This document shows positions 1 to 56,637 of a stretch of DNA of 56,637 nt, in pieces (the stretch's first letter is position 1; each line of letters begins with the position of its first letter). The position numbers and the translations under genes are program-made. The stretch comes from Actinomycetes bacterium (GTDB lineage Bacteria > Actinomycetota > Thermoleophilia > UBA2241), in assembly GCA_029547745.1 (NCBI GenBank), contig JAKPOQ010000117.1:1-56637 (forward strand). The letters run 5' to 3'. The notes under the pieces were generated by a model. It worked only from the letters and a program-made list of their open reading frames with translations, was not told the origin of the DNA and searched no databases.

Positions 1-2
1 AC

Positions 3-254
3 CTCACCACCGGCGAGATCCGCAGCAACACCACCGACAAGATCGCCTGCCGGTTCACCGACGCCGACTGCAACGAGGAGAGCTTCTTCGTCATCATGCC
101 TGTTTCACCGGCGCCGAAGAGTCCTACAAGACTCTTCAGCAGCGCGAGCCGCCTGATCGACCCGCCGCCGATCGGCAAGATCACGGTGAAGGCGACCAAC
201 CACTACGGAGATAAGGTGCTGAGCGTCTACCAGGTCCAGGACAGCCGCGACTAG
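3..254 (+). pseudogene. C-terminal remnant, possibly of an adenine-specific DNA methyltransferase
   Basis: An open frame enters from the left edge and stops at TAG 252-254. Its last residues (GKITVKATNHYGDKVLSVYQ) resemble the C-terminal strand I associate with type III / COG2189-like adenine-specific methyltransferases; this is from memory, not a search. Around 105-165 the better match switches to the next frame, where FTGAEESYKTLQQ can be read, and then returns before SRLIDPPP. The copy may therefore be frameshifted. The next gene starts 12 bases later and encodes a TIR-like protein, so this looks like the end of a defence operon. The bulk of the gene is outside the window and the function is tentative. 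Confidence 0.35.
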
Positions 255-266
255 GGAGGGACTCCT

Positions 267-398
267 GTGGCGAAGACTCGTGTCTTCATCAGCTTCGACT
301 ACGACCACGACGCAGACCTGAAGACTCTGCTCGTCGGACAGGCCAAGAACCAGGACTCGCCATTCGAGATTGCCGATTGGTCAGTCAAGGAGTGGTGA
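267..398 (+). pseudogene. TIR-like (ThsB/DUF1863-type) protein, truncated after 43 residues
   Basis: The start is GTG 267, preceded by a GGGAGGG Shine-Dalgarno sequence. The product begins AKTRVFISFDYDHDADLKTL and runs to FEIADWSVKE, the hallmark N-terminus of the MTH538 TIR-like family. That family includes the Thoeris effector-signal protein ThsB, which makes NAD-derived signals during phage infection. Right after DWSVKE the frame meets Trp-stop, and the sequence becomes the end of an IS30-type transposase read in the opposite direction. About two thirds of the expected domain is missing and no continuation is seen beyond the transposase. The gene was probably cut by the insertion and is dead. 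Confidence 0.6.
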
Positions 399-400
399 GT

Positions 401-1191
401 TCAAGTGGTCGATGCAACAGCGGCTGCAAACCTATCAGCCGGAGTCTCGAAGGCAAGCGTCTTGCGCGGCCTGCCGTTGAGGCGGGCAGCGACGGCATCG
501 AGGTCGGCTCGCGTGTAGACCGACAGATCCGTCTTCTGGGGGAAGTACTGTCGCAAGAGGCCGTTCGTGTTCTCGCATGAGCCCCGCTGCCAGGGCGCCT
601 GCGGGTCGCAGAAGGAGACGACGACGTCCGTGGCGACGCTGAAGCGCTTGTGCGCGGCGAGTTCCCTGCCACGGTCCCAGGTGAGGCTGGCGCAGTTGCG
701 CCGAGAGCGTCCGCACCTGCGCCGCGAGCGCGGCGACCACCGTCTCGGTGTCCTTGCCCTCCACCTTGACGAGGATGAGGAAGCGTGTCTGACGCTCGAC
801 CAGGGTGGCGATGTGCGTGTTCGCCCCAGCCGGCCAAGAGGTCGCCCTCCCAGTGGCCGGGGACGGCGCGGCCCTCGGCCTCCGCTGGGCGCTCGCTGAT
901 CGAGACCGCGTCCCTGATGCCGCGGCCCTGGCCTCTGCGGCTCGCGTTCTTCGCGGATACCCAGTTCGCCCACATCCCAGTCGACTCAGCACTCCCCTGG
1001 GTAGTGCGTCGATCGGCACAACCCCGCGGTTCTGCAAGCGAGTCAAGCCGAGGGCAAGGCGGGCATAGCCGGCCAGGAGCCACTCGGGCGACCCAGGGGG
1101 CGATGTGGCCGGCCTCCTTCGAAGGATCCTCCGTGCGCAGCGACTTCCGCTTGCGCCGCGACACTCCATGCTCATGACGGTCGTACGCCAT
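401..1191 (-). pseudogene. IS30-family transposase, frameshifted remnant
   Basis: The three catalytic blocks of an IS30 DDE transposase are visible but lie in three different frames. They are ISERPAEAEGRAVPGHWEGD (first Asp), IATLVERQTRFLILVKVEGK and then LTWDRGRELAAHKRF (second Asp), and SCENTNGLLRQYFPQKTDLS (Glu), followed by a normal C-terminus ending ASTT-stop at 401. At least two frameshifts are therefore needed and the enzyme cannot be made. The N-terminal helix-turn-helix part is not recognisable. No convincing terminal inverted repeats were found; GAGTGGT-N3-TTCAAG occurs in the same orientation at 390-405 and 1306-1321, which could mark old element borders or be chance. Confidence 0.8.
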
Positions 1192-1383
1192 GAGAGCGCG
1201 AGCTCGCGGACGCGGCGGATGAGAGGCGCCGGGATCCGGATCCAGCGCTCCAGCCCGGAGTCCGCGTCGAGCCCGTTCGGTGCCGACCTGGAGGGATCAT
1301 GACGGGAGTGGTACATTCAAGAGCAGCAACCCGGCCGGTGTACCGGTCGCCCAGAGGTCGGGACTGCGGCGAGGGGGCAAGCG

Positions 1384-3000
1384 ATGAGACGACTCGGCAG
1401 AGGCCACGCTGCCGCCTTGGGCTGCGCGACGGCGCTGACGTGTTGGCTGATCCTTTCGACCCCCTCGCCCTGCGCCGCCGACACCGCGCCCGACGACCGC
1501 TTGCCCGCCGGCCCGGCGATCACTACCTTGAGCTCCCCCACTCATCCGCTACAGCGCGCGTGGTATGCGAACGCCTCGCCCATCCTCGAGTGGTCGGCTG
1601 CCGATCCCTCCGGCATCGTCGGCTATGCGTACGTGCTCGACCGGCAGCCCGACACCGAGCCCACCAAGGTGAACCAGGGCATCGCCATCAGCGTCTCTTA
1701 CACCGACCTGGCCGACGGAGTCTGGTACTTCCACGTCTGTGCCGAGAACTGCCTCGGGGTCTGGGGCGAGACCGCGACCTACGAGCTGTGGATCGACACC
1801 ACTCCCCCGACCACCACGGCAGACGCGCCTCCGAACTGGCAGCGGCAGGCGGTGACCGTCACCTTCTCAGCCACCGACGTCGACTCCGGCGTGGCCTCTA
1901 CCGTCTGCTCCACCGACGGCGGTACGACCTGGATTCCCTGTGCCTCCGTCCTTGTCCCGGCCCCGGCCGACCACTCCGGCGACGGGGACCATCCCGTCCT
2001 CTACCGCTCAGTCGATGCGGCTGGCAACGTGGAGACCCCTCGCACCGTGATGGTGCTCATCGATACGCGAGCCCCACGCTTCGCCTGGCTGGGACTCAGC
2101 CCCCATGTGCTACGCCGTTCGCGCAGCGTGCGCCTGAGCTTCAAGTTATCGGACGGCACCGACCGGATCCACGTCACCTGCCGGCTCTCTGACGCCTATG
2201 GCCACCGCGTCATCGCGCGCCGAGCCGGCACCTTTCCGTCCGGCAGCCGTTCACTTTCGCTGCCCGCCACGAATACGAAGGGGCGACCGTTGCTCCCAGG
2301 CCTCTACCGCGTGCGGCTGCGCCTGGTAGACGCCGCCGGGAACACTCGTCTGACCGGCGCGCGCGCTTTTCGCGATTTCCGGCCCGTGCAGGCTGCAGTC
2401 TGGCGTCGCGTGCCCCGTTCCGGCCGGCGCGTCGCCCTGACCTTCGACGACGGGTACGACAAGGCGGGCTGGGCGAAGGTCCTCGCCGTCCTGCATGCTC
2501 ACCATGTGCGCGCCACCTTCTTCGTCAACGGCAAGTATGTGGACAGCTCTCCCACCCTCGCGCGCCGCACCGTGGCCTGGGGCAACGCCGTCGGCTCGCA
2601 CACGTGGTCACACATCCTCACGACGACCGCAGGATCGGCCCGGATCCGCCACCAGCTCAGAAGCGACGTCGTCGCCTGGTGGCGCGTGGCCCACGCGACG
2701 CCGGTGCCCTACTTCCGCCCGCCGTACGGCAGCTACGACACCACGACCCTCCGGGTGGCAGGTTCTTTGGGCTTCGCCCGCGTCATCCTGTGGAACGTCG
2801 ACCCCGCCGACTACACCGACCCGGGCGCCTCGACGATCGCCGAGCGAGTGCTCTCCCAGACACGTTCCGGTTCGATCGTCGTCCTTCACCTCCGGCCTCA
2901 GACCGCCACCGCTCTGCCGAGGATCATCGCCGGGCTGCGCGCCCGCGGCTATGAGCTGGTGACGCTGCCGGCGCTGTTTCGCCGGTCCGGCGTTCGCTGA
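1384..3000 (+). CDS. Secreted polysaccharide deacetylase (NodB/CE4) with N-terminal Ig-like modules
   Basis: The protein has 538 residues. A signal peptide (about residues 1-32) precedes two bacterial Ig/fibronectin-like modules (about 45-325) with repeated phrases such as AADPSGIVGYAYVLD and VDAAGNVETPRTV. A NodB homology domain follows (about 345-530) with motif 1 TFDDG, motif 2 HTWSH, motif 3 RPPYGSYD, motif 4 DPADYTDPG and motif 5 VVLHLR. CE4 enzymes remove N- or O-acetyl groups from cell-wall or extracellular polysaccharide using a divalent metal held by the Asp-His-His triad, which is present here. The modules probably bind substrate or extend the enzyme from the surface. It is a lone gene on the plus strand. 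Confidence 0.87.
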   Translation: MRRLGRGHAAALGCATALTCWLILSTPSPCAADTAPDDRLPAGPAITTLSSPTHPLQRAWYANASPILEWSAADPSGIVGYAYVLDRQPDTEPTKVNQGIAISVSYTDLADGVWYFHVCAENCLGVWGETATYELWIDTTPPTTTADAPPNWQRQAVTVTFSATDVDSGVASTVCSTDGGTTWIPCASVLVPAPADHSGDGDHPVLYRSVDAAGNVETPRTVMVLIDTRAPRFAWLGLSPHVLRRSRSVRLSFKLSDGTDRIHVTCRLSDAYGHRVIARRAGTFPSGSRSLSLPATNTKGRPLLPGLYRVRLRLVDAAGNTRLTGARAFRDFRPVQAAVWRRVPRSGRRVALTFDDGYDKAGWAKVLAVLHAHHVRATFFVNGKYVDSSPTLARRTVAWGNAVGSHTWSHILTTTAGSARIRHQLRSDVVAWWRVAHATPVPYFRPPYGSYDTTTLRVAGSLGFARVILWNVDPADYTDPGASTIAERVLSQTRSGSIVVLHLRPQTATALPRIIAGLRARGYELVTLPALFRRSGVR

Positions 3001-3093
3001 GCGAAGCGTGCCCGCCGGGGCCCGAACGGGGCAGACGATCACCACGGCGCGCCGCTTGGGCCGCTGAGGCGAGTCACATCACGCGGGTCGACT

Positions 3094-3124
3094 CCGGGTG
3101 GGTCCCAGTCCCCGGGTGGGTCCC
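3094..3124. repeat. Short tandem repeat between the deacetylase and leuS
   Basis: CCGGGTGGGTCCC occurs at 3094-3106 and again at 3112-3124, an 18-bp period. It lies in the 271-bp convergent gap between the deacetylase and leuS. No gene is seen in that gap. Confidence 0.6.
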
Positions 3125-3271
3125 GGTACACGAAGGGCGCTGTCTCCTGCGCGATCCCCCACGGTCGCCTCCCCGCTCGCCCGCGAACCCATTGAAACCA
3201 CGAGCAGGGCGCCGACCCCGGCCGAGCCGCCTGAGCGCCCTGGCGATGGACCCGGACGCGTGGTGGCTCCC

Positions 3272-5773
<2,502 letters not shown>

Positions 5774-5833
5774 CGGGTCCTCTCTGCGAGTACGGGTGGG
5801 GGCGGCCGCGCCGCGGGCGGCTCGCCGCTGGGC

Positions 5834-5839
5834 AGTATA
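5834..5839 (-). promoter_or_regulatory. Candidate -10 box of leuS
   Basis: TATACT on the minus strand, in the context ACGTATACTG, 61 bases upstream of the leuS start. The same ten bases precede the genes at 47040 and 48288. A convincing -35 box is not seen. Confidence 0.45.
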
Positions 5840-5938
5840 CGTCACCGCCCAGGCATGAGCCGCCCGCCGCCCCGCGGCCGCCCCCACCTCGGTCACCGGC
5901 AGGTCGACCGCTCCGACTCCGACATCCGCAGGCGGCGG

Positions 5939-6007
5939 CCCTTACTCCGCCACCGGCAAGTCCCTTACTCCGCCACCGGCAAGTCCCTTACTCCGCCATC
6001 GGCAGGT
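5939..6007. repeat. Three 23-bp tandem copies of a gene 3' end
   Basis: The unit begins CCCTTACTCCGCCACCGGCA and recurs with an exact 23-bp period. The rightmost copy (5985-6007) is the real 3' end and stop codon of the metallophosphoesterase gene, encoding LPMAE-stop. The two left copies repeat that ending outside the gene as LPVAE-stop. Confidence 0.9.
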
Positions 6008-7445
6008 ACTCGACGCGCGAACGCCCGTCGAGTGAATAGGCGAGCGTCGTCACGGCGACGAGAGCGCCGTCGGCAGCGGGCGCGAAGTCCAGAAGGACGA
6101 AGGTGTACCAATCGCCGCGGCGGGCGCCGATCTGTTCGTAGCCCGAGGCACCGCCCGTGCCGGCGTCGATCAGCACGACCGGGCCGTCGCGGCGGATCGA
6201 CGGGACGTGCGAGTTGCCGTAGACGACCGTCAGAGGGACGTCGTCCTCCACCGCCCAGGCGGCCACGTCGGCCGCCTGCCGTCCGTCGTGTACGGCGAGA
6301 ACGTCGGGGGGCTCGGGCAGCGCCCGGACCGCCGCCGCGAGGCTCGCCGACTGCCGGGCGAGGGCGGCGACGTCGGAGTCGACCGCCGGGTCGTCGGCGA
6401 GCGGGTCGCTGCGGCCGTAGATGCGCACCCCGTCCACGGCCACGAGGTCGTCGGCGAGCACCGTGTAGCCGGCCCCCGCGAACGCCGCCATCGCCGCCCG
6501 GTCCTCATGGTTGCCGCCGACCATGAACACCGGGGCGCCGGCGGGGTCGAACCTCTCGACGAAGTACCGCGCCTCGTACCGGCTGCCGAAGTTCGTCATG
6601 TCGCCGGCGAGGACCACGGCGTCGACCGGCGTCCCCTCACCGGCGGCCAGCCGCGAGGCGAGCCGGATGCCGTAGGCGTTCATATGGATGTCGCTCGCCA
6701 CCAGCAACCGCGTGACGATCTCGCGCGCCGGGCGCGCGTTCCGGCCGGCGATCTGCCTGGCCACCGTCTCAAGGCCGTCGACGTACGCCTGCAGACGCGA
6801 CATGCCGCCGCCGTCGGCGCTCTCGAGCTGACGGACGAGCGGCAACAGGCGCGGCACATGACGCGCCAGGCCGCTGTACTGGACGGCCGGCGTCTCGTCG
6901 ACCGTCGCCAGCGCGACGCCGGCCACCGTCCCGCCGGCGACCACCGTCACGATGAGACCGGCGACGACGCCGACCGCCGCACCTCTCCAGCCGCGCAGAC
7001 GCGGGCGCCGCCGCGGAACGGCGAGCGCGACCAGCGCCCCGCCGGCGGCGCCGAGCACAGCGAGGGGGATGAGCCTGCCCCAGAGGAAGCGGGTGAAGGC
7101 GGCGCGGGCGCTCTGCTCGATCCGGCCGAGCCCCTGGACGACGTCCTCGGCCTCGGCGATGGAGGCGACGTCGCCGGACACCCGGTACTCGACGATGACA
7201 TCGAGCGGCGCGCGGAACGTCCGCAGCGAGAGCGCCCCCGCCGGACCGAGCGGAAGGACGAGGCGGCCGCCCGGCCATGCGGGTCGCAGGCGGAAGTCCA
7301 CCGACCCGGTCGGCACCCGGAAGGAGACGGACAAGAGAAGGGACACGCTCGCCACGACGACCACGACGAGCAGTGCGATGGGCAGCACGACGCGCACGAC
7401 GGGACCCCAGCGGGCTCGTCGTCTCGCTGAGAGGAACGCGACCAT
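5988..7445 (-). CDS. Membrane-anchored metallophosphoesterase
   Basis: The protein has 485 residues. A membrane helix follows the basic N-terminus (about residues 18-42), and two more hydrophobic helices lie near 125-145 and 158-182. The C-terminal half (about 245-460) is a calcineurin-like phosphoesterase with metal-binding motifs SDIHMN, AGDMTN, GGNHED and a later VYGNSHVPS in the position of the final GxxH block. Topology predicts a catalytic domain outside the membrane. Substrate is unknown; related proteins cleave lipid pyrophosphates, UDP-diacylglucosamine or nucleotides. It stands alone between leuS and the tRNA gene, and its last 23 bp are repeated twice downstream. Confidence 0.8.
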   Translation of the reverse strand: MVAFLSARRRARWGPVVRVVLPIALLVVVVVASVSLLLSVSFRVPTGSVDFRLRPAWPGGRLVLPLGPAGALSLRTFRAPLDVIVEYRVSGDVASIAEAEDVVQGLGRIEQSARAAFTRFLWGRLIPLAVLGAAGGALVALAVPRRRPRLRGWRGAAVGVVAGLIVTVVAGGTVAGVALATVDETPAVQYSGLARHVPRLLPLVRQLESADGGGMSRLQAYVDGLETVARQIAGRNARPAREIVTRLLVASDIHMNAYGIRLASRLAAGEGTPVDAVVLAGDMTNFGSRYEARYFVERFDPAGAPVFMVGGNHEDRAAMAAFAGAGYTVLADDLVAVDGVRIYGRSDPLADDPAVDSDVAALARQSASLAAAVRALPEPPDVLAVHDGRQAADVAAWAVEDDVPLTVVYGNSHVPSIRRDGPVVLIDAGTGGASGYEQIGARRGDWYTFVLLDFAPAADGALVAVTTLAYSLDGRSRVEYLPMAE

Positions 7446-7464
7446 GCCGCCATTCTAGGGCGTC

Positions 7465-7523
7465 GGGCGGCGACGCAGGGGCGGGCGGGGCGGGCGGGCC
7501 CGCCCGCCCCTGCGTCGCCGCCC
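7465..7523. repeat. Perfect 25-bp inverted repeat
   Basis: Arms 7465-7489 and 7499-7523 are exact reverse complements around a 9-nt loop. The repeat sits between the start of the metallophosphoesterase (minus strand) and the tRNA-Ala promoter (plus strand), so it is not at the end of any visible gene. It would form a very stable stem in the metallophosphoesterase leader. Confidence 0.9.
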
Positions 7524-7532
7524 CGTCCCGCG

Positions 7533-7561
7533 TTGCCGCCGTCCGGAGGCGTTGCTATACT
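7533..7561 (+). promoter_or_regulatory. Promoter of tRNA-Ala
   Basis: TTGCCG (7533-7538), a 17-bp spacer and TATACT (7556-7561), ending 35 bases before the mature tRNA 5' end. This is a standard housekeeping-sigma promoter layout. Confidence 0.7.
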
Positions 7562-7596
7562 TGCCACTCCGCCGGCGCCGCCGGCGCACGTGCGGT

Positions 7597-7672
7597 GGGG
7601 GTATAGCTCAGCTGGGAGAGCGTTTGGCTGGCAGCCAAAAGGTCAGGGGTTCGAATCCCCTTACCTCCACCA
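7597..7672 (+). tRNA. tRNA-Ala (anticodon GGC), CCA encoded
   Basis: The cloverleaf folds fully. The acceptor stem GGGGGTA pairs with TACCTCC, the D-arm is GCTCAGCTGGGAGAGC, the anticodon stem TTTGG/CCAAA holds loop CTGGCAG with anticodon GGC, and the T-arm contains GGTTCGAATCC. The G3-U70 wobble pair, the main identity mark of alanine tRNAs, is present. The discriminator is A and CCA is encoded at 7670-7672. Confidence 0.97.
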
Positions 7673-7871
7673 CCTCGCCTCGTCACCTCTTCATCTCCGT
7701 CTTCTTCGGCGGCTCGCCGCGCCGCGAGTCGACGGCCACGCCGCACTCCAAGGCCGCACCGGGCGCGACCGTGGTTTAGCCTGCCTCGCGCCCGGAAAGT
7801 ATCCTTGCCGTGCGTTGCAGGACTGGGGGGTGTCGGTTCCGGCGTCCCTTCTCGACATGGTGGAGGCGCCC

Positions 7872-8231
7872 ATGGAGGAACGTCCGCAGTTCCGTGTCGA
7901 TCTCGAGAGGCCCGCCGACGACATCGGCGTGATCGTCCTCGAGAGCGAGATCGACATCTACTCTGCACCCCAGTTCAAGGAGGTGCTGCTCAACGGCATC
8001 GAGAACGGCGCCCAGCGCGTGATCGTCGACCTCACGCAGGTGTCGTTCATCGATTCCACTGCTCTTGGGGTCCTCGTGAGTGGGGCAAAGCGCGTGCGGC
8101 CACGAAACGGAAACCTCGACATCGTGTGCACCGACGAGAACATCATCCGCATCTTCGAGATCACCGGCCTCGACCGCATCTTCGGTATCTACGCGACGCG
8201 GGACGAAGCCATGAAGGCGGCCGGCGCCTGA
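7872..8231 (+). CDS. STAS-domain anti-sigma factor antagonist
   Basis: This is a 119-residue single STAS domain like SpoIIAA/RsbV. In such proteins a conserved serine is phosphorylated by an anti-sigma kinase, and the unphosphorylated form releases an alternative sigma factor. The key site is in VSFIDSTALGVLV (Ser in the DST triplet). ATG 7872 is preferred over ATG 7857 because GGAGG lies five bases before it. The partner kinase and sigma factor are not in the window. A second STAS gene faces it at 8725-9174. Confidence 0.88.
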   Translation: MEERPQFRVDLERPADDIGVIVLESEIDIYSAPQFKEVLLNGIENGAQRVIVDLTQVSFIDSTALGVLVSGAKRVRPRNGNLDIVCTDENIIRIFEITGLDRIFGIYATRDEAMKAAGA

Positions 8232-8300
8232 ACGGCGCCGTCGCGGACCGACGAGGCCGGCCGCCCCGAAGCGTGGCGGCCGAGGGGGCGTGACGCGGCG

Positions 8301-8690
8301 ATGGAATCCCGAGGCACGACCGGCATCAGGGGACGCAAGATCTGTCGCTCATCGTACGGCATGCTCAAGGCGAAGACATACGGGGCCGGACGTGTCTGCG
8401 CCGTCGAGGGGTGCGGGACGCGCTTGTCGGCCTACAACCCGTCGACCGTGTGCGCGTTGCACACCGGCTCCTGGCAGGACGCATACCAGCAGGAAGCGCG
8501 TAAGACCGCGCCCCGGGAAGATATCGTGCGCACTTGCGCCTTCGACGGCTGCGGCCGCGAGTTCACGACGACGAACCCGGCCAAGAAGTACTGCTGTGAC
8601 GCGTGTCGAATGCGCGCCTTCCAGGCGCGGGTGACGGCTGCGCGCCAAGTCGGCGACGCGAACGTCGCCGGCGCTCGTCGGGCCTGCTGA
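8301..8690 (+). CDS. Small protein with two cysteine-rich (zinc-finger-like) modules
   Basis: This is a 129-residue basic protein that I do not recognise as a named family. It holds two related modules: CAVEGCGTRL followed by CALH (about residues 34-55), and CAFDGCGREF followed by YCCDACR (about 79-104). The second resembles a treble-clef or CGNR-like zinc ribbon, with KKYCCDACRMRAFQAR close to plasmid and DNA-binding finger endings. GAGGGGG lies upstream of ATG 8301. Its position between two STAS genes does not by itself assign a role; DNA or RNA binding is an inference from the fingers and charge. Confidence 0.65.
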   Translation: MESRGTTGIRGRKICRSSYGMLKAKTYGAGRVCAVEGCGTRLSAYNPSTVCALHTGSWQDAYQQEARKTAPREDIVRTCAFDGCGREFTTTNPAKKYCCDACRMRAFQARVTAARQVGDANVAGARRAC

Positions 8691-8724
8691 GTGTGCGTCG
8701 GCCTCGGTGGGCCGGCGACGGAGC

Positions 8725-9174
8725 TCAGCCGGCCAAGCCGAAAGCCGGTGGGATCAGCGGCGCCGAAGCCTCCCGCACGGCGCGCAGGGCATCGTCGAGC
8801 GACTCGTACATCGGCACAAGGTTCGGCAGTCCGACCATACAGAGATGGCTGCGCACTCGACCGACCGGATGCGCCAACACGAGTTCGCTATGCCCGCGAC
8901 GTTCTTCCCCGAGCAGGTGCACGACGAAGCCGATGAAGCTCGAGTCCACGAGGGTGACGTCACCGAGGTCGATCACCAGCGTGTGACGCTGATAGAGCGG
9001 TCCGAGACGACGGCGCAGGAAGCGGTCGACCTCGGGGACCGCGTCGATGTCGAGTTCGCCCTTGAGACACAGGACCGGCAGGTCCCGCGCGCGACCGGTC
9101 ACCTCTGACGGCTCAAGCCTCAGAGTCGCGCGCGGACTGCTGACCCCTTCCACATCACCACGCGCCCGTCCCAC
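8725..9174 (-). CDS. STAS-domain protein, anti-sigma antagonist-like
   Basis: The protein has about 149 residues. The STAS fold begins near LPVLCLKGELDIDAVPEV, and VTLVDSSFIGFVVHLL carries the phospho-acceptor region with Ser-Ser after Asp. GTG 9174 is chosen because GGGGGGAG lies five bases upstream; an in-frame GTG at 9207 would add eleven residues. It is divergent in sequence from the STAS gene at 7872, so the two probably serve different partner-switching circuits. No kinase is adjacent. Confidence 0.8.
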   Translation of the reverse strand: MGRARGDVEGVSSPRATLRLEPSEVTGRARDLPVLCLKGELDIDAVPEVDRFLRRRLGPLYQRHTLVIDLGDVTLVDSSFIGFVVHLLGEERRGHSELVLAHPVGRVRSHLCMVGLPNLVPMYESLDDALRAVREASAPLIPPAFGLAG

Positions 9175-9401
9175 GCCGTCTCCCCCCACCAGATGGCGCC
9201 TGTCCACCGGAACCGGTACCCGTCCCCCGGGACCAACGGGACCCTACGCCCGTCCGTCACTCATGTAAACGGCTGTGCCGGGAGGTTCGGGAGTCTTGCC
9301 GCTGACCTTCTCCGGGAACGTCACTCGCCCTCAAGCCGTACTCGAACGTCCTCGTTCTATGGGCAGGAGCCTCGACCCGGCATCGAGGGTCGACCGTGCG
9401 C

Positions 9402-10367
9402 TCACGCCTCCTGGTCGGCGCGCGCCATGAGCCGACGGTACTGGGGCTCCCGCTCCTTCAGACTCGTCACGATCGGCGACGAGATGAAGATCGTCGAGTA
9501 GGCGCCGGAGATGATGCCGACCGTGAGAGCGAACGCGAAGTCGGTGAGCGTCGTTCCGCCGAAGAAGAGGAGACACAGGACCGGCAGCAGCGTCGTGAAC
9601 GAGGTGATGAGCGAGCGCGTGAGCGTTTCGGAGAGCGAGCGGTTGACCAAAGCCGCGTACGACATGCGCGCGAGCTTCTTCGAGTTCTCGCGGATCCGGT
9701 CCGAGATGATGACCGAGTCATAGAGTGAGTAACCGAGGATCGTGAGCACGGCAGCGACGGTCGCCGTCGTGACCTCGCGTCCCGACAGCGAGTACACGCC
9801 GATCATGACGAGCAGGTCGTGAAGCTCGGCCGACAGGGCGCCGACGGCGAACTTCCAGTCGAAGCGGATGGTCACGTAGGCGACGATGAGGAGCAGCGCC
9901 AGTAGCGCGGCTTCGTAAGACGAGGTCACTACCTCGCTACCGAAGGTAGGCCCTACGGTCCGCACGGCATAGACCCTGCTGCCATCCTCGGTCGCGATCG
10001 TGAACGCCTTGTCGAGTTCGTCCCTCAGGCGAGCCTGCTGCCCGGGGCTGAGCGTCTCTACCTGGATCGTGAAGCCTGGGAGGCTCGTCCCTCCGACCGC
10101 GGACGACTCTTGGATCTGGGCGTCCTCGTGACCGGCCTCCGCAAGCACCGCGCGCACGTCGGCGAGCGAGACGGGCTGGTCGAAGGCGACTTCGATGCGC
10201 GTCCCTTCCTTGAACTCGAGACCGTAGTTGAGCCCGTGCACGGGATTACCTCCGCCACGGACGAAGAGACTGACCAACCCGGCGCCGATGACGATCCCCG
10301 ACAGCACGAAGTACCACGGCCGGTGGCCCATGAAGTCGAACGAGTAGATCTTGCGCAGAAAGCTCAT
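9402..10367 (-). CDS. secF: Protein translocase subunit SecF
   Basis: This is a 321-residue inner-membrane protein with six expected helices. It forms with SecD the proton-driven accessory complex that pulls exported proteins through SecYEG. FDFMGHRPWYFVLSG starts the first helix, LEFKEGTRIEVAFD opens the periplasmic loop, and the C-terminal half has the RND-like core (VAAVLTILGYSLYDSVIISDRIREN). It starts at ATG 10367, 25 bp after the secD stop, so the two form one operon. Confidence 0.95.
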   Translation of the reverse strand: MSFLRKIYSFDFMGHRPWYFVLSGIVIGAGLVSLFVRGGGNPVHGLNYGLEFKEGTRIEVAFDQPVSLADVRAVLAEAGHEDAQIQESSAVGGTSLPGFTIQVETLSPGQQARLRDELDKAFTIATEDGSRVYAVRTVGPTFGSEVVTSSYEAALLALLLIVAYVTIRFDWKFAVGALSAELHDLLVMIGVYSLSGREVTTATVAAVLTILGYSLYDSVIISDRIRENSKKLARMSYAALVNRSLSETLTRSLITSFTTLLPVLCLLFFGGTTLTDFAFALTVGIISGAYSTIFISSPIVTSLKEREPQYRRLMARADQEA

Positions 10368-10392
10368 GTGGCCTCCGTCGACCCCTTGGTCG

Positions 10393-12039
10393 CTAGCGCC
10401 GCTTGCGCTTCTTCTTCGCCGTCGAAGGCCGCCGCGCCGGGGCCGCCGGCGCTCTTGCGCCGGCGGTCTCTGCGGCGGCCTCTGGGGCGGCCGGCGGACG
10501 CCCGCGCCGGGCAGCGGGAGGCGTCTCGTCTTCGTCGCCCGCGCCCGTGGCAATCTGGGCCGACGTGAGGCCCATGAACGCCGGGTTGCGGAAGAACCTG
10601 AACTCGCTGAGGACCCCGAGCAAGGCCTGGATGGCGAGGACGGCGGTGAACATGCTGACAATCGTCCCGATGATGAGCGTCAAGGCGAAGCCCTTGACCT
10701 GTTGCGTCGCGAACACGAACAGGACCCCAGCGGTGAGCATCGTCAGGATGTTAGCGTCGAGAATCGTCAGAAAGCCGCGCGCGAACCCGGAGTTGACCGC
10801 CGAGCGGACCGTCTTGCCGCGGCGCACCTCCTCCTTGATGCGTTCGAACACGACCACGTTCGCGTCGGCCGCCATCCCGATCGTCAGGATGGCGCCGGCG
10901 ATGCCGGGCAGGGTGAGGGTGACGGGGATGGCGCAGTAGAGCCCCCACAGGTAGATCCCGTAGACGACCAGCGCGATATCGGCGACGAGGCCGAGGAAGC
11001 GGTAGAAGACGAGCATGAAGACGAGCACGAGCCCGAGGCCGGCGAGGCCGGCGATGAGCGCGGCGCGCAGAGAGTCCTTGCCGAGCGTGGCGGAGACCTG
11101 TTGCTGGTAGGCCGCCTCGAGAGTGACGGGCAGGGCGCCGGTGTTGAGCACCAGGGCGAGATCCTTCGCCTCCTGGACGGTGAAATCGCCGGTGATCTCG
11201 GCCTGGCCCCCGGCGATGCCGTCGGCCAGCTCGGGATCGGTGTAGTCGATGCGGGGGTCGGAGGCCATGACGTTGTCGAGGACGATGGCGAACGTCTGCG
11301 CCTCGCCTTGGAACAGACCCTCGTCGTAGAGCTTGGCGGTGATCTTCTGGAAGAGCTTGGCGCCCTCATCGGTGAGCGTGAACTCGACGTTAGGACGGCC
11401 GTTCTGGTCGAAGCTCTGCTTCGCGCTCTCGATGGCGTCGCCGGTCATCGCCGGAGGCCGCTTGTACAGGAACCACAGATCGGCGTCGTTGCCGAGCGTC
11501 CCCGGCGGAGCGACGACGAGCGCGTAGCGCTTCGTGTTGTCGGCGCCGGCGCGCAGCTTCTCGATGTCGGCCTTCGGCACGCCGACCCGGGCCGCCTGCT
11601 TGAGGGCCGCCTCCCGCGACGGCGCACCGGCCACAAGACGGACGTCGTCGTAGTCCTCGAAGAACTCGAGTTGCGCCGTCTTGCCGATGACGGCGAGGGC
11701 CTGGTCGGGGTCGGCGATGCCGGGCAGGGCCACAGCGATCTGGTCGGTACCCTGCTGCTGCACTTGCGACTCGGCGACCCCGTACTGGTTGATGCGGCGG
11801 TCGATGATCGCGATCGTCTGGTCGAGCTGCTCCTGCGACGGCGCCTTGCCGTCGGCGGTCGTCGCACGATAGACGACCTCGACCCCTCCCTGAAGGTCCA
11901 GACCGAGCTTCGTCTTCTCGCCCGGCGGATAGATGAAGAAGACCGAGACCACCACAAGGGCGGCGACGACGGCGAGGATGATCCAGTTGCGGTATCTGCG
12001 CACGGTACCCGTCAATGAAGGGGGCCCGGAGGGCCCCAC
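10393..12039 (-). CDS. secD: Protein translocase subunit SecD
   Basis: The 548-residue partner of SecF. It has an N-terminal helix (NWIILAVVAALVVVSVFFIY), the signature KLGLDLQGGVEVVYR, a large periplasmic P1 region, and the C-terminal membrane core with TLPGIAGAILTIGMAADANV. The last 50 or so residues are a low-complexity Ala/Pro/Arg/Lys tail after LRR-type positions, longer than usual. The start is uncertain: GTG 12039 lacks a clear Shine-Dalgarno sequence, and a GTG about 11 codons later (before RRYRNW) is possible. yajC is not adjacent. Confidence 0.95.
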   Translation of the reverse strand: MGPSGPPSLTGTVRRYRNWIILAVVAALVVVSVFFIYPPGEKTKLGLDLQGGVEVVYRATTADGKAPSQEQLDQTIAIIDRRINQYGVAESQVQQQGTDQIAVALPGIADPDQALAVIGKTAQLEFFEDYDDVRLVAGAPSREAALKQAARVGVPKADIEKLRAGADNTKRYALVVAPPGTLGNDADLWFLYKRPPAMTGDAIESAKQSFDQNGRPNVEFTLTDEGAKLFQKITAKLYDEGLFQGEAQTFAIVLDNVMASDPRIDYTDPELADGIAGGQAEITGDFTVQEAKDLALVLNTGALPVTLEAAYQQQVSATLGKDSLRAALIAGLAGLGLVLVFMLVFYRFLGLVADIALVVYGIYLWGLYCAIPVTLTLPGIAGAILTIGMAADANVVVFERIKEEVRRGKTVRSAVNSGFARGFLTILDANILTMLTAGVLFVFATQQVKGFALTLIIGTIVSMFTAVLAIQALLGVLSEFRFFRNPAFMGLTSAQIATGAGDEDETPPAARRGRPPAAPEAAAETAGARAPAAPARRPSTAKKKRKRR

Positions 12040-12054
12040 AGGCCGAAGAGCCTA

Positions 12055-12082
12055 GCGGATTGCCGGGACACGCGCAATCCGC
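12055..12082. terminator. Inverted repeat upstream of secD, end of the iron-sulfur operon
   Basis: GCGGATTGC (12055-12063) pairs perfectly with GCAATCCGC (12074-12082) around a 10-nt loop. It lies downstream of the BFD-type gene and upstream of secD on the same strand. There is no T-run, so termination is plausible but not certain. Confidence 0.4.
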
Positions 12083-12170
12083 CTGGTGGGCGGCGAGGGC
12101 AGGCACGAGCCAGGCGGACCGCCCACGCCGGACCACGCGCCCCAGACCGCGCGCGGGCGGCGTCCCGCCC

Positions 12171-12644
12171 TCACCTGCCCGTGCGTCCGCCGGGCGCCGG
12201 CGCGAGGGGCGCCTCGCCCTCGTCGGCCATGGCGCGCAGGCTCACCGGGCGGACCGGCGGACGGAAGGTGCCGGGGCGCACGTCGCCCGGCTGCTCGCCG
12301 AGACGCTCGGCCAGCACGTCGGCGAGCAGCCGGCGGCACGTGCGCCCCTGGCACAGCCCCATGCCGATGCGCAGGCGCCGACGCAGCCCACCCACCGTGG
12401 TGACGCCCTCGTCGATCGCCGCGAGGATCTCGGCGCGCGAGACCTCCTCGCAGCGGCAGATCAGAAGGTCGTCGGCGCCGCCCGGCCCCGTGCCGCCGGA
12501 AGCGTCGGAGCGGGCCGCCGCCGCGTCGCGGCCGAAGGTCTCGCACTCGGACGGCGTCGCGGCAGCGTGAGCCTCGTCGCAGCGCGACGCGGCGGCGCCG
12601 CGATCGGCCGGCAGCCGCCGGCTGTGTGGGCCCCGGGCGCTCAC
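12171..12644 (-). CDS. BFD-like [2Fe-2S]-binding protein
   Basis: A 157-residue protein, last gene of a four-gene redox operon. The BFD-like domain (about residues 55-115) has LICRCEEVSRAEI and GMGLCQGRTCRRLLADVLAE, which supply the four cysteines (CxC plus CxxxxC) for one [2Fe-2S] cluster. Such domains are fused or adjacent to flavin subunits in D-hydroxyproline dehydrogenase, opine oxidase and HcnB-type enzymes. The GTG start (12644) overlaps the stop of the preceding gene as GTGA, so translation is probably coupled. The N-terminal 50 residues are low-complexity. Confidence 0.82.
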   Translation of the reverse strand: MSARGPHSRRLPADRGAAASRCDEAHAAATPSECETFGRDAAAARSDASGGTGPGGADDLLICRCEEVSRAEILAAIDEGVTTVGGLRRRLRIGMGLCQGRTCRRLLADVLAERLGEQPGDVRPGTFRPPVRPVSLRAMADEGEAPLAPAPGGRTGR

Positions 12645-13240
12645 CGCGGCGCCTCGATCGCGCGCGCCACCATGGCCAGCTCCTCCGGTACCAGTACGTG
12701 CACGATCGTCGTCCGGTCGAGACGCGCGCCGCGCCGCACGCGACGCACCTCGCCCTCGCCGACGACGGTGCCGGCGCGGTCGCGCACCAATACCGTCTCG
12801 CCCTTCTGCGGGACAGGCAAGAACTCGTGCGGCAGCCAGACCTCGGCGCGGCCGTCGTCCCGCCGCATGTCGACGAGGAAGATCGCGAGGCCCGGGCAGA
12901 CGGGTTGGCACGTCCCGCACCCGTCGCAGCGGGCAGGGTCGAGCACGGGGAGAGCCGTGATGTCGTCGCCGATCGTGATCGCGCCGGTGGGACAGGCCCA
13001 TTGGCACGGGTCGCAAGGGATGGCGTGCCCGCACTCGACGACCGCGAGCCGACGGCCGCGCAGGTCGTCGATCCCCGGGCACCCGGGCAAGCCGAGCACC
13101 TCCTCGAGCGTGAAGAAGCCGCGCTCCTCGCAGCCTCGCGCCCGGGGCCCATCCTCGGCGCGATCCGGGGACGGCGCACGTCCCGGCGGCGACGGCATGC
13201 GTTCCGGCGACGACGGCGCGCGGTCCGAGGGCGACGGCAT
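12641..13240 (-). CDS. Ferredoxin-like protein with two [4Fe-4S] motifs
   Basis: The protein has 199 residues. A disordered Ser/Pro/Arg start leads to CGHAIPCDPCQWACPTGAI and CDGCGTCQPVCPGLAIFLVD (about residues 75-135), two clusters ligated by CxxCxxxC-type motifs. The C-terminal third is a beta-rich domain (FLPVPQKGETVLVRDRAGTV) typical of the ferredoxin subunit in HcnAB-like multi-subunit dehydrogenases. ATG 13240 shares one base with the preceding stop (TGATG). It probably passes electrons between the flavin subunit and an acceptor. Confidence 0.85.
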   Translation of the reverse strand: MPSPSDRAPSSPERMPSPPGRAPSPDRAEDGPRARGCEERGFFTLEEVLGLPGCPGIDDLRGRRLAVVECGHAIPCDPCQWACPTGAITIGDDITALPVLDPARCDGCGTCQPVCPGLAIFLVDMRRDDGRAEVWLPHEFLPVPQKGETVLVRDRAGTVVGEGEVRRVRRGARLDRTTIVHVLVPEELAMVARAIEAPR

Positions 13241-14361
13241 CACACGCCTCCCCCGCCGAGGATCTGCGCCTGCGCCGCCGCGGCGCCCCCCGTGAGCGCC
13301 TCCTTGCCACGCTGCACGCGGGCGCCATACGGGCCGCTGCGCAGGGCTTCGAGGGCGGCGGCGTGCGGCTCCGCCGCGGCTGCCGCCGCCTCTTCCTCTG
13401 CCCTGCCGGCGGCCACCGCCGCCCATATCCCCGCAAGGCGTCCTTCTTCCATGGCGCTGGAGGCCTCTTCGACACCCGAGGCGTCGCCGGCGACGAACAC
13501 GCCCGGCACGCTCGTCGCCATCCTGCCGTCATGCAGCGGCACGTGTCCGCCGAGCTCGGGGACGTAGAGCATCGCGCAGCCGGCGAGCCAGGCCAGCTCC
13601 GTCATCGGCGTCAGGCCGACGGCGATGGCGACCGTGTCGACGGCGAAAGCCCGCTCGCTGCCCGGCATCCCACGCCCATCCCCGCCGAGCGCCCAGACCG
13701 TCGCCTCTTCGACGCAGCCGTCGCCGCGGACCTCCTTGACGGTATGGCCCGTGAGGATCGGAACGCCGGCGCGGGCCACTTTCGCGGCGTGAACGGGATA
13801 GCCGCCGACGCAGGGCAGGACGTCGACGACGGCGGCGACCTCGGCGCCCGCCTGGAGCAGTTGATAGGCGACGATGAGGCCGACGTTGCCCGAGCCCACC
13901 ATCAGGACCCGTTCGCCGGGCAGGACGCGGTGCACGTTGACCATCGTCTGCACACAGCCCGCGCCCATCACCCCGGGAAGCGTCCATCCGGGGAAGGCGA
14001 GGCCGTTCTCGGTGGCCCCGGTAGCGAGGACGATCGCCGTGAAGCCGAGCTTCCACGAACGGTCGCTCGTCGCGACCGCGAGCGTCTTCCCCTCGTAGAG
14101 GCCCCAGACCGGCGCCTCGAGGCAGACGTGGACGCCGAGGTCTGCGACTTCGTCGAGCAGCTCGGCCCCGATGTCGATCCCCCGCCGGCCCGCCCCGTGG
14201 GCGCGCGAGCCGAAGAACTTGTGGATCTGCTTGAAGAGCTGGCCGCCGGCGGCGGCGTTCTCGTCGAGCAAGGCCACCTCACAGCCGTGGCGCGCCGCCT
14301 CGGTGGCGGCGCACAGCCCGGCAGGGCCTGCCCCGACCACGGCGACGTCGACGCTCCTCAC
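13240..14361 (-). CDS. FAD/NAD(P)-dependent oxidoreductase, HcnB/opine-oxidase alpha-like
   Basis: A 373-residue two-dinucleotide-fold flavoprotein. The FAD site is VAVVGAGPAGLCAATEAARHG (GxGxxG near residue 10), the second Rossmann motif is LMVGSGNVGLIVAYQLLQAG (about 155), and GVFVAGDASGVEEA is the C-terminal FAD contact. Ala-rich low-complexity fills the last 60 residues, where relatives carry their BFD domain; here the BFD domain is a separate gene. The GTG start overlaps the upstream stop (GTGA). The family oxidises amines or imino acids with a DAO-type partner, which is not encoded here. Confidence 0.85.
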   Translation of the reverse strand: MRSVDVAVVGAGPAGLCAATEAARHGCEVALLDENAAAGGQLFKQIHKFFGSRAHGAGRRGIDIGAELLDEVADLGVHVCLEAPVWGLYEGKTLAVATSDRSWKLGFTAIVLATGATENGLAFPGWTLPGVMGAGCVQTMVNVHRVLPGERVLMVGSGNVGLIVAYQLLQAGAEVAAVVDVLPCVGGYPVHAAKVARAGVPILTGHTVKEVRGDGCVEEATVWALGGDGRGMPGSERAFAVDTVAIAVGLTPMTELAWLAGCAMLYVPELGGHVPLHDGRMATSVPGVFVAGDASGVEEASSAMEEGRLAGIWAAVAAGRAEEEAAAAAAEPHAAALEALRSGPYGARVQRGKEALTGGAAAAQAQILGGGGV

Positions 14362-14819
14362 GCAGACTCCTCCGGACCGTCCGTGGCCCTCTCTGCACGG
14401 GCCGCCGGCCTTGCCGTTCCACCCGCCGTCCCTTCCCGGGAGTCCGCCGCACGGCTACCGGTCCGCAGCCGGCTGGACCCGCTCAAAGCCGCCTCGCCGC
14501 GCCCCCGTTCCCACACACCGCGGCCGTGCTGTACCTCGACCCGCATGCCCTCACGCACCGCCGTCACGCAGGTGCGCACGTTGGGCTGACCGTCGACGAT
14601 CATCACGCAGTCGGTGCACCGGCCGATCCCGCAGAAGAGCTGCCGCGGCTCACGACGCTTGCTCGTGGTGCGAAAGACGCGGACGCCCGCGGCGAGAAGC
14701 GCCGCCGCGACGGGCTCGCCGGCGAACGCCTCGACCGGTTCGCCGGCGAACAGTATCGTGACGCGGGAGCGTCGAGCAGCCGGCCCGAGGACGGGGTGGT
14801 CGATGACGCGCCGCGTCAT
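14358..14819 (-). CDS. (2Fe-2S)-binding protein, HcnA/SoxA N-terminal-like
   Basis: A 153-residue protein, first gene of the redox operon. Residues 18-100 form a ferredoxin-like fold with FCGIGRCTDCVMIVDGQPNV and RTCVTAVREGM, giving C-x4-C-x2-C and a fourth cysteine about 12 residues on, the HcnA signature. The last 50 residues are Arg/Ala/Gly-rich and probably disordered. It starts at ATG 14819, 81 bp downstream of the ftsZ stop on the same strand, and overlaps the next gene. Confidence 0.82.
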   Translation of the reverse strand: MTRRVIDHPVLGPAARRSRVTILFAGEPVEAFAGEPVAAALLAAGVRVFRTTSKRREPRQLFCGIGRCTDCVMIVDGQPNVRTCVTAVREGMRVEVQHGRGVWERGRGEAALSGSSRLRTGSRAADSREGTAGGTARPAARAERATDGPEESA

Positions 14820-14900
14820 GGCCGCGAAGCTCGTCTGCGACGGAGTGGACTCACGGCGCAGACGATACCACGCGGCCCGCGGCGCACCGCCACTCCAGAC

Positions 14901-15989
14901 TCAATGGTCCTTGAGGAAGCTCGGGATGTCGAGGATGTCCTCGTCGACGTCGAAGCTGGGCGGCGTCTGGTCGGCGAACAGGGGCGTACCCTTCGGCTCA
15001 GGCCTGGCCTCGCGCACGGCCGCGGGCTCTTCCGCCGAGACGGGCTGGTCGAAACCGGTCGCGATGACGGTCACCCGGACCTCGTCGCCGAGCGACGGGT
15101 CGATCACGGCGCCGAAGATGATGTTGCAATCGCTGTCGGCCGCGCTCGAGACGATCTCGGCCGCCTCGTTGATCTCGAACAGGCCGAGGTCGTTGCCGCC
15201 GGTGATGTTGAGCAGGATCCCGCGAGCGCCCTCGACGCTGGCCTCGAGCAACGGCGAGCTGATCGCCGAGCGCGCCGCTTCGACGGCACGACTCTCGCCG
15301 TCCGCCACGCCGATGCCCATGAGGGCCGACCCGGCGTCCTTCATGATGGTGCGGACGTCGGCGAAGTCGAGGTTGATGAGCCCGGGGACGGTGATGAGGT
15401 CGGTGATCCCCTGGACGCCCTGCCGAAGCACGTCGTCGGCGACCTTGAAGGCGTCCATCACCGACGTCCGCCGTTCGACCACCTGCAAGAGACGGTCGTT
15501 GGGGATGATGATCAGGGTGTCGACCTTCTCGCGCAGCTTCTGGATGCCGTCCTCGGCCTGCCGCGCCCGGCGTTTGCCCTCGAAGGAGAACGGCCGCGTC
15601 ACGACGCCCACGGTGAGGGCGCCGAGCTCTTTGGCAAGCTCGGCGATGACGGGCGCGGCCCCGGTCCCGGTGCCGCCGCCCTTGCCCGCCGTGACGAACA
15701 CCATGTCGGCGCCCTTGAGAGCGTCGCGCAGCTCGTCCTTGCTCTCCATGGCCGCCTGGTAGCCGATCGTCGGGTTGGCGCCGGCTCCGAGGCCGCGGGT
15801 GATCTTGCTGCCGATGTGGATCTTGACGTCGGCGTCGCACATCTGCAGCGCCTGAGCGTCGGTGTTCACGGCGATGAACTCGACCCCGCGCAGCCCGGCG
15901 TCGACCATCCGGTTGACGGCGTTGGTGCCACCGCCGCCCACGCCGACGACCTTGATCACGGCGAGGTAGTTCGCGGAGCCGTCGATCAT
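14901..15989 (-). CDS. ftsZ: Cell division protein FtsZ
   Basis: A 362-residue tubulin-like GTPase that assembles the division ring. [17 protein letters not shown] begins the fold, the tubulin signature [10 protein letters not shown] is at residues 104-113, the T7 loop is [15 protein letters not shown], and the C-terminal peptide is DIPSFLKDH, the site for partners such as SepF or ZipA-like proteins. ATG 15989 has GGAGGGTGGGAAG directly upstream. It lies 252 bp beyond ftsQ with its own promoter, so it can be expressed apart from the rest of the cluster. ftsA is absent, as in other actinobacteria. Confidence 0.98.
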
Positions 15990-16102
15990 CTTCCCACCCT
16001 CCTGTCGCGGTCGACACTCGCCGTCAGACCCATGCCAGACCTTCAACCTGGGCTTGAGAGTCGTGAGACGAGGCCGCCATCTCGCCACCCGAAGCCTTGT
16101 TT

Positions 16103-16133
16103 TGCAGGGTTTTCTTCGACACGGAACCCTGCA
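16103..16133 (-). promoter_or_regulatory. Hairpin in the ftsZ 5' untranslated region
   Basis: TGCAGGGTT (16103-16111) and AACCCTGCA (16125-16133) are exact complements around a 13-nt loop, between the ftsZ promoter and start codon. In the transcript it is followed by A-rich sequence, not U, so it is not a simple terminator. It may stabilise the message or bind a regulator. Confidence 0.55.
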
Positions 16134-16161
16134 GCCCGCATCGAGCCGGGAGCGTTTGCCT

Positions 16162-16191
16162 AGCATACTGACGGCTCGGAACGGGTGTCAA
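16162..16191 (-). promoter_or_regulatory. ftsZ promoter
   Basis: On the minus strand TTGACA (16191-16186), an 18-bp spacer and TATGCT (16167-16162). This is the best housekeeping promoter match noticed in the window. It implies an ftsZ leader of about 165 nt. Confidence 0.75.
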
Positions 16192-16241
16192 TCGACGTGC
16201 ATGCCCATGATCCCCGGCGAAGACGGTCATGCCGCCCTCGA

Positions 16242-17123
16242 CTATGAGCTGAGACGGGGCCGCGCCAGCGGCCTGTCCGGCGCCGAGACGTCCACCATCG
16301 TCGGCTCCACCCCTGCGCGCCGATACGCATCCAGCACGGCGCGCAGCGACAGGACCTTGGCGCGCATGCTGCCCTCGGCGCCGAGCACGACGACCGGGCC
16401 GTCCGCGAGGTCGACGGTCACCTGCCTCTCGTTGTCGACGCGCAGCACGGCGACCCGCCGCCGCAGGGACGGCGGCAGGGCGACGAGGACGCGCAAGCCG
16501 AGCAGGACGTCCGTATCCTTCACCGTGGTGTGCGGTTCGAGCGGCGTTACGGCGGCCATGCGCGGCAGCCTCTCGTTCATCTGGGCCGGACCGCGGACCA
16601 GCGCCTCGGCGGTGGCGGCCGGCTCCGCCCCTGGCGCCTGCCCGGCGCCGCCGGCCGGCTCAGCGCCGCCGGCCGACCGGCTTCCTTCAGCCTGACCGGC
16701 GGCGTTCTCCCCGCTCCCTACCTGACGGATCACGTGACCGGTGTCGGCGACCAGAGACCAGCGACCGCGGGCGAGCACGTAGGCGAACGGCCGATGCTCG
16801 ATCACCCGTACGCGCAGCGTGGTCGGGAAGTCGCGATCGATGTCGACCCCCGCGAGATAGGAGAAGCGGTCGAGCGTCGCCTGCACATCAGCGCTCGTCA
16901 CCGTGAACAGGTTCCGACCTTCGAACTCCCTGCGCAAGACACGGAGCGCATCCTTCCTCGGCACGTGACGCGCGCCGCTGACCTTCACGGTGTCGACGGC
17001 GAAGGCGTCGGCCTGCCGCCCGTAAGCGTAGAGTGCAACGGGGATAAGGACGATGGCCGCCGTGAGCAGGATCGACGGCCCCAAACGTACGCGGGAGCGG
17101 CTCGCTCCGCCGCGACTCGCCAT
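16242..17123 (-). CDS. ftsQ: Cell division protein FtsQ/DivIB
   Basis: A 293-residue bitopic membrane protein. There is a short basic cytoplasmic tail, one helix (about 14-34), then a POTRA domain (AFAVDTVKVSGARHVPRKDAL) and the FtsQ beta domain. It bridges FtsL and the late divisome. An insertion of about 45 low-complexity residues (GENAAGQAEGSRSAGGAEPA and on) splits the beta domain after GHVIRQVG. Start ATG 17123; the gap to murC is 38 bp. murB, often between murC and ftsQ, is absent. Confidence 0.88.
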   Translation of the reverse strand: MASRGGASRSRVRLGPSILLTAAIVLIPVALYAYGRQADAFAVDTVKVSGARHVPRKDALRVLRREFEGRNLFTVTSADVQATLDRFSYLAGVDIDRDFPTTLRVRVIEHRPFAYVLARGRWSLVADTGHVIRQVGSGENAAGQAEGSRSAGGAEPAGGAGQAPGAEPAATAEALVRGPAQMNERLPRMAAVTPLEPHTTVKDTDVLLGLRVLVALPPSLRRRVAVLRVDNERQVTVDLADGPVVVLGAEGSMRAKVLSLRAVLDAYRRAGVEPTMVDVSAPDRPLARPRLSS

Positions 17124-17161
17124 GGCGCTGGACCCGGGGTCGAAGGGATCGGTCTGGGCAG

Positions 17162-18670
17162 CTATTCGCCGCCGGCGGCGGCATCTCCTTGCCTGCCGCT
17201 CCGCGGGCGTTCGTCGCCGCCACCCTCGCCGCCACCGCCGCCCTTGTCGCCACCAACATCGCCGCCACCCCCGTCGCCGCCACCCCCGTCGTCGCCGAGC
17301 ACGGCCACGAGGTCGTCGGCGATCGTGTACACGTCGCCACAGCCCAGAGTGAGGACCAGGTCGCCGGGCTCCGCGTGATGGGCGAGGAAACGCACGGCGT
17401 CGCTCTTGCGCGGCATATAGAAGACCGGCCCCCCGGGCCGTTCCTGCAGGTAGGCGTCGACGACCAGCTTGCCGGTGATGCCGGGTTCAGGCTCCTCGCG
17501 GGCGCCGCAGACGTCGGTGACCACGGCCTCGTCCGCCAGGGTCAGGACCTTGCCCAGCTCGCGCTGGAGATAGCGCGTGCGCGAGTAGAGGTGTGGCTGA
17601 AAGACGGCGATGACGCGTTTGTAATCGCCGAGCTTCGCCGACCGGATCGCCGCCTCGATCTCGGTGGGATGGTGCGAGTAGTCGTCGTACACGAAGACCC
17701 CGCGCGGGCGGCCGATCTCGTCGAAGCGGCGCGCTGCCCCGCTGAACCCAGCGAGGCAGCGCGCCGCATCGGCGAACGCCACCCCGCAGTGGTCGACGCA
17801 GGCGAGGCAGGCGAGGGCGTCGACGACGTTGTGCCCGCCGCCGACCTTCAGGCGCAGCACGCCGAGCTCCTCACCCCGGTACCGCACGAGCGACTCCGAC
17901 GAGACCGCGTCGACGCGCAGGATCTCCGCCTGCCAGTCGCCGGCGTCGAGGCCGACGGTGACGACCGGCGCCTCGGTCGCCGCGCGAAGGAAGGCGGTGT
18001 CCTCGCCTTCCACGAGCACCAGGCGACCGTCGGTGGGCAGCAGGGCGACGAAGCGGCGGAAGACGTCACGGATCTCGTCCAGGGTCTTGTAGTTGGCGTG
18101 GTGGTCCATCTCGAGGTTCATCACGGCCGCGACCTCGGGACGCAGGTAGAGCAGGCTGCCGTCGCTCTCGTCCGTCTCGGCCACCAGCCACTCGCCCTGC
18201 CCGGCGCCGGCGTTCGAGCCCATGTCGTTGAGCTCGCCGCCGATCACGTAGGTGGGATCGAGGCCGCAACCGTGCAGGACGTGCGAGACCATCGAGGAGG
18301 TCGTCGTCTTGCCGTGCGTGCCGGCGATCGAGATGCCGCGGCGCATGGCCATGATCCGGGCGAGCATCTCCGCCCGGCGCAGGACGGGGATGCCGCGCTG
18401 CTCGGCGGCGCGCAGCTCCGGGTTGTACCGCGGGATCGCCGACGAGACGACGACCACGGCCGCGTCGCCCAGGTTCTCTTCGCGATGCCCGATGCTCACC
18501 GGCACGCCGGCCGCGGCGAGGGCGCGGGTGTAGCGGTACTCCTTGAGGTCCGACCCCTGGACGCGGACGCCAAGCTGATGGAGGACGAGCGCGATGCCGC
18601 TCATGCCCGTGCCGCCGATGCCGATGAAGTGCACCGGCTGCGGAAAGCTCGTCGCGTCGATCGTCGTCAT
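17162..18670 (-). CDS. murC: UDP-N-acetylmuramate-L-alanine ligase
   Basis: A 502-residue ATP-dependent Mur ligase that adds L-Ala to UDP-MurNAc in the cytoplasm. HFIGIGGTGMSGIALVL opens the UDP-binding domain, SIAGTHGKTTTSSMV is the ATP-binding P-loop, and HHPTEIEA marks the C-terminal domain. ATG 18670 overlaps the murG stop (ATGA). The final 40 residues are a Gly/Asp run (GDDGGGGDGGGGDVGGDKGG) beyond the normal end, an unusual low-complexity tail. Confidence 0.96.
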   Translation of the reverse strand: MTTIDATSFPQPVHFIGIGGTGMSGIALVLHQLGVRVQGSDLKEYRYTRALAAAGVPVSIGHREENLGDAAVVVVSSAIPRYNPELRAAEQRGIPVLRRAEMLARIMAMRRGISIAGTHGKTTTSSMVSHVLHGCGLDPTYVIGGELNDMGSNAGAGQGEWLVAETDESDGSLLYLRPEVAAVMNLEMDHHANYKTLDEIRDVFRRFVALLPTDGRLVLVEGEDTAFLRAATEAPVVTVGLDAGDWQAEILRVDAVSSESLVRYRGEELGVLRLKVGGGHNVVDALACLACVDHCGVAFADAARCLAGFSGAARRFDEIGRPRGVFVYDDYSHHPTEIEAAIRSAKLGDYKRVIAVFQPHLYSRTRYLQRELGKVLTLADEAVVTDVCGAREEPEPGITGKLVVDAYLQERPGGPVFYMPRKSDAVRFLAHHAEPGDLVLTLGCGDVYTIADDLVAVLGDDGGGGDGGGGDVGGDKGGGGGEGGGDERPRSGRQGDAAAGGE

Positions 18671-19809
18671 CCGTCTCCTGTCCACCGCGGCCGCCCGTGG
18701 GCGGCGACCAGCGCCTCGATCTCGTCGGCCACACGGCGCGTGGCGTCGGGCTTGCCCACGCGCCGGCTCGCCGCGGCCATCGCGGCCAGGCGCGGCGGGT
18801 CGCCGAGGAGCTCGCGGACGAGGCGCGCGAGGCGCGCCCCGTCGAGCTCGGCGTCGGCGACCATGACCGCCGCGCCGGCCGCGACCATCCACTCGGCGTT
18901 CTTGCGCTGGTGGTCGGCGGTCGCGTACGGGTACGGCACGAGCACGGCCGGCCGGCCCAGGGCGGCGAGCTCGGCGACCGAGCCGCCGGCGCGCGCCACC
19001 ACGAGGTCGGCAGCCGCCATCGCCGGCGCCAGTTGGGCAGTGTATGGGACCAGGCGGTAGTGCTCAAACCGGGCTCCCCGGCGCTCGAGCTCAGCGCGCA
19101 CCTGGTTGTAGTTGCGCGGCCCACAGACGTGCACGACCTGCACCTCGAGGTCACGGGCCGGCGCCCCCGGCCCGGCGAAAGCGTCGACGCAGGCGCGGTT
19201 GAGCGTCTGCGCCCCCTGGCTGCCGCCGAACACCAGCAGCACGGGCAGGTCGGGGCGCAGGTCGAAGGCCGCGAGGCCCTCCTCGCGCGTCGCCAAGACC
19301 TGAGCCGCCGTCAGCGGCCGCCCGGTGACGACGTACTTCGGGGCGCTCAAGCCCTCGATCGGGAAGCTGAGGCAGAACCGGTCGACGAACGGCCGCAGGA
19401 GGCGGTTGGCGACCCCCAGGTGGGCGTCGGCCTCGAGGGCCAGGGCGGGCACCCCGCGCAGCCCGGCCAGCGCAACGACCGGCCCGCTGGCATAGCCGCC
19501 GCCGCCGACGGCCGCAGCCGGGCGCGTCGCGCTGACGATGTTCCAGGCGCGCGGCGCCGCCGCGGCCAGCAGGCGCAGCGTCCGCGCGTGTTCGGCGAGC
19601 GCGCCGGCGCGGCGCGCGAAGCCGCGCAGCTCGAGGGTGTGCACGGCGTAGGCCTCCGGCACCAGCTCGGCCTGCGAGGGGGTGGTCACGAACGCGACGC
19701 GCGCGCCGCGCGCCGCGACCTCAGCCGCGACCGCGAGCGCTGGCGACAGATGTCCGCCCGTCCCGCCGGCGGCGAGCAGGACCGTCGCCCCGTCGAGCGC
19801 TGACGACAA
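18667..19809 (-). CDS. murG: UDP-GlcNAc:undecaprenyl-PP-MurNAc-pentapeptide GlcNAc transferase
   Basis: A 380-residue GT28 glycosyltransferase at the inner face of the membrane that converts lipid I to lipid II. The N-terminal loop LLAAGGTGGHLSPALAVA is diagnostic, and LLVFGGSQGAQTLN and VARAGGSVAELAALGRPAVL form the UDP-GlcNAc site. The start is TTG 19809, supported by GGAGGAG five bases upstream. This places the first 89 bases inside the end of ftsW, an unusually long overlap. No in-frame ATG lies before the GGTGGH loop. Confidence 0.95.
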   Translation of the reverse strand: MSSALDGATVLLAAGGTGGHLSPALAVAAEVAARGARVAFVTTPSQAELVPEAYAVHTLELRGFARRAGALAEHARTLRLLAAAAPRAWNIVSATRPAAAVGGGGYASGPVVALAGLRGVPALALEADAHLGVANRLLRPFVDRFCLSFPIEGLSAPKYVVTGRPLTAAQVLATREEGLAAFDLRPDLPVLLVFGGSQGAQTLNRACVDAFAGPGAPARDLEVQVVHVCGPRNYNQVRAELERRGARFEHYRLVPYTAQLAPAMAAADLVVARAGGSVAELAALGRPAVLVPYPYATADHQRKNAEWMVAAGAAVMVADAELDGARLARLVRELLGDPPRLAAMAAASRRVGKPDATRRVADEIEALVAAHGRPRWTGDG

Positions 19810-21124
19810 TGTGGCTCCTCCGATTGGTGGCGATGTTCAGCAGGATCCCGACGGCGGCGAGCACGACGACCAGACTCGTGCCGCCGAGGCTGACGAGCGG
19901 CAGCGGTACGCCCGTGAGCGGGACGACGCTCAGAGCGGCGCCGATGTTGATGAACGCCTGGCCGACGATGAGGCTGGCGATGCCGACGGCCAACAACTTC
20001 CCGAACCGTTCCCGGCAGGTCAGGGCCACACGGTACGCGGCCCACGCGAGGAACACGTAGAGGCCGATGAGCACCAGCAGCCCGACGAGGCCGAGCTCCT
20101 CGCCGATGATCGCCGTGATCATGTCGGTGGTCTGGTCGGGCAGGTAGCCGAACTTCTGCACCGAGTTGCCGAGGCCGACGCCGAAGACGCGTCCCGAGGC
20201 GATGGAGAGCAGCGACTGCGTGGCCTGGAAGCCACTCGTCTGCGCGTGAGCCCAAGGGTCGACGAACGAGACGAGACGCTCCATGCGGTACGGCTCGACG
20301 ACGATCAGCGCCCCGACCAGGACCGGACCGGCCGTCGCCAGGGCGATGAGGTGCCGCCAGCGCGCTCCCCCGGCGACCAGCACGGCGACCGCGCCGACAC
20401 ACATGACGAGGGTGGTGCCGAGGTCCTTCTGGAGCAAGCCGACGATGATGGCGAACGGTAGGATACCGAGGGCGACCAGGCGCGCGAACCCTCGCCCCGT
20501 GGCGAACGCCTGCGGGGCGCGGGCGATGCTCGCGGCGAGGAAGCAGACGACGGCGAGCTTCGCGATCTCGCTGGGCTGCAGGGACTGGCCGGCGACGCCG
20601 ATCCAGCGCCGCGCCCCGCGGATCTCCATGCCGATCCCGGGCACGAGAGCGAGGACGCAGAGGGCGACGGCGAGCACGTAGAGCGGGCCGGCGAACCTGC
20701 GCCAGATCCCGTAATCGACGCGCGACAGCCCGATCATGGCGATGACCCCGATCACGGCGAAGACCAGTTGGCGCGCCAGCAGGTACGACGCCGAACCGTA
20801 GGTGAAGTAGGCCTGCGCCGTCGACGCACTGTAGGCCATCACCAGGCCGTAGAGCAGCAGGAGGACGGTGGCGAGCACGAGCACCCGGCGCTCGACCTGG
20901 CCAGGTCCAGGCGCCGGCGGCAGGGAGCGCGCCGCGCGCCGCTCCCCGGCCCGGCGCTCACTCCGACGCCGCTCGGGGACAACGACCTCGTCGCGGCGGC
21001 GCGCCGCCGAGCGCCGCTCGGCGGCGCGCCGCCGGTCGCCGCCGGCGCGCCGTTCCGGCGACGCGTTCACCCAAGGCGCAGGCTCGAGCGGCTCGGGCTG
21101 CGCCTTCGAACCACGCCCGCTCAC
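19721..21124 (-). CDS. ftsW: Peptidoglycan glycosyltransferase FtsW
   Basis: A 467-residue SEDS-family polymerase, about ten helices, working with FtsI at the septum. After a 55-residue Arg-rich cytoplasmic tail (RRRSERRAGERRAARSLPPA) the first helix begins at VLVLATVLLLLYGLVMAYS. Signature parts are LQPSEIAKLAVV, GLLQKDLGTTLV, DQTTDMITAIIGEELG and the C-terminal GVPLPLVSLGGTS. GTG 21124 overlaps the murD stop as GTGA. The repeated GERR/ERRS motifs in the tail look like local duplication. Confidence 0.95.
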   Translation of the reverse strand: MSGRGSKAQPEPLEPAPWVNASPERRAGGDRRRAAERRSAARRRDEVVVPERRRSERRAGERRAARSLPPAPGPGQVERRVLVLATVLLLLYGLVMAYSASTAQAYFTYGSASYLLARQLVFAVIGVIAMIGLSRVDYGIWRRFAGPLYVLAVALCVLALVPGIGMEIRGARRWIGVAGQSLQPSEIAKLAVVCFLAASIARAPQAFATGRGFARLVALGILPFAIIVGLLQKDLGTTLVMCVGAVAVLVAGGARWRHLIALATAGPVLVGALIVVEPYRMERLVSFVDPWAHAQTSGFQATQSLLSIASGRVFGVGLGNSVQKFGYLPDQTTDMITAIIGEELGLVGLLVLIGLYVFLAWAAYRVALTCRERFGKLLAVGIASLIVGQAFINIGAALSVVPLTGVPLPLVSLGGTSLVVVLAAVGILLNIATNRRSHIVVSARRGDGPARRRRDGRTSVASARGRG

Positions 21125-22539
21125 GTCCTCTCGACCTCCGCCCTGAGCTCGCCGACCAGTCTGAGGAAGTGTTCGCCCCGCTCCTCGTAGCTCCTGTACT
21201 GGTCGAAGCTGGCGCAGGCGGGGCTGAGCAGGACGACGTCCCCCGGCTGCGCGCGCTCCGCGCACCAGGCGACGGCGGCGGCCAGGTCGGGCAGCGTGAC
21301 GTACGGAACGGCGCTGCCCGGAGCGGCCGCCGCCCGCGCCGCGTAAGCGCGCTCGAACTCGGGGGCCGCGCGACCGATGAGCACCGCCTGCTTGACGAGG
21401 CCCTCCGTCGCCTCGGCGAGGCGATCGAACGCCGAACCCTTGCTGAGTCCGCCGAGGATGAGGAACACGGGGCCGCGGTACGCCGTGAGCGCCTTGAGCG
21501 TGGCGTCCACGTTGGTCGCCTTCGAGTCGTTCACGTAGGTCACGCCGCCGACCACCCCGGCGACTTGCAGGCGATGGGCGATCGGAGCGAAGGTGCGGAG
21601 GGTGTGGGCGATCGACTCCGGCGACACGCCCAGGGCCGCCGTCGCCGCCGCCGCGGCGAGCGCGTTCTGCAGGTTGTGCTCGCCCTTGAGCGAGAGCCCG
21701 GCGACGGCGCCGAGGTCCTGTCGCCGGCCATCGACCTCGACCCACAGGCGACCGTCGCTGACCCCGGCGACTTGGCCCTCGGCGCCGTCGCCGGTCGAGA
21801 ACCACGCCCGCCGGCCCTGCCCGGGCACGTCCCCTGCGGCAATGGTCCCCGCATCGTCGGCGTTCAGCAGAGCGATGTCCTCAGCCGTCTGGTTCTCGAA
21901 GATCCGAAGCTTCGCCGCGACGTACCCCTCGTAGCCGCCATGCCGGTCGACGTGGTCCTCGGTCAGATTGAGCAGCACGGCGACGTCGGGACGGAACGAC
22001 TCGATATCCTCGAGCTGGAAGCTCGACAGCTCGGCGACCACGGTCGTCTTCGGCGTGACGACCTCGGGCAGATTGGCGAGGGCATGGCCGATGTTCCCGC
22101 CCACGGCCACGGGCAGGCCGGCATCCTCGAGGATGCGCCCGACGAGCGTCGTGGTCGTCGTCTTGCCGTTCGTGCCCGTGATCCCGATCAGGCGGTTGGC
22201 AAGAAAGCGCGTCGCGAACTCGACCTCGCTCCATACCGGCAGGCCGCGGCGTCGCGCCGCGCGCAGCACCGCGCTCTCGTCGGTCACGCCGGGGCTCTTG
22301 ACGAGGAGCTCGACGGCGGCCGGCAGGGCCGTCTCGCCGGCCGCGACGACGTCGCGGCCGGCGAGGACGGCCGCCCCGGCCGCCTCCAGCTCGGCGCGCA
22401 CCTCGCCGTCGACCTCGCCCTCGTCGATCGCCCAAACGCGGGTCTGCGGCAGGCGCCGGCGGGCGAGCAGCGTCGCCGGCCGGCCGCTGCGCCCCAGGCC
22501 GAGGACGGCCAGGGCGCGGACCTGACTGACGTCGGTCAC
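21121..22539 (-). CDS. murD: UDP-N-acetylmuramoylalanine-D-glutamate ligase
   Basis: A 472-residue Mur ligase adding D-Glu. LAVLGLGRSGRPATLLARR is the first domain, LIGITGTNGKTTTTTLVGR the ATP site, and YVNDSKATNVDATLKAL the C-terminal substrate block with the MurD-typical DSKATN. GTG 22539 is preferred because GGGGAGGGGGG lies directly upstream; the open frame continues further but is low-complexity. It sits 115 bp after mraY. Confidence 0.96.
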   Translation of the reverse strand: MTDVSQVRALAVLGLGRSGRPATLLARRRLPQTRVWAIDEGEVDGEVRAELEAAGAAVLAGRDVVAAGETALPAAVELLVKSPGVTDESAVLRAARRRGLPVWSEVEFATRFLANRLIGITGTNGKTTTTTLVGRILEDAGLPVAVGGNIGHALANLPEVVTPKTTVVAELSSFQLEDIESFRPDVAVLLNLTEDHVDRHGGYEGYVAAKLRIFENQTAEDIALLNADDAGTIAAGDVPGQGRRAWFSTGDGAEGQVAGVSDGRLWVEVDGRRQDLGAVAGLSLKGEHNLQNALAAAAATAALGVSPESIAHTLRTFAPIAHRLQVAGVVGGVTYVNDSKATNVDATLKALTAYRGPVFLILGGLSKGSAFDRLAEATEGLVKQAVLIGRAAPEFERAYAARAAAAPGSAVPYVTLPDLAAAVAWCAERAQPGDVVLLSPACASFDQYRSYEERGEHFLRLVGELRAEVERT

Positions 22540-22654
22540 GCGCCCCCCTCCCCGGCCCGCCGCAGCGGCCTCCCGGCGCTCCCCAGCGGCCCTGCCGCGC
22601 ACGGCGCGATGACAAGGTCCCTCCGCCGGGAGACGCCGTCCGTCAGAACGTCCA

Positions 22655-23641
22655 TCAGAACGTGGCGTAGTAGACGACGAACCCGGCCCCGGCGAAGATG
22701 GCGGCGAGGATCCAGAAGCGCACGATGATCTTCGTCTCGGACCACGCTTTGAGCTCGAAGTGATGGTGCAGCGGGGCCATGAGGAAGATGCGCCGGCCCG
22801 TCGTCTTGAACGAGGCCACCTGCAAGGCCACCGATGCCGCCTCGAGCACGAACAGGCCGCCCATGAGCAGCAGGGCGAGCTCGGTGCGCGTGAGGATCGC
22901 CATGGCGGCGATCGCCCCGCCCAGGCCGAGCGCTCCGGTATCCCCCATGAAGACGTCGGCGGGGAACGAGTTGTACCAGAGGAAGCCGAGGCAGGCGCCG
23001 CCGACGCAGCCGGCGATGACCATCAGGTCGCTGATCCCCGGGTCGTTGGCGTTGCGCCCGATGATGAAGGCCACGCCGGCGAGCGCCACGAGGACGATGG
23101 CCGAGGCGCCCGCGGCCAGCCCGTCCAGCCCGTCCGTCAGGTTGACGGCGTTCGAGAAGCCGGCCAGCCAGAGGAACACGATGACGTAGAAGCCGACCGT
23201 GCCGACGTCGAAGCGCTGGTCGGTGAACGGCACGTCGATGCGCGTGTCGAGACCGGAGAAGCGCAGGACGATGAACCCGATGAACAGGGCGAGGAGCAAC
23301 TGCAGCAGCAACTTGTAGCGCGCCGTCAGCCCGAGGGAACGCTTGCGCACGATCTTCATCCAGTCGTCGATGAACCCGATGGCGGCGTTCCCCAGCGTCG
23401 CGATGAGGACGGTCATCGAGGCGACGGAAAACCGGCTGTAGATGAGGTAGGCGACCACGACGGCGAACCAGATGAGCAGGCCGCCCATGGTCGGCGTCCC
23501 GGCCTTGGAGCGGTGCCGCTCCGGGCCCTCCTCGCGGATGTTCTGGCCGAACTCGTTGCTCCGCAGCCAGCGGATGAACGCCGGGCCGATGATGAGGACG
23601 AGCACCATCGCCGTGACGCTGGCCCCCATCGCCCTAAGCAT
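22655..23641 (-). CDS. mraY: Phospho-N-acetylmuramoyl-pentapeptide transferase
   Basis: A 328-residue polytopic enzyme that moves phospho-MurNAc-pentapeptide to undecaprenyl phosphate, making lipid I. Motifs are GTPTMGGLLI, the catalytic FIDDWMKI, NAVNLTDGLDGLA, FMGDTGALGLGG and MAPLHHHFEL. ATG 23641 lies eight bases inside the end of murF. The last bases including the stop (TCAGAACGT on the plus strand, 22655) recur 12 bp downstream at 22643. Confidence 0.97.
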   Translation of the reverse strand: MLRAMGASVTAMVLVLIIGPAFIRWLRSNEFGQNIREEGPERHRSKAGTPTMGGLLIWFAVVVAYLIYSRFSVASMTVLIATLGNAAIGFIDDWMKIVRKRSLGLTARYKLLLQLLLALFIGFIVLRFSGLDTRIDVPFTDQRFDVGTVGFYVIVFLWLAGFSNAVNLTDGLDGLAAGASAIVLVALAGVAFIIGRNANDPGISDLMVIAGCVGGACLGFLWYNSFPADVFMGDTGALGLGGAIAAMAILTRTELALLLMGGLFVLEAASVALQVASFKTTGRRIFLMAPLHHHFELKAWSETKIIVRFWILAAIFAGAGFVVYYATF

Positions 23642-25058
23642 CACCGTCCTCCTCGTCTTTCGCCACGCCGACTCCGACCTCGGCGTCGTCGCCTTCGGCG
23701 GCTCCGCCGGAGGCGGCGACGATCGCCTCGGCGACACGCTCGAGACGCATGGCGCGCGAGGCCTTGACGAGCACGGCGCAGCCGGGCGGGACGGCCTCGC
23801 GCACGTACGCGAGGCACTCTTCCACGGTCCGGAACCAGCGCTCGCCAGGGCTGCCGGTGAGGTAATGCCGGGCGAGATCGCCGACGGCGACGATGCGCAC
23901 TCCGAGACGGACGGCGTGCTCGCCCACCGCGGCATGGTAGGCGGCGGCTCCCGGCCCGAGTTCAGCCATGTCGCCGAGGACGGCGACCGCCTCGCGGCCC
24001 CCGGCGAGCTGGACAAGGTGGTCGAGGGCAGCCTGCGTGGCAACGGGGTTGGCGTTGTAGGCGTCGTTGACCAGCAGGCCCCCGTCACGCAGGGCGACGG
24101 TCTCGCCGCGCATCTCCGAGAAGACGACCCGGCCGGCGCCGACGCGGGCCTCGTCGAGCCGGAAGCCGAGTTCGACGAAGGCGGCAAGGGCGGCCTGGGC
24201 GTCGTACAGGTAATGGGCGCCGGTGAAGCCGAAGTCGAGGGCGGCGCGCTGCGTGAACGCGTCGACGAGGACGTGGGTCCCGGCGCCACGGCGCTCGGCG
24301 GCGATGAAACGTACGTCGCTCTCCTCCGTCCCGAACGTGACCACACGCCCGTCGTGGCGGCGCAGGTGCGGCGCGAGCAGCGCGGCCGCGCCGGGGACGA
24401 CCGCGGTGCCGCCGTGCAGCTCCTCGATCAGCTCCGCCTTGGCGGCGGCGACACCCTCCAGGGTGCCCACGAACTCGAGGTGCACGGGGGCGATCGTGGT
24501 GATCACGGCGATGTCGGGCAGGGCGAGGCGGGCGAGCTCGCGGATCTGTCCCGGACCGCGCATCGCCATCTCGACGATGACAACGTCGGTCTCCTGCGTG
24601 ACCTCGAGCAGCGTCTGCGGCAGACCGACCTGGTTGTTGAGATTGGCCCTCGTCGCGACCACGTCGCACAGCGGGCGCAGGAGGGCGGCGAGGACGTCCT
24701 TGGTCGTTGTCTTGCCGGCGCTCCCGGTGATGGCCACGACCCGTGCCCGGGAGCGCCGGCGCACGGCCCACGCCAGGGCGCCGAGCGCGGCGACGCCGTC
24801 GCCGACGGCGATGACCGGGCTCCCGCGGAGGACGGCGGCCGTCTCTCGACGGACGACGGCCGCCACGGCGCCGCGCTCCAGCGCCTGGGCGGCATAGGCG
24901 TCGCCGTCGAAACGCTCGCCGCGCAGGCCGACGAACAGGTCGCCCGGGCGCACACGGCGCGAGTCCGTGCACACGGCGCGCACGACAGCGCCCGGTTCGA
25001 CCCCGCTCAGGGCGCCGTCGCAGGCGGCGGCGACCTCCTCGACCGTCATCGGGATCAT
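23634..25058 (-). CDS. murF: UDP-MurNAc-tripeptide-D-alanyl-D-alanine ligase
   Basis: A 474-residue Mur ligase that adds D-Ala-D-Ala. It has an N-terminal tripeptide-binding domain (CTDSRRVRPGDLFVGLRGER), the P-loop VVAITGSAGKTTTKDVLAAL, TRANLNNQVGLP and NDAYNANPVATQAAL, all typical of MurF. The ATG at 25058 overlaps the murE stop (ATGA); a second ATG three codons on is possible. The C-terminus is acidic. ddl, which supplies D-Ala-D-Ala, is not in the cluster. Confidence 0.97.
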   Translation of the reverse strand: MIPMTVEEVAAACDGALSGVEPGAVVRAVCTDSRRVRPGDLFVGLRGERFDGDAYAAQALERGAVAAVVRRETAAVLRGSPVIAVGDGVAALGALAWAVRRRSRARVVAITGSAGKTTTKDVLAALLRPLCDVVATRANLNNQVGLPQTLLEVTQETDVVIVEMAMRGPGQIRELARLALPDIAVITTIAPVHLEFVGTLEGVAAAKAELIEELHGGTAVVPGAAALLAPHLRRHDGRVVTFGTEESDVRFIAAERRGAGTHVLVDAFTQRAALDFGFTGAHYLYDAQAALAAFVELGFRLDEARVGAGRVVFSEMRGETVALRDGGLLVNDAYNANPVATQAALDHLVQLAGGREAVAVLGDMAELGPGAAAYHAAVGEHAVRLGVRIVAVGDLARHYLTGSPGERWFRTVEECLAYVREAVPPGCAVLVKASRAMRLERVAEAIVAASGGAAEGDDAEVGVGVAKDEEDGDA

Positions 25059-26635
25059 GCCTCTCCCTCGAAGCCGAGCTCACGGAGCACGTCGGCGGCC
25101 ACCCGGCGGTCGTCGAACGGCAAGCGCCGGTCGCCGATGACCTGGCCCTGCTCGTGCCCCTTGCCGGCGATCAGGACGACGTCGCCCGGCGCCGCGTCCC
25201 GCAGCGCGCGCGCGATAGCGGCGCGGCGGTCCGCCTCGACGGCGACGCGCCCGCGAAGCGCGGCCGGCACACCGGCGACGATCTCGGCGATGATCGCCTC
25301 GGGGTCCTCGCTGCGCGGGTTGTCGGAGGTCACGATGCTGACGTCGGCGAGCCGCGCGCCGATCTCGCCCATCAGCGGACGCTTGCCGCGGTCACGGTCG
25401 CCGCCGCAGCCGAAGACGACGAGCACGCGCCCGCCGGCGATGTCGCGCGCGGCGCGCAGCGCGTTCTCCAGCGAATCGGGCGTGTGCGAATAATCGACGA
25501 TCACGGTGAACGGCTGGCCGGCGCGCAGCGCCTCGAACCGCCCGGCCACGCCGCGGGCCCGGCTGAGACCCTCGCGCACCGCCTCGGGGGGAAGACCGAG
25601 AGCGAGCGCGGCGGTCGCCGCCGCGAGCGCGTTCTCGACGTTGAAGCGCGCCGCCATCGGCAAGCGGACGCCCATCGCCACGCCGAGACGCGGCGCCCGG
25701 AGGACGAACGTCGAGCCGTCGGCGCCGACCTCGACGTCGGCGGCGACGACGTCGGCGCGGTCCGCCGGAGCCATGTCACCCACGACCTCCGCCCGGTCGT
25801 CGCCCTTCGCGCCGACCGCAGCGCCGGCGATGTCCTCCCCGCTTCCGCCCACCACGGCGTACGTCCACAGGTCGTCGTCATACGCCGGCGCGCATTCGGC
25901 GGCCAGCCGCGCTCCCCACGCGTCGCCGAGACCCACCACGGCGCGTCGCGGGCGGGGGCCCTCTTCCGGGAGGAACAGGAGCCGCTTGGCGGCATAGTAG
26001 TCGTCGATGTCGCGGTGGAAGTCGAGGTGCTCGCGCGACAGGTTCGTGAACACGGCGGCGGCGTACTCGATCTGCGCCGCGCGGCCGAAGACCAGGGCGT
26101 GCGACGAGACCTCCATGGCGCACGCCCTGTCGCCGGCCGCGACCATGCGCCGGAGCAGCGCCTGAAGCTCAGGCGCCTCGGGCGTCGTCAGCGACCCTGG
26201 CAGTTCGCGCCCGCCGACGCGCGCCCCGACCGTGCCCAGGATGCCGCTCGGCAGGCCGCCGGCCTCGAACATGGCCGCCGCCAGGTGAGCGGTCGTCGTC
26301 TTGCCGTTGGTCCCGGTGATACCGACCACCGTCAGTTGGCGCGAGGGATGGCCGTAGAAGCGCGCCGCGATGACCGGCATCGCGGCGCGCACCGACGGTA
26401 CGACCAGCCGTGTGACCGCAAGGTCGACGTCACGCTCGCAGACCACCACGGTCGCCCCCGCGGCGACCGCCTCGGCGGCGAACTCGTGCCCGTCGCGCGC
26501 GGCGCCGGGCACGCAGAAGAAAAGGGTGCCCGGCGCCACATCGCGGCTATGACTGGCGACGCCGCGGACGCGGACGCCGGGGTCGCCGCGCACCTCCGCG
26601 CCGGCAAGCCCCTGGGCAAGGTCGGCGAGCTCCAT
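25055..26635 (-). CDS. murE: UDP-MurNAc-L-Ala-D-Glu-meso-DAP ligase
   Basis: A 526-residue Mur ligase. VVGITGTNGKTTTAHLAAAM is the P-loop, CAMEVSSHAL and FTNLSREHLDFH are conserved, and SDNPRSEDPEAI carries the DNPR motif that reads meso-diaminopimelate. The wall is therefore predicted to be of the DAP type. ATG 26635 is chosen from family length; no good Shine-Dalgarno sequence is visible there, and TTG 26653 is an alternative. An insertion of about 25 residues (GEDIAGAAVGAKGDDRAEV) interrupts the central domain. Confidence 0.96.
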   Translation of the reverse strand: MELADLAQGLAGAEVRGDPGVRVRGVASHSRDVAPGTLFFCVPGAARDGHEFAAEAVAAGATVVVCERDVDLAVTRLVVPSVRAAMPVIAARFYGHPSRQLTVVGITGTNGKTTTAHLAAAMFEAGGLPSGILGTVGARVGGRELPGSLTTPEAPELQALLRRMVAAGDRACAMEVSSHALVFGRAAQIEYAAAVFTNLSREHLDFHRDIDDYYAAKRLLFLPEEGPRPRRAVVGLGDAWGARLAAECAPAYDDDLWTYAVVGGSGEDIAGAAVGAKGDDRAEVVGDMAPADRADVVAADVEVGADGSTFVLRAPRLGVAMGVRLPMAARFNVENALAAATAALALGLPPEAVREGLSRARGVAGRFEALRAGQPFTVIVDYSHTPDSLENALRAARDIAGGRVLVVFGCGGDRDRGKRPLMGEIGARLADVSIVTSDNPRSEDPEAIIAEIVAGVPAALRGRVAVEADRRAAIARALRDAAPGDVVLIAGKGHEQGQVIGDRRLPFDDRRVAADVLRELGFEGEA

Positions 26636-26679
26636 GCGGTGTGATTCTAGCAAAGCGGGACAGCCGGGGCCGCGCCCGG

Positions 26680-28401
26680 TCAGGGGGCGATCTCCAGGTG
26701 AGCCAGGGCGAACGAGGCGATCTCCTTCACTGCCGGCGCGGCCACGACCCCGCCCCAGATGGGGTGCGGTTCGTCCACCGACACGAGCACCACGAGCCGC
26801 GGGTGATCGGCCGGGACGACGCCGACGAAGGAGGCCACGTACGCGTACTCGGAGTAACCGCTCCCGTCGGGCAGCGGCTTCTGCGCCGTGCCCGTCTTGC
26901 CGGCCACCTCATACCCGGCGATCCTCGCCTCAGTGCCGGTGCCCTCGTCGACCGCGTCAGTCAGCATGCTGAGCATCTGGCGCGCCACCTTTGCCGACAC
27001 GACACGGTGACGCCTCGCCCTCGGCGTCACCTCGGTCCCGATCTGGGCGACGAGGTGCGGCTGGACCCACATGCCCTTGTCGGCGAGCACACCGAAGGCG
27101 CATGCCATCTGCAGCGGGGTCACGGCGATGCCCTGCCCCATGGGCAGGTTGCCGATCGTGGACCCCGACCACTGGCGCGGCACGATCCCTTCGACCTCGC
27201 CGGGGAAGTCGATACCCGTCGGCGCTCCGAACCCGAACCTGTCGACCCACTTCAGCAGGCCGCGCTTGCCCATGTCCATACCGATGGTGACGGCGCCGAC
27301 GTTCGACGAGTTGACGAGGATGTCCCGGGTCGTGTACGTGACGGTGCCGCGGGCATGCGCCTCATGGATGACGCGGTCGGCGACCTTGATCGTCGGCGCG
27401 AGACAGTACCTCGTCGACGGCGTGGTCAGACCGTCGCTCAGGGCCCCGGAGATCGTCACGGCCTTGAAGATCGACCCCGGTTCGTAGGCGTCGGTGACGG
27501 CGCGGTTGCGCTCGAACTCCGGCTTTACACCGAAGAGGTGGTCGTCGACGAGCGGGTAGTTGGCCATGGCGAGGACCTCGCCGTTCCTGGGGTCGAGCAC
27601 GATCGCCGTCGCTGCCTCGGCGGCGAACGACGTGACGGTACGCCGCAGGACCTGCTCCGCTTCGAACTGGATGTCGGCGTCGATCGTCAGGCGGACGCTC
27701 GTCCCCGACACGGGCTTCTCCGTCTCGAGGACTCTCAGCGTGCGTCCCTGGGGATCGCGGACGACCGTCTCGCGGCCGGCGGCGCCGCGCAACGTCGTCT
27801 CGTACTGCTTCTCGATGCCGGCCAGGCCGACGTTGTCGAGGCCGGCATACCCGATGATCTGGGCGGCGACGCCCTTGAGAGGATAGACGCGCTTCTCCTC
27901 GGCGTAGCTTCCGACGCCGGGGATGCCGAGATCGACGGCACGCTCGGCCTTCTCCGCATCGACCTTCCGCGCCACGAAGGCGAAGCCTGCCTTCTTGTCG
28001 GCGAGCGCCCTGACGATGCGCCGCTGCTCAGCCTTGTTGGTGATACGGAGCGCCCGGCACAGGTCCGTCGCCGCCGCGTAGGGATCGTCGACGAGGTACG
28101 GCGTCGCGTAGACGGTCTGGCGCTGCTCGCCGACGGCGAGCTCCTTCCCGTCGCGGTCGTAGATGGTCCCGCGGTGGGCGGTGATGGTGTGCGTGCTCTG
28201 CTGCTGACCGGCGGCGATGTCGGTCAGCTCGCCCGCCGTCGACGCCAGGGCGATGGCCCGGCCTCCGACGAGCAGGAACGCGGCGACGGCGAGGACGCGC
28301 AACAGCCGTATCCGGCCGTCGCTCCCGGCCGGAGCGCGGCCGCTACGACCCGTCGCCGCCCCGCGGCCGCCGCCCCGTCGCTCTCCGCGCCGGTCCGGCA
28401 T
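26680..28401 (-). CDS. ftsI: Septal penicillin-binding protein (class B, FtsI/PBP3-type transpeptidase)
   Basis: A 573-residue protein with a basic tail, one membrane helix (about 33-53), a pedestal domain starting AHRGTIYDRDGKELAV, and a transpeptidase domain. The active-site motifs are complete: EPGSIFK with Ser 310, SSN at 365-367 and KTGTA at 502. It crosslinks septal peptidoglycan together with FtsW. ATG 28401 overlaps the ftsL stop (TGATG); a GTG one codon earlier is also in frame. No PASTA domains follow. Confidence 0.95.
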   Translation of the reverse strand: MPDRRGERRGGGRGAATGRSGRAPAGSDGRIRLLRVLAVAAFLLVGGRAIALASTAGELTDIAAGQQQSTHTITAHRGTIYDRDGKELAVGEQRQTVYATPYLVDDPYAAATDLCRALRITNKAEQRRIVRALADKKAGFAFVARKVDAEKAERAVDLGIPGVGSYAEEKRVYPLKGVAAQIIGYAGLDNVGLAGIEKQYETTLRGAAGRETVVRDPQGRTLRVLETEKPVSGTSVRLTIDADIQFEAEQVLRRTVTSFAAEAATAIVLDPRNGEVLAMANYPLVDDHLFGVKPEFERNRAVTDAYEPGSIFKAVTISGALSDGLTTPSTRYCLAPTIKVADRVIHEAHARGTVTYTTRDILVNSSNVGAVTIGMDMGKRGLLKWVDRFGFGAPTGIDFPGEVEGIVPRQWSGSTIGNLPMGQGIAVTPLQMACAFGVLADKGMWVQPHLVAQIGTEVTPRARRHRVVSAKVARQMLSMLTDAVDEGTGTEARIAGYEVAGKTGTAQKPLPDGSGYSEYAYVASFVGVVPADHPRLVVLVSVDEPHPIWGGVVAAPAVKEIASFALAHLEIAP

Positions 28402-28814
28402 CACTGTCTCGAGCCGCCCGCCTTGGCGGGCGCCTTCGCCTCGACCGTCAGGTAGATGGGCCGTTCTGCGGGCACCAGCCCGAGCTGGTGCTGAGCGACG
28501 CTCCTGATGCGGGCGCTGGAGCCGAGACGCGTGACCTCCGCCTGGAGGTCGGCGTTCTCCGCCTCAAGGGCGCGGACCTGTGTCTGGACGCTCGCCGTCT
28601 GAAGGCTCTTCTGCACGACGGCGAAGCTGAGGGCGACGCGCCCGACGGCAAGAACGGTGAAGCAAACGACGAAGACGAAGAACCAGCGCGCCGCCCGCGC
28701 CCGCGTCGCGGCCTGCGCCCGGGCCCGGCGTCCGCCGGCCGGGCGCGGCCGCGCGACGCGGGGGGCGTCGTCGTCACGTGGCGCCGGTCGGGGCGCCGCC
28801 ACGGCATGAGCCAC
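28401..28814 (-). CDS. ftsL: Cell division protein FtsL-like
   Basis: A 137-residue bitopic protein. An Arg/Ala-rich cytoplasmic segment (1-42) precedes one helix (WFFVFVVCFTVLAVGRVALS), then a heptad-like coiled coil (VRALEAENADLQAEVTRLGS) ending in IRSVAQHQLGLVPAE, the short conserved block of FtsL/DivIC proteins. Sequence identity in this family is always low, so position between rsmH and ftsI is part of the evidence. GTG 28814 has GGAGGGCGGAG upstream. Confidence 0.82.
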   Translation of the reverse strand: MAHAVAAPRPAPRDDDAPRVARPRPAGGRRARAQAATRARAARWFFVFVVCFTVLAVGRVALSFAVVQKSLQTASVQTQVRALEAENADLQAEVTRLGSSARIRSVAQHQLGLVPAERPIYLTVEAKAPAKAGGSRQ

Positions 28815-28824
28815 CTCCGCCCTC

Positions 28825-29790
28825 CTACAGCTTGACGGCGACGCGGAGTTTGGCCGACTTGGAGCGCGGGTTGACCTCGACCTCCATCGCCCGGGGCACG
28901 ACGGGGCGTCGGGTCAGGACCTGCATGGTGGGCTCATGGCCGCACACGCACTGCGGGAGGCCAGGCGGACAGATGCAGCCGGCCGCATGGCCGCGGAAGA
29001 ACTCCTTGACCATGCGGTCCTCGAGGGAGTGGAAGCTGATGACGGCCAGGCGCCCGCCGGGTCTGAGCACGCGATACGCCTCCTCGAGACCGCGGGCGAG
29101 CGATTCGAGCTCGTCGTTCACGACGATCCGCAGCGCCTGGAAGACGCGCCGCGAGGGGTTGCCGGCGGCGAACCGCGCCGGCGTCGGGATCGTGCGCTTG
29201 ATGACGGCGACGAGCTCGCCCGTCGTGTCGAGCGGCTTCTTCTCGCGTGCGGCGACGATGCCGCGGGCGATCTCCTTCGCGTAGCGCTCTTCGCCGTAGC
29301 GACGGAAGATGTCGGCGAGCTCGTCCTGGCTCAGAGTGTTGACGAGGTCCGCGGCGCTGAGCGGCGCCTCAGGGTCCATGCGCATGTCCAGGGGGGCGTC
29401 ATAGGCGTACGAGAAGCCCCGCTCCCGGCGGTCGAGCTGCATCGACGAGACGCCGAGGTCCATGTACACCATGTCCACCGAGGCGTCGCGCATGCCCGCC
29501 AGCACGTCGGCGAAATTCCCGTGGTAGAGACGTGTCTCGCAGGGCGCCGTGCGCTCGAGGTCGCGAAAGTACTCCGCCACCTGGGGGTCACGGTCGCAGG
29601 CGATCAGGAGGCCGTCAGCGCCGAGACGGTCGGCGACGGCCCGCGCATGCCCGCCGGCGCCGAAGGTGCAGTCGATCGCGACCTCCCCCGCCTGCGGCCT
29701 CAGGAGGTCGAGCAGCTCCTCCACCAGCACCGGCGTGTGGGCGAGCGTCATCTCCCACTCACTGACTCGCAAGCTCGTCTGCGGTAGCAT
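28825..29790 (-). CDS. rsmH: 16S rRNA (cytosine1402-N4)-methyltransferase
   Basis: A 321-residue SAM-dependent methyltransferase modifying C1402 in the ribosomal P site. HTPVLVEELLDLL begins the conserved region, IDCTFGAGGHARAV is the SAM site, VYMDLGVSSMQLD and FSYAYDAPLDMRMDP follow, and FHSLEDRMVKEFF is near the C-terminus. ATG 29790 has an excellent GGAGGAGGAGG four bases away, inside the end of mraZ (32-base overlap). The internal ATG at 29751 is where conservation starts but has poorer spacing. Confidence 0.96.
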   Translation of the reverse strand: MLPQTSLRVSEWEMTLAHTPVLVEELLDLLRPQAGEVAIDCTFGAGGHARAVADRLGADGLLIACDRDPQVAEYFRDLERTAPCETRLYHGNFADVLAGMRDASVDMVYMDLGVSSMQLDRRERGFSYAYDAPLDMRMDPEAPLSAADLVNTLSQDELADIFRRYGEERYAKEIARGIVAAREKKPLDTTGELVAVIKRTIPTPARFAAGNPSRRVFQALRIVVNDELESLARGLEEAYRVLRPGGRLAVISFHSLEDRMVKEFFRGHAAGCICPPGLPQCVCGHEPTMQVLTRRPVVPRAMEVEVNPRSKSAKLRVAVKL

Positions 29791-30199
29791 CGGCCTCCTC
29801 CTCCAATCGAGCCAGGTACTCGGCCCAGGAGGCCCGGTCCCAGATCTCGATCTGGTCCTGGACCCCGACGACGGTGACTTCGCGCGTGATGCCGGCGAAA
29901 TCGAGCAGACGGGACGGCAGCGTCACCCGGCCCTGCCCGTCGAGCTGTTCGAAGGTCGCCGTCCCGGCGGTGAACCGGCGCAGGGCGCGGGCCTTGCTGC
30001 TGCGGGGCGAGAGACCGCGCATCTGCTCCTCAAGGAACGCCGCGAACCCCTCCGGCGTGAACCCGGCCAGGCAGCCCTCGTGGCCATGGGTGATGTAGAT
30101 CCCCTCCGAGAAGGCGGGCCGCAGGCGCGCCGGGATGGCGATGCGCTTCTTGGCATCGAGCGTACACTCGTACTCCCCCACCAGGACCGGCCGCTGCAT
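29759..30199 (-). CDS. mraZ: Transcriptional regulator MraZ
   Basis: A 146-residue DNA-binding protein with two SpoVT/AbrB-like halves: YECTLDAKKRIAIPARLRPA and the later TFEQLDGQGRVTLPSRLLDF. It heads the dcw cluster and, in studied bacteria, represses its own promoter by binding TGGG-type direct repeats. Exactly such repeats lie immediately upstream. ATG 30199 matches the family start. The C-terminal extension is acidic (LEEEADATADELASQ). Confidence 0.95.
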   Translation of the reverse strand: MQRPVLVGEYECTLDAKKRIAIPARLRPAFSEGIYITHGHEGCLAGFTPEGFAAFLEEQMRGLSPRSSKARALRRFTAGTATFEQLDGQGRVTLPSRLLDFAGITREVTVVGVQDQIEIWDRASWAEYLARLEEEADATADELASQ

Positions 30200-30202
30200 G
30201 GG

Positions 30203-30227
30203 CGCCACATTACCCCACAACTCCCCA
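30203..30227 (-). promoter_or_regulatory. MraZ operator (three 10-bp-spaced boxes)
   Basis: Read on the minus strand: TGGGG (30227-30223), N5, TGGGG (30217-30213), N5, TGGCG (30207-30203). This is the TGGGN-N5 direct-repeat array known for MraZ, with a weaker third box. It ends three bases before the mraZ start codon, so bound protein would also cover the ribosome site. Confidence 0.8.
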
Positions 30228-30491
30228 CTTTGCAATACTTATGTGGACTTCATCTCCACCGCTCGCCCCGCGGGGCCACCGCGGCAACGAGCAGGTCGGA
30301 CCGCGTCCGCAACGCTCCTCGAGCCGACTGTCCGGAGCATCATGCCCGCGTCCGCCCCCGCGCCGCGGCTGTGGGGCCGCGGGCGACCGCGGATGGGCGA
30401 CCGTGGACGCAGGGGACGGGCGCTGGAGCAGACGCAGACGAGCGGCCGCGGACGTGGTGGACGACCGGCGCGCAGATGGGCGCGCGACGGC

Positions 30492-31043
30492 TTACTTCGG
30501 CGGGATCGCCAGCGACTGACCGGGATGCAAGGTCGTCAAGTCCCGGTCGGCGTTGAGTCCCTCGATCTCGGTCACCGTCACGTCGAAGCGCGCGGCGATG
30601 CCGGACAGGGTGTCGCCCGCTCTCACGATGTACTCGCGGGCGCCGGCAGGCGCGCCCGGCGCGGTCGCGGCCCGGGTGACCGAGCTGCTCGGCTTGGGCG
30701 ACCGGTTGTCGGCCTTGGAGGCTTTCGCCGCGGACTTCGTCGGCTTGTCAGCACCATCGCCGACCACGCCCGACTGGAAAGCCAGTGACACGACCACGAT
30801 GACGGCGACGAGGAAGGCGACCGGGGCGACGACGCGCGCCCAGGATCGCGCGGGCCGCGAGGTGGCGGCGACGCGCGGACGCCTCCGCCGCGATGCGGTC
30901 TTGGGCGGCGTCTCGCCGCTCGACAGTGCTTCGAGTCGCGCGAGCGAACGCAGGGCGTCGTCGGACGTACCCGCGCCTTGCGCCCCCGTCTCGGGGACAC
31001 CGCCCTCGGCCGCCGTACCGCGTCCGCTCTGGTCGTCGTTCAT
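30492..31043 (-). CDS. Membrane protein with C-terminal LysM domain
   Basis: A 183-residue protein. The N-terminal 60 residues are polar and basic, a single helix follows (about 70-90, VVAPVAFLVAVIVVVSLAFQ), then a Ser/Lys/Ala linker and one LysM domain at the end (EYIVRAGDTLSGIAARFDVT to LHPGQSLAIPPK). LysM binds N-acetylglucosamine in peptidoglycan, so the protein probably ties the membrane to the wall. ATG 31043 overlaps the pyrF stop (ATGA), so the two are co-transcribed. Confidence 0.83.
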   Translation of the reverse strand: MNDDQSGRGTAAEGGVPETGAQGAGTSDDALRSLARLEALSSGETPPKTASRRRRPRVAATSRPARSWARVVAPVAFLVAVIVVVSLAFQSGVVGDGADKPTKSAAKASKADNRSPKPSSSVTRAATAPGAPAGAREYIVRAGDTLSGIAARFDVTVTEIEGLNADRDLTTLHPGQSLAIPPK

Positions 31044-32083
31044 GCCGGCGACCCCAGTTCGCGGCGCAGAGCCTCGGCCGCCTCCGCCGCGGCGCGGCGG
31101 TAGTCGCCCTCGCCCTGTTGCCACGCGTAGATGATCGACCGCGACGCGTTGACCACGAGACCCCCCGCGTCGCCGACCTTCAATTCGCCGAGGATCTCCG
31201 TCGCCCCTCCCTGGGCGCCGACGCCGGGCACGAGGAGGAAGGCGTGCGGAAGCGCGGCGCGGACGGCGCGCAACGCGGCCGGCGCGGTGGCGCCGACCAC
31301 GGCGCCGACGTCGCTGTAGCCGTACGCGCCGACGTACGCCGCCCCGAGACGGGCCACCGTCTCGGCGACGTGAAGGTACAGGGGCCGGCCCTCGACCTCG
31401 AGCTCCTGCAACGTCGCCGCGCCCGGGTTGCTCGTGCGCACCAGGACGAAGACGCCGCGACCGTCGCCGCAGGCGTCGATGAACGGCGCCAGGGAGTCGT
31501 CGCCCAGGTACGGGTTCACGGTCAGCGCGTCGGCGCCGACCCCGGCGACGGAGGCCGCGAAGCCCGGCGCGCCGCCGAAGGCGGCGCGCCGGTATGCGGC
31601 CCCCGTCGCCGCGATGTCGCCACGCTTCACATCGAGGATCACGGGCAGGTCGTAAGCGTGGGCGCAGGCGACCGTGTCGACGAGCGCCCGCCAGCCGGCA
31701 GCGCCGTACTGCTCGAAGAAAGCCGCCTGCGGCTTGACGCAGGCGGCCGTCTCGGCGACCGCGGCGATGACCCCGGCGCAGAACGCCGCGAAGCACGCCG
31801 CGACCGCCTCCTCTTCGACCGCCCGCTCGTCCGCGCCCCCCGCGGCCACCGCCTTCTCCTCGGCCGTCGTACCTCCCGCGCCCTCCGAGCCCTTCGCACC
31901 CCTCGTCGTACCTCCCGCGCCCTCCGAGCCCTTCGTACCCCTCGTTTCCGCGCGCGCCGCCCGCGGGCGGAACTCGTCGACGAGGTCGGGGGGCATGCGC
32001 TCGAGCACGGGGTCCAGGCCGACGCACACGAGGCTGCGCCGGGCGATGATCGAGGCAGCGAGTCTGTCGGAGAAGTGGTCCAC
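31040..32083 (-). CDS. pyrF: Orotidine 5'-phosphate decarboxylase (type 2)
   Basis: A 347-residue enzyme for the last step of UMP synthesis. Motifs are SLVCVGLDPVLERMPPDL, the catalytic VILDVKRGDIAATG, VNPYLGDDSLAPF, and LLVPGVGAQGG near the phosphate site. Residues 47-72 are an insertion made of two near-identical 13-residue units (RGTKGSEGAGGTT, RGAKGSEGAGGTT), which with flanking Ala/Glu-rich sequence makes the protein longer than its relatives. Other pyrimidine genes are not adjacent. Confidence 0.93.
   Translation of the reverse strand: MDHFSDRLAASIIARRSLVCVGLDPVLERMPPDLVDEFRPRAARAETRGTKGSEGAGGTTRGAKGSEGAGGTTAEEKAVAAGGADERAVEEEAVAACFAAFCAGVIAAVAETAACVKPQAAFFEQYGAAGWRALVDTVACAHAYDLPVILDVKRGDIAATGAAYRRAAFGGAPGFAASVAGVGADALTVNPYLGDDSLAPFIDACGDGRGVFVLVRTSNPGAATLQELEVEGRPLYLHVAETVARLGAAYVGAYGYSDVGAVVGATAPAALRAVRAALPHAFLLVPGVGAQGGATEILGELKVGDAGGLVVNASRSIIYAWQQGEGDYRRAAAEAAEALRRELGSPA
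31866..31943. repeat. 39-bp tandem duplication inside pyrF
   Basis: Two copies, 31866-31904 and 31905-31943, differ at one base. The period is 13 codons, so the reading frame is kept. The single change swaps Thr and Ala between the two units. Confidence 0.92.
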
Positions 32084-32159
32084 GTCGGTCTCCTGAGGCC
32101 GCTCACGCCGCCGAAGGCGGCGGCCGCGGCGGCAGGACTATCGCATCACGTGGAGCGGG

Positions 32160-32822
32160 TCAAGTGAGCGGACGACGACGATCGTCCGGCGCAGCCGACG
32201 CCGGGTCGCCTGCGACGCTCCCGAGATGCTGCCGCGCCTGGAACCGGCGCACGTTGCGGCGGATGGTCTCGAGCTTGGCGCGCATCGCATCCGCCTCCGG
32301 GTCCGACTCGGGCTCCTCCGCGGCCAGGCGTTCGGATTCGGCCTGCATCTCGCGCAGGACCTCCATCAACTCGGCGTCGTTCATCCGCGAGAGCTGGTTC
32401 AGGTCCCACTTCATCGCCTTGCTCGACGTCTCATGCACGGCATCGAGCTTGCTGCGCACCACCGGGTTGAACACGGCCCCAGGGTCGACCTGGGCGGTGA
32501 TCTCGTCGACGTCGCGGATCATATCCTCGACGCCGGCTTCCGGCTTGGGGACGATCTTGATGCGACCGTCGGGCTCCTCGACCACCTTGTCGATCGAGAG
32601 GTAGGACTTGAGGAAGCCCTCCGTGAACGCGACCGGCACCGTGACCGCGTACACGACCACCTGCAGCACCTCGGCGGCGAACTGCGTCAGCGTGCCGGTG
32701 TGCAGGTAGCTGTCCTCGATGAACCCGAGGAGCATGGACTTGAGGTAAAGATCGGCGCGCATGTCGCGCGGTCGCCCGCCGGGTTTGTCCTTCGTCCGTC
32801 TGCCCTCGCGTCCCGCCGCCAT
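32160..32822 (-). CDS. Hypothetical protein, 220 residues
   Basis: I do not recognise this family. The N-terminus is basic; residues 30-70 (SMLLGFIEDSYLHTGTLTQF then VLQVVVYAVTVPVAFTEGFL) are hydrophobic, amphipathic or one membrane helix. The rest is acidic and helical, with a predicted coil around NDAELMEVLREMQAESERLA, ending in an Arg-rich tail. ATG 32822 has GAGAGGG upstream. It is divergent from the trehalose phosphatase and 76 bp downstream of pyrF's promoter side; no operon partner is evident. Confidence 0.6.
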   Translation of the reverse strand: MAAGREGRRTKDKPGGRPRDMRADLYLKSMLLGFIEDSYLHTGTLTQFAAEVLQVVVYAVTVPVAFTEGFLKSYLSIDKVVEEPDGRIKIVPKPEAGVEDMIRDVDEITAQVDPGAVFNPVVRSKLDAVHETSSKAMKWDLNQLSRMNDAELMEVLREMQAESERLAAEEPESDPEADAMRAKLETIRRNVRRFQARQHLGSVAGDPASAAPDDRRRPLT

Positions 32823-33018
32823 GGCCCTCTCATCGGCAGGGCGCGGCTTCGGCTTGACACCCGGGCATGCGCGGCGCCGCGGCCCATCGCCCTCGCCGAC
32901 CGGTCAACGCACGTTGACACTCGCCCGGGCCGGTCGGGTAGGCTCTTCCCTGACGCCGCGCTCCGGCGACCGGGGACGCGGCCGCCGCGGACCGACGCCA
33001 GGGGGCGCCCTGAACGAG

Positions 33019-33846
33019 ATGCCGACGATCCTCGCGGGCGAGGATGCCATGCAGGCCTGTCTCGCGGCCGTGCGCCGCGCGCCGCGCGCCACGGCCCTGT
33101 TCTGTGACATCGACGGGACGATCGCCCCCATCGTCGGTCACCCGGCGGACGCCGTGGTTCCCACGCGCTTCAAGACGCTTCTGCGCGCCTTGGTCACGCG
33201 CCTCGGGAGCGTCGCCTTCGTCACCGGACGCGCCCTCGACGACGGCCGCCGGATGGTCGCCGTCGAGGGCGCCGCCTACGTCGGTACCCACGGCCTCCAG
33301 ATCTTGACGGCGGACGGCAGCTCGTTCACGGAACCGCAGGCGGAACGCTACATCGACGTGGTCCAGCGTATCGCCGCCCTCGCCGCTGAGGAACTCGCGG
33401 ACCTCGACGGCGTCGTCCTCGAGGACAAGCGCACCGTGCTCGCCATCCACTACCGGCTTGCGCCGGACGCCGACCGCGCCCGCCACGAGATCGTCGCCCG
33501 CGTTGTCGAGCCGGCGCGCGCTGCCGGCCTCGCCATCTCGACGGGGCACTTCGTCTACGAGATCCGCCCACCCGTGCCTGTGACGAAGGGCACGGCGACG
33601 CGCCGGTTGCTCGCCGGCAGAGACCTCGTCACCGCGGTCTTCTGCGGCGACGACCTGACCGACGTCACCGGCTTCGAGGCGGTCCACCGCTGGGCGGAGG
33701 CCGACGCCCGGCGGTACGCCTGCGCGGTGGCCGCCGTGACTGCGGAAACGCCGCCACCGGTCACCGAGGCGGCCGACGTGCAGGTCGCCGCGACCGAGGG
33801 GATGTACGAGTTCCTGAGCCGCCTGCTCGCGGCGGCCGGCGGCTGA
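33019..33846 (+). CDS. otsB: Trehalose-6-phosphate phosphatase
   Basis: A 275-residue HAD-superfamily enzyme releasing trehalose from trehalose-6-phosphate. ALFCDIDGTIAPIVGHP carries the DxD nucleophile, VAFVTGRALDD the second motif, ETRP-like region is replaced by EIRPPVPVTKGTATRRLL with the motif III lysine, and VFCGDDLTDVTGFEAV is motif IV. The partner synthase otsA is not in the window. Start ATG 33019 is the best fit to family length, although the Shine-Dalgarno sequence is weak. Confidence 0.88.
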   Translation: MPTILAGEDAMQACLAAVRRAPRATALFCDIDGTIAPIVGHPADAVVPTRFKTLLRALVTRLGSVAFVTGRALDDGRRMVAVEGAAYVGTHGLQILTADGSSFTEPQAERYIDVVQRIAALAAEELADLDGVVLEDKRTVLAIHYRLAPDADRARHEIVARVVEPARAAGLAISTGHFVYEIRPPVPVTKGTATRRLLAGRDLVTAVFCGDDLTDVTGFEAVHRWAEADARRYACAVAAVTAETPPPVTEAADVQVAATEGMYEFLSRLLAAAGG

Positions 33847-33954
33847 CGCCGGACTCGACGGGCGGACTGTCGGGCGCCGCTGCCGGTCCGAGCATGCAAG
33901 CCGTTGCCGGGCGCGAACCGGCCAGCGGCCTCCATCGCCCCATGGGCCCGCGGA

Positions 33955-34725
33955 CTACCGCCCCGTGAACTCCGGCGTGCGCTTCTCGAGGAAGGCGGCC
34001 ATGCCCTCCTTCTGGTCGGCGCTCGCAAAACAGAGCGCGAACAGGTCGCGTTCGATGCGCTGACCGGTCTCGACGTCGACGTCGAGGCTCGCGTGCAGGG
34101 CGCGCTTGCAGTAGCGCATCGCCAGCGGGCTCTTGGCGGCGAGGTCGGCGGCGAGCTTCAGCGCCTGCGTGCGGAGCTCGCCCTTCGGGTAGACGGCGGT
34201 GACGAGGCCGATGCGGAACGCCTCGTCGGCACGGATGTGACGCCCGGTCAGGACAAGGTAGTTCGCCCACGTCTGCCCGACCACCCGGGCCAGGCGCTGC
34301 GTGCCGCCGTAGCCGGGCGTGATGCCGAGCCCGATCTCGGGCTGGCCGAACTTGGCTGTCTCGGCCGCCAGACGCAGGTCGCAGGCGAGGGCGAGCTCGC
34401 AGCCGCCGCCGAGGGCGTAGCCGTTCACGGCGGCGATCCACGGCTGAGGCGCCGCCTCGATGGCGCTCATCACGCTTTGGCCGAGTTCCGACCAGCGCCG
34501 CGCCTCCTCGGCCGTGAGGTCCTTCATGGCGGCGATGTCGGCGCCGGCCACGAACGACGTGTCACCACCGCCGGTAAGGACGACGACGCGGACGTCCTCG
34601 GCGGCGCTGAGCTCACGGGCCGTGGCGAGGAGCGCCCCGTTGGTCTCGGCGTCGAGAGCGTTGAGCGCCTCGGGGCGGTCCACGGTGACCACGGTGACGG
34701 CGCCGCGTTCCACGTTCACGCTCAC
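33955..34725 (-). CDS. Enoyl-CoA hydratase/isomerase family protein
   Basis: A 256-residue crotonase-fold enzyme. TSFVAGADIAAMKDL holds the first oxyanion-hole segment, ALGGGCELALACDLRLAAET has the first catalytic Glu and GQPEIGLGITPGYGGTQRL the second, so a true hydratase is expected rather than a non-catalytic relative. Likely roles are short-chain enoyl-CoA hydration in beta-oxidation or crotonyl-CoA metabolism. GTG 34725 has GAAGGAGGGT upstream. No other acyl-CoA gene is adjacent. Confidence 0.9.
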   Translation of the reverse strand: MSVNVERGAVTVVTVDRPEALNALDAETNGALLATARELSAAEDVRVVVLTGGGDTSFVAGADIAAMKDLTAEEARRWSELGQSVMSAIEAAPQPWIAAVNGYALGGGCELALACDLRLAAETAKFGQPEIGLGITPGYGGTQRLARVVGQTWANYLVLTGRHIRADEAFRIGLVTAVYPKGELRTQALKLAADLAAKSPLAMRYCKRALHASLDVDVETGQRIERDLFALCFASADQKEGMAAFLEKRTPEFTGR

Positions 34726-34820
34726 AGTTGACCCTCCTTCACGGTGGGTGGAAACTCACCACTTCACTCTATCGCAGGCTCGCCGGCGCGGCCGCCGTGG
34801 GTGGCGGCGAGCGGGCGGCC

Positions 34821-37199
34821 TCAACTACGCAGTCGGCGCAGCGGCGCGACGCTCGCCATGAGGCGACGCTCGCTGCCGTCGTTCACGAAGCGCACGAGGA
34901 CGATGCCGCCGGACTCGACGGCCAGCACGGTCCCCTCGCCGAGCGTCGCGTGCAGCACCCGCTCCCCCGGAGCGAAGTACTGCTCCACGACCTCGGCGTC
35001 GAGGCCACCCGGCTTGCCGGCGGCGCGCTGACCGCCGCCCGGGCGAGGGCCGGCGGCCGCGGTGCGCGCACCGCGGCCGCCGGCCCCAGGAGCGGCGCGC
35101 TCGCCGGCGGACCGGCGCCTGTCGCGCCCGCCGGAGCCCCAGCCGCCCGCGCCCGAGGCGCCCGCACCCCAGCCTCCCGCGCCCCAGCCGCCCATCGGTG
35201 CGCCGACGACCTGCCGTTCGACCAGACGTTCGGGGATCTCGTCGAGGAAGCGGCTGGGCAGGTTGTACTGCCCGCTGCCCCACAGGCTGCGCGACCGGGC
35301 GTGGAGCAGGTACAGCCGGTCCATGGCCCGCGTCATGCCGACGTAGGCGAGGCGCCGTTCCTCCTCTACGTTCTGCTCGTCGAGCGAGCGCTGGTGCGGG
35401 AAGACGCCCTCCTCCATCCCGGCGATGAACACGACCGGGAACTCGAGGCCCTTGGCGTTGTGCAGCGTCATGAGGGTGATGAGCTCGCCCGTGTCGACGT
35501 AGGAGTCGGCGTCCGTGTACAGCGAGATCTCCTGGAGGAAGCCGTCCAGCGACGGGTCGGTGGCCCGACGGTCGTACTCGACGGCGACGGAGAGGAACTC
35601 CTCGAGGTTCTCGAGCCGGCCTTCGGCCTCGAGCGTGCGCTGCCCCTTGAGCTCGTCCTCGTAGCCCGTCTCGTCGAGGACGCTGCGCACGACCGCGGCC
35701 ACCGGCCGGCCGGCGAGGCCCGCCTGCAGTCCCTCGACGAGGCGCACGAAGCCGAGCAGAGCCTTGATGGCGGCGGACGTCAGGCCAGGGACGCTCTCGG
35801 CATCCCGGGCCGCCTCCCAGAGGCTCACCCCGACGCTCGCCGCGTGCGCCTGGAGGCGGGCCAGAGACGTCGCCCCGAGCCCGCGGCGCGGCACGTTGAC
35901 CACGCGCAGCAGACGCTGCGTGTCGCCGGGGTTCACGAGTAGCGTCAGGTAGGCGAGCAGGTCGCGGATCTCGGCGCGCTCGTAGAACCGGGGTCCGCCG
36001 ATGACCTGGTAGGCGATCGCGTAGCGGCCGAACTGCTCCTCGAGGACGCGCGACTGGGCGTTGGTGCGGTAGAGGACGGCGATCTCGTGGGGCGCGTACG
36101 GACGCTCGGCGCCGGCCTCGCCCTCGAGCAGCTTCTGCACCTCACTGGCCACGAATTGCGCCTCGGCGCGCTCGTCGTTCACCTCCACGACCTGGACCGG
36201 GACACCCCGGCCGCGCGGCGTCCACAGGTTCTTGCCTTTGCGCTGGCGGTTGTGGGTGACGACCGCGTTGGCGACGTCGAGGATCGCCTGCGTCGAGCGG
36301 TAGTTCTGCTCCAGACGGACCACCTTGGCGTCGGGATAGTCGCGCTCGAACTCGAGGATGTTGCGGATGTCGGCGCCGCGCCACGAGTAGATGGACTGGT
36401 CGTCGTCGCCGACCACGGCCAGGTTGCGGTGCTCGGCGGCGAGGAGGTTGGCGAGGCGGTACTGGGCGTGGTTCGTGTCCTGGTACTCGTCGATGAGGAT
36501 GTAGCGGAAGGCGCGCTGGTAGTGACGCAGGCGCTCGGGGACCTGCTCGAAGAGCTGGACGGTGCGCATGAGCAGGTCGTCGAAGTCCATGGCGTTCATC
36601 GCCATGAGCTCCTTCTCGTAAAGGTCGTAGACGTCGGCCGTGACGCGGGCGAAGCGGCCGCCCGTCTGCTCGCGGAAGGCGGCCGCGTCGAGCAACTGGT
36701 TCTTGGCGTCCGAGATCTGGCGGGTGATGGCCTCGGGAGGGTTGCGCTTCGAATCGTACTCGAGCGTCTCGAGGCAACGGCGGACGAGGCGCCGCTGGTC
36801 GTCGGCGTCGTGGATCGAGAACGTGCTGCGGTACCCGAGACGGTCGGCCTCGCGGCGCAGGATGCGGGCGCACATCGAGTGGAAGGTGCTGACCCACATC
36901 GCGCGCGCGACGCCGCCGACGAGGCCCTCGATGCGCTCCTTCATCTCGCCCGCGGCCTTGTTCGTGAAGGTGATGGCGAGGATCTCGTCGGGGCGCGCGT
37001 GGCCGGCGGCGAGCAGATACGCGACGCGATGCGTGAGCACACGGGTCTTGCCCGAGCCGGCCCCGGCGAGGATGAGCAGCGGGCCGTCGACGTGGGTCAC
37101 GGCCGCGCGCTGAGGCTCGTTGAGGCCGGCGAGCAGGCGCGCCACGGCGGGCGGAAGGGCTTCGCCCCCGCCCGCCCCTTGCGCGCCTGCCTCGCTCAT
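34821..37199 (-). CDS. pcrA: UvrD/PcrA-type superfamily 1 DNA helicase
   Basis: A 792-residue 3'-5' helicase for repair and removal of RecA filaments. Motifs in order are LAGAGSGKTRVLTHRVAYLL (Walker A), LAITFTNKAAGEMKERI, ILIDEYQDTNHAQY, VVGDDDQSIYSWRGADIRN, LEQNYRSTQAILD, TLHNAKGLEFPVVF and LAYVGMTRAMDRLYLL. The C-terminal Tudor-like RNAP-binding domain (FAPGERVLHATLGEGTVL) is present. A Gly/Trp-rich linker with repeats of GGWGAG separates it from the motor. ATG 37199 overlaps the previous gene's stop (ATGA). Confidence 0.95.
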   Translation of the reverse strand: MSEAGAQGAGGGEALPPAVARLLAGLNEPQRAAVTHVDGPLLILAGAGSGKTRVLTHRVAYLLAAGHARPDEILAITFTNKAAGEMKERIEGLVGGVARAMWVSTFHSMCARILRREADRLGYRSTFSIHDADDQRRLVRRCLETLEYDSKRNPPEAITRQISDAKNQLLDAAAFREQTGGRFARVTADVYDLYEKELMAMNAMDFDDLLMRTVQLFEQVPERLRHYQRAFRYILIDEYQDTNHAQYRLANLLAAEHRNLAVVGDDDQSIYSWRGADIRNILEFERDYPDAKVVRLEQNYRSTQAILDVANAVVTHNRQRKGKNLWTPRGRGVPVQVVEVNDERAEAQFVASEVQKLLEGEAGAERPYAPHEIAVLYRTNAQSRVLEEQFGRYAIAYQVIGGPRFYERAEIRDLLAYLTLLVNPGDTQRLLRVVNVPRRGLGATSLARLQAHAASVGVSLWEAARDAESVPGLTSAAIKALLGFVRLVEGLQAGLAGRPVAAVVRSVLDETGYEDELKGQRTLEAEGRLENLEEFLSVAVEYDRRATDPSLDGFLQEISLYTDADSYVDTGELITLMTLHNAKGLEFPVVFIAGMEEGVFPHQRSLDEQNVEEERRLAYVGMTRAMDRLYLLHARSRSLWGSGQYNLPSRFLDEIPERLVERQVVGAPMGGWGAGGWGAGASGAGGWGSGGRDRRRSAGERAAPGAGGRGARTAAAGPRPGGGQRAAGKPGGLDAEVVEQYFAPGERVLHATLGEGTVLAVESGGIVLVRFVNDGSERRLMASVAPLRRLRS

Positions 37200-37819
37200 A
37201 CGACCCCCCGTTCGAGGAGCAGGCTGATCATGAGCAGCACGAGCCCCGCCACGACCAGCTTGAGCCCCGAGAGCACGAGGCGCTCGCGCGACACCCGGCC
37301 GAGGAAGACGCCGAGGGCGAAGCACTCGACGATGGCGATGGCGACGCTCACCGCATAGGCCGTCGTCATGCCGATGACGCCCGTGAACAGGAAGGGAGCG
37401 AAGGCGATCGCCGAGGCGATCGCCGGCGAGCCCCCGTCGGCGAGGGCGATGACGACGGTCGCATAGCGCGAGGCGGCCGCGATCTCGGTGCCCTCGAGGC
37501 TCGAGAGCGTCGACTCCTCGAGCTCACGCAGGGCGCGGCCGCGTTCCGCCTTCTCGACGAGGTAGGAACCATAGAAGCCCGACACCGCCATCGCCGTCAC
37601 CGTGGAGAGGCCGACGAGCAGCAGCGTGCGCGCTTCGTCCACCCCGCCGAGATAGCCTCCGGCGAGGATCCCCAAGGTCGTGAGCACCCCGTCGAAGGCG
37701 TTGAGTGCGACGTACCGACGCACGAGCTCACCGACGCCGGAGACCTCGTGGTAGTGACGCAGGCGACCGACGATCTCGTCGAGACGTGCGCGGACACCCG
37801 GCTCCTGCCTGGCGTTCAC
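37196..37819 (-). CDS. VIT1/CCC1-like membrane protein
   Basis: A 207-residue protein with five predicted helices. YVALNAFDGVLTTLGILAGG matches the first helix of the VIT family (Fe2+/Mn2+ transporters; the Asp and Gly pattern is conserved), and pairs of helices follow at about 60-80, 115-135, 138-160 and 180-202. Family members export iron or manganese from the cytosol. The metal-binding insertion of plant VIT1 is not evident, so the ion is unknown. GTG 37819; overlaps pcrA. Confidence 0.7.
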   Translation of the reverse strand: MNARQEPGVRARLDEIVGRLRHYHEVSGVGELVRRYVALNAFDGVLTTLGILAGGYLGGVDEARTLLLVGLSTVTAMAVSGFYGSYLVEKAERGRALRELEESTLSSLEGTEIAAASRYATVVIALADGGSPAIASAIAFAPFLFTGVIGMTTAYAVSVAIAIVECFALGVFLGRVSRERLVLSGLKLVVAGLVLLMISLLLERGVV

Positions 37820-37868
37820 GGAGAGGTCACCGTGAGGTCAGTCGTGAGGGCAGGCGCGAGCCGCCCGC

Positions 37869-38177
37869 TCAGCGCATCCAGCGGGCGCCGGCGTCCTGCG
37901 GCGTCTCCGCCTCGTCGATGAGCTCCCGTCCCGTCGACACCTTGTCGATGGAGTGGATGCTGCCGCCCGAATCTTGCACGACCTCGGCGACGTCCTGAAA
38001 GTCGATGTCGTCACCCTCGAGCGTGATCTTGATGTTCTCGACCTTGTTGTCAATCTCGAACAAGGTGATGTCGACGCCGTGCACACCCTCGAGGTCGCCG
38101 AGCTTGTCGGCCAGGGTGAGCATCGTCGGCTGGTGAGGCTTCAAGACGTCGAGGACGAGACGCCTGATCTGGCTCAT
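37869..38177 (-). CDS. DUF211 family protein
   Basis: A 102-residue protein with the ferredoxin-like fold pattern of DUF211: IRRLVLDVLKPHQPTMLTLA, GVHGVDITLFEIDNKVENIK, then ITLEGDDIDFQDVAEVVQDS GG. Mostly known from archaea; the role is unknown, and proteins of the family form homo-oligomers. It lies 49 bp upstream of the VIT-like gene on the same strand, so a joint role in metal handling is possible but only inferred from position. Confidence 0.75.
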   Translation of the reverse strand: MSQIRRLVLDVLKPHQPTMLTLADKLGDLEGVHGVDITLFEIDNKVENIKITLEGDDIDFQDVAEVVQDSGGSIHSIDKVSTGRELIDEAETPQDAGARWMR

Positions 38178-38285
38178 GGGGTGATCACGCTCCGTTCACG
38201 GCTCGCTGCGAGGCTTCAATCGTAGCATACCCATACGCGGCCGCAGACCGTCCCCAGGGGGCAGACCATGCCGCCGACCGTTCGT

Positions 38286-38350
38286 TCAGATCCCGGCCGG
38301 ACAGACCCCTCCGACGCCGGCCGCCGCCTCAGATCCTGGCCAGATAGACC
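38286..38350. repeat. Duplicated 3' end of a small gene
   Basis: TCAGATCCTGGCCAGATAGA at 38329-38348 is the terminal coding sequence and stop of the 80-residue gene. A copy with three mismatches in 22 bp lies at 38286-38307, outside the gene, 43 bp away. Confidence 0.75.
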
Positions 38351-38571
38351 TCGCCACCGATGACCGTGACCTTGACGGGCGCGCCGCGGCGCCGCGCCGC
38401 GGCGCGCAGCGAGGTGGCCACGGCGTCCGGCCTGCCGTTCGATTCGTAGCGCGCGTACGCCATGTCCCCAGCCATGAACTCGTCGATGACGCGCCCATAC
38501 TTGCTCTGGCGCGTACGGCGCGGAAGTTCGTCGACCTTGACCAGCCGCCCCTCGCCCTTCGCCTTCGCCAT
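38329..38571 (-). CDS. Hypothetical protein, 80 residues
   Basis: A small basic protein, not recognised. It reads GRLVKVDELPRRTRQSKYGR, then VIDEFMAGDMAYARYESNGR, and ends VKVTVIGGEVYLARI. ATG 38571 has GAGGAGGAC immediately upstream and codon use matches neighbours, so it is probably real. The layout, a short basic helix region then two beta strands, could suit nucleic-acid binding, but nothing specific supports that. It lies 31 bp downstream of cysE, same strand. Confidence 0.6.
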   Translation of the reverse strand: MAKAKGEGRLVKVDELPRRTRQSKYGRVIDEFMAGDMAYARYESNGRPDAVATSLRAAARRRGAPVKVTVIGGEVYLARI

Positions 38572-38602
38572 CTCGTCCTCCTCACTGGTCCGCGATCATC
38601 GG

Positions 38603-39427
38603 TCAGATACCGAGACCGTCTTCGAACTGCAGCAGGTCGTGGAGCTTCTTGCGCGTCTCGGCCACCGCCGCGCGCCGTTTGCCCGCGTGTTCGGGACGCA
38701 ACTCGTCCAGCTCCTTCTCCATCTCGACGATGCGCGCCACGAGACACTTGACGGCCTCGGCCACGGGATCGGGCAGGTGACGGTAGTCGATGTCCGGTAT
38801 GCCCACCTTCTGTCCTTCGATCAGCACCGGTCGTCCGGGATTGCCGACGACGGTCGAGTCCCTGGGTACGTCGAGGACGACGACGCTGCCGGCGCCGATC
38901 TTGGCGTTGTCGCCCACAGTGACCGAGCCGAGGACCTTCGCCCCGGCGCCGACGATGACGTTGTCGCCGACCGTGGGGTGCCGCTTGCCGGTCTCTTTGC
39001 CGGTGCCGCCCAGGGTCACGCCCTGGTACAGGGTGACGTCGTCGCCGATCTCGGTCGTCTCGCCGATCACGACGCCCGACCCGTGGTCGATGAAGAGACC
39101 TTTGCCGATCTTCGCCGCTGGATGGATCTCGACCTGGGTCAGCATCCGGTTGAACTGCGACACCCAACGGGAGAGCAGGTGGAGGCCCATGCCATGGAGG
39201 CGGTGGGCGAGGCGGTGGAGCCAGAGCGCGTGCAGCCCCGAATACGAGGTCAGGATCTCGATCGTGCTGGTCGCGGCAGGATCGCGCTGCTTGACGGCGC
39301 GGACGTCGTCGCGGATCTCCTCGACCGCCACGTCGACGGCGCGGCGCCCGCTCGCGCCGCGCAGCAGGAAGAGGCTGCCCGCGGCGGCCGCGGCGCCGAT
39401 GCTCAACAACTTCCGCACCATCGTCAT
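38603..39427 (-). CDS. cysE: Serine O-acetyltransferase
   Basis: A 274-residue left-handed beta-helix acetyltransferase making O-acetylserine from serine and acetyl-CoA. The hexapeptide region runs VEIHPAAKIGKGLFIDHGSG to VTLYQGVTLGGTGKETGKRH, with the catalytic His in DHGSG, and PTVGDNVIVGAGAKVLGSV. The C-terminus has an extra coiled segment (VEMEKELDELRPEHAGKRRA) rather than the short CysK-binding Ile tail, although the last residue is Ile. Start ATG 39427; ATG 39421 has better spacing from AGAGGA. It feeds the cysK gene upstream. Confidence 0.92.
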   Translation of the reverse strand: MTMVRKLLSIGAAAAAGSLFLLRGASGRRAVDVAVEEIRDDVRAVKQRDPAATSTIEILTSYSGLHALWLHRLAHRLHGMGLHLLSRWVSQFNRMLTQVEIHPAAKIGKGLFIDHGSGVVIGETTEIGDDVTLYQGVTLGGTGKETGKRHPTVGDNVIVGAGAKVLGSVTVGDNAKIGAGSVVVLDVPRDSTVVGNPGRPVLIEGQKVGIPDIDYRHLPDPVAEAVKCLVARIVEMEKELDELRPEHAGKRRAAVAETRKKLHDLLQFEDGLGI

Positions 39428-39484
39428 GTCCTCTTCGTCGACGACGCTCGCCGACGCCGCCCGTGCGACGCCGCGTCGAACGCT

Positions 39485-40447
39485 TTACGGTACCACGTGG
39501 GCGGCGCCCGGCGGAGCCGCGGCGCCGCCCGGCGGGCCGCCCGCGTCCGACGCCTTGTGAGGCGTCGCGTCCGATCCCTCCGTGAGCGGCGCCTCGCTCA
39601 GGCTCCCTGTGCGCGGCGCCTCGTTCGGCCGGTCCGCGGGCGGCGCCTCGTTCAGGCTGCCCGTGCGGAGACCGTCGAGGTCGAGCGCGACCCAGGTGAA
39701 GCCCAGGGCGCGCAAGCGGCGCGCGATCTCTTCGCGCCGCGCGCCGCCGGCGCGCCCGATCTCGGCCGCCGGCACCTCGACCCGGGCGAGCCGCCCGTGA
39801 GCGCGCACCCGGCAAGCGCGGAAGCCGAGCTCGTGAAGGGCCCCTTCCGCGGCAGCGATGCGGCGCAGCGCCTCGTCGCTGATGCGCTCCCCGTAGGGGA
39901 TGCGCGAGGCGAGGCAGGCCTGCGCCGGCGCGTCCCAGACCGCCAGGCCGAGGTCGCGCGCCAGACCGCGCACGTCCTCCTTGCCGAGGCCGGCTTCGAC
40001 CAGCGGGTGGCGGACGCCGCGCTCGTCCGCGGCCCGTATGCCCGGCCGCACGTCGCCGAGGTCGTCGCGGTTCGCGCCGTCGACGACGGCGTCGCAGCCG
40101 CGCTCCGCGGCGACCGCGCGCACGGCGTCCAGCACCATGCCTTTGCACACGTAGCAGCGGTCGCGCCCGTTGGCGACGAAGGCCGGCTCGTCGAGCAGGG
40201 GCACAGCCACCCGGACGTGGGCGACGCCGAGCTCTCCGGCCAGGCGCGCCGCCGCCTCGTCTTCCCCGGGGATCATCACTGGGGCGACGGCCGTCACGGC
40301 GACGACGTTCTCTGCCCCCAGGGCGCGAGCGGCGACGGCCAGCACGACGCTCGAGTCGACGCCGCCCGACGAGGCCACGCAGGCCGAGCTCACGCCGCGC
40401 AGACGGTCGGCGACGAGGCGCTCGAGTGGGCGCGCAGGCGCCGCCAT
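39485..40447 (-). CDS. larE: LarE-like ATP-dependent sacrificial sulfur transferase
   Basis: A 320-residue PP-loop protein. CVASSGGVDSSVVLAVAAR is the ATP-pyrophosphatase loop, RCYVCKGMVLDAV is conserved, and AQACLASRIPYGERI holds the cysteine that in Lactiplantibacillus LarE gives up its sulfur to build the nickel-pincer nucleotide of lactate racemase. The usual C-terminus (DLDGLRTGSLNEA) is followed by two degenerate repeats of nine residues and a further tail. ATG 40447 overlaps the moeB stop (TGATG). A LarA-like gene starts at 56257; larB and larC are not seen. Confidence 0.88.
   Translation of the reverse strand: MAAPARPLERLVADRLRGVSSACVASSGGVDSSVVLAVAARALGAENVVAVTAVAPVMIPGEDEAAARLAGELGVAHVRVAVPLLDEPAFVANGRDRCYVCKGMVLDAVRAVAAERGCDAVVDGANRDDLGDVRPGIRAADERGVRHPLVEAGLGKEDVRGLARDLGLAVWDAPAQACLASRIPYGERISDEALRRIAAAEGALHELGFRACRVRAHGRLARVEVPAAEIGRAGGARREEIARRLRALGFTWVALDLDGLRTGSLNEAPPADRPNEAPRTGSLSEAPLTEGSDATPHKASDAGGPPGGAAAPPGAAHVVP
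39588..39668. repeat. 27-bp x3 tandem repeat at the end of larE
   Basis: Three units at 39588, 39615 and 39642, each starting GGCGCCTCG, period 27 bp. They encode RTGSLNEAP, PADRPNEAP and RTGSLSEAP in frame. The first of these (rightmost on the plus strand) is the normal LarE C-terminus. Confidence 0.85.
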
Positions 40448-41244
40448 CAGGACCCCGTCCGGCGACCGGCCTCGGCGATGCTCGTGATCGACGGCGCGCT
40501 GCCGCAGACGGGACAGGCGGACTCGCGGCTGAGCTCGATCTCGGCGCACGTCATCGCGGCGGCGTCGACGTTCAGCAGACGGTCGTAGAGGGGCCGGCCC
40601 GCGCCCGTCACGACCTTGATCACCTCGCTCGCCTGGATGCAGCCGATGATCCCCGCCACCGGACCGAACACCCCGGCCTCCGCCGCACTGACCACCGCCT
40701 CGGGCGCCGGCGCCTCGGGGAACACGCAGCGGTAGCACGCCGTCTCCCCTCCCCTGATCGTCATGGCGAGGCCGGTGAAGCGCAGGATGGCGCCCTCGAC
40801 CAGGGTCTTGCGCAGCAGGACGCAGGCGTCGTTCAGGAGGAAGCGCGACGGCAGGTCGTCGACCGCGGTCACGATGACATCGTAGTCGGCAAGCAGCTCC
40901 TCGGCGGTCGCCGCCGTGAAGCGGGTCTGATGACGCTCGAGAGCGACGTCGGGGTTCAGCGCGCGCAGCTTGTCGAAGGCGCTGTCGACCTTGGGCCGTC
41001 CGAGGTCGGCGGTCGAATGGATGAGTTGGCGCTGCAGGTTCGACAGCTCGACGACGTCGTCGTCGACGATCCCCAGGCGGCCGACCCCGGCGGCGGCCAG
41101 GTAGAGCAGGACGGGCGAGCCGAGACCGCCGGCGCCGACCACGAGGACGGAGGCCGCGGCGAGCTTCTCCTGCCCCTCCTCGCCGATCTCCGGGATGACC
41201 AGTTGCCGCGCGTAGCGCTCCCTGTCACCGTTGCTGAGACTCAC
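40447..41244 (-). CDS. moeB: MoeB/ThiF-type adenylyltransferase
   Basis: A 265-residue E1-like enzyme that adenylates the C-terminal glycine of a small sulfur-carrier protein (MoaD, ThiS or CysO type). [20 protein letters not shown] is the nucleotide fold, [12 protein letters not shown] holds the Arg/Gln pair, [14 protein letters not shown] the catalytic Asp, and CYRC plus CPVC the zinc site. Its overlap with cysK (GTGA) suggests sulfur-carrier-based cysteine synthesis or cofactor sulfuration; no carrier gene is visible, so the name is by family only. Confidence 0.85.
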
Positions 41245-42185
41245 GAGTCCGTCTCCGCCGGGTCGCTGAAGAGCGGCGTCGAAAGGTAGCGCTCACCGGT
41301 GTCGCAGAGGACGGTGACGATCGTCGCGCCGCGGCTCTCCGCTCGCTCCGCGACCTGGGCCGCGGCCCACACGTTGGCGCCCGACGAGATCCCGGCGAGG
41401 ATGCCTTCGTCGCGCGCCAGGGCGCGGGCCGCGGCGAAGGCCTCGTCCGCGTCAGCCTTGAGGACCTCGTCGACGAGTCCCGCGTCCAGGACCTTGGGGA
41501 CGAAGCCCGCGCCGATGCCCTGGATGGCGTGCGGACCAGGCTCGCCCCCGGAGAGCACCGGCGAGTCGGCGGGCTCGACGGCGACGAGCCGCACCCCCGG
41601 CTTCTTCTCGCGCAGGAAGCGCCCCACGCCGGTGATGGTCCCCCCGGTCCCCACGCCGGCGACGAAGACGTCGACCGTCCCCCCCGTCGCCTCCCAGATC
41701 TCCGGCCCGGTCGTACGGTAGTGGGCGTCCGGATTGGCGGCGTTCTCGAACTGTTGCGGGACGAACGCATCGAGGAGCTCGCCGGCGACCTCGACGGCGC
41801 GCGCGACGGCGCCGCTCATGCCCTCACGGCCAGGCGTCAGCACCAGGCGCGCGCCGTACGCCTTGAGGAGGTCGCGACGCTCCCGGCTCATGGTCTCGGG
41901 CATCGTCAGGATGACGTCGTAGCCCCTCGCCGCGGCCACCATCGCCAGCGCGATGCCGGTGTTGCCGCTCGTCGGTTCGACGATCGTCGTACGACCGGGC
42001 GCGATGAAGCCCTCCCTCTCGGCCGCATCGATCATCGCCAGTCCGATGCGGTCCTTCACGCTGCCGCCGGGGTTGGCCGCCTCGAGCTTGCCGAGCACCT
42101 CGGCCCCCGTCCGGTCCGAGATGTGGTTCAGGCGCACGAGCGGCGTCCGGCCGATGAGCTCGGTGATGTTGCGCACGATCGTCAT
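41241..42185 (-). CDS. cysK: Cysteine synthase (O-acetylserine sulfhydrylase)
   Basis: A 314-residue fold-II PLP enzyme. [15 protein letters not shown] carries the PLP lysine, [20 protein letters not shown] the substrate loop, and [20 protein letters not shown] the phosphate-binding loop. It converts O-acetylserine and sulfide to cysteine. It is first in an overlapping series cysK-moeB-larE, with cysE 57 bp further on, so cysteine supply and LarE sulfur donation are in one transcript. ATG 42185. Confidence 0.95.
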
Positions 42186-42379
42186 CGCGGGTCTCCCTCC
42201 ATCGGCCGCGCGCGGCGGGCCCGATGGCCCGCACCGCGCGGCCTCCTCTCTTTCCGGGTCACAGATGGACCTCGCCTCATCGGCCGACCTTTCCGAATGA
42301 CCGAGCTCTCGTCCTCGACGGAGCTTTCCTCATCGACGAACCCTTCCTCATCGCGCGGCCACGGTCAACGCTCGAGCCC

Positions 42380-42880
42380 TTACCGCTCGCCCCGTCGCCG
42401 CCCCGCCCGCGGGCTGATCGGCGCGCGCTTCCTGTGGCGACGCACCAGCGCTGTCGCGACCGCACCCAACGTGAGGGTGACGAGGGCCGCGAACAGCGTC
42501 CGGTAGACGACGATCCAGAAGATGCTCGCGCCCAGGGCGATGAAGATCAGCGAGTCCTCGAAGATGGCGTGCACCATGCTCAGGAACACGCTCATGAGGA
42601 AGACCTGGCGGCGCCCGAGGTCGTGACGCTCGGTGTCGCGGACGATCACCCCGCCGGCGTAGGCGAGCCCGAACAGGAAGCCGACCAGCGTCGGCGCCGC
42701 CGCCTCCTCGCGCAGGCCCAGCCAGCGCCCCACGAGACGCGAGAACCAGCGCACCGCACGACGGTACGGTCGGGTCCCCTCGAAGAGCTCCAGGACGACC
42801 ATGATGGGCACGACGATCACGAAGACCGTGAGCAGGAGGTCCACCGAGCCGCTCAGGAACTCGCGCAGCAGGTCGCCCAC
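42380..42880 (-). CDS. Nucleoside-recognition (Gate)-like membrane protein, half 2
   Basis: A 166-residue protein with four or five helices. FVIVVPIMVVLELFEGTRPY, VGFLFGLAYAGGVIVRDTER and VFLSMVHAIFEDSLIFIALG resemble the Gate (nucleoside recognition) domain found in SpmA/SpmB and YjiH proteins. It follows its partner gene with a 2-bp gap (GTG 42880). Such pairs form one transport-like or gating unit; the substrate is unknown. Confidence 0.7.
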   Translation of the reverse strand: MGDLLREFLSGSVDLLLTVFVIVVPIMVVLELFEGTRPYRRAVRWFSRLVGRWLGLREEAAAPTLVGFLFGLAYAGGVIVRDTERHDLGRRQVFLMSVFLSMVHAIFEDSLIFIALGASIFWIVVYRTLFAALVTLTLGAVATALVRRHRKRAPISPRAGRRRGER

Positions 42881-42882
42881 GT

Positions 42883-43611
42883 TCAAAACGCCCCCATGAG
42901 CAGGTTCGCGAGGGCGGCCGCCGCGAGCCCCGCCACCGCCCGCAGCACGCCGAACGCGAACCCGTTGCTCCCCGCCCGCTGAAGGACGGCGCCCTCGACC
43001 AGCAGGTTGTGCCCGATGAGGATGGCGATCGCGAGCACGGTGACCTGGCTGGCGCTCAGCGACAGGGCCTGCATCGCCCCGACCGCGGCGTAGATGTTGA
43101 GGATGTAGCCGATGACGAGGGGGAGCGCGGCTTCGCCGGGCAGTCCCAGCAGGGACATGACCGGCGAGGCCGCGCCTGCCAGCGCCTCGATCGCCCCGAC
43201 GCGTTCCAGGACAAGAGCGAGGAAGTACGCGGGGACCATGAAGCGCGCGAGCTGCCAGAACGTCGCCAGTCCGGTCTTGAGCCCACGCACGACGTCGCGG
43301 CGGGCCTCGGCCCACCGGCCTGCGGACGCCGCCGCGGGCCCGGGGCGCGTTCCTTCGGCGGCCGCCGCTTCCGGAGCGGTCCCTTCGGCGGCCGCCGCCC
43401 CGGCCGACGGGTCGGCCGAAGCGAGCGCGGCCGCCTCGGCTGACGTTTCGCCCGAGGCGAGCACAGCCGCCTCGAGCACGGGGGACGCTGGACTGTCGGC
43501 GCGCGGGCCCATGGGTCGCGCCGATTCTCGCACGCGGGGCTCCCGCGCGTCACGACGCTCCTGAGGCGTCGGCCACGAAGGTCCCGGCGGAGCTCGCCCG
43601 TCGATCGTCAC
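42883..43611 (-). CDS. Nucleoside-recognition (Gate)-like membrane protein, half 1
   Basis: A 242-residue protein. The first 100 residues are Ala/Pro/Glu/Gly low-complexity with repeats such as ASADPSAGAAAAEGTAPEAA; the rest is hydrophobic (VVRGLKTGLATFWQLARFMV, LVIGYILNIYAAVGAMQALS, AIAILIGHNLLVEGAVLQRA), matching the Gate domain. Together with the next gene it forms a two-gene operon like spmA-spmB or YjiH-type splits. The long disordered head is not typical; an internal start near MGPRADSPAS or later cannot be excluded. Confidence 0.65.
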   Translation of the reverse strand: MTIDGRAPPGPSWPTPQERRDAREPRVRESARPMGPRADSPASPVLEAAVLASGETSAEAAALASADPSAGAAAAEGTAPEAAAAEGTRPGPAAASAGRWAEARRDVVRGLKTGLATFWQLARFMVPAYFLALVLERVGAIEALAGAASPVMSLLGLPGEAALPLVIGYILNIYAAVGAMQALSLSASQVTVLAIAILIGHNLLVEGAVLQRAGSNGFAFGVLRAVAGLAAAALANLLMGAF

Positions 43612-43690
43612 CCCCTCTGCCGGGAAATGTCACCCGCGAGCCATGATCGTCACCCTTTTCTTGTGCGCTCGGAGCGAGGAGAATCGCGCC

Positions 43691-44242
43691 ATGTTGTCGC
43701 GTCGCCTCATCACCCTGCTCGCCACGGCCACCGTTGCGGCAGCCATGCTCGCCTGGCAGAGCGGCTGCGGCGACGGCGCGAGCCCGACGGGCTCCGACGG
43801 CGCGACCGCCGCCCCCGGCGACGCATCGGCGAGCGCCATTCCCGGCTTGTCGTCGCCGAGCGTCGCTCCAGGCGGATCGTCGGCGAGCCTGGCACCCGGC
43901 GACGGCGCGCCCACCGACGCCGACGCCCTCGAGGCCGTGCGCACCGTCAAGCACTTGTGCGACCTCGTCAGCGCCCATCGCCTGCGGGCCGCCGAGAAGC
44001 TGCTGGCCGGCGCCTGGGTGTGGCCGCGGCGCGAGTTGCGGCAGATCACCCGCCTGCGACTCGTCTCGGCCCGCGTCCAGGAGGCACGCCAGACAGGCGA
44101 CGTCGTACTGCTCGCCGATCTGCGCGCCACGGTGCGCGGTCCGAGTCCGCTGCATAAGGGCGTCAACACCTTGTTCTTCACACTCGGGAGGGATGGGACC
44201 ACGGGGGGCTGGCTGATCACAGCCGTGACAACTAGCCCATAA
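43691..44242 (+). CDS. Probable lipoprotein or secreted protein
   Basis: A 183-residue protein. ITLLATATVAAAMLAWQSGC looks like a lipoprotein signal ending at Cys 29, although the -3 position is Gln, not the usual Leu. Then comes a Ser/Ala/Gly/Pro linker (residues 30-70) with repeated APG(D/G)xSAS units, and a compact alpha+beta domain (AVRTVKHLCDLVSAHRLRAA to TGGWLITAVTTSP) of NTF2-like outline. Its stop is 20 bp before the amidase gene and both share export signals, so they form an operon. Function unknown. Confidence 0.68.
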   Translation: MLSRRLITLLATATVAAAMLAWQSGCGDGASPTGSDGATAAPGDASASAIPGLSSPSVAPGGSSASLAPGDGAPTDADALEAVRTVKHLCDLVSAHRLRAAEKLLAGAWVWPRRELRQITRLRLVSARVQEARQTGDVVLLADLRATVRGPSPLHKGVNTLFFTLGRDGTTGGWLITAVTTSP

Positions 44243-44262
44243 CCCGACCGAAAGGGGTCCCT

Positions 44263-45414
44263 ATGAACCTGCGTCCGAGACTCAAGGCGGGAGTGTTCTT
44301 GGCCTTCGTCACGACGACGCTAACCGGCCTGCTGGCGGCACCGGCGGCGGCTGCGACGAGCGGCCCGGATGATGCCGCGACCGCCTACCTCCAAGCGCGC
44401 ACGGCCGCCATCACGAGCCGCCAGCCTGCCGCGGTCATCGCGCCTTGCGTCGTCCCCGGCAGCGCCCTGGCGGCGCGCGAAGCCTCCTTCGCGCGCGGCA
44501 CGGCGCTGCGTCAAGCCGACCTCGGTCACGCCATCGACGAAGTCACCAGCGAGGTCACCGTGCTGTCGAGCGACATCGACGCCGCCGGCGTCACGGCGAG
44601 CGTCACGGCGCACGTGGTCACCACCATCATGTGGCACGCGCGGGGCGGGAAGAGCATCGAGGCGAGCGGCGTCGACCACCAGCTCACCCTCGCCCTTGTC
44701 GACGGCGCCTGGAAGGTCACGGCCGACCAGTCCAACGACGTCGAGCTTCCGGCCACCCTCGAGCGCGCCGGCATGCCCGCGTCGACAGTGCGCGCCGCTG
44801 CGCGCCGCGTCGAGGCCATCACAGCGCCGCGCGGCGGGTCGCTCGTACCCGGCACGTGTCCCGACGGTCCGCCGCCTCTGGCCGCAAGACCAACATCAGA
44901 CCGGGTCAAGGGGTACATCGAACGGGTCGTCTATGACCGCGACGCGGCCAAGGCTTACGTCGACAGGTACGCGCTCGACTACAACAAGACATACAGACGG
45001 TTCTCGGCCGACTGCTGCAATTTCGCCTCCCAGGGCGCATGGGCCGGTCACATGCCGATGGCACCCGGCGCCTGGACCATCGGCTGGTGGTACGACAAGC
45101 AGGGCACGAGCTCACCGTCCGACGACGAGTACAGTTGGAGCTGGATCTCGTGCAGTAAGCAGATCGCCTTCTGGGTCGGTACGCGCATCGACTGGGTCTC
45201 GTCCATCTCCGGCGTCAATCGCGGAGACGTCATCTACTACGACTGGACCGGGGACGGCAGTTGGGACCACGTCGCCATGCTCGCCGGCACCAACAGCGCC
45301 GGCCAAAAGGTCATCGACGCCCACACCACCGATCACTACCATCACTTCTGGAAGCTCGGCACGGCCTCGACGCGCTACCGGTTCGGCCACGTGCGCGCCG
45401 CCTGGCTCTACTGA
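44263..45414 (+). CDS. Secreted protein with Amidase_6 (NlpC-like cysteine) domain
   Basis: A 383-residue protein: signal peptide (1-31, ending AAPAAAATS), an N-terminal NTF2-like region (35-170), and an amidase domain from about 220. YDRDAAKAYVDRYALDYNKT and FSADCCNFASQGAWAGHMP are the hallmark of Amidase_6, with the nucleophilic Cys before NFASQ, and WDHVAMLAG supplies the His. Such proteins are predicted cell-wall or peptide amidases. AAAGGGG precedes ATG 44263. It is followed by a strong hairpin before the convergent decarboxylase gene. Confidence 0.85.
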   Translation: MNLRPRLKAGVFLAFVTTTLTGLLAAPAAAATSGPDDAATAYLQARTAAITSRQPAAVIAPCVVPGSALAAREASFARGTALRQADLGHAIDEVTSEVTVLSSDIDAAGVTASVTAHVVTTIMWHARGGKSIEASGVDHQLTLALVDGAWKVTADQSNDVELPATLERAGMPASTVRAAARRVEAITAPRGGSLVPGTCPDGPPPLAARPTSDRVKGYIERVVYDRDAAKAYVDRYALDYNKTYRRFSADCCNFASQGAWAGHMPMAPGAWTIGWWYDKQGTSSPSDDEYSWSWISCSKQIAFWVGTRIDWVSSISGVNRGDVIYYDWTGDGSWDHVAMLAGTNSAGQKVIDAHTTDHYHHFWKLGTASTRYRFGHVRAAWLY

Positions 45415-45566
45415 CCAGTCTTGCGTCCGTCGCAGGGCATGGACGAGGGTGCGTGGGCCACACGGGCGCCTGCAGCGGTGCATCCGCCACATGGGCCCGT
45501 TCAGCGGTGCGTGTGCCAGAAGCGCGCGGCACTGCTCCCGTCACCCGACGCCCTGTCCGACGGACG

Positions 45567-45600
45567 GCGGGGCGGCCGGCCACACGGCTGGCCGCCCCGC
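45567..45600. terminator. Hairpin between convergent genes
   Basis: Arms 45567-45581 and 45586-45600 pair over 15 bp with one G-T wobble and loop ACAC. It sits between the amidase gene (plus) and the decarboxylase gene (minus) and could end both transcripts. No T-run follows. The rest of the 261-bp gap holds no gene that I can see. Confidence 0.6.
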
Positions 45601-45675
45601 CCGCCTGGCATCACGACCGGCGAGCATCAACAGCCCCGGCGCCCGACTCCTCCGGCCCCCGAGCTCCGGCACCGT

Positions 45676-47040
45676 TCAGACCGGCTCGGCCGGCCAAACG
45701 TCGTGGGAAACGAGGTCCTCGTACGTCTCGGGCCGGCGGATGATCACCAGCCGGCCGTCCTCGACGGCGTAGGCGCCGGCACGGGGCCGGCCGTTGTACT
45801 GGGTCATCGTGTCGAGCGAGTAGGCTCCGACATCACGGAAGACGATTACGTCGCCCACGCCGGTCCTGGCCGACAGACGGCGGTACGGCGTACCGAGGTC
45901 GCCGACGTACACGTCGCCGCTGTCGCACAGCGGCCCTCCGAGGCGGAACGACGCGTCCGCCGGCTCGTCGGCGCGGTTCGCCACGATGGCGCGGAAGTGC
46001 CATTCGGCGAGGGTGTGCTCGATGATGGTGTTGTAACCGGTGTCCAGCAGCAGCCAGTGCTCCTCACCCACGGGGTGGTCGGAGGCGTCAAGGAGGCGTT
46101 TCGTCTTCTCCGCCTCCACATGAGCCACGACAACGGCGGCGTCCGACACCACATAACGGCCGGGTTCGATGAACAGCGCGAGGTCCGGCCGCCGGTCGTT
46201 GACGAGCGCGCAGATCGCCTCGGCGTAGTCATGCGGCGTCGTGATCGCGCAGAAGTAGTCGGTGGCGTCGTAGGCGTCCGCTGTATCGACGTACGGCACC
46301 GGGTAGCCCCCGCCGATGTCGAGGAACTCGAGCGGCCGGCCACAGGCGGCCTCGACCTGTTCGACCAGGTCGAGCGCCTTCTCGACCGCCCGTGCGTAGG
46401 GCTCCACGCTGGTGATCTGCGAACCGATGTGCAGGTGCAGACCGCGCACCCAGAGGCCGTCGAGACGGCAGGCCTGGTCGAAGAGCTCGGCGACGTCGAT
46501 GAGGTCCACGCCGAACTTGCCGCCATGCGCGGTGCGCATCCCCGGGTGCGTCTCGGTCTGGACGCGTACGTCGATGCGCAGGGCCACGTCGGCCTCACGC
46601 CCGAGCGCGACAGACACCTCGTTCACGCGCTCCAGCTCGCACAAGGAGTCGACGACGATGGCACGGATGCCCGCCGTCACCGCCTGTTCGATCTCGGCTC
46701 GCGTCTTGGCCACGCCGTTGAACACGATCTGCCTTCCGGTGAACCCCGCGCGCAACGCCTTCCACAGCTCGCCGCCGGAATTGACCTCGACGTTGATGCC
46801 CGCCTTCTTCACCTGCTCGAGAACCCACAGCGCGCTGCAAGCCTTACTGGCGAAGAAGACCTCGGTGTTCGGGTGACGACTCTGGAAGGCGTCGCGTAAC
46901 GTGGCGACGTTCTCCGCGATGCGGCCGCCGCTGAAGACGAAGAACGGCGTCTGCAGACGCCCGGCGAGGGCCGCGAGGTCGATGTCGTCGAACGTCAGAT
47001 GACCCTCGCGGGTCCCGAGATGCGGGCCACGACTGTCCAC
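45676..47040 (-). CDS. Fold-III PLP decarboxylase (DAP/Orn/Lys/Arg decarboxylase family)
   Basis: A 454-residue alanine-racemase-fold decarboxylase. PFFVFSGGRIAENVATLRDA and VFFASKACSALWVL (PLP lysine in FASKA), LHLHIGSQI, EFLDIGGGYPVPY, FIEPGRYVVSDAA and the C-terminal LCDSGDVYVG are the family blocks; CDSGD gives the active-site Cys. LysA decarboxylates meso-DAP, but length and divergent pairing with an ornithine-racemase-like gene also fit a D-ornithine/D-lysine decarboxylase. Substrate cannot be settled from sequence. GTG 47040 has GGAGG nine bases upstream. Confidence 0.85.
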   Translation of the reverse strand: MDSRGPHLGTREGHLTFDDIDLAALAGRLQTPFFVFSGGRIAENVATLRDAFQSRHPNTEVFFASKACSALWVLEQVKKAGINVEVNSGGELWKALRAGFTGRQIVFNGVAKTRAEIEQAVTAGIRAIVVDSLCELERVNEVSVALGREADVALRIDVRVQTETHPGMRTAHGGKFGVDLIDVAELFDQACRLDGLWVRGLHLHIGSQITSVEPYARAVEKALDLVEQVEAACGRPLEFLDIGGGYPVPYVDTADAYDATDYFCAITTPHDYAEAICALVNDRRPDLALFIEPGRYVVSDAAVVVAHVEAEKTKRLLDASDHPVGEEHWLLLDTGYNTIIEHTLAEWHFRAIVANRADEPADASFRLGGPLCDSGDVYVGDLGTPYRRLSARTGVGDVIVFRDVGAYSLDTMTQYNGRPRAGAYAVEDGRLVIIRRPETYEDLVSHDVWPAEPV

Positions 47041-47073
47041 TGCGCGTCACCTCCCTGGAGCGACCGGGAGCCC

Positions 47074-47079
47074 AGTATA
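47074..47079 (-). promoter_or_regulatory. Candidate -10 box of the decarboxylase gene
   Basis: TATACT on the minus strand in the context ACGTATACTG, 34 bases before the start codon. No good -35 box is seen. Confidence 0.45.
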
Positions 47080-47151
47080 CGTCGCCCCCCGGAGCCGCCC
47101 GACCATGACCGCGTTTGCGCCGCCCTGCCCCGGTCACTAGGGTTTCTCGAT

Positions 47152-48228
47152 ATGCGGATCGTCGCCGACCTCGACAAGATCGCCGTCAATGCCCGCGCCG
47201 CAGTGGAGCTCTGCGCGCGGCACGGCGTCTCCGTCGCGGCGGTCACGAAGTCCGTATGCGGCGACCCCGGTATCGTGCGCGCGATCCTCGCCGGCGGCGT
47301 GACGACGATCGCGGACTCGCGTCTCGACAACGTCCGGCGCATGCGCGACGCCGGGATCGACTGCGACGTGCTGCTGCTCCGCCTGCCCGCCCCCAGCGAA
47401 GTCGAGGACGTCGTCGCCCTGGCCACGCAGAGCCTGGTCTCGGACCCCGGCGTCCTGCGCGCCCTCTCCACGGCCGCTGTCCGCCAGGGCAAGACCCACG
47501 GCGTCGTCGTGATCGTCGAATGGGGCGACCGCCGCGAGGGCGTCATGCCGGACGATGCCGAGGCGGTATGCCGCCTCGCGCTCGATCTGCCCGGCATCGA
47601 GCTCGCCGGGGTCGCCTGCAACCTCAACTGCCTGTGCGGCGTCCTCCCGACCCCGCAGAACCTGGGCGAGTTCGCCGCGTTCGTCGAGAGCCTCGAGAAG
47701 TCGCTCGGGCAGCGCTTCCCCATCGTCAGCGGCGGACACACGACCTGCCTCAGGTTCGTGGACCAGGGTCTCCTGCCGCCGCGCATCGACCACCTGCGCG
47801 TCGGCGAGGGCATCCTGTTCGGCAGGGACAGCATCGCGGACGTGCCCCTGCCCGGCGGCCACACGGACACGTTCAAGGTCTACGCCGAGGCCATCGAGGT
47901 GGCCGACAAGCCGTCCGCGCCCGCCGGCGAGACCGGTCCGGACGCGTTCCTGCGCACGCGGACGTGGCCCGATCTCGGGATCCGCCGGCGGGCGGTCTTG
48001 GCGATGGGCGAGATCGACGTCAACGTGGAGTGGCTCCACCCCACGCGGTCCGGCGTGACCATCGTCGGCGCAAGCTCCGACCACACCGTGGTCGACGTCA
48101 CCGACGCCGATCCTCCGGTCGAGGTCGGCGACGAGCTCGAGTTCAGGGCAGACTATGTCGCCGTAGCAGTCGCCTGGGCGAGCCGATGCGTGCGGCGGGA
48201 ACTGCTGGGAGGGTCGTTCACCCCATGA
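47152..48228 (+). CDS. Alanine/ornithine racemase-like PLP enzyme
   Basis: A 358-residue fold-III PLP enzyme. MRIVADLDKIAVNARAAVEL and VAAVTKSVCGDPGIVRAIL contain the PLP lysine (Lys 31 or so), LAGVACNLNCLCGVLPTPQN and PIVSGGHTTCLRF follow, and LRVGEGILFGRDSI is near the phosphate site. These blocks are typical of the Clostridium ornithine racemase (Orr) group rather than Alr. It lies back to back with the decarboxylase (111-bp shared promoter region), which suggests a D-amino-acid route. The actual substrate is inferred. Confidence 0.78.
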   Translation: MRIVADLDKIAVNARAAVELCARHGVSVAAVTKSVCGDPGIVRAILAGGVTTIADSRLDNVRRMRDAGIDCDVLLLRLPAPSEVEDVVALATQSLVSDPGVLRALSTAAVRQGKTHGVVVIVEWGDRREGVMPDDAEAVCRLALDLPGIELAGVACNLNCLCGVLPTPQNLGEFAAFVESLEKSLGQRFPIVSGGHTTCLRFVDQGLLPPRIDHLRVGEGILFGRDSIADVPLPGGHTDTFKVYAEAIEVADKPSAPAGETGPDAFLRTRTWPDLGIRRRAVLAMGEIDVNVEWLHPTRSGVTIVGASSDHTVVDVTDADPPVEVGDELEFRADYVAVAVAWASRCVRRELLGGSFTP

Positions 48229-48254
48229 CGCCGACAGTGACGGCCACGTATACT
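48225..48254 (+). promoter_or_regulatory. Promoter of the leader ORF and mttB-like operon
   Basis: ATGACG (48225-48230), an 18-bp spacer and TATACT (48249-48254) in the context ACGTATACTG. Predicted start of transcription is near 48261, about 27 nt before the leader ORF. The -35 box overlaps the end of the racemase gene. Confidence 0.6.
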
Positions 48255-48287
48255 GCAGGCGGCCGGCGACGCGGACCAGGGGAACTC

Positions 48288-48392
48288 ATGATCGATGGCA
48301 TGGACATGGGCAGTACCGAGCTTGCGACCGGCATCAGTCGGGCCGACCTCCGTACGACCGCCTTCTCGGGCGGCAAGCTGCACGACTTCTAA
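48288..48392 (+). CDS. 34-residue leader ORF upstream of the mttB-like pair
   Basis: ATG 48288 to TAA 48390-48392, with AGGGGA five bases before the start and a good promoter upstream. The peptide begins MIDGMDMGSTEL, three Met in seven codons, and ends FSGGKLHDF. It has no signal peptide or recognised family. The stop codon is one base before an 11-nt sequence exactly complementary to the ribosome site of the next gene. A ribosome ending here would cover that sequence, so a regulatory leader peptide is the favoured reading. A RiPP-like precursor is a less likely alternative, since no modifying enzyme of a known class is adjacent. Confidence 0.6.
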   Translation: MIDGMDMGSTELATGISRADLRTTAFSGGKLHDF

Positions 48393-48393
48393 T

Positions 48394-48516
48394 ACCTCCT
48401 CGTCGGCGCCCGAGCTCGGAGGCCCGTCGGGGCCGGCAGCGAGGGCGCCCCACCCAGAGCGGCCGCGCTCCATGTCCTGGCGGCCGCTACAGGCCCCCAC
48501 GACCAGACGAGGAGGT
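48394..48516 (+). ncRNA. Structured leader RNA that sequesters the mttB ribosome site
   Basis: All stems are perfect. P1 is ACCTCCTCGTC (48394-48404) with GACGAGGAGGT (48506-48516). P2 is GGCGCCC (48405-48411) with GGGCGCC (48443-48449), capped by GGCCC/GGGCC (48421-48425/48430-48434). P3 is AGCGGCCGC (48458-48466) with GCGGCCGCT (48480-48488). P1 encloses the others as a three-way junction, and its 3' strand is the Shine-Dalgarno sequence of the gene at 48522. I see no match to a cobalamin, SAM or other named riboswitch. Confidence 0.65.
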
Positions 48517-48521
48517 GCGCG

Positions 48522-49979
48522 ATGACCTACGCCGAGACCCGGTCCGTCGGCCGCCGGCAGCGGCCACTGCGCGTCGTGAGCGACGACGACGTGCGCCGTA
48601 TCCACGAGGCCACGCTCGACGTCCTCTCGACGACCGGCTGCACCTACTATTCGCAGCGGGCGCTCGACGTGCTCGCGGCGAACGGGGCGACGGTCGACCG
48701 CGAAACGACCGTCGCCAAGTTGCCGCCCGAGCTGGTCGAGCGCGCCGTCGCCACCATCCCGCGCCGCCTCACGCTCGGCGCCCGTGACCCGTTCTACGAC
48801 CTCCCCATCGACGGCGAGCATGCCTACCTGACGGTCGACGGCTGCGCCGTCTCGGTGCGCGAGGCGGGCGGCGCGGTGAGGCGCTCGACGAGGGACGACG
48901 TGTTCCGCGCCGCCCGCCTCGCGCATGGCCTCGACGGCTTCGGCGCCACGGCGGCGATCGTCTCCGCCCAGGACAAGCCCGAGCAGTCCCGCGTCCTGCA
49001 CGAACTCGACGCCTGCCTGCGCGGCTCGAGCAAGCACGCCGTCGTCGTCTCCGTCCACGACGAGGACGAGGCCCGTTGGCTGATCCGTATGGGCGAGGCG
49101 GTCGCCGGCGGCAGCCGCGAGCTCCGCGAGCGGCCGCTGTTCACCTGCATCCTCTGCACCGTCTCGCCGCTCCACCAGGAGCGCTTCGGCATGGACCTCG
49201 CCTTCACCCTGGCCGAGGCCGGCATCCCGTTCATGCTCTACCCGATGCCGATCCTCGGCGCCACGGCGCCGGTGACACCGGCGGGCACGGCGGTCGTGAA
49301 CAACGCCGAGATCGTCGCCGCCGTCGTCGCCGTGCAGCTCGCCTTCCCCGGCGCGCCCATCATCCACGCCGGAGGACCGACCGCTCTGGACATGCGCACC
49401 GGCTCGTACTTCGCCGCCGGACCGGAGCCGATGCTGCTGCGCTGCGTCCAAGCGCAGATGGCGGCCTTCTACGGGCTGCCGGCCGGCCTCGGCTACGGCG
49501 GCACCAAGGCTAAGGAGCCCGACGCCCGGGCCGCCTGGGAGAACACGCTCACGATGCTCACCGAGTTCCTCGCCGGCGCCGACTTCATCTTCGGCAGCGG
49601 TCTCCTCGACGGCTCGCAGATCTTCGCCCCCGAACTGCTCGTCATCGACGACGAGGTCTTCGGCATGGTGACGCATCTCCTGCGCGGCGTGACGGTCGAC
49701 GACGAGAGCCTCACCGTCGACCTCATCAAGGGAATGGGCTTCGAGGGGCGGTACCTGCGGGAGCGGCAGACGCGCGCGGGCGCGCGTGACCTGTGGCGGG
49801 CGCGCCTCGGCGAGACGCGCTCGTACGAAGCCTGGCGCGCCGCCGGCGCGCCCTCCACCGCGGCGCGCGCCCGCGCGCGCGTCGATGAGATCCTCGCCGC
49901 CCCGGCCGTTCCCTTCCCGGACGACCTCGGCCGCGAGCTGGATTCGATCATCTCCGCGGCCGAGGCGACCGCGCGCTGA
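48522..49979 (+). CDS. MttB-family (trimethylamine methyltransferase-like) protein, copy 1
   Basis: A 485-residue TIM-barrel corrinoid methyltransferase. IHEATLDVLSTTGCTYYSQR is the usual N-terminus; CTVSPLHQERFGMDLAFTLA, YPMPILGATAPVTPAG and GADFIFGSGLLDGSQIF are family blocks. The reading frame has no in-frame amber codon, so it is a non-pyrrolysine MttB homologue, a group acting on quaternary amines such as glycine betaine, proline betaine or carnitine and passing the methyl group to a corrinoid protein. No corrinoid protein or activase is in the window. GAGGAGG six bases before ATG 48522 is the site masked by the leader RNA. Confidence 0.9.
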   Translation: MTYAETRSVGRRQRPLRVVSDDDVRRIHEATLDVLSTTGCTYYSQRALDVLAANGATVDRETTVAKLPPELVERAVATIPRRLTLGARDPFYDLPIDGEHAYLTVDGCAVSVREAGGAVRRSTRDDVFRAARLAHGLDGFGATAAIVSAQDKPEQSRVLHELDACLRGSSKHAVVVSVHDEDEARWLIRMGEAVAGGSRELRERPLFTCILCTVSPLHQERFGMDLAFTLAEAGIPFMLYPMPILGATAPVTPAGTAVVNNAEIVAAVVAVQLAFPGAPIIHAGGPTALDMRTGSYFAAGPEPMLLRCVQAQMAAFYGLPAGLGYGGTKAKEPDARAAWENTLTMLTEFLAGADFIFGSGLLDGSQIFAPELLVIDDEVFGMVTHLLRGVTVDDESLTVDLIKGMGFEGRYLRERQTRAGARDLWRARLGETRSYEAWRAAGAPSTAARARARVDEILAAPAVPFPDDLGRELDSIISAAEATAR

Positions 49980-49991
49980 AAGGAGCTGCCG

Positions 49992-51509
49992 ATGACGCAG
50001 ACAGCAGACAGCCAGCATACAGGGCAGACTTCGAACCGGCCCGGCACACCCGCCAGCGCGTCGCCCGACCCCGCCTTCGTCGGCCGCCGCGTCAAGCTCG
50101 AACTGCTCGACGGCGACGAGGTGCGTCGCATCCACGAAGCCACGCTCGACGTCCTCGCCGACACCGGCATGACGTATCACTCGCAGAAGGCCCTCGACAT
50201 CCTCGCGGCCCATGGCGCCGCCGTCGACCGCGAGACGACCGTCGCCAAGCTGCCACCGGCCCTCGTCGAGCAGGCCCTCGCCACGCTGCCCGCGTCCTTC
50301 GTCCTCGGCGGCCGTACGCCGGCGGACGACCTCACCCTGGACGGCGAGCACGTCTACCTCAGCTCGGACGGCTGCGGCGTGTTCCGCCGCGAGCTCGACG
50401 GCACCGTGCGCCCGTCGCGCAAGAGCGACCTCGTCGACACGGCCCGGGTCGTCCAGGCGATGACGAATGTCTCCGCCACCTCGGCGATCGTCTCGGCCCA
50501 GGACTGCCCCGCCGAGACCCGCGTCCTGCATGAGTTCGACGCCTGCGTGCGCAACTCGAGCAAGCACACGATCGTCGTCTCCATCAAGGAGGACCGCGAG
50601 GCGCGCAGCCTGCTGCGCATGGCCGAGGCGCTGGCCGGCGGCCGCGACGAGCTGCGCCGGCGGCCGCCCTTCACGGCCATCATCTGCACCGTGTCGCCGC
50701 TCCACCAGGAGCGCTTCGGCATGGACCTCGCCCTGACGCTCGCCGAGGCCGGCATCCCCATCAGCTTCTACCCGATGCCGATCCTCGGCGCCACGGCTCC
50801 GGTCACGATCGCCGGCGCCGCCGTCGTCAACAACGCCGAACTCGTCGGCGCCACCGTCCTCGTGCAGCTCGCCCATCCCGGCGCCAAGGTCATCCACGGC
50901 GGCGGGCCGACGGCCATGGACATGAACAGCGGCGCCTACGCGAGCAACTCGCCCGAGGCCATCCTGCTGCGCTCGGTCCAGGGTCACATGGCCGACTTCT
51001 ACGGCATGCCGGCGTGGTTCGGCGCCGGGGCGACCACGGCCAAGGAGCCGGGAGCGCAGTCAGCCTACGAGAACGCCCTGGCGATGTTCATGGCCTACGC
51101 CGACGGCGCCGACCTCACCTTCGGCACAGGCCTGCTCGACGGCTCGCGCATCCTCTGCCTTGAGAACATCGTCATCGACGACGAGGTGTTCGGCATGGTG
51201 CGCCGCATCCTCCGCGGCGTGCGCGTCGACGACGAGTCCCTCGCCGTCGACCTCATCAAGCGCATGGGCTTCGGCGGCGACTACCTCTTCGACCGGCACA
51301 CGCGCGCTCACGTGCGCGAACTCTGGCAGGCGCGCCTGGGCGAGACCGGCAGCTACGACGCCTGGGTCCAGGCCGGTCGTCGCGGTGTCATCGACAAGGC
51401 GGCCGACCGGGTGCGCGAGGTCCTCGCCGCCGAGCCCGAGCCGTTCCCCGACGACCTCGGGCGCGAGTTCGACGCCATCATCCAGGCGGCCGGCGAAGAG
51501 ACCGCATAG
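49992..51509 (+). CDS. MttB-family (trimethylamine methyltransferase-like) protein, copy 2
   Basis: A 505-residue paralogue of the preceding gene, well over half identical by eye (shared IHEATLDVL, CTVSPLHQERFGMDL, YPMPILGATAPVT, VFGMV, DDESL, DLIK). It starts with ATG 49992 after AAAGGAG, 12 bp from the stop of copy 1, so translation is not subject to the leader stem directly. The N-terminal 25 residues are extra. Differences cluster near the barrel mouth (AWFGAGATTAKEPGAQSAY against AGLGYGGTKAKEPDARAAW), which may mean different substrates. No in-frame amber codon is used. Confidence 0.9.
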   Translation: MTQTADSQHTGQTSNRPGTPASASPDPAFVGRRVKLELLDGDEVRRIHEATLDVLADTGMTYHSQKALDILAAHGAAVDRETTVAKLPPALVEQALATLPASFVLGGRTPADDLTLDGEHVYLSSDGCGVFRRELDGTVRPSRKSDLVDTARVVQAMTNVSATSAIVSAQDCPAETRVLHEFDACVRNSSKHTIVVSIKEDREARSLLRMAEALAGGRDELRRRPPFTAIICTVSPLHQERFGMDLALTLAEAGIPISFYPMPILGATAPVTIAGAAVVNNAELVGATVLVQLAHPGAKVIHGGGPTAMDMNSGAYASNSPEAILLRSVQGHMADFYGMPAWFGAGATTAKEPGAQSAYENALAMFMAYADGADLTFGTGLLDGSRILCLENIVIDDEVFGMVRRILRGVRVDDESLAVDLIKRMGFGGDYLFDRHTRAHVRELWQARLGETGSYDAWVQAGRRGVIDKAADRVREVLAAEPEPFPDDLGREFDAIIQAAGEETA

Positions 51510-51519
51510 CGTTGAACGC

Positions 51520-51588
51520 GGCGGCGGGGATGGCGGGGGCGGGGGCGGCGGCTGCGCCGCCGCCCCCGCCCCCGCCATCCCCGCCGCC
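51520..51588 (+). terminator. Perfect 33-bp hairpin after the mttB-like pair
   Basis: Arms 51520-51552 and 51556-51588 are exact reverse complements around loop TGC, starting 11 bp after the stop of copy 2. Nearly pure G/C. No T-run follows, so it would be a strong stem of the U-less type, acting as terminator or as 3' protection of the message. Confidence 0.65.
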
Positions 51589-51732
51589 CCCGTCGCCCCC
51601 TTTGTCGACGCCTCGCCCCAGCGCGCCGCCGCACCGGTGGTACACTCCGACCAGGAGGCCGGGGGGCGGCGGCCAGACCACGTCCAGATGGGGCGCACCC
51701 CCCCGGTCGAGGTCACCAAGGGGGGAGGCGCC

Positions 51733-53355
51733 ATGCGCAGCCACACCATCGCGTCACGTACGTCCATGCCCGTCGCCGCACTTGCGTCCCTGTCGCCCGT
51801 CGCGGCACTTGCGTCCCTGTCGCTCGTCGCCGCGCTCGTGCTCCTGCTGTTCGCCGCCCCGGCGTTCGGCGCCGACGGCCGACGACTGCTGCCGGACACC
51901 GATCCCGTCGCCGCGTATCCGCAGGACTTTCCTAAGGTCAGCGGCCGGGTCGTGGTTTTCTGCGCCACGCCGCCCGGCATGACGCAGAGGGTATACGCCT
52001 GTGACGCAGGAGCAGCGCCTGCCGGCGCATGGCCGGTGGACGTGGTCCTGGGCCATGACCAGCTTGAGCCCTGCGTTCTCACCCGGGGCGCCGTCGTGCG
52101 CATCGTCTGGACTCAGAACGACGGTGACAGCGAGTACGACCTCTACCTCTGGGAGGGACAGAAGAACGGCGTCGCCGCGGCGGGCTTTCCCAAGAAGCTC
52201 ATCGATCGCCCCTACGGACGCGACGCCGGTAACCCCTCTATCGGTGTCACTCGCGTCGCCGGCAAAGACCACGTCGTCGTCGCCTGGAGTGAGAGCCCCT
52301 CGGTGAACCGCCCCGAGGGCATCGCCGCCGTGCACTGGCTGGACCTCACGCGCGACGCCGACGGAGACGGCACGCCGGACTACAAGGACAGCGAATTCGA
52401 CCCGACGGCGGCCGGCACGCTGGCTGACCCAGGCATGACTGGTTCCCAGTTCCAGCCCGACGTCGGCGCCAAGGGCATCTTCTGGCTCGACTCGGCGACA
52501 GAAGACCCGTTGCTGCAGGAGACCTCGATCAGCCGCCTCGATCTTTCTCCGGCGAGCCCCAATGTGACGCGGTTCTACCAAGAGGAACCGGGCTCGGGGT
52601 TCGATGCCACCTGCCTCCGCGCCACCGGTGCCGGCGCCGCCTGGCTGCGCTCGGCCGACTACCCCGGAAGTGGCATGGAGCCGGTCGCCAAGGCGGTCGG
52701 CGGCACGATGAAGGTCGTGACCTTCCTCAACAACCCCTGGGTGTTCGACGTCGAGGGCAGCGCTTACGCGTTCACCCAAGGACACGGCGGGACGACCAGC
52801 GGCGACGCGGACGTGTTCTTCTACACGTCGTCGATCGGCCAGATCGTCGGCGTCTGCACCGTCGGAAGCCCCGTCTACGACAGGCACCTCGCGCAGGACA
52901 AGCCTGCGATCAGCGCCGCACCGGGCGGATACCGGGTCGTCTGGTGCGACCCGCGGGGCGCGACAAGCCCTGGGGGCCTGATGCTCTACCAGGCGCTCGT
53001 CCCCACCGTGACCATCGCCGCCAACCGCACCACGGTGAAGCGCGGCGGGTCGGTGACGTTCACGGCCAGGGTGGCCCCCGATCACGCAGGCTACGCGGTC
53101 AAGTTCCAGACCGGCACGCGCAACGTCATGACGACCCAGTGGGGCACGAACATCTGGTTCACCAACGTCACGACGAAGAAGACGAAGGACCTCGGCGCCG
53201 GCTCGAAGGCCGTATGGACGTGGACGCCGACGAAGCGCGGCACGTACTACTGGAACGTCGCCTTCGGCGGAAGCAAGAAGTACGTTGCGAAGACAGGGTA
53301 CGGCGCCAACCACGTGGGCAGCATGAGCCGCTGGCTCAAGATCGTCGTCAGGTGA
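51733..53355 (+). CDS. Secreted protein with propeller-like repeats and a C-terminal Ig-like domain
   Basis: A 540-residue exported protein. The signal region holds a doubled SPVAALASLS/ LVAAL segment before the cleavage site AFGADG (about 43). The body (60-430) has repeated blade-like phrases (GRVVVFCATPPGMTQRVYAC, GAVVRIVWTQNDGDSEYDLY, GKDHVVVAWSES, GGYRVVWCDPRG) seen in TolB-like beta-propellers. DADGDGTPDYKDSEFDP resembles a calcium-binding thrombospondin-3 repeat. The last 100 residues (VTIAANRTTVKRGGSVTFTA and on) form an Ig-like module. GGGGGAGG precedes ATG 51733. Binding partner unknown. Confidence 0.75.
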   Translation: MRSHTIASRTSMPVAALASLSPVAALASLSLVAALVLLLFAAPAFGADGRRLLPDTDPVAAYPQDFPKVSGRVVVFCATPPGMTQRVYACDAGAAPAGAWPVDVVLGHDQLEPCVLTRGAVVRIVWTQNDGDSEYDLYLWEGQKNGVAAAGFPKKLIDRPYGRDAGNPSIGVTRVAGKDHVVVAWSESPSVNRPEGIAAVHWLDLTRDADGDGTPDYKDSEFDPTAAGTLADPGMTGSQFQPDVGAKGIFWLDSATEDPLLQETSISRLDLSPASPNVTRFYQEEPGSGFDATCLRATGAGAAWLRSADYPGSGMEPVAKAVGGTMKVVTFLNNPWVFDVEGSAYAFTQGHGGTTSGDADVFFYTSSIGQIVGVCTVGSPVYDRHLAQDKPAISAAPGGYRVVWCDPRGATSPGGLMLYQALVPTVTIAANRTTVKRGGSVTFTARVAPDHAGYAVKFQTGTRNVMTTQWGTNIWFTNVTTKKTKDLGAGSKAVWTWTPTKRGTYYWNVAFGGSKKYVAKTGYGANHVGSMSRWLKIVVR

Positions 53356-53413
53356 CGGGCTGAGACTCGCGCGGCCGGCGTCGCCCCGGGGACCCGGCTC
53401 GCGTAGAATCTGC

Positions 53414-53446
53414 GGGCGGGGCCGCCGCTTCGCGGCGGCCCCGCCC
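53414..53446. repeat. Perfect 15-bp hairpin between the secreted-protein gene and pafBC
   Basis: GGGCGGGGCCGCCGC (53414-53428) and its exact complement (53432-53446) with loop TTC. It lies 59 bp after one stop codon and 26 bp before the next start, so it may terminate the first transcript or shape the pafBC leader. Confidence 0.8.
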
Positions 53447-53471
53447 GGCATCGTCACGAGGAGACGCGCGC

Positions 53472-55664
53472 TTGACGAGCGACGGCCCGCCCCGCGAAGA
53501 AGGCTTCTCCAAGGACGCCGACAAGCTGATCCGGCGGCTCTCGCTGGTCGCCCTGCTGCTCTCGCGTGGCGGTCGGCCGGTGACGACCGAGCAGATCCGC
53601 CGGAGCGTCGAGGGCTACCCGCGGATGTCGGACGACGCCTTCAAGCGGCGCTTCTACGAAGACCGCGACGAGCTCGGCAAGCTGGGCATCCCGATCGTCG
53701 CCGGCGAGGATCCCGAGACGAGGGGTGAGGTCTACCGCCTGCCGGCGAGCGCCTACTACCTGCCGCCCGTCCACCTGACCCGCGAGGAACTCACCGCCCT
53801 CGCCGCCTGTCTCGCCGTACTGCAGGACCGCTTCGCCTACTCGAAGCCGCTGCGCCTCGCCCTCGTGAGTCTCATGCAGGGCCGCCCGGAACTACTGCAA
53901 GAGGCTTCAGCGCCGGGGGCCGCGGCGGCCCCGGAGCCCGGGGCGGCGACGGGGCCCGGGGCGGCGCCGGGGCCCGCGGCGGCGCCGGAAGCCGGGGCGG
54001 CGCCGGAGGCCGGGGCGGCGGGGCTCGCCGTCGTTGCTGAGCCCGGTCCCGGCGCCGCCGTCCTGCCCAAGCTGCAGGCGGCCATCGCCGAGCGCAAGAC
54101 GGTCGTCTTCCGCTACTACGCGATCGGCCGCGACGAGGAACGCGAGCGCACGGTCGACCCCTACGGCCTCCAACTGGTCGGCGACGAGTGGTACCTCATC
54201 GGCTTCTGCCACCTGCGGCAGGCGGTGCGCACTTTCCGCCTGTCGCGCATCCGCTCGCGCGTGACCTACGCGACGCGCGCCCCGCACGACTTCTCCCTTC
54301 CGGAGGACTTCGACCTCGCCGCCTACCGCGACCGCCCTCCGTGGCGCCTCGGCGCCGCCGTCGGCGAGGCTTGCATCCGCGTGGCTGCCGACATGGCCTG
54401 GTGGGTCCAGGCGCACTACGCCCGCTGCGGTACGATCGAGCGACTGGATGACAACGATATCCGCTTCACCACCGCCTACTCCTCGGCGCCGGAGATCCTC
54501 GCCTGGGTCCTGGGCCTCGGCGAGTACGCCACGCTCGAAGGGCCCGAAGAGCTGCGCACCGAGCTCAGGGCGCAGCTGGACCGGCTCGACGCCCTGCTCG
54601 CCGCGCCGCCGCCCGACCTCGCCGGTGCGGCGCCGGCCGCCGCGCCGAAGGCGCGCCGCCGGCGCCGCACCGGCGACGACTGGCGCGTCGAGGTCGACCG
54701 TTTCACCAGGCTCACGGCCCTCGCCACCTACCTGCTGCGCCACTGCGACGAGAGCGGGGAGGGCCTGCTCCCTGTCAGCCGCGTGTGCGAGGACCTCGAC
54801 CTCACGCCTGAGGAGCTGCGCGCCGACGTTCGCCTCCTCAACCTCGTCAACTTCGGCGCCGACGGCGCCCTCCTCTTCGCCCAGTACAAGGACCGCGACA
54901 CGATCGAGGTCTGGTGCGACCTCGCCGGCGAGACCTTCGCGCGCCCGGCCCGCCTCTCGCCGCTCCAGGCCGACACGCTGCTGCTCGCCATCGAGCTCGT
55001 CGGCGGCCAGGCGCCGGTCGCCTCGGGCGCGGCGCTCGCCAGCGCGGCCGAGAAGCTCCGCGCGGCGCGCTATGCCGGTCCGCCGACCTTAGCCGCGAGC
55101 GCACAGTTGCCCCCGCAAGACGACGTCTTCGCCGCCGTCAGCGCGGCCATCCGCGACCGCCGCCTCCTCGACATCGAGTACTGGAGCGAAGGGACGGGCG
55201 AGACCACCGAGCGGACGGTCGAGCCCTACCTCATGGTGCGCAGCCGCGGCGAGTGGTACTACGTCTGCTACTGTCGCCGCGCGCAGGGACGGCGCGTCTT
55301 CCGCGTCGCGACGACCAAACGCGCCGTCCTCCGTGACGAGACCTTCGCGCCACGCCCGGACCTCGAGCTCGAGCTCTACCGCCGTGAGGGGATCCCCTCG
55401 TCGCAGGCCTACGCGCCGCGGACGGCGACCGTCTGGTACAGCCCCCGGGCAGCGCGCTACGTCGAGGAGGAGCAGCCTGTCGACCGGCTCCCGGACGGCT
55501 CCTGTGTCGTCCGCCAGCCGTACCTCGACGACCCTTGGCTCGTCCATCACCTCCTGCGCTTCGCCGGGGAGGCTCGTCCGCTCGCCCCGGCGGACGCCGT
55601 CGAGGCGATGCGCAGGACAGTGCGCCGCCTCCGCGAGCAGTACGGCGACGGCGGAGACGCATGA
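53472..55664 (+). CDS. pafBC: Fused PafB-PafC-type WYL transcriptional regulator
   Basis: A 730-residue protein made of two similar halves. Half 1 has a helix-turn-helix (LSLVALLLSRGGRPVTTEQI) and WYL domain (ERTVDPYGLQLVGDEWYLIG); half 2 has a second helix-turn-helix (about 400-480) and WYL domain (ERTVEPYLMVRSRGEWYYVC). In mycobacteria PafB and PafC are separate and activate DNA-damage genes without LexA; single-chain fusions are known. An Ala/Pro/Gly run of about 45 residues joins the domains of half 1. The start is TTG 53472 with GAGGAGA upstream. Confidence 0.88.
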   Translation: MTSDGPPREEGFSKDADKLIRRLSLVALLLSRGGRPVTTEQIRRSVEGYPRMSDDAFKRRFYEDRDELGKLGIPIVAGEDPETRGEVYRLPASAYYLPPVHLTREELTALAACLAVLQDRFAYSKPLRLALVSLMQGRPELLQEASAPGAAAAPEPGAATGPGAAPGPAAAPEAGAAPEAGAAGLAVVAEPGPGAAVLPKLQAAIAERKTVVFRYYAIGRDEERERTVDPYGLQLVGDEWYLIGFCHLRQAVRTFRLSRIRSRVTYATRAPHDFSLPEDFDLAAYRDRPPWRLGAAVGEACIRVAADMAWWVQAHYARCGTIERLDDNDIRFTTAYSSAPEILAWVLGLGEYATLEGPEELRTELRAQLDRLDALLAAPPPDLAGAAPAAAPKARRRRRTGDDWRVEVDRFTRLTALATYLLRHCDESGEGLLPVSRVCEDLDLTPEELRADVRLLNLVNFGADGALLFAQYKDRDTIEVWCDLAGETFARPARLSPLQADTLLLAIELVGGQAPVASGAALASAAEKLRAARYAGPPTLAASAQLPPQDDVFAAVSAAIRDRRLLDIEYWSEGTGETTERTVEPYLMVRSRGEWYYVCYCRRAQGRRVFRVATTKRAVLRDETFAPRPDLELELYRREGIPSSQAYAPRTATVWYSPRAARYVEEEQPVDRLPDGSCVVRQPYLDDPWLVHHLLRFAGEARPLAPADAVEAMRRTVRRLREQYGDGGDA

Positions 55665-56260
55665 TGGCGCTCCAGTCGCTTCTCAGCGCGATGCTTCCGA
55701 GCGCGGTCGTCGGACTGAGCGTCGACTCCGCGTTCGAGTCCGTCGTGAACGTCTTCTACCTGCTGCAGTGGCAACTGCCCGTCTTGCCGGTCGTCTGCAT
55801 CGTGCTCGGCGTCCTGACCGCCCGCAAGACCCACCGCAGCACGTTCAACTGGGTGCTCGTCGGCCTGTTCGCCGGCGTCATCCCCGTGGTGGGTCCCGTG
55901 CTCATGGTCGTCGCCTACTTCTGGTATCCGCCGCCCGCGCCGACGAGGCGCGCCGGATACCATCCGCCGGGGAGCGGCGCTGCCCGGACGAAGCCCGGGA
56001 GCGGCGCTGCCCGGACGAAGCGGGGGCAGCGCCGACCGCGGACCGGCTCCGCGTCGCAACCCGCCCGACGCCGGACGGGCGACGCCCGGCGAGAGGGAGC
56101 AACGACGCCTCGGCAAGACACCGCGGCAGACGCCCGGCGAGAGGGCGCAGCGACGCCTCGGCAAGAGATGACGGGCGACGGTCCGACAGAAGGGGCGAAG
56201 GTCACCCCGGCAGAAGAGGCGGACGCCGCCCGGCGGACCGAGGCGGACGACCGCCCGTGA
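55661..56260 (+). CDS. Small membrane protein with repeat-rich tail
   Basis: A 199-residue protein. Two clear helices (LPVLPVVCIVLGVLTARK region and FNWVLVGLFAGVIPVVGPVL, about 38-88) and one weaker segment at the N-terminus, then a polar tail with two internal duplications: GSGAARTKP/GSGAARTKR and ADARREGATTPRQ-like units. The ATG at 55661 overlaps the pafBC stop (ATGA) and a second ATG follows at once. The next gene overlaps by GTGA, so it is the middle of an operon. No family recognised. Confidence 0.65.
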   Translation: MMALQSLLSAMLPSAVVGLSVDSAFESVVNVFYLLQWQLPVLPVVCIVLGVLTARKTHRSTFNWVLVGLFAGVIPVVGPVLMVVAYFWYPPPAPTRRAGYHPPGSGAARTKPGSGAARTKRGQRRPRTGSASQPARRRTGDARREGATTPRQDTAADARREGAATPRQEMTGDGPTEGAKVTPAEEADAARRTEADDRP

Positions 56261-56637
56261 AGGTGGACGCCCGGTCCGCGGCGCAGCGCGACGACGCGTG
56301 GGTCTTCTGCGGCGCCGGGCGCCTGGAGGTGCCCGGCGCTGATGCGTTCGTACCGCCGGCGCGCCTCACGCCGGTCGACGATCCCGGTCGGGCGGTGGCC
56401 CGGGCCCTCGCCGAGCCGGTGGCCTCGCGCCCTCTCGGCGAGCTGGCCCGCGAGGCGTTGGGTGACGCGCGACGGAGAGGGGCCGCGACACCGCCGGGCG
56501 GCGCTGCAACCACGCCGTGGTGGACGCGCACGGCGGCACAGCCCGCTGACGGCGGAACCGGCAGGGGCGCGAGGGGCGGGCACGGCGAGATAGTGCTCGC
56601 CGTGCCCGACGCCTCGCGCCCCTGCCCCACCCCGCTC
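56257..56637 (+). CDS. LarA-like (DUF2088) protein, 5' part only
   Basis: GTG 56257 overlaps the previous stop (GTGA) and the frame runs off the window after 127 codons. GRAVARALAEPVASRPLGEL and EIVLAVPDASRPCPTPL match the N-terminal pattern of nickel-dependent lactate racemase LarA and related 2-hydroxyacid racemases. Between them lies an insertion of about 40 residues (Arg/Gly/Ala/Pro-rich) absent from the family. Part of this insertion is an inverted copy of the conserved sequence that follows. The catalytic part is outside the window, so substrate is unknown; a larE gene at 39485 fits the same cofactor system. Confidence 0.7.
   Translation, partial: MKVDARSAAQRDDAWVFCGAGRLEVPGADAFVPPARLTPVDDPGRAVARALAEPVASRPLGELAREALGDARRRGAATPPGGAATTPWWTRTAAQPADGGTGRGARGGHGEIVLAVPDASRPCPTPL
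56560..56626. repeat. Two-part inverted repeat inside the larA-like coding sequence
   Basis: GGCAGGGGCGCGAGG (56560-56574) pairs exactly with 56612-56626, and GGGCACGGCGAG (56578-56589) with 56596-56607, separated by 3-4 unpaired bases and a 6-nt loop. The total is 27 bp. The left side is in the insertion, the right side in the conserved DASRPCPT region. Confidence 0.9.

Follow-up and report, generated by a model that had tools for sequence, protein, structure and literature searches.

Does the short open reading frame (ORF) that separates a promoter from a pair of MttB-family methyltransferase genes act on these genes, and if so, at which point of its own translation? The question is raised by a 56,637-nucleotide stretch of DNA from an uncultured actinobacterium (the whole stretch is called the window here), whose genome is related to Thermoleophilia MAGs. 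The sequence-only reading of this locus had described a promoter, a 34-codon ORF ending in TAA and, directly behind it, an 11-nt complement of the Shine-Dalgarno (SD) sequence of the next gene, and all of them were found in place when the sequence was reread. The features of the locus, with the basis of each in brackets, are the following.

45676 to 47040, minus strand: D-ornithine/D-lysine decarboxylase-like (DokD-like) gene, divergent, a conserved neighbour (closest family, below curated cut-off)
47152 to 48228, plus strand: ornithine-racemase (Orr)-like PLP protein, start inferred (NCBIfam NF040742, below curated cut-off)
48225 to 48254, plus strand: sigma-70-like promoter ATGACG-N18-TATACT (sequence read directly)
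48288 to 48392, plus strand: leader ORF MIDGMDMGSTELATGISRADLRTTAFSGGKLHDF, 34 codons, TAA stop (conserved short ORF, 12 of 12 intact family genomes)
48345 to 48389, plus strand: conserved C-terminal block of the leader, D-x-R-x-[TA]-A-F-x-G-G-[KR]-x-H-D-F (pN/pS comparison)
48394 to 48404, plus strand: anti-SD strand ACCTCCTCGTC, 5' side of stem P1, one base after the stop (exact complement, fold)
48405 to 48505, plus strand: inner arms of the predicted junction (fold; not conserved in relatives)
48506 to 48516, plus strand: 3' side of P1, GACGAGGAGGT, including the SD of the first mttB gene (exact complement of ACCTCCTCGTC, fold)
48522 to 49979, plus strand: MttB-family methyltransferase 1, without in-frame TAG (Pfam PF06253)
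49992 to 51509, plus strand: MttB-family methyltransferase 2 (Pfam PF06253)

The decarboxylase and racemase assignments in the window, lying below the curated family cut-offs, are leads only, and the gene order of the window comes from a single assembly. The promoter is the only sigma-70-like match between 47000 and 48540. The leader ORF extends from the ATG at 48288, with GGGGA upstream of it, to the TAA at 48390-48392. No intrinsic terminator was found in the leader region of the window, and a search of the window with Rfam covariance models at gathering score returned tRNA only, leaving the leader without match to a described leader or riboswitch.

The length of 34 codons alone is no proof of a gene, because the DNA is GC-rich and the frame is already open upstream of the ATG; the ORF becomes credible because it is conserved in 12 genomes. 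Close homologues of the mttB pair are present in 12 other genomes of the family (99 relatives searched; the relatives, so far as named records show, being MAGs from a single family). When the DNA of the leader region was used as query, matches appeared in relatives just 5' of the mttB cluster. Similarity between the window DNA and the orthologous loci is restricted to the surroundings of the leader ORF 3' end. The twelve genomes with an intact region do not include G010, whose locus is cut by a contig end, or G012 and G014, which are without good match to the racemase or mttB genes of the cluster. Conservation in relatives had been suggested earlier as the test of the ORF, and the ORF shows it: in all twelve, it lies behind a correspondingly positioned TAT[AG]CT -10 box, 7-41 nt 5' of the ORF, and its C-terminus is constrained at the level of the peptide.

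The last 15 residues follow the pattern D-x-R-x-[TA]-A-F-x-G-G-[KR]-x-H-D-[FY]-stop; G003 and G008 deviate from it, with a diverged form ending in ...LHDY. The N-terminus is free in sequence as well as in length, the whole peptide having 22-34 residues. Among the ten alignable leaders, pN/pS amounts to 0.46 for the last 14 codons and 0.37 for the last 10, against 0.90 for the upstream part. Synonymous changes occur inside the block: the invariant Arg is written as AGA, AGG, CGC or CGT, the invariant Asp as GAC or GAT and Lys as AAA or AAG. Peptide-level conservation is concentrated in this block and reaches up to the stop codon. A degenerate pattern of the C-terminus was matched in 9 of 399 genomes of the class, each of them a member of the family with its match at the leader locus (control pattern: 0), and among 397 genomes of the phylum in the window's own genome only; a scan of about 740 other genomes sampled from class and phylum did not find the motif. 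Seven stretches around further mttB or racemase genes in the window's genome were checked, and no leader was found there. Judged from these comparisons, the ORF encodes a genuine leader peptide, conserved throughout the family, whose conserved C-terminal part runs up to the stop codon.

The choice of stop codon is restricted too. Six leaders end in UAA, six in UAG and none in UGA, the codon that ends 62% of 160 genes sampled from the same contigs with a simple ORF caller; the chance of finding no UGA would be about 1e-5 for independent leaders, and these come from related genomes. UAA and UAG are both read by RF1. Conservation at the C-terminus and at the stop codon points to arrest of the nascent chain at termination, not to stalling at early codons.

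Read-through of the leader UAG by pyrrolysine, considered as a shared mechanism, was rejected as the common switch, since UAA takes the place of UAG in six of the twelve leaders. The Thermoleophilia family itself very probably uses pyrrolysine, since PylS was found in ten of ten family genomes tested and mttB genes with in-frame TAG occur. In the window's genome (2.27 Mb) MttB-family matches number 20, of which six contain a single in-frame TAG, and its PylS gene scores over the family cut-off; the loci concerned are L004, L006, L007 and L008 of G000 and also C78 and C84.

What follows the stop codon in the window is able to pair with the next SD. A perfect complement of at least 11 nt between the first 20 post-stop nt and the SD region appeared in 2 of 20,000 spacer shuffles. 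The predicted fold of 48385-48535 reaches -83.1 kcal/mol (z = -4.1), with a z of only -1.5 for the whole region. Masking the 12 nt after the stop in the window costs 16.3 kcal/mol of folding energy; the computed accessibility of the SD then goes up from 0.14 to 0.34. Inside P1 the fold has three inner arms and forms a four-way junction, in place of the two stems and three-way junction described previously. A multi-arm junction was rejected as a conserved element: spacers differ in length and fold among relatives, and only the window has these inner arms.

Across the twelve genomes, the first 20 post-stop nt, roughly the stretch under a ribosome parked at the stop, are more anti-SD-like and pyrimidine-rich than those after 160 other genes (permutation p <1/5000), and they pair on average better with their own SD region than with SD regions swapped between genomes (p = 0.0024, or 0.014 when the window is left out), p-values that overstate independence because the 12 leaders share ancestry. 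Spacers are not alignable between genomes, and the evidence for pairing is the matching of whole segments, with no individual compensatory base pair. In full folds, SD pairing is strong only in the window, G006, G002 and G009 (4 of 12 genomes) and weak or absent in G004, G005, G011 and G013; the downstream start codons of G002, G007, G011 and G013 are inferred ones. Post-stop nucleotides resemble an anti-SD sequence, and in several genomes the predicted folds have them sequestering the SD in front of the first gene of the operon.

Which gene comes first in the operon varies. Relatives have the order decarboxylase (divergent), leader, racemase-like gene, mttB, mttB, with the decarboxylase further from the leader in G007. 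In the window the leader abuts mttB, because there a different racemase sits upstream of the leader. This racemase is not orthologous to the post-leader racemase of the relatives (31-36% identity), whose copies are about 59-79% identical among themselves. The relatives' type was not found elsewhere in the window's genome, which has only paralogues of 34-36% identity, and a search of the rest of the phylum at E 1e-70, run without positive control, gave no orthologue. Racemase-like paralogues are located at L091 (G000:C94:32016-36367) and at G000:C12:7451-8458; the one on C94 lies between two further mttB genes, so the racemase-mttB linkage recurs in this genome. The leader is not specific to mttB, since in relatives it precedes the racemase-like gene and mttB comes after. 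It outlasted a change of the racemase next to it, as would be expected if it regulates the operon in cis.

A conserved C-terminus, a free N-terminus, a constrained stop codon and the post-stop strand together have the anatomy of termination arrest, and we therefore propose that arrest takes place at the stop. The leader is the first ORF after the conserved promoter, the operon stands behind it, and an anti-SD-like, C-rich tract lies within 20 nt of its stop. We regard it as rather probable that it is a cis-acting termination-arrest leader peptide of the SpeFL/TnaC/MdtU kind which unmasks the SD of the first gene. The nascent chain, its conserved C-terminus still in the exit tunnel, would make the ribosome pause or arrest at UAA or UAG under a metabolic signal. 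The arrested ribosome would cover about 12 nt past the stop and hold the anti-SD strand away, and ribosomes could then load at the freed SD, on mttB in the window or on the racemase-like gene in relatives; without arrest the SD would stay masked. Because the conserved ORF is followed directly by an anti-SD-like strand, ribosome-controlled unmasking, the core of the sequence-only reading, stands as the best reading, while an early stall, a conserved junction and specificity for mttB are not supported. The leader is probably a ribosome-stalling switch, with stalling as the predicted part, for an amino-acid/methylamine operon in uncultured actinobacteria.

More speculatively, the signal may be an amino acid of the ornithine/lysine type or one of its methylated forms, a guess drawn only from the likeness of the neighbours to D-ornithine/lysine decarboxylase, ornithine racemase and quaternary-amine methyltransferases. 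D-ornithine is possibly the ligand; it can feed pyrrolysine-type biosynthesis (PMC11467909). We put forward only tentatively, and with low confidence, that the leaders form a new arrest-peptide family with an origin separate from that of SpeFL. Its ligand would be an amino acid that is N-methylated or derived from ornithine or lysine, and its targets would be the racemase and MttB genes of actinobacteria that use pyrrolysine.

The main rival to SD unmasking, unlikely in our estimate, is a Rho-based output: in a TnaC-like transcription attenuation, the C-rich post-stop tract would be a Rho loading site hidden by the arrested ribosome, and SD pairing would be secondary. TnaC is a precedent with the same mode of action, SD pairing is missing in some genomes, and the 60 post-stop nt have a C:G ratio of 1.39 against 1.00 after other genes (p 0.0001) and 13.9 YC dinucleotides against 9.5. 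However, the C excess is short, with most of it confined to the first 20 nt; Rho sites are described as having little structure, whereas the spacers here fold strongly; and Rho alone does not predict the matched pairing with the own SD. Distinctly less probable is a functional micropeptide that acts in trans, as a small regulator or subunit, with regulation incidental. It would account for the own promoter and for codon-level conservation of the peptide, its C-terminal position included, but not for a free N-terminus and length with only 15 residues before the stop kept, nor for the avoidance of UGA and the constrained post-stop RNA; besides, the ORF is always first in this operon and found nowhere else, and the peptide matches no known protein family. 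A little lower still we rank a uORF that senses nothing and by its mere translation holds the next SD accessible or favours re-initiation. Re-initiation after a leader ORF is one proposed way of increasing translation of the following gene (PMC4833913), and spacers are short (57-78 nt) in G003, G005, G006 and G008, but in others they reach 120-190 nt or more, and neither a conserved 15-residue C-terminus nor a fixed type of stop would be required. The attenuator for methionine (or methyl-supply) starvation suggested earlier, with a stall on the three Met codons among the first seven of the window ORF, can be dismissed as highly improbable, because internal Met codons are essentially peculiar to the window, being absent from 10 of 11 relatives (one internal Met occurs in the remaining one).

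SpeFL sits upstream of speF, the gene of an ornithine decarboxylase. To our knowledge, the leader has no recognisable sequence relation to SpeFL or TnaC. Like SpeFL, the L-ornithine-sensing peptide of gamma-proteobacteria, which is short and arrests at its stop with RF1-mediated release inhibited, our leaders have stops of RF1 type only and adjoin ornithine-type enzymes; unlike it, they belong to another phylum, their first controlled gene is racemase or mttB, and their arrest and ligand are predicted. With TnaC of the tna operon (24 residues) they would share arrest at the stop and a regulatory site immediately after it, whereas TnaC uses UGA/RF2, Trp as ligand and Rho as output. In erm-type attenuators (ErmCL and others) the position of the leader ribosome decides on masking of the next SD. 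An SD-sequestering strand which the leader ribosome could cover is predicted in the window and clear in only 4 of 12 genomes. In erm leaders, moreover, a macrolide causes stalling within the ORF, while conservation here is at the stop, and the genes behind our leader are racemase-like and mttB, not resistance genes. RAPP/RAGP peptides of Sec/YidC-related genes also carry a short arrest motif 5' of the controlled gene; however, the RA[PG]P motif is absent from all 12 leaders, and no protein-localisation gene lies downstream. In SpeFL and TnaC release is blocked at the stop, in SpeFL with ornithine as ligand and for RF1-mediated release (PMC8429421), and the C-terminal conservation of MdtU overlaps RNA for which base pairing with the RBS of the next gene has been predicted (PMC7815308). 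MdtU of mdtJI thus resembles our leaders in that its C-terminus is the most conserved part and that an interaction with the following RBS is predicted; it differs in the position of the pairing RNA, which overlaps the coding end in MdtU but comes immediately behind the stop codon in our leaders.

A full-text literature search on MttB and leader peptide gave no paper on such control by title or abstract. If true, the proposal would mean leader-peptide control of operons for MttB-type quaternary-amine methyltransferases, a new candidate among the arrest peptides that sense metabolites, from a lineage of uncultured actinobacteria, and a second termination-arrest leader adjoining ornithine-type enzymes. 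The conserved block of 15 residues makes the leader directly testable in a cell-free system.

Two further observations concern the neighbourhood of the leader. G002 has the DokD-like decarboxylase in two tandem copies (L036 8976-10487 and 10571-12064, G002:C95) and, between the leader and the racemase-like gene, a second mini-ORF of about 22 codons with a GTG start (L036 12247-12315, G002:C95), whose TGA overlaps the racemase ATG (ATGA), which suggests translational coupling. A WYL-domain (PafC-like) regulator lies downstream in the window (53472-55664) and is found near the cluster in nine genomes.
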